A stretch of DNA of 45,803 bases, taken from contig NZ_NADJ01000010.1 in assembly GCF_002196705.1 (NCBI RefSeq), positions 45,105 to 90,907 on the forward strand. The letters are read 5' to 3'. Shown in pieces: positions 1 to 45,803 of this stretch (within the stretch, counting starts at the first letter, position 1; each line of letters opens with the position of its first letter). The position numbers and the translations under genes are program-made. The DNA is from Desulfosporosinus sp. FKB (GTDB lineage Bacteria; Bacillota; Desulfitobacteriia; Desulfitobacteriales; Desulfitobacteriaceae). The notes beneath the pieces are model-generated. The model saw only the letters and a program-made list of their open reading frames with translations, did not search any database and was not told the origin of the DNA.

Positions 1-184
1 TGATCCGCAGCTCATGGCAGAGGAAAAGCTTGCTATCGTATTGGGTTCAGAAGGTAATGGACTGGCGCCCTGCACGATTGCTGACTGCGATTACACCGCG
101 TGCATCCCCATGTCCCATAACGTAGACTCTCTGAACGTTGCTGCAGCCAGCGCCGTGGCCTTTTGGCAACTCAGGGTCCGGTAA
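1..184 (+). CDS. TrmH/SpoU-family RNA 2'-O-methyltransferase, C-terminal part
   Basis: The reading frame is open from base 2 and ends at TAA 182-184, so only the last 60 codons lie in the window. The residues include IVLGSEGNGL followed by IPMSHNVDSLNVAAASAV, the two C-terminal SAM-binding motifs of the SPOUT (SpoU/TrmH) knot fold. Family members methylate the 2'-hydroxyl of a ribose in tRNA or 23S rRNA using S-adenosylmethionine. The substrate cannot be told from this fragment. It is the only gene at the left edge on the plus strand, and the following 375 bases hold no gene on either strand that I can support. Confidence 0.88.
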   Translation, partial: DPQLMAEEKLAIVLGSEGNGLAPCTIADCDYTACIPMSHNVDSLNVAAASAVAFWQLRVR

Positions 185-560
185 GCTTTTATATTCACAT
201 AATACGTCGTAAAATAAGAAAACCGTGAAAATAAAAATAGAGAACAATCCCCATAGGTCAGTTTCCTGTGAGGATCTCTTTCGAGATATGTTATTTCAAG
301 GAAGTATATCTGCTCCAAAACAAGTAATTTATGGGTATTACTATATATCTCCACCAAATATTCGTGGTTTGATCGTCTAATGACTCACAGAATCAAGCGT
401 CCTTAATTTTTACATCTCCCGAAAAAGTGATAAACATTATTTTTGATGATCAAAGCAATATATACGGCCCCTAAACCGTTGAGGATGTGCCAAACAGTAT
501 TCTATAACCTTACTAGAAACTGTTTTGCCGCATATGTAGCACACTGAATTATCCTCTAAT
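185..560. other. intergenic, no gene seen
   Basis: An AT-rich stretch between the methyltransferase end and the Mrr-like nuclease. Short open frames exist but have no ribosome-binding site and no recognisable protein pattern. I see no tRNA, strong hairpin or repeat here. Confidence 0.5.
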
Positions 561-1127
561 TCAGTAGTAACTACCAGTTGAGCTGTGGTTTTTTAGATTA
601 GTGTTGCTGGCCTTGTTCACTGATAACAACGCTTTAACAAGATCATCTCGACTCCATAACGTGACTTTATTGGCCTTGGCTAATTCCTTAGCTTGTTTTG
701 TGTAATAACTATTAGTCACTGCCATCGCATGAGGGCAATCATAATAGCCTTTGGCTGCCACGGCCTCTTGAATGGCCTTTACTCCAACTTTGTTTTTAAA
801 GCGTTTAGCCTGTATAACAGTTCTCAAACCGTTTTGTAAGACGACCAAATCAGCACCATAATCTCCTATATACCTTGTGCGCTCAACTTTATAACCAAGT
901 TTTTGGAACAATACCTCTAAATATTTCTCAAAAGTCCTTCCATCCATTCGATCAATTTCATAAATCCCAGACTTTGATAAGCGCTGCTTTTCAAACAAGT
1001 GGAAAACCAGTCTTCCAAGAGTAATTAAGCCGAGAAAAAACCACATTTGCCAGGTTATCTTAAATATCTCAAAAGTATAAACAAAGATATCTCTCCACAT
1101 TTGCCATGGTGAAATCCCAAGATTCAT
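561..1127 (-). CDS. membrane-anchored Mrr-like restriction endonuclease domain protein
   Basis: A 188-aa protein counted from the ATG at 1127. I chose this start because GGAGGTGG (1131-1138) sits at good spacing before it; the longer frame adds 11 residues without a site. The N-terminal ~45 residues are hydrophobic, with a likely membrane segment around WQMWFFLGLITLGRLVF. The rest is an Mrr_cat/DUF2034-type nuclease fold: a GDYGADLVV strand carrying the catalytic Asp, then VIQAKRFK giving the Q-x-K part of the PD-(D/E)XK site, then helix VGVKAIQEAVAAKGYY. In this family such domains cleave DNA, sometimes modified DNA, and membrane-anchored forms are common in Firmicutes. The target is unknown. 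It stands alone with no partner methyltransferase. Confidence 0.85.
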   Translation of the reverse strand: MNLGISPWQMWRDIFVYTFEIFKITWQMWFFLGLITLGRLVFHLFEKQRLSKSGIYEIDRMDGRTFEKYLEVLFQKLGYKVERTRYIGDYGADLVVLQNGLRTVIQAKRFKNKVGVKAIQEAVAAKGYYDCPHAMAVTNSYYTKQAKELAKANKVTLWSRDDLVKALLSVNKASNTNLKNHSSTGSYY

Positions 1128-1297
1128 TTCCCACCTCCAAATCCATATTATCCCTATCAATTCGCGAATTTTATGCTAATTCCTTTAATACTCCACCAAT
1201 TGTTCAAAAAAACCCCTAGTTTGGCAAGTGCTCGTTAATCCTCTAGTATTTCGATAGTTTTAATTTAGGGTTCCGCAATTGATATAATGTGATCTCC

Positions 1298-1519
1298 TTA
1301 ATCAAGCCCTATTGAGTTGTAATATAAATCTTCATCTAGACCAACACCGAAACTTATGGCATAACCTTCAAACGTTTGCCCATCTTCCATATTATAATTT
1401 TTTCGCTTAAGACGTAAGGGCATTCGTAGATAATCTCCTCTTTTACTAGTGTAATTTGTAGAACTCAAATAAAGATCTTTAGCAACAGACCTTGCTAAAG
1501 ACCCAATTAACGAAGTCAA
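1298..1519 (-). CDS. hypothetical 73-aa protein, possibly a gene remnant
   Basis: This open frame begins with TTG inside the inner arm of the 1509-1551 hairpin and has no convincing ribosome-binding site. The residues (SLARSVAKDLYLSSTNYTSKR, then DGQTFEGYAISFGVGLDED) look like a real protein tail rather than random sequence, and codon use is ordinary. I do not recognise a family. The likeliest reading is the 3' end of an older gene whose 5' part was replaced by the palindromic sequence. Confidence 0.3.
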   Translation of the reverse strand: MTSLIGSLARSVAKDLYLSSTNYTSKRGDYLRMPLRLKRKNYNMEDGQTFEGYAISFGVGLDEDLYYNSIGLD

Positions 1520-1551
1520 GAGGACGCCGGTGGCGTCCCCTTGACTTCGTT
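1509..1551. repeat. 21-bp-stem hairpin (palindromic element or terminator)
   Basis: TAACGAAGTCAAGAGGACGCC is followed after one base by its near-exact reverse complement, giving a 21-bp stem with one mismatch. No T tract follows on either side, so a classical intrinsic terminator is unlikely. It sits between a possible gene remnant and the WYL regulator. Confidence 0.7.
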
Positions 1552-1697
1552 AATACCGCATTTTTGGAGAAAACACACCTGAGTTTATGGATTTGCGAAG
1601 TTCAATTAATGGTCCTTTGGCCGCGTTCGAATTCCATTACAAAATAATAGCGATCCATCTATGTATTGGCAGAATAGTAAAAACCGAAATTGGAAGA

Positions 1698-2672
1698 CTA
1701 GCATTGTAGAAAATCGTACTTTTCCAGAGTACGGACCAACTCTGATCTGACAGCTTCTCTAAGTTCTTCCGGTTGAAGCACGATCGCTTCCGCCCCAAAC
1801 GAGAAAAAATATTCAGCGAAGAATGGTATTTCTGAAGCAAGAATACCTACCTCAAGCATACCTATTCCGTCATCAGAAATACTAACTTTCCCCCATGGAA
1901 ACAACCAACTCTTGTCGCGAAATATCTCTATTCCTTTTGCCGATAATTTCACTTTGACATCGACGCTTTCTAATTCGCTTTGAAAATGAAGGCCAAAGTT
2001 CGATAAATTCACCTCGCGAACATCGACTGGGGTCGCTATCGTTTCGACATCCGCTAAAGCGGCTGACCATATCCGATCCACTCGGAACAATCGGTATGCC
2101 CTTCGCAAATAACAGTAAGCTGGGCAAAACCAATATCCTTCATGCGCGTATATTCCAATAGGTTGAATGGTTCTGAGTGTGGTTTCATCCATCCGAACGC
2201 CATAATTGATGGTCACGGGTAGCCTTTCAATAGATGCTTGGAGCAAGACCTCAAGATATTCAGCTCGTTGTGGGCGCTTATGCGTAAAGAAGTCAACTCG
2301 ATGTCGTATCTCTTCAATTCGATTTTTCATGTCATCCGGTAAATACGCGAAAAATTTTCGGAGAGCGGAGTCAGCAGATGCCTTGAAGGGCAGAGAACTA
2401 TAGTGTCTAAGTGCGTGGCAAGCAAAGAATATTGAGAACGCCTCGTTCTCTGTAAACGAAATAGGTGGAAGGTTCCGCTCAGAGAGTACCCGGTATCCAC
2501 CTCCTGCGCCAACCTGGGAGTATAGAGGCACCCCCATTCCGCTCAATTCCTGCAAATCGCGCAGCATGGTTCTGGTAGACACGCCAAATTCTTCAGCAAG
2601 CTCTTTGACCGTAAATTGTCGTTTCCGATTAACCGCCATCATCAATTCAATCAGGTGCCTCGACTTGCTCAT
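1698..2672 (-). CDS. YafY-type transcriptional regulator (HTH + WYL domain)
   Basis: A 324-aa protein with RBS GAGGTG just before its ATG. Residues 1-60 form a DeoR/HTH_11 winged helix (FTVKELAEEFGVSTRTMLRD as the recognition helix region). The middle and end match the WYL regulator layout: PISFTENEAFSIFFACHAL, then VTINYGVRMDETTLRTIQPIGIYAHEGYWFCPAYC (WYL domain) and a C-terminal WCX-like part. Such regulators bind a ligand through the WYL domain and usually control a neighbouring operon. It is divergent from the esterase gene at 2761 with an 88-bp shared promoter region holding an inverted repeat, so esterase control and autoregulation are the natural inference. Confidence 0.88.
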   Translation of the reverse strand: MSKSRHLIELMMAVNRKRQFTVKELAEEFGVSTRTMLRDLQELSGMGVPLYSQVGAGGGYRVLSERNLPPISFTENEAFSIFFACHALRHYSSLPFKASADSALRKFFAYLPDDMKNRIEEIRHRVDFFTHKRPQRAEYLEVLLQASIERLPVTINYGVRMDETTLRTIQPIGIYAHEGYWFCPAYCYLRRAYRLFRVDRIWSAALADVETIATPVDVREVNLSNFGLHFQSELESVDVKVKLSAKGIEIFRDKSWLFPWGKVSISDDGIGMLEVGILASEIPFFAEYFFSFGAEAIVLQPEELREAVRSELVRTLEKYDFLQC

Positions 2673-2694
2673 TTAGTTCACCTCATAACAATAG

Positions 2695-2709
2695 TGACAT
2701 GTTTTGTCA
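2695..2709. promoter_or_regulatory. candidate operator in the divergent regulator/esterase promoter
   Basis: The perfect inverted repeat TGACA-N5-TGTCA lies in the 88-bp gap between the WYL regulator and the esterase. TATACT at 2721-2726 is a plausible -10 for the rightward esterase transcript. On the minus strand a TATAAT (2711-2716 reversed) could serve the regulator. Binding by the WYL protein is inferred from position only. Confidence 0.45.
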
Positions 2710-2760
2710 TAATTATATTCTATACTAAAAATACAACGATTAGAAGAGGAGACTATCATT

Positions 2761-3654
2761 ATGAGTAGAGAACAGCGTAAAGTAGTGAATGAAATGCTAC
2801 GGCGCCCCCGAACTTCCAATTCGAAAACTGTCGAGGAAATGCGCACAGGTTTCGCAGCCATGATGGCGACGATGAAAGTACCTGCGGGCGTGCGGATCAC
2901 GCAGACTACCCTCGGTAATCGACCCGGTTTGCTCGTCGAACCCGCACAGGATGCCCATTTAGGAACAATCCTCTATTTTCATGGAGGTGGATATGTGTTC
3001 GGTTCTCCCGACACTGCCATGTCCCTCACTGCGAACCTCGTCAGCAAGACCAGTATTCGGTCTGTCTCGCTCGATTATCGTCTTGCTCCGGAACACCCGT
3101 TCCCAGCGGCACTGGACGATGCGCTCTCGGCCTATCGCTCACTCTTGGAAAGTGGTGTTGAGGCAACATCTATCGCGTTCGCTGGTGACTCTGCCGGCGG
3201 CGGTATCGCTGTCTCGACGTGCCTCATGGCACGGGATGCTGGTCTGCCGATGCCAGCAGTAGTTGTAGCGTTCTCGCCAAGTTTAGATAAGACATTTTCC
3301 GGAGCGAGCATAGATAGTAAAGCAGGAATCGACCCGTTCTTTACTCGTGAGAGCCTTGCCTATACAGCAGCGATGTACCTCGCCGGACAGGACCCGAATC
3401 AGGAACTTCTGAGCCCGGCCAGACTCGCCAATCTCACGGGATTCCCACCGCTTCTGCTTCAGGTCGGAACCAATGAGGTTCTCCTTGACGACTCCACGCA
3501 GATGGCAGACCGCGCACGGGCAAGCAGCGTAGACGTAATCCTCGACGTTACCGCCGACGTCCCGCACGTTTTCCAAGCGTTCGCTGGTATCCTCGATGAA
3601 GCTGATCAAGCCCTAGACCGTGCCGCGTTCTTCATTACGCAGCATCTCAGTTGA
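2761..3654 (+). CDS. alpha/beta hydrolase, hormone-sensitive-lipase (HSL) family esterase
   Basis: A 297-aa protein with AGAGGAG eight bases before the ATG. HGGGYVFGSP is the HSL oxyanion-hole signature, GDSAGGG carries the nucleophilic Ser, GTNEVLLDDS the acidic residue region, and VPHVFQAF the catalytic His. It lacks a signal peptide, so it should be a cytoplasmic carboxylesterase acting on short acyl esters. GC content and codon use are clearly higher than in flanking genes, which suggests transfer. It is divergent from a WYL regulator and followed by a terminator. The substrate is not predictable from sequence. Confidence 0.9.
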   Translation: MSREQRKVVNEMLRRPRTSNSKTVEEMRTGFAAMMATMKVPAGVRITQTTLGNRPGLLVEPAQDAHLGTILYFHGGGYVFGSPDTAMSLTANLVSKTSIRSVSLDYRLAPEHPFPAALDDALSAYRSLLESGVEATSIAFAGDSAGGGIAVSTCLMARDAGLPMPAVVVAFSPSLDKTFSGASIDSKAGIDPFFTRESLAYTAAMYLAGQDPNQELLSPARLANLTGFPPLLLQVGTNEVLLDDSTQMADRARASSVDVILDVTADVPHVFQAFAGILDEADQALDRAAFFITQHLS

Positions 3655-3731
3655 TGTTGTGCCGAACAGGCGAATTTCACTTAACGGGTGTGACAAAAGC
3701 CCTTTTTACTGACAAGTTTACAAGTCAACGG

Positions 3732-3761
3732 AACGCGGTGTTTTTATAAACCGCGTTTTTT
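3732..3761 (+). terminator. intrinsic terminator after the esterase
   Basis: AACGCGGT pairs with ACCGCGTT (3732-3739 and 3750-3757) and is followed by a T run. It lies 77 bp after the esterase stop codon. Confidence 0.75.
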
Positions 3762-4005
3762 CATCTTTAATAACTAGTGTAAAAAAATCCGACATTGCAA
3801 CCCAACAGAATTTCTTAGCGAGCGATTTTCACATTTTATTTTTCTCCATTTCCAATGGCTCTCAACACATGGAATATTATTTGCTTCGCTAAACTCATTA
3901 GAGATTTATGATGTTCGTAGACAGAGAAAAAAGCCAGTGATGAAAATCAGTGGCTTGAATAATATTATTTGGGTTAAAAGCGAATAGAACATCATAAATC
4001 TCTAG
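3762..4005. repeat. palindromic element beside the IS91-type insertion
   Basis: TAGAGATTTATGATGTTC (3899-3916) is perfectly inverted at 3987-4004. Inside the 70-base interval lies a second hairpin: AAGCCAGTGA pairs with TCAGTGGCTT with one mismatch and a 6-base loop. No gene is visible from 3762 to 4005. The nested shape resembles a small non-coding mobile or structured element, but no second copy occurs in the window. Confidence 0.55.
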
Positions 4006-4203
4006 TTGTACTGAACCGCTGCCGACGGCAGTTGGGGTATATGGGAATTCATTCTTTCTCATTTAGGGTTAAAACTCAATTAGCAAAGATATAATAACAG
4101 CATTGTTGCTTAAGCTGCTTTTGATATATGTCGAAAATTCGAAAATGGACAAACTTCCCCCCTCCCCAAATGGGTAACTTTAAAAAATTCAATTCCTAGA
4201 TGA

Positions 4204-5346
4204 TCATGGACCTGCACTCGAGTGTTTAGGGAAAAATATAATAATATTTTGACTTCCACAAGAGCGACAACTCTTGGTTTGTTTTGGAGTAATAGGGTCA
4301 AAAGAAGGTTTCTTTCCAGCAAGCATCATACATTTCGAAAGCTTAGTACTAATATTACGGCTACACAGAATTCCATAATGTCTGATCCTTACAAAACGAG
4401 AAGGGAGTACATGCAGAAGAAACCTTCTAGCAAATTCTTTAGCATCAAGAATCATTACTTTAGACCTATTACCATCCCTATAATCCTTCCACGAAAAACT
4501 CACCGATTTGCCATCAAATGCCTGAATCCTAGAGTTACTGATTGCGACTCTGTGAGTATAACGACCAAGATATCTAACAACATGAGCTGGAGATTTAAAT
4601 GGTTTTTTACAGAAAACAACCCAGCCTTTAAGATACAAACTATCGATTAAGGAAAGAAAATTGCTTCTGGACGAAAGCCTGACAGCATCGTTAAAGAAGC
4701 TTATCTTCCCCTCATTAAAAGCCTGTTTCAAAAGACAAAGGAACTTACCTTTGAATTTTTTCGAAATTACTTTAACCGGAATAAAAAATTTCTTTCTCGA
4801 ACGAACGAAACGAAGACCATCATTGGAAAGCCCTCCACCGGGAACGATACAGTGTACATGAGGATGAAAAGATAAATTCTGACCCCAGGTATGGAGAACG
4901 GAGGTTACTCCTGTTGTTGCCCCAAGGTATTTAGGGTCTTTAGCAAGTTCGATAAGTGTATGCCCAGCCGATCGAATAAGAAGGGAATAAAGAAGCTCCT
5001 GATTCTGTAAAACAAGGGTATTCAGTTCCTGAGGAATCGTAAAAACAATATGAAAGTATCCGATAGGCAAAAGCTTAGACATTTGAGCCTCAACCCAATG
5101 CTCTTGAACAGAGTGTTGGCATTTAGGGCAATGCCTGTTTCGGCAGAAATTATAAGAAACCTCAACGGTACCACATTCAGTACAAACCTCAGAATGGGAA
5201 CCAAGAGAAGGAGTTCGGCAATGACGGATCATATTAAAAGCTTTTGCTTGATCAGGTGACATAGAATTCAGATGAACGTGATTAAAAATCTCCTGAAGTT
5301 CAGGCATTCGGATCACGACCATCAAGAGGGCTTCTAACTGAGGCAA
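4204..5346 (-). CDS. IS91-family HUH/Y2 rolling-circle transposase
   Basis: Up to 380 aa. The N-terminal zinc-binding domain shows C55, C58, C68, C73 and C76 (TECG, then NRHCPKC). The HUH metal site is HPHVH at 161-165. The double tyrosine that nicks DNA is Y259 and Y263 in RYLGRYTHR. All expected catalytic residues are present, so the enzyme may be active. The first codon is TTG without a clear RBS and lies inside the end of the recombinase gene by 13 bp, which suggests translational coupling; a start a few codons downstream is possible. Confidence 0.93.
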   Translation of the reverse strand: MPQLEALLMVVIRMPELQEIFNHVHLNSMSPDQAKAFNMIRHCRTPSLGSHSEVCTECGTVEVSYNFCRNRHCPKCQHSVQEHWVEAQMSKLLPIGYFHIVFTIPQELNTLVLQNQELLYSLLIRSAGHTLIELAKDPKYLGATTGVTSVLHTWGQNLSFHPHVHCIVPGGGLSNDGLRFVRSRKKFFIPVKVISKKFKGKFLCLLKQAFNEGKISFFNDAVRLSSRSNFLSLIDSLYLKGWVVFCKKPFKSPAHVVRYLGRYTHRVAISNSRIQAFDGKSVSFSWKDYRDGNRSKVMILDAKEFARRFLLHVLPSRFVRIRHYGILCSRNISTKLSKCMMLAGKKPSFDPITPKQTKSCRSCGSQNIIIFFPKHSSAGP

Positions 5347-6170
5347 TCTGAGGCAATATGGGCAGTAGAGAGGTGAATATATTTAGAAGTCGTGGAAATA
5401 TTACTATGCCCCATCAGCATCTGAATGGTTCTGAGATCAGCACGATTCTCAAGCAAATGAGTTGCGAAACTATGCCGAAGTGTATGGACTGTAGCGTGTT
5501 TTGAAATACCTGCCTTTTGTTTAGCAGTTGAAAAAACATATTGAATATTGCGCGCGGAAAGAGGTTTGCCCTCAATAGGGCCTGGAAAAAGTAGATCAGT
5601 TGGTCGATAAAGTTTCCAATAACGCCTTAATAGTTTAAGGTTTTTGATAGAAAGAACGGTTAGACGATCTTTACCACCTTTGCCATCATTGATTCTAATC
5701 AGCATGTTCTCAGAATCAATGTCGGAGACCCGGAGACTCAGAGTTTCACTAATTCTCAAGCCAGAAGAATACGTGGTTAGGAGAATGGCTTTGTGTTTAA
5801 GATTACTTAGTTGATCTGTAATTGAAAGAATCTCGTTTTGAGAAAGCACATAGGGAAGTTTTTTTTGGCGTTTTGGACGAATAATTACATCGTCAGACCA
5901 GTTGTAGTTTAAAACTTTGTTAAAAAAGAGCTTAAATGCACTGCAGGCAATATTAATACTGCTGTGACTAATACCGGATTTGATACGATAATAAAGAAAA
6001 TGTTTAAGTTCATCAGGTGAAATTTCAAAGGCAGGCTTATTAAAATATTTCTCCAAGAGTTTTAAATGGATAAAGTATTGTTGCAGGGTTTGAGGGGATA
6101 AACCGCGAAGTTCCATTTCTATCTTCATTTTTTGAAGATGAGGTGAAAGAGTACGAGAAGTTTGAGGCAT
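5334..6170 (-). CDS. tyrosine recombinase/integrase of the IS91-type element
   Basis: About 278 aa from the ATG at 6170, chosen because GGAAAGGATG precedes it; the frame stays open 19 codons further. An N-terminal SAM-like core-binding domain (LSPHLQKMKIEMELRGLS) is followed by the catalytic domain. Arg is in SSGLRISETL, Lys in GGKDRLT, His-x-x-Arg in HTLRHSFATHL, His in LMGHSNISTT and Tyr in SKYIHLS, so the full R-K-H-R-H-Y set is intact. It precedes and overlaps the Y2 transposase, and the two likely act in the same element. Confidence 0.93.
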   Translation of the reverse strand: MPQTSRTLSPHLQKMKIEMELRGLSPQTLQQYFIHLKLLEKYFNKPAFEISPDELKHFLYYRIKSGISHSSINIACSAFKLFFNKVLNYNWSDDVIIRPKRQKKLPYVLSQNEILSITDQLSNLKHKAILLTTYSSGLRISETLSLRVSDIDSENMLIRINDGKGGKDRLTVLSIKNLKLLRRYWKLYRPTDLLFPGPIEGKPLSARNIQYVFSTAKQKAGISKHATVHTLRHSFATHLLENRADLRTIQMLMGHSNISTTSKYIHLSTAHIASDCLS

Positions 6171-6286
6171 GAATATCATCCTTTCCAAAGTAAATTGGGT
6201 TAGCAAAAGAATGATATCATGCCTCAATTATTATTTGGGCCTAAAAAAACCACCGCGCAGCGGTTTAGTACAAACTCCCTTTTAAC

Positions 6287-6316
6287 AACTCCTAGGAAAC
6301 TCTATTCCTAGGGGTT
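6287..6316. repeat. 12-bp-stem hairpin between the IS element and methyltransferase
   Basis: AACTCCTAGGAA pairs with TTCCTAGGGGTT (one wobble) across a 6-base loop. No T tract follows on the minus strand, so it is not a textbook terminator for the methyltransferase operon. Confidence 0.5.
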
Positions 6317-6386
6317 ATCTGTAAACTTCCAATTATTAGCCTTTGGCGAAGTTCGGATACACTCTAATCAATAACCTGACCTTAAT

Positions 6387-7295
6387 TTACCACGTAGCAT
6401 GTGCCAAATGTACATGTTCACTTGCTGCATAGCCTTCATTACATTCCTTGAAATATTTCTGCTGTATCTCTTCAGGACCTAAATTATTAAGCAGCCGTAA
6501 CCCCAGAAGAGCAAGTTCCATGCTAAGTTTTGATGGATCAAATCCTGTGATGATGGTCTCTCCAATAGCCTTTGTATTTTTCATAATATATTTAATACGA
6601 TTCGAGCCTTTGTCAGGATCAAAAGCTGATTTATCGTAATAATCGAATACAATCTCGCTGCCGCTACTTGATAACCTTATTATAGCCTTGAGTGTCGACA
6701 ATACAGACTCATTTGGCAGGTAATGGGTCACTCCCATCCAGCTAAAAAAACTCATTTGCCCTGAATCATATTTTGATTCTGAAAGGGCCGAGGCTAGATT
6801 GTCTTTAGTAAAATCTACCGGGATGTAGTGCAGGAAATCCGGTTTTTCAAGGTTTAAACGGCTCAATAATTGACATTTTATTTCTTGCGTATAAGGTAAA
6901 TCAAGCTCGAATACTTGGAGGCGATCTGTCAGATCAAGACGACGATAAGCAAAGGTATCAAGTCCTGCACCCAGAATTATATATTGTCTTATACCTTTCC
7001 GGATGGCTTCTTCAAGCCGTTCTTCAACAAATCGTGCTCTGGCTAAGACGGGACCAGCCATGATTCTCACAGCCAGGCGTAATGAGGTTGCGGCATCAGT
7101 ACATTCTTTTGCTAGCTCCGGGGCCATTTCTGCAACGGATTTAATCAAATGCTGTTTAAATGCTTCTCGAACTTCCTCGGGTATTAAATCATAAGCAAGC
7201 GGATCATTAAATATTTTCGCATTATCATAAACTGCATGAAATCCTCGTAGAAATGCCATCATAAATGCTGTGCCACTAGGATTTCTATTGACCAT
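6387..7295 (-). CDS. class I SAM-dependent methyltransferase, LCM/TIGR00027 family
   Basis: A 302-aa protein with GGGAGGG before the ATG. Family markers are the N-terminal RNPSGTAFMMAFLRGFHAVYDNAKIFNDPLA region, the SAM-binding loop ILGAGLDTFAYR, the post-I strand FELDLPYTQ and the FSWMGVTHYL segment. The family resembles leucine carboxyl methyltransferase. Bacterial members methylate small molecules, often in secondary metabolism, but this substrate is unknown. Its start overlaps the end of the double-GNAT gene by 11 bp, so the two are co-translated. Confidence 0.88.
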   Translation of the reverse strand: MVNRNPSGTAFMMAFLRGFHAVYDNAKIFNDPLAYDLIPEEVREAFKQHLIKSVAEMAPELAKECTDAATSLRLAVRIMAGPVLARARFVEERLEEAIRKGIRQYIILGAGLDTFAYRRLDLTDRLQVFELDLPYTQEIKCQLLSRLNLEKPDFLHYIPVDFTKDNLASALSESKYDSGQMSFFSWMGVTHYLPNESVLSTLKAIIRLSSSGSEIVFDYYDKSAFDPDKGSNRIKYIMKNTKAIGETIITGFDPSKLSMELALLGLRLLNNLGPEEIQQKYFKECNEGYAASEHVHLAHATW

Positions 7296-8301
7296 TATAA
7301 TATCCCTCCCCAGAAATAAACCTTTGGTTAGAAATCACATTACGCCCGAAAACTTTTTCTTCCCTATTAACTATGTACCCCATCGATTCATACAATGTAA
7401 GTGCGTTTCTGTTCTTGCTCATTACCTCTAGCCTTGCTTCTCTTAGACCATGTTGAGCTAAGTAATTTAAGCCCTCCATAATTAAATATTTTGCTATCCC
7501 ACGTCCTCTCCAATTAGGTATAACAAATATTTCCTCTGTAAATCCGCACTTTTCATTTCCCCTATTGTTCTGCGTTTCATCCCAATAGACCATAATACTA
7601 CCCACAATCTCTCCACTAATGTCAAAGGCACTTATTGCCGTACCAGTTGCCCATTGCGGAGACTGTAACAAATATTCTAATGCTTCAATAGTTGTGGGCG
7701 AATCAAGAAATGAAAGATTGTCTGCTTTTATGTACTTTTGTCGTTCTTCTTTTGTTTCAATCTTCCACTTTCTGATCTCAACATCTTTCGTTATTGATTG
7801 ATTTGGAATCCGGATCGTCAAATCCCTAGTCATCTGAAACAAACTTTCAGTATGAATGAACCCTCTGGAAAGGAAATATTTAATTGCTTCTATCTCACTT
7901 AAAAGAAGGCCTGTACATAATCGAACACTTCTCTCGGGTAACGACTTGCTAATGGTAGCTACTCTTTCAAGTACTTTCTTAATCATGTTATCTTTTATTT
8001 CGTATTGCTTTTCCTGTACCGGATCGACCTTGACTTCAATCCATAAACTATGAGGCAAATTACTTGGGACATCGTCATCGACTGGCCTTGGGAAAATCGA
8101 AGCATAAGCTATCATCTTATCTTTACTGTCAAATCCGCAGAAAATGTTCTTTCCCTCTTCATAAACTGGATGAGCTGGATGCCTTAAATTATCATCTGTA
8201 CATATAGGTACCTCGGTATATATTTTACTGTACTTATTCTGTAATTCCATTACTTGGGCAATGTCACTAGGGACATAATTTCGTATATATAAATCCCCCA
8301 T
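7285..8301 (-). CDS. tandem GNAT N-acetyltransferase
   Basis: A 338-aa protein with two GNAT halves. Residues ~1-165 form a weaker N-terminal domain (YVPSDIAQVMELQNKY, ending in FLSRGFIHTE). The C-terminal half has the acetyl-CoA loop PNWRGRGIAKYLI, then EARLEVMSKNRNALTLYESMGY, the hallmark beta4-alpha4 and tail. Two-domain GNATs of this type acetylate small amines or antibiotics; mycothiol synthase has the same layout. It overlaps the methyltransferase start by 11 bp, which points to a shared small-molecule modification role. AGAGG precedes the ATG. Confidence 0.88.
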   Translation of the reverse strand: MGDLYIRNYVPSDIAQVMELQNKYSKIYTEVPICTDDNLRHPAHPVYEEGKNIFCGFDSKDKMIAYASIFPRPVDDDVPSNLPHSLWIEVKVDPVQEKQYEIKDNMIKKVLERVATISKSLPERSVRLCTGLLLSEIEAIKYFLSRGFIHTESLFQMTRDLTIRIPNQSITKDVEIRKWKIETKEERQKYIKADNLSFLDSPTTIEALEYLLQSPQWATGTAISAFDISGEIVGSIMVYWDETQNNRGNEKCGFTEEIFVIPNWRGRGIAKYLIMEGLNYLAQHGLREARLEVMSKNRNALTLYESMGYIVNREEKVFGRNVISNQRFISGEGYYNGQ

Positions 8302-8465
8302 TAAAATCAGCCTCTTTCAAATTAGAGTCAGCCATTATGCTTCAAAAAGCGTTTAACGTAAGATTAGAATATTTCATTAGGTTCGCAATATAGACGAAAC
8401 GGCTATAAAGTCATTGACTAATTTTCTTAGCGTAAAAAGCTGTTTCTTCCATCCGGACAACCTTT

Positions 8466-8513
8466 ATCATTACATAACTTCTTTGCAAAGTAAGGGGAAT
8501 CTTGTCAAAAATG
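8466..8513. repeat. 48-bp repeat, copy 1
   Basis: The stretch around GCAAAGTAAGGGGAATC matches 10514-10561 at 41 of 48 positions. Read on the minus strand both copies encode a related peptide ((I)(F/Y)D(K/R)IPLTLQ), so they look like remnants of the same gene family. The surrounding 8302-8619 holds no intact gene that I can support. Confidence 0.6.
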
Positions 8514-8619
8514 TTCTGAGTGAAATAATAGCTTACTACAAAGCAGAGATGCCTTTAATGTTAGTTAGATCCTTGCTCGGCCAGTTTGAGATACCCAATT
8601 CAAAGTGTACAATAGCCGG

Positions 8620-8844
8620 CTATTTCTCTTGAGTTGTTCGCTTCCATTCTTTAAGAGCCTGATCCAGCTCCCCAGTGGTCATTTTTTCAACATCATGCTG
8701 CAGGATAAAGTTCTTCCTCTCATCTTTGGGAATCCTCAGTAGGAGAAGGGCCTGATAGTAGGTCAAATTCGTCACCAGTGACGAATTTGGATAGCCGTCA
8801 CTGTCGGAGTTGGCAAGCAGTTTCGACCCGTACTCTTCGCAAAG
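8620..8844 (-). pseudogene. DUF3102-like protein, C-terminal remnant
   Basis: The minus-strand frame reads EEYGSKLLANSDSDG, then LTYYQALLLLRIPKDERKNF and LQHDVEKMTTGELDQALKEW before TAG at 8620-8622. This is the typical core of DUF3102 proteins found on Firmicute plasmids and integrative elements. The 5' part is missing: the frame runs upstream into a different, broken coding remnant. A 12-bp perfect inverted repeat (8764-8775 and 8778-8789) falls inside the coding part and may be an insertion scar. Confidence 0.65.
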
Positions 8845-8878
8845 CTATATTAACCGATCGGACGTTCGCTAAGAGTTT

Positions 8879-9016
8879 TCCCATCCAGACCTCGGGAGAA
8901 GCCGGGATTTTTTCCAGTTTGACGAAATGTCTGTGCACAATCAGGTGATAGCCTAATTTGTCCAGAAAATAATCTTTCAGAGCGTTCTCCCGATCACGAA
9001 TGATTTGATAAAAACA
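8879..9016 (-). pseudogene. DUF2398 (TIGR02678)-like fragment
   Basis: The minus-strand peptide YQIIRDRENALKDYFLDKLG continues as YHLIVHRHFVKLEKIPASPE. This resembles the N-terminal region of DUF2398/TIGR02678 proteins, the JetB-like subunit of some Wadjet-type SMC anti-plasmid systems. It is frameshifted upstream near 9010 and joined at its 3' side to the DUF3102 remnant in another frame. Neither JetA, JetC nor JetD remains nearby. Assignment is from memory of the family pattern. Confidence 0.5.
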
Positions 9017-9119
9017 TTGTTATTCCCGATTGTTTCCATAAAAGGGATGTGTTAATCAAACAAAACTGTTCCATCTCTCGGTTAGTTGGCTGCAGAAAAG
9101 CAGTTATTATAAATAGCTA

Positions 9120-9148
9120 TTACCCAGCTAATTCTTCATCTGGGTAAG
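9120..9148. promoter_or_regulatory. hairpin and promoter region of the first Uma2 gene
   Basis: TTACCCAG and CTGGGTAA form an 8-bp inverted repeat about 55 bp before the Uma2 start. A TATAAT (about 9175-9180) follows, overlapping the palindrome ATACCATGGTAT. No clear -35 is visible. This could be an operator or an upstream terminator. Confidence 0.4.
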
Positions 9149-9199
9149 ACCTTTTAAAGCTAATCATACCATGGTATAATTTTACAAAGAGGGACTAAT

Positions 9200-9718
9200 T
9201 TGGAGGATAAACCATTGGAATTAGAGTATGAGCGATGGGAACGTATTGATAGTGTAATTTATGATATGACACCTCCGCCCTCATCTCAACACCAAGCCAT
9301 TGTAGGAAATTTGTATGGAGAATTTTATACTTATCTAAAGGGTAAACGGTGCAAAGCCTTTCCAGCACCTTTTGGAGTATGGTTAGATGATGAAAATGGC
9401 AACTATGTTGAACCTGATATAACTGTGATATGTGATCAAGCAAAGATACACCAGAAAGGCTGTGTCGGTGTGCCTGATCTTATCGTTGAGGTCTTAAGTC
9501 CGTCAACAGCGTTAAAAGACAAACGAATAAAATTGCGTCGCTACCGCTTGTCAGGAGTCCGGGAATACTGGATCGTTGATCCCTTGAATGAAATTGCAGA
9601 TGTCTATAAATTCTCAGAGAATGTATTTGTTGAACCAGAAGTATATGGGAAAGCCGAAATAATTAGAAGCCGGCTATTTGATAACTTAGCAATTGACTTG
9701 CGTAACATATTTGCTTAA
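9200..9718 (+). CDS. Uma2 (DUF820) family PD-(D/E)XK nuclease-like protein
   Basis: A 172-aa protein starting with TTG after AGAGGGA. The fold markers are all present: YDMTPPPSSQHQAIVGNLYG, PAPFGVWLD, VEPDITVICD with the catalytic Asp, DLIVEVLSPSTALKDKRIKL with Glu and the later Lys, and YRLSGVREYWIVDP. The family has a PD-(D/E)XK fold and is abundant in cyanobacteria and some clostridia, but its biological role is not established. It is monocistronic with a strong terminator. Confidence 0.9.
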   Translation: MEDKPLELEYERWERIDSVIYDMTPPPSSQHQAIVGNLYGEFYTYLKGKRCKAFPAPFGVWLDDENGNYVEPDITVICDQAKIHQKGCVGVPDLIVEVLSPSTALKDKRIKLRRYRLSGVREYWIVDPLNEIADVYKFSENVFVEPEVYGKAEIIRSRLFDNLAIDLRNIFA

Positions 9719-9742
9719 GTTGGCATTTGTTCAAGACTTATA

Positions 9743-9786
9743 AGAGCTTCCAGCAAACATCTGAGTATTTGCTGGAAGCTCTTTGC
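9743..9786 (+). terminator. intrinsic terminator of the first Uma2 gene
   Basis: AGAGCTTCCAGCAAA (9743-9757) pairs perfectly with 9768-9782 over a 10-base loop, 25 bp after the stop codon. The T run is short. Confidence 0.75.
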
Positions 9787-10011
9787 TATGGAAGGCTCTC
9801 AAAATTCATTAGCTAATGATGTGACGGAATACACTTTATCTAACTTACGGGAATATTGATGGTCTCATTATACGTTTTGACATAAGTTATACACTGGATA
9901 TCGAGTATAAGGTTTTGCCCTGTTCCCAGGAAATGCAGGGTTCGCGTATAGCCCATGGCAGTGTTTCGATTGTGTAAAGATTAGAGCTTCAACAAGGATC
10001 GCTCAGAACGT

Positions 10012-10410
10012 TCATTTAACCAATCCTCTTTTTAGGAAAACCAAATCAAGAAAAGATACCCCAAAGGCAAGACTTACAGACGTATAAAGGATTTTAACAA
10101 GATTTAATTTCGAAGTTTTAAAAAAATAATCGGACGCAAATATTAAACCATATAATAAAACACAATTTACAAAAGTTAATCTGAGAAACTTCAATAATCT
10201 CTTCCTTAATTCAACCCATTTCAACCCTCTCAGGCGAAAAATAGTAATACCAAGAAAATAAAAGCTTAACAAAAATAGATATATTACATAACCTATTAAA
10301 AATCTAATCTCAAATGCACTTTCAGCATTTTTGTAAACAATAAACATTGCTATTATTAATCCTATGACACCCATTGCATAAAGAATCCTATTTAATTTTG
10401 ACAAATCCAC
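10012..10410 (-). CDS. small integral membrane protein, unknown function
   Basis: A 132-aa protein with four predicted membrane helices: residues ~10-27 (ILYAMGVIGLIIAMFIV), ~35-58, ~75-93 and ~105-123. It starts with GTG closely preceded by AGCAGG. No known domain is recognised. The preceding 290 bp (9720-10011) hold only the Uma2 terminator and no gene. Confidence 0.6.
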   Translation of the reverse strand: MDLSKLNRILYAMGVIGLIIAMFIVYKNAESAFEIRFLIGYVIYLFLLSFYFLGITIFRLRGLKWVELRKRLLKFLRLTFVNCVLLYGLIFASDYFFKTSKLNLVKILYTSVSLAFGVSFLDLVFLKRGLVK

Positions 10411-10470
10411 ACACCTGCTTTTGAAGTTGGTTCTAGTACTAATATAACTTCACCTTTAGAAATTCTACAT

Positions 10471-10584
10471 TCATACTTTACCTCGGTTATTGCAAATTCC
10501 AATTATCTGCCTAATCATCTCATAACATTCTTGCAAAGTAAGGGGAATCCTGTCATAAATGGAAACGCCACAATTCCATTTTTA
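10471..10584 (-). pseudogene. coding remnant containing 48-bp repeat copy 2
   Basis: The minus strand reads NCGVSIYDRIPLTLQECYEM and RQIIGICNNRGKV before TGA at 10471-10473, with a stop codon just upstream and no start. The DNA at 10514-10561 is the second copy of the 48-bp repeat also present at 8466-8513. The peptide looks like the end of a degraded protein; I do not recognise the family. Confidence 0.4.
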
Positions 10585-10739
10585 GGTTGTGATCTTAACT
10601 AGTCCCTTCGAACCGTCAACATTTTTGAAGGTAAGTTTTATATTCAAACCAATACAAGTCTTATCTTTTCTCAATTGGCACAATTCTATTGTGATTTCAC
10701 CCATTACGTCTGGCTAAAATCTTAGAGCAAAACATATGG

Positions 10740-10828
10740 AAATCGCTCGTGATGACCAGGTTCAGGCCGCCTCATAACACGAGGCAGCCTGATTTTTTTC
10801 ATAATAATCTGCAAATCACGAGCGATTT
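10740..10828. terminator. nested double hairpin after the DUF1648-like gene
   Basis: The outer arms AAATCGCTCGTGAT (10740-10753) and their exact complement (10815-10828) enclose a second hairpin, CAGGCCGCCTC with GAGGCAGCCTG (10763-10773 and 10781-10791), followed on the plus strand by TTTTTTT. The inner unit looks like a rightward terminator. The outer arm starts within a few bases of the stop codon of the leftward gene at 10832. Confidence 0.6.
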
Positions 10829-10831
10829 TAC

Positions 10832-11422
10832 TCAATTTGCTTGCTGTTTTGCCTTATTTCCATAGTATAGGCCGACACAAATCGTGACCGCCATTATTAC
10901 GAACATCATTGGCAAAAATTCAATTCCAAATAAAGGTTTAAAGTAAATTGCTCCTATATGCATGGTGTTATTTTGATTTAGGAGTTTTATTTCTTCACCA
11001 ATTACCTTACTTTCAGCTACTTTTATAGTATTCCAGGTTAAATAAACAAATAGCCAAACAGTTTCGACTTTGATACAATTAATCGTCATTCTTCTAATAT
11101 GGTACTGTTTTTCAGCATTTATTGAAGTTATTACCCAAAGACGATTAACCATATTCGGAAATATACATATGTACGTTAAAAATACATATAACGCAATACC
11201 AACCCCAGTAAGTAACCAAAGATAGCCTTTTCCTTCCCAATCAACCTTTCCACTCATACCAACATTTGTTGGTAGAAGATCAGGGGTTTTCCCCCACCAA
11301 ACAAATGGCATGATTAATATCAACACAACCCCAATTCCAGCAACTATCTCAACCTTAATTTCGCGTTTAGTGTAGGGAATTTGTTGTAGGTGCCAATGAC
11401 CTGAAATCTGTGAATTGTCCAA
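10832..11422 (-). CDS. DUF1648-like membrane protein
   Basis: About 196 aa from the TTG at 11422; AAAGGAGAG lies six bases before it, so I prefer this to the upstream TTG that overlaps the RBS. The segment LLPTNVGMSGKVDWEGKGYLW matches the DUF1648 signature of SdpI-like proteins (P-x-H-x-x-x-G, with D and W/G). Four or five hydrophobic helices surround it. SdpI-type proteins can act as immunity or signalling proteins, but DUF1648 alone does not prove that. No regulator is adjacent. Confidence 0.6.
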   Translation of the reverse strand: MDNSQISGHWHLQQIPYTKREIKVEIVAGIGVVLILIMPFVWWGKTPDLLPTNVGMSGKVDWEGKGYLWLLTGVGIALYVFLTYICIFPNMVNRLWVITSINAEKQYHIRRMTINCIKVETVWLFVYLTWNTIKVAESKVIGEEIKLLNQNNTMHIGAIYFKPLFGIEFLPMMFVIMAVTICVGLYYGNKAKQQAN

Positions 11423-11551
11423 CCAGATCTCTCCTTTCAAGCCATCCTTTATTTCAAATAATTTGGTATTTGAACTTTATTAATAAGAAGCATGTATCAT
11501 ATCAGCCTTTTGTATGGGATAAAGATATCAAAGATATGTATTGATTCTTAT

Positions 11552-12211
11552 CTAAAATACGTTAGGATATGAACGCAAGCATCCTCTTCCCAACCGGCAG
11601 AGGATGCTTGCGTTCATGGTCCTAAAAATTGAGAAATTAAGGTCTTCAAGATCCATACTAAACCCTTTCAAAACATCTGAATGGGCTACCCCTGTTTCCT
11701 TCAATACCTCTACCTGCTGATATTGCCCTTCTTCATTCAAACCATAGATCTGTACAGTATTCAAAAGAGGATTGACAATCCAATATTCTTTAACCCTATA
11801 TTGCATATATAAATTAAGTTTCTTAACGAGATCATGAGCTTGATTTGAAGGAGATAAAATCTCAATAATCAGTTCTGGTGAACCGACATATTTATTTTCG
11901 TCAAGTTTCGTTTTATCACAAATAACCGATAAATCCGGAATGACCACCTTGGCCTTTTCAGTCTGGTCTCCTTGGTCATCATCAGCTGTCCTAAGCTCAA
12001 TGTCAAAGGGTGCTGGGAAGACTTCACATTCTTTTCCTTCAAGGAAATTGAATAACTTTGCATGTAATCTACTGGAAATTCTTTGATGCTTCGTCGAAGG
12101 AGATGGTACCACATACACTATGCCATCGATATATTCTAAATAACTCTCGGTATTCTCTCTGAGTTTATTATATTCAGCGATTGTAATTACTTGAGGTTCA
12201 GTTAAACTCAC
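11552..12211 (-). CDS. Uma2 (DUF820) family protein with hairpin-derived C-terminus
   Basis: A 219-aa protein with GTG start and GGGGGG upstream. The Uma2 core is complete: LEYIDGIVYVVPSPSTKHQR, FPAPFDIEL, VVIPDLSVICD, SPELIIEILSPSNQAHDLVK and YRVKEYWIVNP. The normal family end is near LEDLNFSIF. Here translation runs on for about 23 residues (TMNASILCRLGRGCLRSYPN), which are encoded by the perfect hairpin at 11569-11617. It is about as long as the other Uma2 gene plus this tail. The two Uma2 genes in the window are diverged paralogues, not a recent duplication. Confidence 0.88.
   Translation of the reverse strand: MSLTEPQVITIAEYNKLRENTESYLEYIDGIVYVVPSPSTKHQRISSRLHAKLFNFLEGKECEVFPAPFDIELRTADDDQGDQTEKAKVVIPDLSVICDKTKLDENKYVGSPELIIEILSPSNQAHDLVKKLNLYMQYRVKEYWIVNPLLNTVQIYGLNEEGQYQQVEVLKETGVAHSDVLKGFSMDLEDLNFSIFRTMNASILCRLGRGCLRSYPNVF
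11569..11617. repeat. 19-bp perfect hairpin overlapping the Uma2 3' end
   Basis: ATGAACGCAAGCATCCTCT (11569-11587) and its exact complement (11599-11617) flank an 11-base loop. No T tract follows. The element supplies the last residues of the Uma2 reading frame. Confidence 0.8.
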
Positions 12212-12373
12212 TACGAACCCCCCTCATTTGCCAAGACTTATGCATTTACCATATTATAACACAAGCAACCTGTCCATTCATTAATATCCTCTGATTCTCA
12301 TTAACCGCTCGATACCGGGCGCTACTCCAGCGGGCTTTATATACTAAAGGTGTTTCCCCTCCGTTTTGGGCCC

Positions 12374-13258
12374 TTATGTATTTATAAGTTCTTTCCAAAC
12401 CTTATTCTCTGATTTTATGTTAGCCTTTATATCTCCATATTTTATTTCAAGCTCTGCATAATCACCAAGAGCATGAGGAATATAAGAAGTCATTCCAAAA
12501 TAGTCTTTTGTAAAATAAAAACTATAGTCATCTGCATTGAACTGGTCAATTAAATCTTTATTTTGCGTCATACTCAATCCGCTGGCGAGTGCTCCCCTAA
12601 GCTCTTTATTTATTTCATCCGTTGTTTCAATACCTGGTAAGGGCTTGGATATCCACAATCCACTTTTAACATTTTTAATTTTTTCAACAAAATTATTATT
12701 TATATTAATGAGGTCTTTAAATTTCAATATAGTTCCGCTCTCAATAGCGATGTTTACAGAATGAACAGAAGTATTAGGATGTGCTGAACCTGGAATATTT
12801 CCATTCTTTACATATAGAATACTAAGAAGTTTGGTACTGTTTAACTTTATATAATAGTTCACATCTTCAGTTAAAGCATCTTCTGCTTCAGCATTGTTCT
12901 TATAATAATATTTCACCAAGTTAGCAATGTCCTTTTGATAGTCATTTAATATATCATTTTTAATCAAATTATTAATTTGATTTTGCTTATTAGAATCGCT
13001 AAAGCCTGTAATTTGTGGATAGTTTATCTTGATATTTTTATTTGTATATGTCGAAGCTGTTAGATTAAATGCTAAGTTGTTTCCTGTATCTGACTCCGGC
13101 TTATTGTTCGACTTATGGACTTTAGTATTTTGATTTGTTAATTTGTCAGTGCTCTGCTGCACCTTACTCAAATTATTATTCGTTGTTTTGGGGCTGCATC
13201 CTGCCAAGACAATTGATATGATTAGGCTTCCTACAAAAATTAGGTTACCTTTCTTCAT
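12374..13258 (-). CDS. lipoprotein with DUF4163/DUF3298-like domains
   Basis: A 294-aa protein with AGGAGAG before the ATG. The N-terminus is a lipoprotein signal (KKGNLIFVGSLIISIVLAGC; lipobox LAGC with Cys21). A Ser/Asn/Thr-rich linker follows to ~residue 65. The remaining part has the DUF4163-DUF3298 arrangement (INYPQITGFSDSNKQNQINN, later PNTSVHSVNIAI and LKFKDLI, ending in PHALGDYAELEIKYGDIK). The same pair occurs in RsiV anti-sigma factors and in PdaC-type cell-wall proteins. It probably sits on the outer face of the membrane. No sigma factor or deacetylase domain is linked, so the function stays open. Confidence 0.8.
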   Translation of the reverse strand: MKKGNLIFVGSLIISIVLAGCSPKTTNNNLSKVQQSTDKLTNQNTKVHKSNNKPESDTGNNLAFNLTASTYTNKNIKINYPQITGFSDSNKQNQINNLIKNDILNDYQKDIANLVKYYYKNNAEAEDALTEDVNYYIKLNSTKLLSILYVKNGNIPGSAHPNTSVHSVNIAIESGTILKFKDLININNNFVEKIKNVKSGLWISKPLPGIETTDEINKELRGALASGLSMTQNKDLIDQFNADDYSFYFTKDYFGMTSYIPHALGDYAELEIKYGDIKANIKSENKVWKELINT

Positions 13259-13289
13259 TTAAATCTCTCCTCAAATTATGACTATTAAA

Positions 13290-13327
13290 TTGTTACTGCA
13301 AGTCTCATCGAAAACTTACAGTAACAA
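13290..13327. promoter_or_regulatory. inverted repeat upstream of the lipoprotein gene
   Basis: TTGTTACTG and CAGTAACAA are inverted around 20 bases, with AAGT/ACTT extending the stem after one mismatch. It lies 32 bp before the lipoprotein start and could be an operator or leader hairpin. Confidence 0.45.
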
Positions 13328-13529
13328 ATGCCTAGATATTAATTGTACAATGCTACAATCAAAGAATGGTTACAAAATGATTGCAAAATGGTAGAAAATT
13401 AGGCTGAGTCGATATGCCTATTCATCTGTAGGATCCGCCTTTGATCATTCTGATACAACAGACCTTTTCAATCAATATGCCTAAGAAATAGATAGCATAA
13501 AGGTATAAAAGGTGACGGAGGTGAAGAAA

Positions 13530-13990
13530 ATGCGTATTTTACGTATCGGATTAACGGGAGATGATGTTGTTGAACTACAGTCCTAGCACAAAATACATCC
13601 CTGATTGAGCTCCTTTCTTTAAATCCGGGACTAGATTCTAATAAGCTTATAATCGGGCAAGCGATTCAACTCACTCCTACGAATATGACGGATCCTTCTT
13701 TTCGTATCAAATCCCCTGAAGATGGATCCATTCTGCCTTACGGTAACGTTAATATAACCTGGACCGCTGCCCCTGGCGCAGTTGATTATAAGGTTATTGT
13801 TACAGATTTGGAAAATTATTCAAATCACACGAACGGTTATGAAATAGATTTGCCCGGTGGGGCGAGCAGGCTTTTGTTGACTGCCAACCAATTAATTAGT
13901 GGACATCAATATAATGTGATAATTTATGAAGATACCACGGATAGCATAACTCTTAAAACTAATCCGATACGATTTAAACGAGCCGATTAG
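13530..13990 (+). pseudogene. broken peptidoglycan-binding/LysM protein with Fn3-like tail
   Basis: A good RBS (GGAGGTG) and ATG at 13530 open a frame reading MRILRIGLTGDDVVELQS, the start of a PG_binding_1 domain, which then stops at TAG. Another frame continues as AQNTSLIELLSLNPG, then SNKLIIGQAIQLTP, the end of a LysM domain. A ~100-residue beta-rich domain follows (SPEDGSILPYGNVNITWTAA). A deletion seems to have fused the middle of the PG-binding domain to the middle of LysM out of frame. The ATG at 13685 could still yield the last 101 residues alone, but without a matching RBS. Confidence 0.65.
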
Positions 13991-14082
13991 CCTCGTTATG
14001 TTTTCAATACCGTGGGATCAATCGGCCATCACAAGTCCCTGTCACAGGTATACAGGTCGACAGGGGCATTGCTTTCAACCCT

Positions 14083-16080
14083 TTATACAGACATTCCCCA
14101 GCTGACAATCCGATAATACACTTTGGCCGTCAGACCGTAGACAAGGGCATAGAACAGGGCAAAAACCAAGATGGTACCTGCTGTGCACCAGACGAACAAA
14201 CCCACATTGGTGAGATACAGTACAGCCAGCAATTTACTGATGATGGGAAAAGCGAAGGCAGTATGGATCCCAGCGGTAACCAGGGGCAGAAAAAATACGG
14301 TCAGGATCTGACTGCGGATGGAGCCCTTTACCTCTTCACGGCTCATCCCCACCTTCTGCATGATTTCAAAGCGGGCTTTATCGTCATACCCTTCGGAAAC
14401 CTGCTTATAATAGATGATCAGTACCGTGGCCATAATGAACAGCGCCCCCAGGAAAATGCCCAGGAAGAATAAACCTCCATAAACGGCGAAAAAGGATTCT
14501 TTGGCTGCCACCGGGGATTCAATGCTGCTGCCGGGATAATCACTGCCCACAGCAGTGCGGATGTCTTGGTAAACAGCTGAGATGTCAGCCTCCCCGGCGT
14601 CCAGATTAAAGCCCAGATAATAGTTATAATCTGAAGGCTTATCCCCATTTTCTTCAGCAAGAGTTGCCTTCATGGCTTTGATCACATTCATATCTTTGAC
14701 CACGATATAATAGCTTCCCGAGATGGATGACCCCTCCAGGGTATTTTCAAAAAACGAATCCAGCCTTTCCTTGACAGTAAATGTCCGATTTAACACCGTC
14801 AGGGTATCGTTTTCATACTTGCTGGGGCCGGAATAAATCAAAATCTCCCGATCCCCCAAGCTGACCGTTTTATGGGTCAGCCGGTTATAATCCTCCAGGG
14901 GAATCAGATAGTATTCCCGGAGCGAAGATGTGGCGTTGGATATTTTGCTCTCAGCCGTGATCACCCTGCCGCCCTCTTGATTGCCGGGAAAGAACAGATA
15001 CCTGTAATCCAGCCTATCCTTCACCACCAGCCGGTGCTTTGCCAATACTTTGTGAACCGACCTCTGCAGACTCTCGACGGATTGTTGAGCGGACACGGGG
15101 GCGGAGATCATGATAGTTTGGGGGTACCGGGTGCGCAGCACGTCCTCCATCCCAATGTACAAAGACACGGTGGTGGACACCATCACCAGCACAGCCGTGG
15201 CCATAATACAAATACTGGCCAGCCCCACGGCGTTTTGTTTCATTCGGTACATCATCCCCGCTACGGCGGTGAAATGCCGGGTCTGATAATAGTACCCCTT
15301 GTTCCGGCGCAGCAGTTTAAGCACAGCGATGCTGCCGGCGGTAAACAAACAATAGGTGCCCACCATCACCAGGAGGACGGCATAGAAAAACTGGCTCAGA
15401 GCGGCCAAAGGAGACTGGGTGGTGAGGGAGATATAATACCCTCCGCCCAGGCTTAAGGTCCCGATCACCACCAGAGGCCATTTTGTTTTCGGCTCCTTCT
15501 CCCCGGTCTGACCGCCCTGCAGGAGTTCAACAGGCTTAGCCAGATGAATTTGGCGCAAGGTATTGAGCAGCGTCAACAGAAAAATTCCCGCGAACAATGC
15601 AAACGCATCCGCCAGAGCGGGGCCGGAGACGTTAAAGCCCAAGGGCACCTCAAAGTTGAGGATTTTGAGCAGGACCATGAAGATCAACTTAGAGAGAAGT
15701 ATCCCGCCCAGCAGTCCTGCTCCCAGGCTGATGACCCCCACATACAGGGTTTCGAACCCCAATACCTTGGCGATATGCTTCTTCTCCATGCCCAGGATAT
15801 TAAAGAGACCGAATTCCTTTTTACGCCGTTTAATCAGAAAACTGTGGGTATAGAAGAGAAAAATAACTGCGAAAATAGCAATCACATAGGAGCCCAGTTT
15901 GAGGATGGTTTGCACCTGAAAGCCGCCGGACATTTTTCCCAAGCCCTCGTTCTCAGCCAGAAAAACCATAATGTAATACATCATCACCGTGCCCATGCAG
16001 GTCAGGATGTAGGGCAGATAGGTTTGGGCATTCTTTTTCAGATTGGTGGCGGCCAGTTTAGCATAAAAGAATCTACTCAT
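14083..16080 (-). CDS. bceB: BceB-type ABC transporter permease (FtsX fold)
   Basis: About 665 aa starting [20 protein letters not shown] at 16080; the upstream in-frame ATG adds only three residues. The layout matches BceB/VraE permeases: ten hydrophobic helices and a large ~210-residue extracytoplasmic domain between the seventh and eighth (roughly residues 310-530, from TTVSLYIGMEDVLRTRYP to SPVAAKESFF). FtsX-like regions flank it. It works with the ATPase encoded just upstream, whose stop codon it overlaps, in sensing and removing cell-wall-targeting peptides such as bacitracin. GC content is higher than in the defence island. Ligand specificity is not predictable. Confidence 0.88.
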   Translation of the reverse strand: MSRFFYAKLAATNLKKNAQTYLPYILTCMGTVMMYYIMVFLAENEGLGKMSGGFQVQTILKLGSYVIAIFAVIFLFYTHSFLIKRRKKEFGLFNILGMEKKHIAKVLGFETLYVGVISLGAGLLGGILLSKLIFMVLLKILNFEVPLGFNVSGPALADAFALFAGIFLLTLLNTLRQIHLAKPVELLQGGQTGEKEPKTKWPLVVIGTLSLGGGYYISLTTQSPLAALSQFFYAVLLVMVGTYCLFTAGSIAVLKLLRRNKGYYYQTRHFTAVAGMMYRMKQNAVGLASICIMATAVLVMVSTTVSLYIGMEDVLRTRYPQTIMISAPVSAQQSVESLQRSVHKVLAKHRLVVKDRLDYRYLFFPGNQEGGRVITAESKISNATSSLREYYLIPLEDYNRLTHKTVSLGDREILIYSGPSKYENDTLTVLNRTFTVKERLDSFFENTLEGSSISGSYYIVVKDMNVIKAMKATLAEENGDKPSDYNYYLGFNLDAGEADISAVYQDIRTAVGSDYPGSSIESPVAAKESFFAVYGGLFFLGIFLGALFIMATVLIIYYKQVSEGYDDKARFEIMQKVGMSREEVKGSIRSQILTVFFLPLVTAGIHTAFAFPIISKLLAVLYLTNVGLFVWCTAGTILVFALFYALVYGLTAKVYYRIVSWGMSV

Positions 16081-16840
16081 GGCGCACACCGCCTGTGGCC
16101 ATGGTGGTCAGGGTATCGGAGATCTTCTGGTACATAGCTTCATCCGACATGCCGGCTTTATAAAGCTGATGGAAGACCTCCCCATCCTTAATAAACAGTA
16201 CCCGTTGGGCATGACTGGCCGCTTTCACGCTGTGAGTCACCATTAACAGGGTCTGCCCCTCCTGATTAATTTCTTTAAACAGGCGGAGCAAACCCTCGGC
16301 GGCCTGGGAGTCCAGGGAACCGGTGGGTTCGTCCGCCAGAATCAGCTGGGGTTGGGTAATCAGGGCGCGGGCTACGGCACAGCGCTGCTTCTGCCCTCCC
16401 GACACTTCATAAGGATATTTGGCCAGGATATCGCCGATCCCCAGCTTGTGGGCAATGGGCTCCAAACGCCGGCTCATCTCCTCATAGGACTTGCCGGAGA
16501 GCACCAAGGGCAGGAAAATATTATCCTGCAAGGAGAAGGTGTCCAGCAGATTAAAATCCTGAAATACAAAGCCGAGATTTTCCCGGCGGAAAGCGGAAAT
16601 CTCCCTTTCTTTGATGGTACTGAGCCTTTTTCCCTTGAGCAGAACCTCACCGCTGGTAGGTTTGTCCAAAGAGGCCAGAATATTGAGCAGGGTCGTTTTG
16701 CCTGACCCCGATTCACCCATAATCGCTGCATATTCACCCTGCTCCACGGAGAAAGACACATTGGCTAAGGCCTGAACATGACTGCCGCCAAAGCGGGTAG
16801 TATAGACTTTTTTAAGATTATTCACCTCTAAAATGGTCAT
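16073..16840 (-). CDS. bceA: BceA-type ABC transporter ATPase
   Basis: A 255-aa protein with a strong AAAGGAGG before the ATG. Walker A is GESGSGKTT (42-50), the Q-loop is in VFQDFN, the signature VSGGQ (146-150), Walker B LILADEP and the H-loop His203. Sequence style is that of the MacB/BceA group. It energises the adjacent permease. Its own promoter region with a perfect 13-bp inverted repeat (16880-16926) lies upstream, so bceAB should be induced separately from the two-component genes. Confidence 0.92.
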
Positions 16841-16870
16841 GAATAAGAACCTCCTTTGCTGAGTAGGTTC

Positions 16871-16926
16871 AGTATAACAAAACTGGAAAATGCCCTGCCA
16901 TAACTTTGGCTTACATTTTCCAGTTT
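16871..16926 (-). promoter_or_regulatory. bceAB promoter with probable BceR operator
   Basis: AAACTGGAAAATG (16880-16892) is perfectly inverted at 16914-16926, with 21 bases between. TATACT (16871-16876, minus strand) follows the repeat as a -10 box for bceA. Long spaced inverted repeats upstream of bceAB are the usual BceR-type binding sites; the assignment to this response regulator is inferred. Confidence 0.65.
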
Positions 16927-16962
16927 AAGCTTACCCTTTGGTAAGGTGGATCATAATTTCAC

Positions 16963-16982
16963 TCCATCACTGTATCCACCCT
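16963..16982. repeat. 20-bp direct repeat, left copy (bceS 3' end)
   Basis: TCCATCACTGTATCCACCCT is identical to 18033-18052, where it encodes the last residues of the histidine kinase (RVDTVME). It marks the left junction of the hydrolase insertion. Confidence 0.85.
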
Positions 16983-17039
16983 AAATAATTAACAATCTAT
17001 TATCTGCTCATATAATAAACGTAGTTGCATCTTTTCTGA

Positions 17040-17933
17040 TTAAAATGAATGAGACGTGTCGTTTACCTGACTAGCAATAGCTTTAACCATGCATTTCCAT
17101 GTTCCCTTAGGCATATCATGTCCCATTCCTTCGATCAAAAGTAATTTAGCCTTAGGTATTGTGCGTGCTGTATCTTTTCCTGCTTCAACATGAAACAATG
17201 TATCTTCGGTTCCATGGATTACCAGAGTTGGAATTGTTAATAATGAAAGGTGTTGTCTCCTATCCCCATTAGCAACCAACGCTGCATTTTGGCGTATAGC
17301 TCCTTGTGGATAATAAGAACGATCATAGCTTTCTTCACAATACTTCCTTGCACGTTCTTCTTCAAAAGGAAATCCCTTACTCCAAAGACTTTTCCACATA
17401 CGTAAAGTAAAATCAATATATGCATCCCGTCCAGTTGGAGGTGTTGCTGTAACAATCGCCAATGTTTCTGGTGATATTTGCGGATTATTCGGATTACCTG
17501 TAGATGACATAATAGAAATTAGACTACATATACGCGAAGGCTGCCTATAGGCAAAAACCTGAGCAACCATGCCTCCCATAGAAGCACCACAGATGTGAGC
17601 CTTCTTTATTTCCAACGCATCGAGCAAACCAGCTACATCATCAGCCATATCCTCCAATGTATATGCTGTCTTAATTGGTTTTCCCTCTTGTGCTGCCTGG
17701 TATATTATTTTCATATCAGGAATACCAGCCGCATCGAATTTTGTAGACAGTCCCGCATCGCGGTTATCAAAGCGTATAACTTGTAAATTTTCTTTTGCAA
17801 GCATTTCACAAAAATCTGGTTCCCAAAAATTTAGCTGAGCACCATTTCCTGCAATAAGTACTATTGTAGGATTTGTTTTCTTTCCAAAAATTTCATATTC
17901 AATTTGTATGCCATTTGCCTTTACGTGTGCCAT
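17040..17933 (-). CDS. alpha/beta hydrolase inserted in the Bce locus
   Basis: About 297 aa starting MAHVKANGIQIEYEIFG at 17933, with GGGGGG upstream; the longer frame adds eight residues. Core markers are RFDNRDAGLS, CGASMGGMVAQVFAYRQP (nucleophilic Ser), VIHGTEDTLFHVEAG (Asp) and EGMGHDMPKG (His). The sequence is close to the aclacinomycin-methylesterase type of esterases. Base composition is AT-rich, unlike the GC-richer bceS and bceA on either side. A 20-bp copy of the end of bceS occurs on both sides (16963-16982 and 18033-18052), so the gene was inserted between bceS and bceA. The substrate is unknown; a role in peptide-antibiotic resistance is only a guess. Confidence 0.87.
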   Translation of the reverse strand: MAHVKANGIQIEYEIFGKKTNPTIVLIAGNGAQLNFWEPDFCEMLAKENLQVIRFDNRDAGLSTKFDAAGIPDMKIIYQAAQEGKPIKTAYTLEDMADDVAGLLDALEIKKAHICGASMGGMVAQVFAYRQPSRICSLISIMSSTGNPNNPQISPETLAIVTATPPTGRDAYIDFTLRMWKSLWSKGFPFEEERARKYCEESYDRSYYPQGAIRQNAALVANGDRRQHLSLLTIPTLVIHGTEDTLFHVEAGKDTARTIPKAKLLLIEGMGHDMPKGTWKCMVKAIASQVNDTSHSF

Positions 17934-18028
17934 ACCATATACCCCCCGTTCTCCCATGGGCTAAGTCAAGACCCCCATGCCGACCGTCATCTCAACAGCT
18001 TGGATGTCATTGGAGTCATGGGCCATTT

Positions 18029-19072
18029 TTATTCCATCACTGTATCCACCCTGTCCAGGCCGATTTTCACTTTCGTGCCCTTGCCCGGCTCCCCTTCGAT
18101 CACAATGGTATGAGAAAGCTTGGTCAGGATCCGCTTGCACAGGTAGAGGCCGATTCCTGTGGACTTTTTATCCCTTCGGCCGTTATAACCGGTAAAGCCT
18201 TTTTCAAAGACGCGGGGCAGGTCTTCCCTGGCAATACCTATCCCTGTATCGGCGATTACCAGAGTTTTATCATCGTCATTTTCCATACAAATGAAAATCT
18301 TCCCCTCCTTGGTGTACTTCAAAGCATTGGACAAGATCTGCTCAATGACAAACACCAGCCATTTTTCATCCGTCAGCACGTCACAGTTCAGTTCGGAGAA
18401 ATCCAGGCTGATCTTCTTGCGAATAAACATCTTGGCATATTTGCGCACCGCCTGCCGGACGATATCGTCCAGAGCATAGCGTTTCAGCACAAAATCGGAA
18501 GAAGGGCTCTCCAACCGCAGGTATTGGAGCACCATTTCCACATACTGTTCAATTTTGAACAGCTCCATGGTCAGCTCCCTGTTCTGTTCCATACTCTGAG
18601 CAGTACTCCCGTCATCCCCTGAAGGGAGGGACTGGAGAAGGAGGCCCATGGCGGCGATAGGGGTTTTGATCTGATGGGCCCACAGGGTGTAATAATCCAC
18701 CAAATCGCTTCGCTCATTATCGGCCTGGGAAACCAGTCTGATCTTATCCCGGTAGAGGACGGCGATCAGTTCCTGATACTCCTCTTCCAACAATCCTTTA
18801 GCCTCAGGGAGCCCTTCCAAGCTGAACATGATCTGTTGCTGCAAATCCCGAAGCACTCTCTTGCGCTGATAATAGTTATAAAAATCTGCCATCAGGACCA
18901 GGAAAGCCAGAACGGCACAGAGCAAAGCAGCATAGAGCACCGCTTCCAGCGGCAGATGATACAGATAAAATACCAAGGCAAAGACACCTATAAAGATGCA
19001 GTACAAAAAGATTCCCCGGCTGTGCCCCCGTAGGTACTGCTTCCCCGCTGACCATAGACTGATCTCCTTCAT
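18029..19072 (-). CDS. bceS: BceS-type intramembrane-sensing histidine kinase
   Basis: A 347-aa protein. Two membrane helices (about 21-38 and 43-62) are separated by only a few residues, so it lacks a sensor domain, the hallmark of intramembrane-sensing kinases that take their signal from a BceAB transporter. The H-box is WAHQIKTPIAA with His133. ATP-binding boxes are IEQILSNALKYT (N), VIADTGIGIAREDLP (G1), FEKGFTG (F) and STGIGLYLCKRI (G2). It follows the response regulator by one base. The last codons fall in the duplicated 20-bp sequence, and the reading frame is intact. Confidence 0.92.
   Translation of the reverse strand: MKEISLWSAGKQYLRGHSRGIFLYCIFIGVFALVFYLYHLPLEAVLYAALLCAVLAFLVLMADFYNYYQRKRVLRDLQQQIMFSLEGLPEAKGLLEEEYQELIAVLYRDKIRLVSQADNERSDLVDYYTLWAHQIKTPIAAMGLLLQSLPSGDDGSTAQSMEQNRELTMELFKIEQYVEMVLQYLRLESPSSDFVLKRYALDDIVRQAVRKYAKMFIRKKISLDFSELNCDVLTDEKWLVFVIEQILSNALKYTKEGKIFICMENDDDKTLVIADTGIGIAREDLPRVFEKGFTGYNGRRDKKSTGIGLYLCKRILTKLSHTIVIEGEPGKGTKVKIGLDRVDTVME
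18033..18052. repeat. 20-bp direct repeat, right copy
   Basis: Identical to 16963-16982. This copy is the authentic 3' end of the histidine kinase gene. Confidence 0.85.
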
Positions 19073-19073
19073 A

Positions 19074-19745
19074 TCACGTCACCATATACCCTATCCCTTT
19101 TTTGGTCACAATAAATCCGGCCAGCCCTGCCGCTTCCAATTTTTTACGCAGCCGGGTCATGTTCACCGTCAGGGTGTTTTCATCGATATAACTATCCGTT
19201 TCCCACAGACGGGCCATGATTGCTTCACGGCCCACGGCCTTCCCTTTATTCTCCATCAGCATTTTCAGAATCTTATAATCGTTCTTGCTCAGCTCAACTT
19301 TGATGTCATTATAGGTCAAGGAAGCATCACTGGTATTGAGGATGGCTCCCCGGTGCACCAACAAATCCGTCTGTCCGGCGAAATCATAGGTCCGGCGCAG
19401 CATGGCCTGCACCTTGGCTGTCAGGACACTCAGGTCGAAAGGCTTGGCAATAAAATCATCACCGCCCATATTGATGGCCATGACGATGTTCATATTATCG
19501 GAAGCGGAGGAGATAAAGATGATGGGTACCTTGGACACCTTGCGGATCTCACTGCACCAGTGGTAGCCATTGTAAAATGGCAGCGCGATGTCCAGGAGCA
19601 CAAGATGGGGATTGTAGGAGACAAACAGAGACATCACCTGCTCGAAGTCCGTCACACATTCCCCTTCACACCCCCAGGTCCGGATATGGTTTTTAATCGC
19701 TTTAGCAATGACGGCATCGTCTTCGACAATCAGGATCTTATGCAT
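19074..19745 (-). CDS. bceR: BceR-type OmpR-family response regulator
   Basis: A 223-aa protein with AGGGAGGGG before the ATG. The receiver domain has the acidic pocket EDD (8-10), phospho-acceptor Asp52 in LLDIALP, Ser/Thr in IFISSAS and Lys in FIAKPFD. A winged-helix DNA-binding domain follows (YKILKMLMENKGKAVGREAI, then DENTLTVNMTRLRKKL). It is the first gene of the leftward regulator-kinase pair. Its likely target is the inverted repeat before bceA. Confidence 0.93.
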   Translation of the reverse strand: MHKILIVEDDAVIAKAIKNHIRTWGCEGECVTDFEQVMSLFVSYNPHLVLLDIALPFYNGYHWCSEIRKVSKVPIIFISSASDNMNIVMAINMGGDDFIAKPFDLSVLTAKVQAMLRRTYDFAGQTDLLVHRGAILNTSDASLTYNDIKVELSKNDYKILKMLMENKGKAVGREAIMARLWETDSYIDENTLTVNMTRLRKKLEAAGLAGFIVTKKGIGYMVT

Positions 19746-19771
19746 GAAACAGCCCCTCCCTATTCACGATA

Positions 19772-20336
19772 CTATTCTATCACAATCCTTTCAGTCGCGA
19801 TAAGGAACATACCGAGGATTACATGAAAACCGCCCAACCATTGCTGACAGCCGGCCCTTTCCCCCAACACTGCAGTCGCCAGCAGCATGGAAGTAAAGGG
19901 CATCATGCCCGAAAAAGCCGTCCATTCCATCATGCCGATTCCTGAAAGTTCCTGCAAGGGATGCTCAAACAGTGCAAGGATCAGACAGAAAATCAGAGCA
20001 ACTACTGATACAATTGCGGTCTAAGCAATAGGACTTGATGGTTCTTTCAAGTCCGTGCCGCTCTGACGGCTGAAATACGTGACAGAGTTTTAAAGGCGGA
20101 CTCACAAGCCGCCGCACAAAGTACGAGCATATTGCCGCCAATGTGTTCTAAGGATAAACCGGTTCCTTTAAGGCCATCATAGCGAGAAGCGCTGTGATGG
20201 CTGGCGTCGCGCCGGCGAGTATGCCTGCTTCTCCAGCGCTAGTATAATCAAGACCCCTTAGTAAAAACATACGGAATAGAAAAATACCGCATAATGGAAC
20301 CAAAAACACGAGGGCAAACGATGATGGCAGATTCAT
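19772..20336 (-). pseudogene. EamA/DMT-family transporter, multiply broken
   Basis: Three pieces of one DMT transporter lie in order. The first reads SAGEAGILAGATPAITALLA and stops at TAG after KEPVYP. The second, in another frame, reads HIGGNMLVLCAAACESAFKT. The third, after further stops, reads MMPFTSMLLATAVLGERAG and ends at 19772. The first membrane helices are also missing. EamA transporters export small metabolites or drugs. At least two frameshifts and two stops make this copy non-functional. Confidence 0.8.
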
Positions 20337-20426
20337 TACCCATAGTATTCTTGAGCATCTAACAATTCTCCAACTTGATATTTAATATTTAAGTTAGAAT
20401 TTCCTCTCTTGTCCTAAAAAATTTCC

Positions 20427-20570
20427 TTACTTTTTTTCCCTTAATTCCTTCTGGTATGCTTTCCAGCCTGGGCACCATCGAGTATGCCAGCGCCAGAATT
20501 TCGCTAAAAATGAATTGGGCTTCTCTTCTGCTTTAATACGCATCTTGCAATTTTCGCAGTTTGAACTCAT
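20427..20570 (-). CDS. conserved 47-aa Cys/Trp-rich small protein
   Basis: An intact short gene starting MSSNCENCKMRIKAEEKPNS and ending FWRWHTRWCPGWKAYQKELR plus three Lys/Glu residues. GGAGGAGCGG precedes the ATG. The CxxC pair and the HTRWCPGWKAY tail look strongly constrained, and I recall similar short clostridial proteins, but no function is known. Its ATG overlaps the TGA of the upstream thioredoxin-like frame (ATGA), so the two were translationally coupled. A zinc-binding or redox-linked role is only inferred from the cysteines. Confidence 0.7.
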   Translation of the reverse strand: MSSNCENCKMRIKAEEKPNSFLAKFWRWHTRWCPGWKAYQKELREKK

Positions 20571-20822
20571 CTCCGCTCCTCCTCTAGTACACATCTTGCC
20601 TTACACCATAAAGAATTTAACACTCTCTCAACTTTTTGAAAATCAATAAACCGGCTTTCTCTAAGAACTTCTCTGCCCTTATCCATGACTAGAATCGTCG
20701 GAACTGTAAAAAACCAGTAATTGTCCTGCAATTTGCACTTGCTCAGTGATATCTATTTTTAAAACCTTAATTAACTGATCTTTAAGTAAATTCATTAGCT
20801 TCGGGAAAACAGCATGGCAAAC
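20567..20822 (-). pseudogene. thioredoxin-like protein, truncated and frameshifted
   Basis: The minus strand reads VCHAVFPKLMNLLKDQ, then LIKVLKIDITEQVQIAGQ, and after a frameshift near 20706 continues FTVPTILVMDKGREVLRESR and FIDFQKVERVLNSL. This is a thioredoxin fold with the cis-proline loop TVPT. The 5' part with the first active-site Cys is gone and an in-frame stop precedes the remnant. The last codon overlaps the start of the 47-aa gene. Confidence 0.72.
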
Positions 20823-20837
20823 ATACTTAAGTTACGC

Positions 20838-21359
20838 TTATTTTGATCGGGATACAATAATGCATTCCGGAAATTCATGGTTGTTTTTACCGAATACTTT
20901 TTCTAAGTCTAAACAGGTTAATTGTTCAATATTTATATGATGTTTTTTTATCCTTGGCATTCCATCATCGAACCATTGGCCTAACCATATACGCCAGAGC
21001 TCAATTTCATCAGCATTCAACAAATGGGCTTGTAGATAGCGAATGAGGTTTTCAGCTCTGCTTTCAGTATAATCCCACTCCAAATAGGCCAAAAACCTTT
21101 TTTGGGTATAAAGATCGTCACAAATGTCGGCTCTTTGGAATTCTCTGATTGATATTTCCCCAAAGTTTTTTTCATCATCTACCCATAGTATGACATTAGG
21201 TTTGTCTTTATCAAAGGATGGTTCCAGCAAAAAGTCAGGAACTTTTATTCCCAGCTCTAAAGCCTGATTTACAGATAGTTGTTTGACATGGGCATTTTTC
21301 ACTTCTTCCAGGGGATAATCGCTTGCAAGATAGGTAAGCACACTCAATTTACACATCAC
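20838..21359 (-). CDS. hypothetical 173-aa protein
   Basis: An intact frame with AGAAGG just before GTG/ATG starts. It is soluble and rich in acidic and aromatic residues (DKDKPNVILWVDDEKNFGEI, later RIWLGQWFDDGMPRIKKHHI). Layout suggests a cytoplasmic alpha/beta protein. I do not recognise a family. It follows the short YccF gene by 8 bp, so the two are probably co-transcribed. Confidence 0.6.
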   Translation of the reverse strand: MMCKLSVLTYLASDYPLEEVKNAHVKQLSVNQALELGIKVPDFLLEPSFDKDKPNVILWVDDEKNFGEISIREFQRADICDDLYTQKRFLAYLEWDYTESRAENLIRYLQAHLLNADEIELWRIWLGQWFDDGMPRIKKHHINIEQLTCLDLEKVFGKNNHEFPECIIVSRSK

Positions 21360-21367
21360 CTTCTCAA

Positions 21368-21567
<200 letters not shown>

Positions 21568-21701
21568 TACTTTTCATCGTTCTTAATTTCCCGCAAAGCC
21601 GTTTTAACCCTTTCCCCCTCCGATGATGATGACCCGCAATTTTTAGGGCATTTTTGCACTCTTACCCTCAGGAAGTATCTTACCAAGGAGCCGCCGCAGT
21701 A

Positions 21702-21923
21702 TTAGTCCTCGTCAAATTTCTCTGCAACCTCAAATCCCTCCTCGTTAATGGCATCACATAATTCGTCCTCCGTTAATACGCCTCGGCCATACTCTACAAT
21801 GATGGATTCTTCCTCTAAATTTAACCTTACCTTATCAACACCGCTCAGGCCCTCTAAAATCCGGGATACAGCACGGCCCATCGGCATATTGTCCATGCCC
21901 TCAACAACAATAACCTTTTTCAT
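21702..21923 (-). CDS. HMA-fold protein lacking the metal-binding CxxC
   Basis: A 73-aa protein with AGGAGGAG before the ATG. The pattern is that of CopZ/HMA domains: VIVVEGM, then a helix ending in LEGLSGVDKVRLNLEEESII and VEYGRGVLTEDELCDAINEE. Where HMA proteins have CxxC after GM(x), this one has N12-M13-P14-M15, so both metal-ligand cysteines are missing. The fold seems conserved, so it may bind something else or use Met residues. It is the last gene of a four-gene operon and starts 9 bp after the ACP-like gene. Confidence 0.75.
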   Translation of the reverse strand: MKKVIVVEGMDNMPMGRAVSRILEGLSGVDKVRLNLEEESIIVEYGRGVLTEDELCDAINEEGFEVAEKFDED

Positions 21924-21932
21924 TTTCTCCTC

Positions 21933-22166
21933 CTATTCTGCAATCAGTGCCTCCACATATTTGACCACATCATTCACTGTCTGGAATGTATGAACATCTT
22001 CATCGTGAATTGTCACTTCAAAACGCTTTTCAATTTCAATCATCAGTTTTGCCATATCAATCGGCTCAATATCGTATTCCGATGTCAAAGGTGTTTTTCC
22101 ACTTAAGTGATTTTCAGAAACACTTATGACCTGGCAGAGCAAAGAAATAATAATATCCAATGTCAT
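21933..22166 (-). CDS. acyl-carrier-like protein lacking the phosphopantetheine Ser
   Basis: A 77-aa protein with AAGGAGGT before the ATG. It has the four-helix ACP pattern: LDIIISLLCQVISVSENHL, then IDMAKLMIEIEKRFEVTIHD and TVNDVVKYVEALI. The canonical D-S-L motif at the start of helix II is replaced by E34-P35-I36-D37, so the Ser that carries 4'-phosphopantetheine is a Pro. It cannot be modified in the normal way. It lies 14 bp after helD and 9 bp before the HMA-like gene. A structural or regulatory partner role is inferred. Confidence 0.75.
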   Translation of the reverse strand: MTLDIIISLLCQVISVSENHLSGKTPLTSEYDIEPIDMAKLMIEIEKRFEVTIHDEDVHTFQTVNDVVKYVEALIAE

Positions 22167-22180
22167 ATTCCGATACCTCC

Positions 22181-24421
22181 TTAAATGAATGAGCTTTTTT
22201 CACCGGCATAAAACAGATTGAGCCGGTGCAGAGCACGGGTGCTGGCAATATACAGCAGCTTTTTATCATCAACTGAATTATAATGGCGTTTATCGACACC
22301 GTAAATTAGCACAGAATCAAACTCCAATCCTTTTGACATAGTGATAGGGATAATAAATACTCCTACTGTGTTTAGGTTTTCACCCGAATGCACTAAATGG
22401 AGGGGAATTTTAGCTTTTAAACGGCTATAAAGAGATTCCGCTTCCTGTGCATCTTTACAGATAATCCCGATAGACCCATAGCCTTGGCTTTTACTATAAA
22501 CAGCTTCTGCGATTATTTTTTCATCAAGCAGATCCAGGCTACCGGCTTCGATAACCTGCGGTATGTCGCCGTTGCGGTTAAAACTTTCAAAGAGGGTACC
22601 ATTGTCCAAAAACTGCATACTGAATGAGAGTATTTCTTTGGTACATCGAAAGCTTTTATTCATGACCATTAAGCAGGAGCTGTTCGGCTGTATAATCTCC
22701 GTAATTCCCTCATACAAGCTCATAGTTTCCTGTTTTTCAATCGTTTGATTGATATCACCTAAAATAGTATAGCGTGCATTGGGAAACAATCGCTTTAATA
22801 TCTCAAAATGAAGACTGTAGTAGTCTTGCGCTTCGTCTATAACAACCTGTTTGATCTGTCGATAGCTATCCTTGGCACCATCATTTGTACCAATCAATAG
22901 CTGCAAATAGGCTGCTGCCAAAGCATCTTCATTTTGAAGCGTAGAGTCTGCGAGCTGTTTTTGTGAGTAAGACAGTATTTCTTCAATGTTGTCCGGCAAT
23001 TCAATTTCTGCTGAAAGAGAACGTAATAAACCAGCTGTGTTTATCAATTTTTTATACAGCGAAACACTATCCAATTTAATAAATGCATCAACTTTTTGAG
23101 CGAGAAGTGTGCTTTCTTCGATAGACAGCTCTCTGGCATACTCTTCCCAATCAAAAGGATGCTCAGGGTCTTCCCTTGCTTGCCGCAACAATTTAGGCAT
23201 CCGATCTTTACGCATCTCATGTATTTCGTCAAAAATATGCTTGCGCAGGTGGCTCAGTTTTACCGTTAAGCTCATATTACCGTTCATTTTCAGCAGGCGG
23301 TCTTTTAGATACTGCCCCGTAAAAACTGTTTTTCCATCATACTCTATATCGGGAAAGACGATATGAGATGTTGGCAGGCTGTCGGCATATCTATTTAGTA
23401 TTCTGCCAAAAGCTCTGGACATTTTAAAGGCCATGGACTGCTTTTGCAGAGCTTTCCCAGCGGGTGATGCATAGGAGATCAGCATTTCGGTTTGGCTGTA
23501 GCGGGACTGGAATGCTATTTTATCCGGCAAACTACCGGTTACCAAATCATCAAAGACAACAGATCTCACTTCATCCTCACCAAGCTCCGGCAGTACATCA
23601 GAAATATATTGTTCGAATAGTGTATTAGGCGATAGAATAATAATATCCGATGATTTTAGCCGGCTTGAAAGCCCCTGATATTTGAGGTAAGCCACACGAT
23701 GCAAAGCAATAGAGGTTTTGCCGCTTCCGGCAATCCCCTGCACCATAAGCAAGTCGTGAGTTACATCACGGATGGCGATATCCTGATCTTTTTGGATGGT
23801 TTCTACGATGGTTTTCATTTTGCTGGAGGTATTTCCGGATAGCATTTTACGTAAAAACTCATCCGCGATCTGAACATCGGCATCAAAAAAATACTCCAAG
23901 ACTCCTTTTTTTATTTCATATTGCCGTTTCAGCCCAATATCTCCGGCGATGCGGCCACTCGGTGCATCATAATAAGCATTTCCGGTTTCAAAACGGTAAA
24001 ACAGGCTGGCGATAGGAGAACGCCAATCGTAGATGGCGATTTTTTTCTCCTGATCATTAAATAATGTTCCTCTGCCAATGTATACTTTTTCGTATTGTTC
24101 TTTAGCCTCCGAACAAAAATCAATCCGGGCAAAATAGGCTGACCGCAATAATCGTTCCAGCAACTGTATTTTTTTTGCACTGGATTCTATTGCCAAAGTG
24201 TTATTGGCAAGCGGTTGATAAAATTGACTTAACTGAACAGCTCCATCAAAATCATCTGCGGAATGGGAGGCATTCTCCCACATATCCCGGTTTGTTTCTC
24301 TTAAAGCTTCTCTGCTTTGGGAGTTGTCTTTTTCAGTATCCTCCAATTGCTGGTGAATAACCCTAAGAATCTCATTGTAATGAGCAAGTTCAATATTTAA
24401 TTCCTGTTCATAGTTTTCCAT
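22181..24421 (-). CDS. helD: HelD-type RNA polymerase recycling ATPase (SF1)
   Basis: A 746-aa protein with AGGTG before the ATG. The N-terminal ~70 residues form the charged coiled-coil arm that enters the RNA polymerase secondary channel. IGRGTLFNDQEKKIAIYDWR is typical of HelD. Walker A is VQGIAGSGKTS (residues ~228-237), motif II VIDEAQDYY, and the C-terminal RecA domain ends with MSKGLEFDSVLIYGVDK and YIASTRALHRL. HelD proteins release stalled or antibiotic-bound RNA polymerase. It is the second gene in the TetR-headed operon. Confidence 0.9.
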   Translation of the reverse strand: MENYEQELNIELAHYNEILRVIHQQLEDTEKDNSQSREALRETNRDMWENASHSADDFDGAVQLSQFYQPLANNTLAIESSAKKIQLLERLLRSAYFARIDFCSEAKEQYEKVYIGRGTLFNDQEKKIAIYDWRSPIASLFYRFETGNAYYDAPSGRIAGDIGLKRQYEIKKGVLEYFFDADVQIADEFLRKMLSGNTSSKMKTIVETIQKDQDIAIRDVTHDLLMVQGIAGSGKTSIALHRVAYLKYQGLSSRLKSSDIIILSPNTLFEQYISDVLPELGEDEVRSVVFDDLVTGSLPDKIAFQSRYSQTEMLISYASPAGKALQKQSMAFKMSRAFGRILNRYADSLPTSHIVFPDIEYDGKTVFTGQYLKDRLLKMNGNMSLTVKLSHLRKHIFDEIHEMRKDRMPKLLRQAREDPEHPFDWEEYARELSIEESTLLAQKVDAFIKLDSVSLYKKLINTAGLLRSLSAEIELPDNIEEILSYSQKQLADSTLQNEDALAAAYLQLLIGTNDGAKDSYRQIKQVVIDEAQDYYSLHFEILKRLFPNARYTILGDINQTIEKQETMSLYEGITEIIQPNSSCLMVMNKSFRCTKEILSFSMQFLDNGTLFESFNRNGDIPQVIEAGSLDLLDEKIIAEAVYSKSQGYGSIGIICKDAQEAESLYSRLKAKIPLHLVHSGENLNTVGVFIIPITMSKGLEFDSVLIYGVDKRHYNSVDDKKLLYIASTRALHRLNLFYAGEKSSFI

Positions 24422-24496
24422 ATAAGCACCTCATTTCCAAGAGCGAAGTCTAAATTCAGCGGCCTGACAATCATTTACATTGCCCGCTGCTTACGC

Positions 24497-25099
24497 CTAA
24501 TCACTGCTTGCAAGACATAATCGAAACATACGGACGGCTTCACGGGTAATATAGGTCTTCAGCTCAGCTTCATTTGCAATTAAACCTCTGCCTAAAAGAT
24601 AATTTGAAATTTCACCCACAATGTAGCAATGGGTATTATGAAGCACTCGTTTGGTCGTATCTGCATTTGGGTATTCGCCGTAAAGTTCTTGCCATATGTC
24701 GGATATATGCTGATTCAGCATTTTGTTTGTTGCTTCTGTCGCTTCAATATCTCCCTGTGGACGGTCGCCATCAATATATTCATGCCACGCCAGTCGGAAC
24801 CATCCTTTGTTATCCAGATACATTTCGACAAAGGCTTCAAAGAAATAGGTAAGTCGCAGTTCCGCAGTATTAGCTATATCCAGCTTTTTTCTGAGCATCT
24901 TCATAAATATCTCCTGTACGGCAGCGTGTGTTTCCCATAATAAATCATTATATGAGGGGAAATAATTATATAAATTTGTATGGGCGCACCCTAATGTCCG
25001 GGCTATTCCACGAAGATTAAGCCCCCGCAAGTCACTCTTATTCCGCATAAGCTCAAGAGCCGTATCCACAATTTGCTCTTTTGTTATATTCTTTTTCAC
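24497..25099 (-). CDS. TetR-family transcriptional regulator of the helD operon
   Basis: About 200 aa from GTG 25099 (MKKNITKEQIVDTALELMRN), chosen because GGAGGTG lies four bases before it; the longer frame would start inside the promoter. The HTH reads LRGIARTLGCAHTNLYNYFP. The C-terminal ligand domain has a WHG-like part (RLAWHEYIDGDRPQGDIEAT). It precedes helD by 75 bp. A near-perfect 40-bp palindrome overlaps its transcription start, so it should repress its own operon until it binds a ligand, perhaps an RNA-polymerase-targeting or wall-active compound. Confidence 0.9.
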   Translation of the reverse strand: MKKNITKEQIVDTALELMRNKSDLRGLNLRGIARTLGCAHTNLYNYFPSYNDLLWETHAAVQEIFMKMLRKKLDIANTAELRLTYFFEAFVEMYLDNKGWFRLAWHEYIDGDRPQGDIEATEATNKMLNQHISDIWQELYGEYPNADTTKRVLHNTHCYIVGEISNYLLGRGLIANEAELKTYITREAVRMFRLCLASSD

Positions 25100-25111
25100 T
25101 TTGCACCTCCA

Positions 25112-25177
25112 GCTTACATTACCACCGGTAATTACCGTCGGTAATGTAAGCATACGCCTCTGCTCCCTTTTTGTCAA
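25112..25177 (-). promoter_or_regulatory. promoter and TetR operator of the helD operon
   Basis: On the minus strand TTGACA (25172-25177), 17 bases, TATGCT (25149-25154) form a sigma-A promoter. A 40-bp palindrome (25112-25151; outer arms GCTTACATTACC, centre GGTAATTACC, four mismatched positions) overlaps the -10 and the start. It has repeated ATTACC/GGTAAT half-sites. Binding would block RNA polymerase directly. Confidence 0.85.
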
Positions 25178-25181
25178 AAAA

Positions 25182-25232
25182 ATATGCAAAAACAGGGTGT
25201 AGGAACCGACTGCCGGCTGCTACACCCTGTTT
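25182..25232 (-). terminator. intrinsic terminator upstream of the TetR gene
   Basis: AAACAGGGTGTAG (25190-25202) pairs perfectly with 25220-25232. On the minus strand the stem is followed by TTTTTGCATATTTTTTT. It insulates the helD operon from leftward transcription entering from 25.8 kb. Confidence 0.8.
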
Positions 25233-25307
25233 GGTATATTGATTATTCTACAATTATGATTATCGTAACCAGCAATGCCGATACCGATTGCTTCACAAAT
25301 ACTCTCC

Positions 25308-25355
25308 GGGCTTGTACTAAGAATCTTACGCACGTAAGATTCTTAGTACAAGCCC
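25308..25355. repeat. palindromic repeat copy A (23-bp stem)
   Basis: GGGCTTGTACTAAGAATC continues to TTACG, two loop bases, then the exact reverse complement. A related copy lies at 29967-30010 (40 of 44 core bases identical). One stem pair differs in both arms between copies (T-A versus C-G), so the base pairing is conserved while the sequence changes. Confidence 0.85.
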
Positions 25356-25385
25356 TTATCTTTTAGGTTACAAGCCTCTCTTGAC

Positions 25386-25405
25386 TATACCGTCTGGACG
25401 GTATA
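25386..25405. promoter_or_regulatory. orphan TetR-type operator-like palindrome
   Basis: TATACCGTC-TG-GACGGTATA is a perfect palindrome with the ATACCG half-sites typical of TetR-family operators. It has no regulator or intact gene next to it. The half-site differs from that of the helD operon palindrome. Confidence 0.5.
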
Positions 25406-25822
25406 TGATCTTGAAACTGACTAACCGGAGTTAATCTATGATGGCTTTATATCATGGGGCTGCAGCTAATTGGCGTTGTTAATATCAATTTGCCGGGTTT
25501 ACAGGCTATGCCCGAGAAAAAGGGCGGACGGCGTCCTTCTCATCCTATTAGGATTATATTTTTTCACACGAACTAGCTAGAAATAAACGAGGGTCCGATG
25601 CTCTACGAACTCTGTTCTTAGAGCATCGGACCCAAATCATCTGGAGATTTTTAATGATCCTTTTGTTTCTGATCCGCTATGGCGGATTCACTTATTGCCG
25701 ATAGAGACTTTAGCAATCAATTGAACGAGATTAAACTACTTTCCCCCCTCAGCCTCCATCATCTTAATGTCACCCACTTTTAGGTTGACAAATACAGTAT
25801 TCATTCCGCTGACACTTATTGC
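25406..25822. other. gene-poor stretch with one 14-bp hairpin
   Basis: GGGTCCGATGCTCT (25591-25604) pairs perfectly with 25620-25633 over a 15-base loop. On the minus strand at about 25739-25810 a short frame reads SGMNTVFVNLKVGDIKMMEA before TAG, a gene remnant I cannot identify. No intact gene is seen. Confidence 0.45.
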
Positions 25823-26053
25823 CTATAAGCGCAAGGCGTGATCCTTGCGAAGTATGGTGAAATTATTTACGTTGGAAGCAGATGTAATCTTATTATATCC
25901 CTCAAAATTTAGAAATCGAAACAATATCCAGTCACTACAAATCTTGAGGATACAAAAATAATGCCTGAAAAGCTGGTATCTCCTTGGCGTAAACAGGACT
26001 AAGTACACAACTTTTTTGGCATGCTCATTTTCGATATTTAGTGCCTTTGCCAT
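25823..26053 (-). CDS. hypothetical 76-aa protein (uncertain)
   Basis: It starts MAKALNIENEHAKKVVYLVL. AAGGAGATG lies 14 bases before the ATG, rather far. The last residues fall inside a small hairpin (CGCAAGG/CCTTGCG). The residues RYQLFRHYFCILKICSDWIL are aromatic-rich. I recognise no family, and it could be a remnant. Confidence 0.3.
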   Translation of the reverse strand: MAKALNIENEHAKKVVYLVLFTPRRYQLFRHYFCILKICSDWILFRFLNFEGYNKITSASNVNNFTILRKDHALRL

Positions 26054-26212
26054 AATTTCAAACTTTGCATCTCCTTAAAGTAAAAATCATACCAGATGGA
26101 GAGACAAAAAACGCACTTTCCGACCCAATAGGATAGATAGTGCGTTGGCTAACGTGAACAGTTATACCGCTTACATTACAGAAACGTTTGCTTATAAAAT
26201 TTTATACAATAT

Positions 26213-28678
26213 TTATTTAGGGATTGTTATCTCAATAATTTGAGTGGTTTCAACTTTAGTAATAATAGGTGTGTACAAATCAACTTCAACCTCAGGTGTT
26301 TCGATCGAAAGGACAAGAGCATATCTTACTTTCTCGTTGTATTTACCGAGATGGCTTCTTTCTCGCCACCAACCGATAACCGGATAAACTGCAACATAAT
26401 TTGCATCACACAAATTAACAGCTAAGTCTTCACAAAAATCAGAATGTATTGAGCCCACGTCGCGATTTCCAACACCCAAATACCAATCCCGACTACTTCC
26501 ATCTCCACTATCTTTTCTGTCATCACCACGCATTTTAATATTAACGCGTTTTTTGAAATCTTCTAATGTTTCATTAGAGTTGATAACATCAAACCTAAGA
26601 CCGCAGGAAGGATATCTATACTTGTCTTTCCACCCCACTTCTCCCGGACCTGGCTCTATAAAATAGGAAAGAGTAGCCCTTATTATTGCTTTTGTCTCTC
26701 CTAAAGACTGTAATACTTCTTTTGGCCAGGGTATATCGTGCAAGTGCATTTCATTCATTTGCTTTTTAGTAAATGGCTGTAATTCGCCTTGTATAATCAA
26801 ATTCACCGAATTATCAACGCACTGAATTGCTTTTGACAAATCTGGAACACCATAACCACAAGTACGCAGCAACAATTTCCTGCCCTTTGTTTTGGTATCT
26901 TCTTTGCAAAACTGTCTATGCATACTTTCGGTCCATCTTGCAGAATGCACTAATAAAGCTCGTACTGTTTCGGGCCATATACCCGGATATTCTGCATAAA
27001 TCTGTGCCGCCATCCATGATGCTTGCGCAGTCGCTGAACTCGTTCCCCAAGTAGTTGAGAACGGGCGTACTAAATGTTTGTGATATGTAGTCAAAAGCGA
27101 TAAATCTTCGCACTCAGTATAGTCTGTATCATTTGTAGCCATATTACCGCCATCTAGAAGTATTTCAGGTTTGATTGGCCATTTATTACTCCATGTTACA
27201 GAAGTAGAACTATAAGGTGACAATTGCCCTACATCAGCAACCGGGTGGAAATGCTTATAATTAGAGTCTGAAATCCGGATATCATTTGCTATGGCCCCGA
27301 CAGTGACTGCATTCCAAGATTGCCCCGGATTTTCAACCCCATGAAGAATACTCGAATCAGGATAGTCATTATTAGCTAGTTCTGCTGGAAATACATTACC
27401 GGCGCTAATAAAAAACAAACGTTTTTCGCCGTTTTCGTTTGCGCCTGAAGTGATACTATCCACTGCAGCAGACCAGGAAGTAGGGCTGCCATCTTCTGTA
27501 TTATAATATGGTGAAGTTACAGCCATGCATAAGGTTCTATCCGCTGACGGATTAGATATCTCCGCCAACGCAACAGCTTGTTCAGTAATTGCCCCATATA
27601 ACTCTATAGGATTTTCTCCTTTTGGTGGTAGAATTTTAACGGACTCAATTTCATGGTTAATGACTAACCTATTGTGGTCTAACAATTTATCCTTCAAATT
27701 GTGATATAAAGCTATCCCCGCCATTTCAGTCCCATGCCCCATATGGTCAGTTGTTCCCCAAGAATCGTTAACAGTTTGTACAGTATTTGTACCTTTTATT
27801 GCCCGAGAAATTAAAGGATGTGAATTGTTTAGCCCTGTGTCCAATTAGCAGACAGAAGAATTACTGTCCATAAATTCCGTTCGATTCAATAATTCTTCAG
27901 CCCATTCCTGTTGTTCTTCACCATATAGTGTATCAAAGAAACTCGTAGGTTCAGATGCTCTGCGAAATTCAGTGATATATTCGCAGCAACTGATCAGGTT
28001 AGATAATTGAGGTTTATTGGCCTTGATCAGATGAACTATACGTTCCGGAAAAATCAATTTGTTGTGATCAATATCTATTTCCAATGTTCGGCAACACTCT
28101 GAGATGTCAGTTAAAGCATTTTCAAGAAATAAATTATCGTATCTAATCCATACTTCACACCATTGAGCGACTTCGTTGGGAATATCCTCTGGTTTTCCTA
28201 TCCAAAATGAATCTAACATCGCAACTCTTATGTCATCAATGCTGCGCACTAAATCATTATGTTTGGGGATTCCTTTTTCAGTAACTTCGGATGAATATGC
28301 TTCAATTTTTTTAATGAAGTAGGATTCCTTTCCCGCAGGGATATACACCGTTGCCCTAATTGTTCCCGTTTCTTCATCGGTTTTTACATTCAAAAGGCGT
28401 ATACCCTGAGTTCTGTTTTCCAAGCTTTTAATTGCCAAATCATGTTTGACTGCGCTGGAAAACTCTAGGTACACGCCTTCTTTATATCTTATTGCAGCAA
28501 CTTGCTTTTGAGTTGCTGAACGCTCGTAGCATTCGTTCAATTTTCTCTCAATAAACATAGCATGTGCCTTGCTATTTTCTCGTTGGGGGTATTTTTTCTC
28601 AACTGGAGTTGAACGAGAAACGTACGAAATGGATGTGTTTGTGTCATGCAAAAAGATATTCTTCTTCTCAACCGACAA
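26213..28678 (-). pseudogene. ietS: IetS-like subtilase, split by one in-frame TAA
   Basis: A TTG start at 28678, with GGAAAGGAGG inside the end of ietA, opens a frame of 277 residues that ends at TAA 27845-27847. The same frame then continues for 543 residues. Full length would be ~821 aa with codon 278 as the stop. N-terminal part: IetS-type region ending in EQQEWAEELLNRTEFM. C-terminal part: S8 peptidase with Asp280 in LDTGLNNSHP, His315 in HMGHGTEMAG and Ser547 in WGTSSATAQAS. IetAS is a plasmid-borne toxin-antitoxin pair and a reported anti-phage system. The TAA sits where homologues have an aliphatic residue directly before the catalytic Asp. It is a point mutation, a sequence error or readthrough; the rest is intact. 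Confidence 0.8.
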
Positions 28679-28681
28679 CCG

Positions 28682-29647
28682 TTACGCCTCCTTTCCAGAA
28701 TATAGCGTTAACCTTTCTTTAACCAGGTTCAGCATCTTGGCCTGGGTTATTTTATTATCAGCCAAGATGGAATCCTTAATAGCATCTTCACATACTCTGA
28801 TTATTTCGGCATGACTTAATACAAGCGATTCTTCAATTAATTGAGTAGAGGGCACAAAGTCACTTTGATAAGCTGCAAGCTTATATTGATACAGCCGTTT
28901 TACTTCGCTTTCAGTGGGCATTGAATAATGCAAAACATCGTCAAAACGCCTAAACAATGCTTGATCCAGCAATTTTTGGTTGTTAGTAGCCGCAACAATA
29001 ATGCTCTCTGATTTATCCTGTTCAATAAACTGCAGAAAGGAGTTCAGTATTCTTCGCATTTCTCCAACTTCATTATCCAAGTTTCTATCTGCCCCAATAG
29101 CATCAAATTCATCAAAAAAATATACGCCGATTGAATTCTCAACTGAATCAAAAATCTGTCTCAATTTCGAGCTGGTTTCACCCATAAATTTTGTAACCAA
29201 CTTATCCATCTGGACTGTATAAAGGGGTAACCCAGTTTCAGAAGCTATTACTGAAGCCGTAAATGTCTTTCCAGTTCCCGGCTTCCCTTCAATAAGAATT
29301 TTACGACGATTACTCATCCCATAACTTCTCAGTTTGTTTCTATTTTTAAATTCATTTAAGATTCTTTTGATTCTATCATGAATCTCGTCAGATACAATTA
29401 AATCCTTCAATCTTTCAGTTGGAATGGACATTGTAAGCATAGGATTATTTTGCATCTGATTAAAATGAAGTATATTCGCTCTGGCATTTCCAGTTTTTTC
29501 AGCCAGCTTCTTCAATTCCCGTGCAAGGGTTTCGTGGTTAAGTTTGGCCTCATAAGCAGCAATTTGCAGTACTACAGTTTTGAATTTCTCATTGTCATTA
29601 TCATTATGAGCTTTGATTAAGCTTTTAATTTGATCTGCAGTAGCCAT
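28682..29647 (-). CDS. ietA: IetA-like AAA+ ATPase
   Basis: A 321-aa protein with AAGGAGG before the ATG. An N-terminal helical region (to ~residue 75) is followed by an AAA+ module: Walker A GKPGTGKT (121-128), pore-loop segment TKFMGETSSKL, Walker B VYFFDEFDAIG, sensor 1 VAATNN and Arg finger ALFRRFDD. The layout is that of small ATPases paired with subtilases (IetA). It would control or feed substrates to the protease encoded three bases downstream. The first 60 bp upstream show no strong promoter. Confidence 0.85.
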   Translation of the reverse strand: MATADQIKSLIKAHNDNDNEKFKTVVLQIAAYEAKLNHETLARELKKLAEKTGNARANILHFNQMQNNPMLTMSIPTERLKDLIVSDEIHDRIKRILNEFKNRNKLRSYGMSNRRKILIEGKPGTGKTFTASVIASETGLPLYTVQMDKLVTKFMGETSSKLRQIFDSVENSIGVYFFDEFDAIGADRNLDNEVGEMRRILNSFLQFIEQDKSESIIVAATNNQKLLDQALFRRFDDVLHYSMPTESEVKRLYQYKLAAYQSDFVPSTQLIEESLVLSHAEIIRVCEDAIKDSILADNKITQAKMLNLVKERLTLYSGKEA

Positions 29648-29649
29648 CC

Positions 29650-29966
29650 CACCAATACCTCCTTGCCCATAAACATAGATATTATATTATATCCTTTATC
29701 CTGGTCAAATTCAATCAATAATACATTTTTTACCAATCTGCGGTGAACTGGGGCCCAACGACACACAGGGGCTGACCCCAGAACCCGAACCCGCTGTCGT
29801 GAAGGAGATTGAGAAGAATAAAGGAGTTCGGGGGCTGCAGTACTGAAGTTGGATCTGACTCAAATATCGACCTTCGAGGGAGGTCTACTTGACATGAGCC
29901 TTCGATTTGAACTATCCGGAATTTCCGGATAGTAACTTCATTGATAATTGGTTTCCTTTGGCCCGG
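29650..29966. other. non-coding stretch upstream of ietA with palindrome
   Basis: ACTATCCGGAA and TTCCGGATAGT form an 11-bp perfect palindrome around one base (29911-29933). No gene is supported here; short frames lack ribosome-binding sites. Confidence 0.5.
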
Positions 29967-30010
29967 GCTTGTACCAGGAATCTTACGCGCGTAAGATTCT
30001 TGGTACAAGC
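29967..30010. repeat. palindromic repeat copy B
   Basis: GCTTGTACCAGGAATC to TTACG, centre CG, then the complementary arm with one G-T pair. It is related to copy A at 25308-25355. The two copies enclose the ietAS genes and the uncertain 76-aa frame. Confidence 0.82.
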
Positions 30011-30025
30011 AGTGATCCTTTTTCC

Positions 30026-30193
30026 CTATTCAGAATCACGGTCGTCATCTTTAATGGCAACGACTTTGAACCCGGGAAACGGCTCTGCATCCATGAAATC
30101 CGCCTCGCCCTCCTGCAGTGCTTTTAAAAGGATATCCATGGCATCAGCTACTTTAGCCGCCAGCTGAAAATACATTTTTCTGTAATCCAACAT
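30026..30193 (-). CDS. 55-aa acidic small protein
   Basis: An intact short gene starting MLDYRKMYFQLAAKVADAMD and continuing ILLKALQEGEADFMDAEPFP, ending with GFKVVAIKDDDRDSE. AGGGGGT lies about 11 bases before the ATG. The N-terminal amphipathic helix resembles short clostridial proteins of the 'DYxKMYFxLF' type often found near phage or plasmid genes. Function is unknown. It directly follows palindrome copy B. Confidence 0.6.
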   Translation of the reverse strand: MLDYRKMYFQLAAKVADAMDILLKALQEGEADFMDAEPFPGFKVVAIKDDDRDSE

Positions 30194-30281
30194 CTTATTC
30201 TATACCCCCTATTTCAAGCAGCGGCAAGGCTCCGGGCCAGGACCCTGTCCTGCCGTCTGCTTTTATAGGGGAAATTAAAAA

Positions 30282-30319
30282 GCGCATGCGAGGTTGTTCT
30301 TTTTACCCTACACATGCGC
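30282..30319 (-). terminator. intrinsic terminator (minus strand)
   Basis: GCGCATG pairs with CATGCGC across a long loop and is followed on the minus strand by TTTTTAATTT. It comes just after a minus-strand coding remnant (CGFTQQEISLFLTQAAERNI, then NGFRCLGFSK, stop 30329-30331) that I cannot assign. Confidence 0.55.
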
Positions 30320-30328
30320 CGTGCTTCG

Positions 30329-30440
30329 TTATTTGCTGAATCCTAAACACCTGAACCCATTAATGTTCCTTTCCGCTGCCTGGGTCAGGAATAGGCTGAT
30401 CTCCTGCTGCGTGAAGCCGCACAGTCTGCGCCCTGGCGAC
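30329..30440 (-). pseudogene. unidentified 3' coding remnant
   Basis: The frame reads GRRLCGFTQQEISLFLTQAA then ERNINGFRCLGFSK and ends at TAA. A stop codon occurs just upstream and there is no start codon. A matching terminator follows, so this was once the end of an expressed gene. No family recognised. Confidence 0.35.
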
Positions 30441-30483
30441 GTTTAATTATACTTGGTTCACCCGTAGCACAGGAACCTTGCTT

Positions 30484-30609
30484 GTGCATAAATGGGCAAC
30501 ATTGTATAATAAAAATGTCGTCGTGGACAGTCTGTTACGTGTAGGTGCTTGCGTCACCTGCTCGTGCCTGGAAGTGCGCCAACACTTTCAGGTCACGGCG
30601 ACTTTTTAA
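30484..30609 (+). ncRNA. candidate structured RNA with own promoter and terminator
   Basis: TATAAT (30505-30510) is a strong -10; a weak TTGTGC -35 lies 17 bases upstream. The predicted transcript (about 30517-30609) folds into a closing helix (GTCGTCGTG 30517-30525 with CACGGCGAC 30594-30602, one wobble) enclosing two hairpins: GTAGGTG/CACCTGC (30541-30561) and CCTGGAAGTG/CACTTTCAGG (30567-30592, one wobble). TTTTT follows. CGTG (30563-30566) could instead pair with CACG (30594-30597), so two folds compete. No plus-strand gene follows. I do not recognise a known RNA family. Confidence 0.5.
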
Positions 30610-30998
30610 TTTCCACCTATTCCTAATTATAGCTTTTTTGACGGGGATTGCAAGGTATGAGAGAGGGGTAGCGGGAAAAAAGCATCTTGTCCGCTTTTAG
30701 GTCAAAGTATTTAAGAACGGGAAGTTTGACCTAAAATTTTTGGTGGTACTTGCCCTCTTCTTCCCAATGACTTTTGATACCAAGTTGGGGCACCCGGTTT
30801 CCTACCCAGTTGTTAAAATATATTTCCCTCTTTTAATTAATAATATGGATTTTGCGAAGTTCATTTGCGAGAAGAAGATTGCGAAATTAAACATCATGGG
30901 AATGTAGCACATGAGGTTGAATAACGAACCGTGTATATACCAATAAACATCACCTTTCCTGTTTTGCGGTTTTTACATTGTTATATACCCACGTTCTT
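30610..30998. other. gene-poor region downstream of qatD
   Basis: TTTTAGGTCAAA (30695-30706) is perfectly inverted at 30725-30736, a possible two-way terminator. A minus-strand remnant ending near 30736 reads NWVGNRVPQLGIKSHWEEEG then KYHQKF and stops; it has an upstream stop and no start. No intact gene is present. Confidence 0.45.
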
Positions 30999-31721
30999 TC
31001 ACCTTGATAGTATGTTCTTAAAATTTTCGAACACATTGGCAATTAAATTGGGATTACCATAGAATTGCGAAATCGAATTATAAGATTGAAGCAAAGATTC
31101 AGGCGTGTATTTTTTCCCAGCTACCTTTGTGTAGGGGCCATCACTTTCAATCAACACTTTTTCTTTAGGAATCAGTATATATTTCTTACTGTTTCTACCG
31201 ACTACCATATTGCTGTTAATTGAGAAATAACACCCCATATCCATTAGCTCAGCCATATGTTTCTCACTGCCAGTAAACCAATGAATAATTACCTTTTTAG
31301 GTACATACTTCCTGAGTATAGTAATTGCTTCGGTTTCTGCATTTCGAATATGTAGTGTCATTAACTTGTTATCCCCAGTGCACCTTTCTACTATTGTTTC
31401 AAAGCAGCGCACCTGTTGAGATTTTGACATATAACTAGATTTTGAAAAATCAAGACCAATTTCTCCTATATAATCTGTTCTGTCAATCAGCCTCATAAAA
31501 TCATATAGATCTTGATTTGATAAATCTCGATCTTGCGGGTGATATCCTATAGCAAACTTCAAGTACTGTGTTTCTGGAATCATTCTTTGGCAAGACAAAA
31601 AGACCCCTGGTGAATTGGTCACACAGATAGTGTACTGTTTCAATTCTGTAATTTTCGCTGCAACTTCCAAATAATTACGATAGTGATCCAAATGGAAGTG
31701 TGTATCAATCAAATTCTTCAT
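30999..31721 (-). CDS. qatD: QatD, TatD-family metal-dependent hydrolase
   Basis: A 240-aa protein whose ATG overlaps the stop of qatC (TAATG). The TatD metal site is complete: THFHLD, GEIGLDFS, TLHIRNAE, VIIHWFTGS and ESDGPYTK. TatD enzymes are Mg-dependent nucleases. In QatABCD this subunit is one of four needed for phage defence. It is the last gene of the operon. Confidence 0.9.
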   Translation of the reverse strand: MKNLIDTHFHLDHYRNYLEVAAKITELKQYTICVTNSPGVFLSCQRMIPETQYLKFAIGYHPQDRDLSNQDLYDFMRLIDRTDYIGEIGLDFSKSSYMSKSQQVRCFETIVERCTGDNKLMTLHIRNAETEAITILRKYVPKKVIIHWFTGSEKHMAELMDMGCYFSINSNMVVGRNSKKYILIPKEKVLIESDGPYTKVAGKKYTPESLLQSYNSISQFYGNPNLIANVFENFKNILSR

Positions 31722-33085
31722 TACATGTACTTTAGCATTCCGGGATCGGATGATAGAAGTTCAATCAAATCATTCATTCCAGATATGTATACTCGTTCAT
31801 ATTTACTAATTTCGTCTGATGTAAGCTTACCGGTACACCATATTAATCTACGGATGTCTTTACTCGAAGAATTCTTAAATCTATATATACTGTTAAGAAT
31901 TGCGTATAAATCGTCGCTTCTTTCACTTTCTAATACGGTTTCCAAAAAAGTTGAAGGCATGAGTTTACTTGAATATTTACCATCTGACTCCACATCCTGT
32001 AGTGAGCTTTTCCGTATTAAACACGGATAACAATACCCGCAATTTATTGGGTATTCTCTGCTTCCGTTTTTGTTATACCGTGCAAGACAAGGATGAGCGC
32101 ATGAAATGGTCTCAGCATATCCGCGCTTAAATACTTCCGTATTTGTTACCATTTGAACAATTTCACGTTTTGTATTGAACGCAAAAAAGTTATAGATTTG
32201 ATTCCTTATTCCTATCAGTTGAAGGATTTCACTAAATTCTTTTAGAAAAGCAGGATGAGTTGTCCGTGTACTACATGATCCCTTTCTGCTATTGGTAAGA
32301 GCGACGTTGAGCCCAATAAACCCGTTCTCCGGAATATAAATAGGTGTTTCTTCTCCAAGAATACCGGCAATAGAAACAGCAGCACACAAGAACAGAAGAG
32401 AACGTCCTCTTGATGTGTTTTCTGTTTGTGTTAATGCACTGCCATTTTGAGTAACAGGTGCACGAGCGCCTGCAGTAAATCCTATAAAAACTGATGATTG
32501 CTCTGAATAGCATTCTTGAAAATCATGGCAGAACTTTTCCTGTATATATCGCAATTTGGGATATTCATTGTGTCCGATTAATACAGGAGATTTTCCCTTT
32601 GCAAGTAATTTTATTGCACCACAATAAGAGTCCAAGCCTCCTGAAAACAGGCTGACGCAATCACATTTTGACACATCAATTCTCTTTCGATTCTTTTTCT
32701 TGTGTTTACTGCAGACAGCATCTGTTTGACGAAATTTAATATTCCATACATCTCCCGTCAAAAAAGATAGCAAGGCATTCAATTTTTCTACCGTAGGCAG
32801 CCACTTTTGAATTTCTAAAACAGGAATGGAAACTTCAATTTCACGTGTCCAGCAATCAGAAAATTCCCGTCTGCTTACTCTTTTATCAAGAGCAAAAATA
32901 CTCATTCCAATTATAAAGAGGTCTTCATATACAGGGCTTATCACTTGCTGATCAAGGTGATACCAAATACTTGGCAGACTTGAAAACATTGTACTCCCTG
33001 AATCACGATTTATTGTCAAAATATATGAAGTTTCCCAGCTTTTTATTGGTTCGCGATCATTTTCCTTTTTTATCCAGAATCTCAT
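31721..33085 (-). CDS. qatC: QatC, QueC-like nucleotide enzyme
   Basis: About 454 aa starting MRFWIKKENDREPIKSW at 33085, after GGGGAGG and overlapping the qatB stop (ATGA). An N-terminal region of ~110 residues is specific to QatC. The QueC part follows: pyrophosphatase P-loop SLFSGGLDSYCGA, and the zinc site HPCLARY with CGYCYPCLIR. QueC converts carboxy-deazaguanine to preQ0, and QatC is proposed to modify a substrate in the defence complex. Active-site residues are intact. Confidence 0.9.
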   Translation of the reverse strand: MRFWIKKENDREPIKSWETSYILTINRDSGSTMFSSLPSIWYHLDQQVISPVYEDLFIIGMSIFALDKRVSRREFSDCWTREIEVSIPVLEIQKWLPTVEKLNALLSFLTGDVWNIKFRQTDAVCSKHKKKNRKRIDVSKCDCVSLFSGGLDSYCGAIKLLAKGKSPVLIGHNEYPKLRYIQEKFCHDFQECYSEQSSVFIGFTAGARAPVTQNGSALTQTENTSRGRSLLFLCAAVSIAGILGEETPIYIPENGFIGLNVALTNSRKGSCSTRTTHPAFLKEFSEILQLIGIRNQIYNFFAFNTKREIVQMVTNTEVFKRGYAETISCAHPCLARYNKNGSREYPINCGYCYPCLIRKSSLQDVESDGKYSSKLMPSTFLETVLESERSDDLYAILNSIYRFKNSSSKDIRRLIWCTGKLTSDEISKYERVYISGMNDLIELLSSDPGMLKYM

Positions 33086-33774
33086 TTCATAGCCTCCCCA
33101 TAAAAGTTGGTGCATATATTAAGCGCCTCTTTTAAAACTCTTTGAACAATATTGGAAGTAATCATATTTGCAAAATCCATTTTTTTAATTTCTTGCTTGG
33201 ACAACAAATCATGTATAGTGTCGGCTATATAACTGTGCACTTCCTTGAGAATTGAAGCTTTCTCAGCTGGTGTTCTACCATGCCCAATTTTCTCATCAAA
33301 TCTCAAGTCAAAATTGATATTGATAAATTCAGTAACCATTTCTCTTAAAAGCGCATCCAAGTCAGTAGTTCCCAAATCATCAATGGAAACAATATCTAAA
33401 TTATCGAATGCTTGAGAAAGCGCATCTGCGGCCATTGAATCTTCAATAGTGGCCGCATTGTTGGTAAACTGATTAAGAAGTTCACTTAGCACATATCCAG
33501 GCTCTTTCCCAATCAAATCATCTCTACCAAAAGTCGATAAAGTATTGTCCAACCCATTTTGGCCGATACTTCTTACAAATCCCAATACGTTGCCCGCTGC
33601 TGAAGCGAATGACGAATTAATTGCTCCACCGCTTACATTCATAGCCTCGGCGTATTTTTGGACTGCCACAGCCTTTGATTCCGAATCTCTGTTTCTAAGA
33701 TACGATGAAACAGCTCGTTTAGCATTACTCCATTCCGGCTTTGTTGGCGCTATATAACCTTTTGATGTTCCCAT
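33082..33774 (-). CDS. qatB: QatB, Qat defence subunit
   Basis: A 230-aa mostly helical protein with AAGGAGCG overlapping the end of qatA. It starts MGTSKGYIAPTKPEWSNAKR, which is the typical N-terminus of QatB, and contains SSYLRNRDSESKAVAVQKYA and Gly/Ala-rich segments. The biochemical role is not established. Its position between the KAP ATPase and QueC-like gene fixes the identity. Confidence 0.85.
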   Translation of the reverse strand: MGTSKGYIAPTKPEWSNAKRAVSSYLRNRDSESKAVAVQKYAEAMNVSGGAINSSFASAAGNVLGFVRSIGQNGLDNTLSTFGRDDLIGKEPGYVLSELLNQFTNNAATIEDSMAADALSQAFDNLDIVSIDDLGTTDLDALLREMVTEFININFDLRFDEKIGHGRTPAEKASILKEVHSYIADTIHDLLSKQEIKKMDFANMITSNIVQRVLKEALNICTNFYGEAMK

Positions 33775-33776
33775 GA

Positions 33777-35639
33777 TTATTTCGCTCCTTTACCTTGAAT
33801 AGAATTAATAGTCTTTTTATCAATTACGCCAGTCTTTTCCCAAACGGACATCAACGAATCAATTTTTGAATTATCTACTTCACGCATTTTCTTAATGGCT
33901 GCTATGTTACCCAGCGTTACCTTTACTGGATACTTTTCCAATGCTGAAATAAGTTTATCTCGATACGCTTCAAATTCCACGAAAAGGTTACGTACTATGT
34001 AGAACTCTATCTCTCCTTTTTCAATCTTCAGCAATAACACGCTAAACACACTATTTTGGTCAAGTGCTGATAAGCCTTTAAAATCTCGAGTGATAGGATC
34101 AATGAGCCCCCTTGTTGCATTGCCAAAACGCTGAAGAATATCCTTTGCCGCTGCCGAAAGTGTGGATTCGTCTATATCTGATTTTTTCAAACTTTCCCTC
34201 GTCAGGTAGAAATATCTATCCAATCGTTCTTTTTCCAGTTTTACTGGTTGAGAATTAATCCACCTGACAATGCTCGGAATTCTCCAAGCGTTATATTTTT
34301 TATCACTATTTGTATCTTGTGTAATACTTAGACGCATTGCTTTGAAATCTTCGTTTTCTGTGGTAAATCTTTTGTTCCACTCATTGAGCTGAATAAATAA
34401 ATCTTTGTCAAGTTTTTGTAGAACCAGCAGTTTTGCAAGAATTCTTATATTAATTGTTCCCTTACCATAATACAATTCAGCAAGCTTACGTTTGGTTGTA
34501 AATGTATTCAAAAATCGTTTTGTTTGCCTCGGATTTCCCATCAGGTTTCCAGCGACAATACTTTTGATACCGGCGATAATATCTGCTGTTTCATTAAAAT
34601 CAACTTTCTGATTTTCTAATATATAATTATCTGCTAATTCCTGCAGTTTCTTTAAATCTAAAGCATCATCTGAAATCATTATTTCAGATTTTTTTACATC
34701 ATTGAGGAACTTTTTAAATACATCTACACTGCAATACTGTTGAGCCACTAACAGCATGAGATAATTTTCAATATCCTTAGAGGAAAGCTCCGGAATATTA
34801 ATAGGCAACTGAATGATTTTTTCTATATATTCTTTATCCAAATTTACTGCATAGTCTCCCAGCGCCGGATATTTCTTTCTAATCGAATACTGAATCACAT
34901 TCTCATCTGCCGCGATTATGAATGTCATTTTTTTCACGGAAAGGAACAACTTAATAGCTTCAAGCGATTCAATAATTCGTTCCGGTTGACATCTATCCAG
35001 ATCATCTATAAGCACAATAACATTTTCAATTTCTTCGTGCTCTAATGACTTTGCGAATTCTTCCTTGAATTTGCGCACATTATTAACAATGCTATTATCA
35101 CTGTAGCTATTACTACTTCCAGAAGAATCATCATCTTTCAAATAATTATCCTGGATATTCTGAAGTGCATTAGCTACATTCTTAACTCCGTCTCCAATAC
35201 TTTCAGCACTTCCACTAAGTCCCAAAACGATTGGAAGCGGGTTTCCCATAGCAATACTCGTTGCAATCGGAGCGCCTATGGACACCGCTTTCGTAGCCAA
35301 CTTAAAATAGTTTACTTTTTTCAGTAATTTTATAATGCTATTTTTTGCTTTTTCTGGAACACTTTCTTTCAACTCATCAAGTAGCGATTCCATCAAAGCT
35401 ACCTTAGCATCCTCATAGCCTTCAAAAGTCCATGCATTTATGCTAATGCATATCGTTTTCTTTTCCTTTTTCACTTTTTGCTGAATCAAATTCAGTAGAG
35501 TAGATTTACCCGCTCCCCAAATGCCAAAAACGCCTACAGTGAGAGGTTTATAGCCCTTATTTTGAGCAATCTCAGCGACAACATCTGCATAAGGTTCATA
35601 AAACAAAATATCAACTTCTGAGGCATTATCTAACCACAT
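33777..35639 (-). CDS. qatA: QatA, KAP-family P-loop NTPase
   Basis: About 620 aa from ATG 35639 (MWLDNASEVDILFYEPYADV), with GAAGGCG seven bases before; an upstream TTG adds two residues. Walker A is GVFGIWGAGKSTLLN, Walker B IVLIDDLDRCQPERI. Between them is a hydrophobic segment (AVSIGAPIATSIAMGNPLPI) typical of KAP NTPases, which are often membrane-linked. It is the first gene of qatABCD and probably the sensor or motor of the system. Confidence 0.9.
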   Translation of the reverse strand: MWLDNASEVDILFYEPYADVVAEIAQNKGYKPLTVGVFGIWGAGKSTLLNLIQQKVKKEKKTICISINAWTFEGYEDAKVALMESLLDELKESVPEKAKNSIIKLLKKVNYFKLATKAVSIGAPIATSIAMGNPLPIVLGLSGSAESIGDGVKNVANALQNIQDNYLKDDDSSGSSNSYSDNSIVNNVRKFKEEFAKSLEHEEIENVIVLIDDLDRCQPERIIESLEAIKLFLSVKKMTFIIAADENVIQYSIRKKYPALGDYAVNLDKEYIEKIIQLPINIPELSSKDIENYLMLLVAQQYCSVDVFKKFLNDVKKSEIMISDDALDLKKLQELADNYILENQKVDFNETADIIAGIKSIVAGNLMGNPRQTKRFLNTFTTKRKLAELYYGKGTINIRILAKLLVLQKLDKDLFIQLNEWNKRFTTENEDFKAMRLSITQDTNSDKKYNAWRIPSIVRWINSQPVKLEKERLDRYFYLTRESLKKSDIDESTLSAAAKDILQRFGNATRGLIDPITRDFKGLSALDQNSVFSVLLLKIEKGEIEFYIVRNLFVEFEAYRDKLISALEKYPVKVTLGNIAAIKKMREVDNSKIDSLMSVWEKTGVIDKKTINSIQGKGAK

Positions 35640-35959
35640 ATACAATCGCCTTCCTACAACACCAAATTTTAATAATAGCTACTGTTTTTCTTTCACTTCA
35701 TCAATATTATTCTTCTAAAGAAAACACGAATGCTTCTTTTGTGTATGATTCATCCCGTATGATAGTCTGTAGCACATGCAAGATTTGAGTATCAACACTA
35801 TCGAAAGGTGATCCCGTTGTGCTTTAATATTCTGAACTTCTGATTATTTGCTATAATTCGGACTCAACCGAGATGCGCATTATTAGCCTTACGTGAAGAT
35901 GGAAAGCTAGGTCTAGCTTGTCGGTAATAACCATAATGGAAAACCCGAAGGTTTCATAT

Positions 35960-36121
35960 TCATATAAGCCTATAGGTACAGCTTTTCTCGTGGATTGCTT
36001 TGACACTGTCCACCAGAGCACTGATTTCCTGTCTCGTTATAACAGGATCATAGTTGTTGCGCTTAAACTCAAGCCACTGCGTTTCATTTGACAGCTTGCG
36101 CAGTTTGTTTACTAATCTATC
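35960..36121 (-). pseudogene. fragment of Schlafen/AlbA_2-type DNA-binding protein
   Basis: The minus-strand frame reads DRLVNKLRKLSNETQWLEFK, then RNNYDPVITRQEISALVDSV and KAIHEKSC before TGA. WLEFKxNNYDP is the N-terminal strand of AlbA_2/Schlafen-like domains. The part from ITRQEI onward looks like the end of another protein, so this is a fused remnant. The rest of 35646-36155 shows no gene. Confidence 0.5.
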
Positions 36122-36155
36122 AATATTTTCCGTTTACTCATATTCCTTTGCGTTC

Positions 36156-37064
36156 TTAGAATTGTTTCATCATGCCGACTGATCGAGCGAATGCGTGTTT
36201 GTAACACTGGCTAATCTGTTTTTTGTTTATTGAGGAAATGAAACCGACTTCTTTGCAAGCATCAAGATTAACGAGATGGCAGTCCTGATCCGAAAGCACT
36301 CCAAAGTAGGCTAACGGATGGATAGCACATAAGAGCAGTTTTGGCGAGATCGGATAATAAATCATTGTGGTCGGCTTTATGAGTCCATTGGCAAATGGAC
36401 GGGCGTTATTCGTAATACTATCGATGAACATGACCGGGTTATCACTGGTTATGAATTCCATATTCCCTTGTATTCGATAGATGAGAAAATCTCGGCTGCA
36501 AAGGATTCCAGCGTATTGTGCAATTCTATCCGAATCCAGCGTAACGTCCATAGCCGTCTGCTTGAAGTAATAGTCATCGCTTGCGAATGCTTCCAGCAGC
36601 TTATTCTGCTCATTGCTAAGCGGCCCAAACAAGTTTTTAGCTTTATCTATTGCTTCCGGCAGATAATCCGCATAAAGCTTTTGTTCATACTCGCGGCTTT
36701 GCTTTCCGCGGAGTAGCTGTACGACCATAATAACCGCAAGTTGCTCCTTTTCAGAGGGACTTATAACTGTTGCTCCGTTTTGCACCAAAATGTTCGTTTG
36801 AGAAATTAACTTTGATAAAAGTTTCCCCATAAGTGGCTCTATACTGGAAGCATAAGTATGTTCCCAGCAATATGGATCTTCAAGCTTTTCCAATGTATAG
36901 AAATCATTTTCTGCACCTACGGCACGAACTCCAGTCGAGAATATCCGGCGTTCACGCTTGTCCATCACTGCAATACAACCGTGTAAATCACAGAAGTTTT
37001 TTAAATATACCTGAGGCACATGATGCTGTCTGGTAGGCTTGTTTTCCTTACCGATCTTTCTCAC
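36156..37064 (-). CDS. DUF4238 domain protein
   Basis: A 302-aa protein. It starts at GTG (RKIGKENKPTRQHHVPQVYL); the RBS is poor. TRQHHVPQVYLKNFCD is the DUF4238 signature, a His-rich motif likened to HNH-type nucleases, followed by YTLE and a conserved FITSDNPV segment. The function is unproven, though these proteins are frequent in defence islands. It stands between qatA and the HEPN gene on the same strand but with gaps of 240-510 bp, so probably its own transcript. Confidence 0.82.
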   Translation of the reverse strand: MRKIGKENKPTRQHHVPQVYLKNFCDLHGCIAVMDKRERRIFSTGVRAVGAENDFYTLEKLEDPYCWEHTYASSIEPLMGKLLSKLISQTNILVQNGATVISPSEKEQLAVIMVVQLLRGKQSREYEQKLYADYLPEAIDKAKNLFGPLSNEQNKLLEAFASDDYYFKQTAMDVTLDSDRIAQYAGILCSRDFLIYRIQGNMEFITSDNPVMFIDSITNNARPFANGLIKPTTMIYYPISPKLLLCAIHPLAYFGVLSDQDCHLVNLDACKEVGFISSINKKQISQCYKHAFARSVGMMKQF

Positions 37065-37306
37065 CTCGATTCTGCTTAAAACAAAAATCCATCACTCCAT
37101 CGCTTTTACCTGCCTTTGGCTGTAAACTGAATAGCAATAGATTCTACGTGTTGCTCTTAATAACTTATTGTTCCGTTTCGTATATAAGCTTTTTATCCAG
37201 TAGATACTTTATTAGCGAAATGGAGAGTACCTTTTCCGATTTCAAGCAATGCGCTTTCAATTGGTCTATAGTGATATAGGATCATCGGGGCTCCTCTCCT
37301 TTTTGT

Positions 37307-39085
37307 TCACTGCTTGTCTATATAGGCAGTGCATGGGGGACAGAATCCGTGCTCAAGCGCATCCGCATCTACCAATTCGCCGCAACGTTCACATTTCACC
37401 AGTTCATTTTCATATCCACAATAACAGCACCGACCTATAGGCAGGAAAGTTTCATCGATGGATACGCCAAACTTTCCGCATTGCTCACAGGGGAAGTCGG
37501 CGACAAACTGCACCGCACCCTTATTCTCGTAGGCAAGTGCGTCAAGCTTTGCCGGATAAGGATTCAAAGACTCAATGGTATCAAACAGTTCATCTCGAAA
37601 ATCATCCAGTTTAGAAGTATCATACTCGGAATCATCGGTGGCTACCATGATACCCTCTTCACCCTCATAGCCATTCCCATTGTGGAAATGTACTTCTGCC
37701 TTGCAGATTTCATCTCCGGCTCCGTCTTTTGCAACTATATAGCAAGTGCTGTCTTCGCCGAGGTCATCATCGACAGAATACTGCGCTATAGTATCAATCC
37801 TTGCACTGCCATCCTCCACTGCCGGGCATGATATCGAGAAAACGATCTCCCCCTCAGTGGGTGTGGCAAAATCGGAAATTTCATAACAAACATCTAAATG
37901 ATACCGTTGATAGACGGCACCGAAAAGATCGTGCAGAACTTCATCAAACCAGTCTTTGATTCCACTTTCATCCAGTATGTCCATCCCAGTCTCACTCGCC
38001 AGTCGATCACGATAATACTCGCGCTCGTATTCGGTATCTTCATGTTCTGCTTCCCATGTTTGAAGTACTTCATCTGCTGTCTCTTCATGCTCAAACTTGG
38101 CATCGGCTGATAAGATGAGTGAGCCCATAGTATTAAAATCCTTTAGAATTACCTGATAGGCACTCCACGACAGCATTTTGCTGTGGGCAACATGATTCCG
38201 ATCTTCGATGAAGGCGTGGGCAGCAGTTTTGAAGGCATCCGGATTATCAATGTACGGGACGAAAAGATCATCCCATATTTTTTTATCTACAGTTCGCCGG
38301 GCTTTGATATAATCAGCTACGCTGCCACCTGTGACCTTTTGTTTGGCTCCCATCTCCTGAACCTTTGCATAATCTTGTCGGCTCAGGATAACATTATCTT
38401 TGAAGATAACACCTTCAAATATTACCCCTGCCAAAGTTTCAAGCGTCATGGAGAGAAAATCCGCATTGATGTTGTCAAACTCAGGAACACGCTGAATAAA
38501 CTTTTCTTTCAGGCTCTTTACCGATTCAGCATATTTCTCCAGCCCAGCTTTTTTGATCCAGTTCACACCAAGAAAGTGAATCAGCACTTTGCTGGCGAAG
38601 GCCCTCAGGTTGTTTTCAACTGTGAACGCCTTCTCATAGGCTTCTTTACATAGCGCGGCCGCTTGCTCATCTACAAGCCATGTTCATTCCTGCCAGTCAG
38701 GGAAGAGCCGGTTCTTCAACGCAATTTTCAGATCTTCGAGTTTCTGGTCGTAACTCTTCGTTCCTGGCGCCGTGATGGCAATTTCCAGACGAGCCGCTTC
38801 ACCGTTATAGGTGTTGATGGCGAAAGATATGTTGTACTCGGAACCAACTGTTGAAGAGATTGTAAACGTCTCATTTGCAATGCGCTCACATGCACCGAGG
38901 TATATTTGATTATCCCAGTCTGAAGGTGCGAGGGCTTTGAATACATCCGTTACAATATTCTTGCAGTAGTCATCACCATGGTAACGTTCTACACGGATGT
39001 CTTCAAATTCTTCAGAATGCTCCATCGTCCAGGTATACAACTGATTCATATTCTTAATGCCATCCATTGACAATAATATATGCAT
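37307..39085 (-). pseudogene. HEPN-motif, zinc-ribbon protein split by one in-frame TGA
   Basis: Two frames in the same register make one ~592-aa protein. Residues 1-133 (MHILLSMDGIKNMNQLYTWT to LFPDWQE) end at TGA 38684-38686. The frame then continues TWLVDEQAAALCKEAYEKAF and runs to 37307; a GTG at 38587 is the next start. The second part has the HEPN-type motif EDRNHVAHSK (R-x4-H), an acidic stretch, and a C-terminal zinc ribbon set (CEQCG, CCYCG, CERCG, CPPC). HEPN proteins are often RNases in abortive infection. I believe homologues have Cys at the stop position. The TGA could be a mutation, an error, or less likely selenocysteine. Confidence 0.65.
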
Positions 39086-39290
39086 TTTACTGTTTGCCTC
39101 TCGTTCCTTGCTTTCTTTCCCACATATTATTTGTTTATTGTCCTAAAAACATTTTACTTTATCAGATGTTTAATTTCACCTAATAGTACAAATGACCTGT
39201 AAATCTATTAAACATAATAGGAAATTTCTAACTCTTGTAAATAATCCTGCTGATATGGATAAGGAGAAGCTGATATTTTAATAATATGGA

Positions 39291-40199
39291 TCAATGAATC
39301 CTAACGCAAATATGATACAAATTAACCGTTCTGCCCGATCGGTTGTGAACAGTTTTCATTATCTTTAACTCCGAATACCCATACTCATTATCTATACTCG
39401 TGTCAGATGAAAGCAACGGAACGTCATAACTGTAATTCGCAACATGAGCGGAGTAATTGCTCCAAAATGAAACAAAATCCGCAACTTTTACATATGACAA
39501 ACAGATGTTAAATCTATTACCAGATGTGTCATATAAAAACACCTTGTCGATATGTTTATTAATATAGCTCACATTAACAGAATCAAGGTTCATCGCTTCA
39601 ATGACGGTAAAAGGAAATCCGTCCTTTGACACAAAGATGTCTACCTCACCTGCATCCTTTCCGGTCGATGAACTGCCGCGCCGGGTTTGGTCTTTTACGC
39701 CATAACCAATAGCTCCAAGAATATCTCCAATATAATCATTGCGCTCATCTTCACTTGAATTGGAATATAGTTTTCTTGCTTGTAAATTTAGGCAAGCTCT
39801 GACTACATTCTTAACGAAAGCACCTTGTGAGTCGAGGTCTTTTGTGAATCCCAAAGAAAGGGCTTCTTCACTGTTTTTCAGCATAATTATGAAAATATTT
39901 TTACCATTAATGGAAACATTCCCATACTCCGCCTCAATTTCATGCGATATAAGGCTTAGAGCGGTTGATATAGGTTCTTTTGCGCGCTCGTGAATCGTGG
40001 AGCTTACTCCTTCAATTGCATAACTGTCTATGGTTTTCGTGACCCCCATCACGACATAACCATATTCCTCGGAATGATTAAGCGCTTGAAGCATATATAA
40101 AGCTAATTCATAAGGTTTTAGCTCCATACCTATTCCGACTAAATTTCTAGCAGATGTAGTGCCTAACAATTTGCCGATGGTATCTCTTTCAATCAACAT
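39291..40199 (-). CDS. PD-(D/E)XK-like partner of the GHKL ATPase
   Basis: A 302-aa protein whose start overlaps the ATPase gene by 11 bp. Residues 183-205 (AGEVDIFVSKDGFPFTVIEA followed by MNL) resemble a nuclease core with D187 and E201 but without the usual Lys. The following NKHIDKVFLYDTSGNRF and ADFVSFWSNY are the kind of helix-strand pattern seen in this fold. The first 150 residues are an unknown domain. The tight overlap implies a joint function with the ATPase. I do not recognise a named system. Confidence 0.6.
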   Translation of the reverse strand: MLIERDTIGKLLGTTSARNLVGIGMELKPYELALYMLQALNHSEEYGYVVMGVTKTIDSYAIEGVSSTIHERAKEPISTALSLISHEIEAEYGNVSINGKNIFIIMLKNSEEALSLGFTKDLDSQGAFVKNVVRACLNLQARKLYSNSSEDERNDYIGDILGAIGYGVKDQTRRGSSSTGKDAGEVDIFVSKDGFPFTVIEAMNLDSVNVSYINKHIDKVFLYDTSGNRFNICLSYVKVADFVSFWSNYSAHVANYSYDVPLLSSDTSIDNEYGYSELKIMKTVHNRSGRTVNLYHICVRIH

Positions 40200-43100
40200 T
40201 TTTTAGGCTCCTTAACGGTATTTTGTTTATCCCCGTCAACTTCAATATTCTCCCAAGTGTAATCTTCTTCGGAACTGGGTCAACCCCATTCTCTACCCAC
40301 AATTCGCAGTCCTTATCGAACTCTAACAAATCTATTTCTGTGTCGTAATACAGAATTACATGCTCGAAATCCGAAGGTCTGGCTATGATATAAATTTCAT
40401 GCCCTAGCTTACGCACTCTGAAAATTGTATTCGCAATAAACTGGATGTTATCTTTATCAAACTCATAATCGTCATGTACATATAGATAGTTGATGATGTT
40501 GGTTTTTGCACGATTGAGAATGGATTTGACATAATCAAAGAGTTCGGCACTACTTGTGGAGCGATGAATCTGAGCAGAACCAAAGACATTTTTTTCAAGA
40601 GCCTTACGGAGTTCTTCTTCTGATGTTATGCCCCATTGAGCAAGCAATTCTTTTGAGATACTGATAGTTTCACTCCCTGTCGCACTTGCGACAGAATGAG
40701 AATCGAGAATAGTCGCCAATTCTTTTATGTCCGTTATGTTGTATTTTTTCAAAATTTCGTCATACTGTTCTGATTTTGCCATGCTCTCGGCAATTTCCTC
40801 GTCGTCATAGAACCAATGGAAATTGTCTATAAGCTCTTTGAAGCATTTGCTTACTCTCGCATCATTACGATGGTTTCTAATCCAGATGGAAGTGTTTCTA
40901 AATGTCTCCCAAATTTCGTATCCCAGTTTACTGATGGATTTATTGTTGCTCCGCACAAAAGATGTAATAGCCTGAGCCACACTTTCTAACGATACTACCC
41001 TGTTTAGAGGCAAATCAAGTGAAATACCCTCAAACAGCATTTTTGCTCTTACATCGTCGCCTGTATACGTGGATGCATCTTTCAAGATGTCATCAACGCT
41101 ACCATCATCAAGGAAGATTTCGCTTTTGCGCATAAAAATACCGTGTTGGTTAGGCAATACAGCGTATTTATCAAGCAAGTTATCGTTTTCGCAATTTTTT
41201 AGATGATTCGCCAATGCTGAAATCCATTCAACGACCTCTTTTTCGCACCCAAAGCCATACTGTGCGATTGCACCATCAATTTTGGTACATTCACAAAAAT
41301 CAGCACAAACCTTTTCTCTCCAAAATTTTAGAGCTTCAGTAAGCAATCTATCGCTCAGATAAGACACCTTAATCGGTTTACTGAAAGCATCAGGGTATAA
41401 GCACCTTGCTATCTCAACAAACGCAATCTGCTTATCATTTTTATTCACACGAAGATTGATAATACTCTTGTAAAGTTCGGCACTTGCATCATCATCAAGT
41501 TGAACCTGACGAATTTCAGAAAATACATGGTTTAGGTTTATTTCTTGCAAGCCTTTCAAATATGTCCTTGTTACGCGGTTATCAAGCAACCTCTCCCTAA
41601 AATCAATGCCTGCTATTAAAGCTATATTTTTGTACATGTCCCCGATACCGTTTTCAAGGTATATCTTGTCCAAAGATAAGAAAACACCATGTTGGTTCGG
41701 TAAAATGGACGGATTACGTCCTAATTCCGCAATGAATGTTCCAGAGTTATAATAGAAAAGTGTTATTAGCTCATTCAACCATGATATTGCGTTGCCTTTA
41801 AGCTGGCTTTCAAGCGTTCCAATATCGCCGTATTCTTCAACTTTCAATATTAAGTCCATAATACCGAAGGTTCGACAATCTCCCCATAACGAGCCATACC
41901 AATGCTCGATTTCGTCTTTTTTTGTCATCATCGCAGGCATCAGTCTATTTGATAACTCCCAGATCTTGTTTCTAAACTCAGGTGTTCCGTCTTTCATAAT
42001 AAAAATGTTCGGGATTCCCCAACCATCACAAAGCGAACAGACTTTCCCCAAACTATTTTGAATGAAAGCGGTTGTTTTAATATGCTCTTTAATGGGTTGA
42101 ATAAGTTCCTGCTCAACCCATTCTGCGTCGAGCCAGTATTTTTCTGGTTGCTCCGCAATCCGAACGATATTATATAAGTCTTTGTAGCCTTTCGTCGCAA
42201 AATAATCGAGCATAGCGTTATAGAGGGGTATTGCTTTTGTAATTCTGCTTTTGTTTTCGTTTGAATCGCCACCCTCACGCTCAGAATGAACCAAAGGGAT
42301 GCCATCACGAGGCTCGGTTGGGTTAAACATTGGGCTATTGACTACTACCGGGAAAGCAAAATCATTGGTTCCTAATAGCGGGAAATCGCAAAAAATACGC
42401 GGCAGTTTATTATGGAGTTTTAATAAATGCTTCTCGCTATCTTTTATTTCAATTTCTGCTGCTATCGAAATTGAATCGTTTGAAAGCATAAATACATATC
42501 TATCTGCGATTGTCTCTTCACCGTTTTTAGTCGTAGACATGCAAACATGAGTAACAGTTGCCGATCCAAGCTCTACGGATACTTTTCTTTCTCTCTTTAT
42601 TATTCTTCGGAAATTGTCTGTAATAACGGTTATCGTATTTAATTCTTGGACAAATGCAAACACATACGGAATTGAAACAAGAAGATTCTGCAAGCCGGAA
42701 ATTGCTGTCTTAACCCCCATTTCATCAAGCTCGTATATGAACTTGGTGTTCATTTGAGTCTCGTCAACCCTACATTCTGCTCCATTATCAAGCATATCAC
42801 AGCTATCGCTTATAGCTTTCATTATGGATGCTTTGTCTTGACCGGTTCTATCCAATAGCGTCTTGAAAGAACGAGGATTTTCGCCTTCATCTTGTAAATA
42901 GCCGTGTATTTGTACTTTTTCAGAAAGTAAATGAGTAGTTAAAAAGCCGGTACCGAACTTTCCGGTTGACTTCTTTTTGATTTTATCAGTCAGCGAACGC
43001 TCTTTTGATGAAACCTGCTCAATCAAAAACACAATGTTTTCGGTTGTAAACAACCGACCATTATGACAGAATTCAATAATCTTATTAGTTTCACTAAACG

Positions 43101-43293
43101 TAATTTGAATATCAACCGAACCGCTTGCATTTACGACATCTTTGGCGTTTTGAATCAATTCCCATATCCATCTGTACGACGTGTCCGGGCTGTTGTTATC
43201 TTTAAGTGCTTTGAGTTTATCAATAATTTTAGACGCAGACTGCGCTTCACTTGCCCCCTTGCGTAGGCTTGCGATTTTTTCCCTGAATGTCAT
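40189..43293 (-). CDS. large GHKL (sacsin/HSP90-like) ATPase, candidate defence protein
   Basis: A 1034-aa protein with GGAGGAGAG before the ATG. The N-terminal GHKL ATPase has the N box WIWELIQNAKD (E45, N49, D52), the FCHNGRLF region, and the lid KSTGKFGTGFLTTHLLS. The central ~700 residues contain two copies of a 'LPNQHGxF' motif (ILPNQHGVFLSLDKIYLEN and VLPNQHGIFMRKSEIFLDD), so an internal repeat. The C-terminal ~110 residues (SILNRAKTNIINYL, then EIYIIARPSD) form another domain, ending in LGRILKLTGINKIPL. Proteins of this kind cluster in defence islands. ATP hydrolysis with large conformational change is expected. Confidence 0.82.
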   Translation of the reverse strand: MTFREKIASLRKGASEAQSASKIIDKLKALKDNNSPDTSYRWIWELIQNAKDVVNASGSVDIQITFSETNKIIEFCHNGRLFTTENIVFLIEQVSSKERSLTDKIKKKSTGKFGTGFLTTHLLSEKVQIHGYLQDEGENPRSFKTLLDRTGQDKASIMKAISDSCDMLDNGAECRVDETQMNTKFIYELDEMGVKTAISGLQNLLVSIPYVFAFVQELNTITVITDNFRRIIKRERKVSVELGSATVTHVCMSTTKNGEETIADRYVFMLSNDSISIAAEIEIKDSEKHLLKLHNKLPRIFCDFPLLGTNDFAFPVVVNSPMFNPTEPRDGIPLVHSEREGGDSNENKSRITKAIPLYNAMLDYFATKGYKDLYNIVRIAEQPEKYWLDAEWVEQELIQPIKEHIKTTAFIQNSLGKVCSLCDGWGIPNIFIMKDGTPEFRNKIWELSNRLMPAMMTKKDEIEHWYGSLWGDCRTFGIMDLILKVEEYGDIGTLESQLKGNAISWLNELITLFYYNSGTFIAELGRNPSILPNQHGVFLSLDKIYLENGIGDMYKNIALIAGIDFRERLLDNRVTRTYLKGLQEINLNHVFSEIRQVQLDDDASAELYKSIINLRVNKNDKQIAFVEIARCLYPDAFSKPIKVSYLSDRLLTEALKFWREKVCADFCECTKIDGAIAQYGFGCEKEVVEWISALANHLKNCENDNLLDKYAVLPNQHGIFMRKSEIFLDDGSVDDILKDASTYTGDDVRAKMLFEGISLDLPLNRVVSLESVAQAITSFVRSNNKSISKLGYEIWETFRNTSIWIRNHRNDARVSKCFKELIDNFHWFYDDEEIAESMAKSEQYDEILKKYNITDIKELATILDSHSVASATGSETISISKELLAQWGITSEEELRKALEKNVFGSAQIHRSTSSAELFDYVKSILNRAKTNIINYLYVHDDYEFDKDNIQFIANTIFRVRKLGHEIYIIARPSDFEHVILYYDTEIDLLEFDKDCELWVENGVDPVPKKITLGRILKLTGINKIPLRSLKNVD

Positions 43294-43707
43294 AGACTCT
43301 CTCCTCCTATAGCAAGGGTTCGTATTATTTCAAAAACGAATATCAAGTATAACTGTTCCAATTCACAATAAAAATTGCCTTATTTCTTATTCCCAACTTG
43401 GCCACAATGTCAAGTCTCTGACTAGACCTTACATGTAAGCGTAAGGGGGCAAGGGCTTGTCCCTATTAAACAAAATGCCTACTTCTCGCTGTATAGCTAC
43501 CTAATCAAAATTTTACAATTATGCTCTCGCTTTACGCCCCAAAACCATACAATTTTTATCATCTAATGACCTGAATGGATAAATTATTTGCATCAAGCTG
43601 TCCTAAATACATTATAACTCTGCCATCATTGTATTCTATATAAAATTAAATATTTTCCAAAAAATGAATATCTCATTACCTAAGTTCATCCTAAAGAAAT
43701 TTAGATA
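43294..43707. other. intergenic, no gene seen
   Basis: AT-rich stretch. CTTACATGTAAG (near 43430) is a 12-bp palindrome. No promoter box or gene is convincing. Confidence 0.4.
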
Positions 43708-43938
43708 AGTTGCTGAAAAAGCTGCCTACGAGGCCTAAACCTTGGTGACAGCTATCATCTTATTGCCAGCCAACTTCCTAAGCTGACATTCAATGCCCTT
43801 CCCGACTACGTATTCCCAGCCGAAAATAGCGACTGTACCAAACTCTCCGGCTTCAAGAAAGCTATGAAATCTAATGGCAACCTTTGTAAACTGGTGAACC
43901 TCCAAGAGTTATGCGCTGTCTCAGATCCCCTTGTTTAA
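43708..43938 (+). pseudogene. unidentified coding remnant overlapping the helicase 3' end
   Basis: The plus strand reads RGLNLGDSYHLIASQLPKLT, then FNALPDYVFPAENSDCTKLS and GFKKAMKSNGNLCKLVNLQE before TAA 43936-43938. The frame starts after a stop and has no start codon. Residue order looks protein-like. It overlaps the helicase stop on the other strand by four bases. Family unknown; it is likely the tail of a displaced gene. Confidence 0.4.
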
Positions 43939-45677
43939 AAATTTTCATTTTCATCGCTCGTCCAATAATCAGAGAAACGCGCATATGCTAGGGATGGACC
44001 TAAACGGTGTATATTATCATAGAAATCAATTACACAACATTCATTTGTTCCACCGAAATTGGGTCCTCTTACACCACGGCCAATAATCTGCTCATACAAA
44101 ATCGCACTGGTCATAGGCCTACAAATGACAATGCATTCAGTCTTTGGAGCATCAAAGCCTGTTGTTAATACACCATAATTGCATAAAAAATCTATATTTC
44201 CATTTTTAAAATCCTGGATTAATCCTCTACGTATTGTTAACGGAGTATCGGAAGAAATGGCTCCAGCTGGGCGTCCTTCCGAAGTCAATATCACTGACAA
44301 AAAATGAGCTTGCTCCACCGTACATGCATAGACAAGCGTAGGCTTCCCTTTGGGTATGCTCAAAAGCTTATTAATTATTAATAAGTTTCGATCATTATCT
44401 TTAGCAAGCCTCTTCAAAAACAATGGTCCAAGGTGTTCATCAAAATCTACAGATATTTGACTGATTTCTTGGTCAGTCAGTGTATACTCCTTACCAGAAC
44501 GATATGTAATATGTTTTGCATAAGCTAAAAATCCGTTTTCTCTAAAATAGCGCAAAGGATCATTTTTGTATTCCTCTCCCAAATCTGGTTCAATAAGATA
44601 TGCTTGAAATCTATTAACTAGCTTAGTTATTTCATCCTGTTTGTTAATCCCTGTTCTCCCCGGAGTAGCAGATAGCCCACAAATAGGAAATAGCTCTTCA
44701 CCCTTAAGCCTTATTGCTTCATTCAGCAAATTATCATACATTGCGGAGACAGCCCTATGAGCTTCGTCAATAATCATGGCTCCAGTATTTATTAATATTT
44801 TATCTAATGCCTTATCGTCGGACTTAATACGGCTATGAAGTTGCTGTATACTGGAAACCACCACACCTCCATGCAATTCCTCATTAGGAACATCACGTCC
44901 ACCATAAAATCTATAAATCCTTAAGGAGCTAACAAATTCTCTACTACCCCACATTTGCTGGACACAACTTATTACTTGTTCACAAAGTTCTTCACTCTGA
45001 GCAATCCAAACCAAATATTTGCCTTCTGAAAATCTAGGTTGCATCCAATCAATAAAAGATTCAACTGCAACTCGAGTTTTCCCCCCACCGGTAGGCAATG
45101 TTACAATACAACGTGTTCTATTTCCTTCATTGTTTAAAACTTGTAACATTTTTTCTTTAAGATTTTGCTGGAATTCTACAAGTTTTGGAACAGGAGACAA
45201 AGGCTCAATATCTGTGATTGTTGGTAGATTCTTCGTTTGTTTTACACCTGCAAGTATGTCAGGAAATCCAAGCAATTTAACAAAGTCTGTTGACCATTTA
45301 CCATTTGGATGCCACTTTTTGTTTACAAGTGGAGTAATCATAAATGAGGGGCTATTAATTGAATTATCAGTACTGGCATGTTTTTCAAAAAGAATTCTTA
45401 AGTCTTTTGTATCTAGTTGAGATAGCAAATGTTTTCTAAGCTTTTTCACTTCTTCAGAACTTCCACTAAAAAGAGCAGACCCTTTTCTAAAAATCAATAA
45501 TTTCGCTAGTTCCATCCTGGTTAAAGTAGAGTGGCCAAGATTCTTCAATATGCCGTTTGCTTGATCCCTAGATTCCACCCCAAAAAGTTGCCCAAGTAAC
45601 TGACTAGAAACACTATAGCGGTTCACTAGCAAATCGGCAGCTTCTTCGATTTCAACTTTGTTTGGACTTATTTTCAT
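43935..45677 (-). CDS. SF2 DEAH-box helicase, defence-island type
   Basis: A 580-aa protein with GGGAG before the ATG. The ~150 N-terminal residues are a separate helical region (EEAADLLVNRYSVSSQLLGQ). The helicase core has motif I LPTGGGKTRVA, Ia WIAQSEELC, motif II IIDEAHRA, motif III GLSATPGR, motif V TTGFDAPKTECIV and motif VI QIIGRGVRG. It is like the ERCC3/RAD25-type helicases found in restriction and phage-defence loci. No nuclease or methylase partner is visible inside the window; a partner could lie beyond the right edge. The last 126 bases of the window hold no gene. Confidence 0.87.
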   Translation of the reverse strand: MKISPNKVEIEEAADLLVNRYSVSSQLLGQLFGVESRDQANGILKNLGHSTLTRMELAKLLIFRKGSALFSGSSEEVKKLRKHLLSQLDTKDLRILFEKHASTDNSINSPSFMITPLVNKKWHPNGKWSTDFVKLLGFPDILAGVKQTKNLPTITDIEPLSPVPKLVEFQQNLKEKMLQVLNNEGNRTRCIVTLPTGGGKTRVAVESFIDWMQPRFSEGKYLVWIAQSEELCEQVISCVQQMWGSREFVSSLRIYRFYGGRDVPNEELHGGVVVSSIQQLHSRIKSDDKALDKILINTGAMIIDEAHRAVSAMYDNLLNEAIRLKGEELFPICGLSATPGRTGINKQDEITKLVNRFQAYLIEPDLGEEYKNDPLRYFRENGFLAYAKHITYRSGKEYTLTDQEISQISVDFDEHLGPLFLKRLAKDNDRNLLIINKLLSIPKGKPTLVYACTVEQAHFLSVILTSEGRPAGAISSDTPLTIRRGLIQDFKNGNIDFLCNYGVLTTGFDAPKTECIVICRPMTSAILYEQIIGRGVRGPNFGGTNECCVIDFYDNIHRLGPSLAYARFSDYWTSDENENF

Positions 45678-45803
45678 TATCTCCCTATATTAATTTAATT
45701 TTTCGTTGTTTTCCTCTTGTTTTCATAGAATTGCTAACTTACCAAAAGAACTTATCACGGATAGAACTTGCATAAAATACTCAATTCAGAGAAATTAAGT
45801 ATG

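What the first reader, a model, noticed from the sequence alone, without database searches (positions are those of the whole stretch)
21702..25177. Operon linking TetR, HelD, an acyl-carrier-like and an HMA-like protein
Four genes follow one promoter (TTGACA-17-TATGCT) with gaps of 75, 14 and 9 bp and a terminator at 21542-21567. HelD alone is well known. Coupling it to an ACP-like and an HMA-like protein, both without their active residues, is not something I know. They could be adaptor subunits for an RNA-polymerase rescue complex, induced by a compound sensed by the TetR protein.
Basis: partly seen in the sequence, partly recalled or inferred. Interest (0 to 1): 0.72.

Follow-up and report, generated by a model that had tools for sequence, protein, structure and literature searches.

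The report
Helper protein for an RNA-polymerase recycler
In a scattered set of anaerobic bacteria, a motor protein that pulls stalled RNA polymerase off DNA is encoded beside a small protein shaped like a fatty-acid carrier that has lost its carrier chemistry, so it is probably an unrecognised partner of the motor.

Summary
The operon is real: tetR-helD-acp-hma on the minus strand, 25177 to 21702, with the stated promoter, gaps and terminator. HelD is a bona fide class I RNA-polymerase recycler. The strong result is the helD-acp pair. Six genome scans with a profile of the acp product found 19 distinct carriers, and in all 19 the gene lies next to helD; with the other loci there are 26 distinct pairs, mostly in unrelated surroundings. 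The carrier serine is absent in 25 of 26, and the acidic helix that enzymes dock on is neutralised (charge -2 to +2, against -6 to -4 in 44 ordinary carriers). The family is one branch. On the HelD tree the pair needs four changes, read as one gain and three losses. It is most likely a dedicated, non-catalytic partner of one HelD subclass. The hma gene (4 loci, no metal motif) and tetR (3 loci) are known only from one shallow group, where homology runs from the -35 box to the hma stop. The tetR operator occurs once in the genome. Binding, binding site and inducer are untested. A delta-subunit replacement role is not supported. My searches found no paper describing the pair.

The parts
25172..25177 (-). 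-35 box TTGACA
   Evidence: conserved in L018 and L201
25149..25154 (-). -10 box TATGCT
   Evidence: conserved in L018 and L201
25112..25151 (.). probable TetR operator: 40-nt palindrome of two ATTACCNNNGGTAA boxes overlapping the -10
   Evidence: single place in own genome; binding not tested
24497..25099 (-). tetR-type repressor gene (GTG start), 200 aa
   Evidence: 91.5% identical in L018 and 92% in L201
22181..24421 (-). helD, class I RNA polymerase recycling motor, 746 aa
   Evidence: NCBIfam HelD_BACSU 561.8 bits, cut-off 419; PDB 6wvk_H E 9e-112
23102..23224 (-). HelD residues 400-440 in the clamp arm/bumper: residues typical of ACP-linked HelDs cluster here, and 411-434 is deleted in the 50-row ACP-less clade (candidate docking region, inferred after the fact)
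   Evidence: domain limits from PMC7749167 section 7 and PMC7749165 passages
21933..22166 (-). serine-less ACP-fold protein, 77 aa, HelD-linked family
   Evidence: PF00550 E 5e-9; profile, residue table, tree, model
22062..22064 (-). codon for Pro35 at the place of the phosphopantetheine serine
21702..21923 (-). HMA/CopZ-like protein without CxxC, 73 aa
   Evidence: CopZ model E 1.5e-10, 41.1 bits against a cut-off of 91
21541..21568 (-). intrinsic-terminator-like stem, 10 pairs, listed on both strands

Best explanation
This is a repressor-controlled copy of a conserved two-protein module: a class I HelD motor plus a dedicated ACP-fold partner that has lost carrier chemistry. The ACP-like protein most likely binds HelD as a small regulatory subunit, perhaps on the clamp arm ('bumper') that pries open the RNA polymerase main channel, and tunes ATPase cycling, arm movement or release from polymerase, much as AcpP acts on the MukB ATPase. 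TetR represses the operon from the double operator until a ligand, not known here, frees it. The HMA-like protein looks like a later addition in this lineage, of unknown role, and by sequence not a metal chaperone. Shown by computation: family, linkage, loss of carrier features, clustering on the trees, purifying selection, conserved palindrome. Inferred: binding, its site, effect on HelD, repression and induction.
For: Six genome scans give 19 distinct carriers with E at or below 9e-24; all 19 lie next to helD. The next hits listed were no better than about 3e-18; of these I fetched 44 genes (45 rows, L182 and L204 being one gene), all keep Asp-Ser-Leu, and BLAST found no HelD in the pieces fetched around them, mostly 1.5 kb each way. 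All 26 distinct pairs are on the same strand with the ACP downstream, while flanking genes differ except among close relatives (by eye). Ser absent in 25 of 26, Lys/Arg at the invariant helix-II Glu in 26 of 26; helix-II charge -2 to +2, mean +0.3, against -6 to -4, mean -5.7. HelD-ACPs are one side of a branch, 100/100. On the HelD tree the label needs 4 changes, shuffled mean 23.1. HelD and ACP identities correlate, r 0.87 over 25 loci, 0 of 2000 permutations. ACP fold: pLDDT 91.5, TM up to 0.90 to solved ACPs. Purifying selection. [quoted passage not shown]
Against: No physical interaction is shown; genes inherited together give correlated identities without contact. L023 and L088 have the HelD but no such ACP, and a 50-row HelD clade (47 unlinked, 3 undetermined) lacks it, so it is dispensable for HelD as such. 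L023 and L088 keep most of the residues typical of linked HelDs, as very recent losses or as residues unrelated to the ACP would. L019 has a serine, though after Thr rather than Asp. The 411-434 deletion is one event, and the segment is also present in outgroup HelDs without the ACP. The residue comparison was made after the fact. The profile was built from HelD-linked members. The ACP tree rests on 78 columns, its bootstrap had not settled, and long branches meet in it. Pfam PP-binding does call the window protein above its cut-off (36.7 against 20.8).
Confidence: 0.62

Rival explanations
1. The ACP-like protein replaces the RNA polymerase delta subunit as HelD's helper in bacteria without delta.
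For: Delta acts with HelD in B. subtilis and is absent from most of the Clostridia with helD sampled in PMC8655204 (section 3.4; PMC7749165 passages). The ACP-like proteins are small and acidic overall, mean net charge -10.
Against: Delta-like genes were found in 8 of 21 distinct ACP-linked genomes (7 over the cut-off), the window's own included (E 1.7e-19), and in 1 of 15 genomes without the pair (0 over the cut-off). There is no replacement pattern; if anything the reverse.
Confidence: 0.08
2. The ACP-like protein is a decoy or regulator of lipid synthesis (for example it sequesters fatty-acid enzymes), linking membrane state to transcription.
For: ACP fold kept in full; E. coli ACP has a partner outside lipid synthesis (PMC8602292 abstract).
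Against: The acidic recognition helix is neutralised and the helix-II Glu is Lys/Arg in 26 of 26; I saw no recurring lipid gene among the nearest neighbours printed, which were read by eye and not scanned against families.
Confidence: 0.1
3. It is an active carrier of an unusual kind, loaded on another residue.
For: L019 has a serine at the right place.
Against: Serine absent in 25 of 26 and the preceding Asp absent in 25 of 26; no Ser, Thr or Cys among the invariant columns.
Confidence: 0.03
4. The operon is an antibiotic-protection cassette: TetR senses a polymerase inhibitor, HelD frees the polymerase, and the small proteins are auxiliary.
For: HelD raises rifampicin resistance in B. subtilis (start of the abstract of PMC12802891 in the listing); operator found only here in the genome; the cassette lies in different surroundings in three genomes.
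Against: No inducer evidence; in the other pairs no tetR was found by BLAST. Compatible with the best explanation rather than opposed to it.
Confidence: 0.35

Closest known systems
HelD class I (B. subtilis HelD; NCBIfam NF041464)
   Same: Walker A, DEAQ and the conserved Trp are kept over the full length; above the family cut-off
   Different: Encoded with a serine-less ACP-fold protein; a subclade with its own typical residues, among others at 400-440 and 538-542
AcpP-MukB in E. coli (PMC8602292, abstract and outline)
   Same: ACP fold associated with a motor ATPase that acts on nucleic acids
   Different: AcpP is the housekeeping carrier of fatty-acid synthesis; here a dedicated paralogue encoded beside the motor, without the serine. 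Binding is shown there, not here
RNA polymerase delta subunit (RpoE) with HelD
   Same: Small protein partnered with HelD
   Different: Different fold (delta NTD resembles the sigma 1.1 domain by PMC7749165); it co-occurs with the ACP-like gene rather than being replaced by it
HelR of actinobacteria (NCBIfam motor_HelR)
   Same: HelD-type protein that dissociates rifampicin-stalled polymerase (start of the PMC10719064 abstract in the listing)
   Different: Much weaker match, 126 bits against a cut-off of 1100 and 122 against 750; no ACP partner in the passages I read

Membership tests
HelD class I | Curated whole-protein score | tested here: met
   561.8 bits against 419
HelD class I | Walker A Lys (K239 in B. 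subtilis), DEAQ, conserved Trp (W137) | tested here: met
   GSGKTS, IDEAQDY and YDWR aligned to 6wvk_H over residues 6-746; K239 and W137 roles from PMC7749167 section 7
HelD class I | Removes stalled RNA polymerase using ATP | not testable with these tools
   needs biochemistry
Acyl carrier protein | Helical ACP fold | tested here: met
   AlphaFold2 pLDDT 91.5, TM 0.90 to 3gzl; PF00550 36.7 bits, cut-off 20.8
Acyl carrier protein | Phosphopantetheine Asp-Ser-Leu | tested here: not met
   Glu-Pro-Ile in the window; Ser absent in 25 of 26, Asp absent in 25 of 26
Acyl carrier protein | Acidic recognition helix II (its role is recalled, from no call) | tested here: not met
   charge -2 to +2 against -6 to -4
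Acyl carrier protein | NCBIfam curated cut-offs | tested here: not met
   window protein best 42.5 bits against 66; scores of the other 25 members against the cut-offs were not shown
HMA/CopZ metallochaperone | beta-alpha-beta-beta-alpha-beta fold | tested here: met
   predicted order E-H-E-E-H-E, pLDDT 74 from only 4 sequences
HMA/CopZ metallochaperone | GMxCxxC metal site (motif recalled) | tested here: not met
   GMDNMPM in three and DMDNLQM in L020, no Cys there in any of 4; Pfam HMA 17.5 bits, below 24.8
TetR repressors | N-terminal HTH of the TetR superfamily | tested here: inconclusive
   TetR_N 18.0 bits, below 24; SmcR E 1.5e-5 over residues 7-132
TetR repressors | Palindromic site at its own promoter | tested here: met
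   binding itself not tested
TetR repressors | Ligand-induced release from DNA | not testable with these tools
   no ligand known

The most novel reading that the evidence does not exclude
A previously undescribed subunit class for RNA polymerase recycling: a serine-less ACP paralogue that docks on the HelD clamp arm and gates its mechanical cycle, ancestral to one large HelD subclade and lost together with a 24-residue piece of that arm in part of it.
Probability: 0.4. Interest if true: 0.78.

Novelty: new variant of a known kind. Interest (0 to 1): 0.62.

Why it matters
HelD clears stalled or antibiotic-blocked RNA polymerase. The helper protein discussed for B. subtilis HelD in the passages I read is delta, which most Clostridia sampled there lack. 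A conserved, dedicated partner would show how one HelD subclass is controlled. It would also be a clear case of an ACP turned from a metabolite carrier into a structural subunit, testable with two purified proteins.

Tried and rejected
Delta replacement: rejected on distribution. Strain-specific accident: rejected. Plasmid or phage spread of the ACP: no match in PLSDB by tblastn at 1e-4 with the window protein alone, and none confirmed in viral contigs, where 45 stretches matched a pattern; both searches are of limited reach. TetR regulon: no second operator in the genome. ACP remnants behind ACP-less helD genes: none convincing among 93 loci with at least 450 bp downstream; best E 0.028. A clade-specific HelD insert as docking site: rejected as an insert, because residues 411-434 are also in the 12 outgroup HelDs; only the deletion tracks the 50-row ACP-less clade, and L023 and L088 keep the segment. 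A HelD-ACP complex was not predicted: the tool folds one chain and gives no interface measure.

Rows dropped, merged or doubled: the HelD scan kept 80 of 127 relatives. L020 (HelD fragment of 496 aa) was left out of the HelD tree and of the identity correlation; six loci with under 450 bp downstream were labelled 'cut'. The tree's 124 rows are 118 different; L138 and L205 are one gene, and L077/L134 and L084/L132 are identical. L027 and L029 are genomes G399 and G491 fetched twice; L005-L009 were replaced by wider stretches L165-L169 outside alignments A1 and A2. Of 45 canonical ACP rows, L182 and L204 are one gene and two more pairs are identical. In one search, 12 outgroup HelDs were chosen by hand, and 58 of 124 rows. 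The delta tally of 38 genomes holds two duplicates, hence my 21 and 15; one of the 8 positives (L020's genome) is a MAG whose 4-kb contig may be misbinned, and one (G399) is below the cut-off. An earlier count said 10 tails; the count is 11. The printouts were cut. Alignment A4 was made and not used.
Full report
OBSERVATION. The operon is as described: tetR, helD, acp-like and hma-like genes on the minus strand behind TTGACA-17-TATGCT, with gaps of 75, 14 and 9 bp and a terminator-like stem at 21541-21568. The tetR start is best placed at the GTG of 25099, where the two complete relatives have ATG. Overlapping the -10 lies a 40-nt palindrome built of two ATTACCNNNGGTAA boxes that share one base. 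The boxes and the spacing are conserved in L018 and L201 while the three central bases vary, which is what a bound repressor would preserve. A search of the whole genome with up to 3 mismatches found this one place, against 0 for the control. The repressor is therefore probably local to this operon.

THE GENES. HelD is a clear class I member (561.8 bits against a cut-off of 419; aligned over residues 6-746 with B. subtilis HelD of 6wvk, E 9e-112) with the ATP-binding Lys, DEAQ and conserved Trp in place. The genome holds a second HelD without an ACP (L138/L205). The 77-aa protein is an ACP by fold but has Glu-Pro-Ile at the Asp-Ser-Leu site. The 73-aa protein is HMA-like by sub-threshold matches and predicted topology and lacks the metal cysteines in all 4 relatives seen. 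dN/dS for the four genes between window, L018 and L201 is 0.04-0.17, so all are kept by selection.

HOW FAR THE LINKAGE GOES. A scan of public genomes with HelD kept 80 of 127 relatives. Of these 80, 12 have the ACP-like gene on the same strand behind helD by BLAST: L018, L019, L020, L021, L022, L024, L025, L026, L027, L028, L029 and L036. Profile scans then covered 82, 398, 63, 46, 393 and 225 genomes, with some overlap. At E at or below 9e-24 they found 6, 3, 4, 3, 5 and 1 carriers, 19 distinct. All 19 sit next to helD. The next hits listed began near 3e-18; the 44 genes fetched from them all keep Asp-Ser-Leu, and BLAST found no HelD in the pieces fetched around them, mostly 1.5 kb each way. 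The profile was built from HelD-linked members, but position was not used in scoring. Together there are 26 distinct pairs, window included; the ACP starts within 206 bp of the helD end, or overlaps it as the ORFs were called, in 25, and 1087 bp away in L024. The genes around the pair differ between lineages apart from close relatives, by eye, so general synteny does not explain it. The family is rare: 1 of 225 genomes in the order of the L028 genome, Clostridium intestinale, and 3 of 398 drawn across the phylum.

WHAT THE ACP HAS LOST. Against 45 canonical rows (44 genes), the 26 HelD-linked proteins lack the serine in 25 cases and carry Lys or Arg at the invariant helix-II Glu in 26. Their helix-II charge is -2 to +2 (mean +0.3) rather than -6 to -4 (mean -5.7). 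They keep Asp-Glu in 'HDEDVH' (26 of 26), while two flanking positions are His in 21 and 22 of 26. They form one side of a branch supported 100/100, on 78 columns and with a bootstrap that had not settled. In 11 of 26 a tail ending in Trp-(Tyr/Phe/His)-Tyr follows. This is the pattern expected of a protein that no longer serves carrier enzymes but keeps a binding surface.

HISTORY. On a tree of 124 HelD rows (118 different; 25 linked, 93 unlinked, 6 undetermined) the ACP label needs 4 changes, against a shuffled mean of 23.1. A hand-picked, rooted subset of 58 also needs 4. The simplest reading is one gain at the base of a clade with SH-aLRT 100, then losses in a mainly Lachnospiraceae-type clade of 50 rows (47 unlinked, 3 undetermined), in L023 and in L088; the count alone cannot tell gain from loss. 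The genomes of L023 and L088 hold only matches in the canonical score range. HelD and ACP identities rise and fall together (r 0.87 over 25 loci, 0 of 2000 permutations), as expected of joint inheritance; this does not by itself show contact. The 50 rows also lack HelD residues 411-434. These map into the clamp arm (aa 292-538 in PMC7749167 section 7) or bumper (aa 339-490 in PMC7749165 passages). Near them, Ser433 (25 of 25 linked, but also 4 of 12 outgroup rows), Ser437 (24 of 25) and Thr438 (23 of 25) are typical of linked HelDs. L023 keeps all three and L088 two, although neither has the ACP. I treat this as a candidate docking site, chosen after the fact.

THE CASSETTE. The DNA matching L018 (86% over 3.5 kb) and L201 (86%) runs from about 25182 to 21700, that is from the -35 box to the hma stop, and blastn found nothing further in the 13-14 kb held of each apart from a short reverse match inside the palindrome. 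The flanking genes differ. The four genes with their promoter have thus moved as one piece, or only they are kept. L019 branches outside this set and has no hma by BLAST, so hma looks like a late addition; tetR cannot be judged there or in L020, because those contigs start just upstream of, or inside, helD.

MECHANISM. The best reading is a dedicated regulatory subunit of HelD. The closest precedent is AcpP on MukB: by the abstract the interaction is needed for the ATPase, and by a section heading apo- and holo-forms both stimulate it (PMC8602292, abstract and outline only). A delta-replacement role is not supported: delta-like genes are present in 8 of 21 ACP-linked genomes (7 over the cut-off) and 1 of 15 others (0 over the cut-off).

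LITERATURE. Searches of the held library listed no paper on HelD with an ACP. Two of them were capped and clogged by the English word 'held' (20 of 91 listed, 15 of 222). The cleanest found four HelD papers, each with no occurrence of 'acyl carrier'. The HelD phylogeny paper PMC8655204 has no occurrence of 'acyl' or 'operon' in its main text; I read its passages and section 3.4. I saw passages of PMC12802891 and PMC10719064, the outline and section 7 of PMC7749167, and passages of PMC7749165. PMC11464796 was seen in the listing only. Subscription papers and preprints are not in the library, so a description elsewhere cannot be excluded.

ORIGIN. The genome of L088 (Gracilibacter) gives the same match coordinates as G064, of the same order as the window, so the window probably comes from a related anaerobic Bacillota; this is inference.

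Noticed in passing
26213-29647, minus strand: An IetAS-like defence pair beside the operon: AAA ATPase (IetA, E 7e-71) and subtilase (IetS, E 1.4e-31), with an unassigned 277-aa protein between them.
   Followed up: partly
25308-25355 and 29969-30008: A perfect palindrome with 23-bp arms upstream of the operon, with a second copy (3 mismatches to the 40-nt core) on the other side of the IetAS genes; it looks like a dispersed repeat. Copies elsewhere in the genome were not counted.
   Followed up: partly
HelD residues 411-434 (23120-23191): A 24-residue piece of the HelD clamp arm is missing in all 50 rows of the ACP-less clade but present in the 12 outgroup rows compared.
   Followed up: partly
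L021, L022, L026, L007, L008, L009, L199, L171, L200, L202, L203: 11 of 26 HelD-linked ACPs carry a C-terminal extension ending in Trp-(Tyr/Phe/His)-Tyr, possibly an extra contact.
   Followed up: no
25190-25232: A stem with 19-nt arms directly upstream of the -35 box, resembling a terminator of whatever precedes the operon.
   Followed up: no
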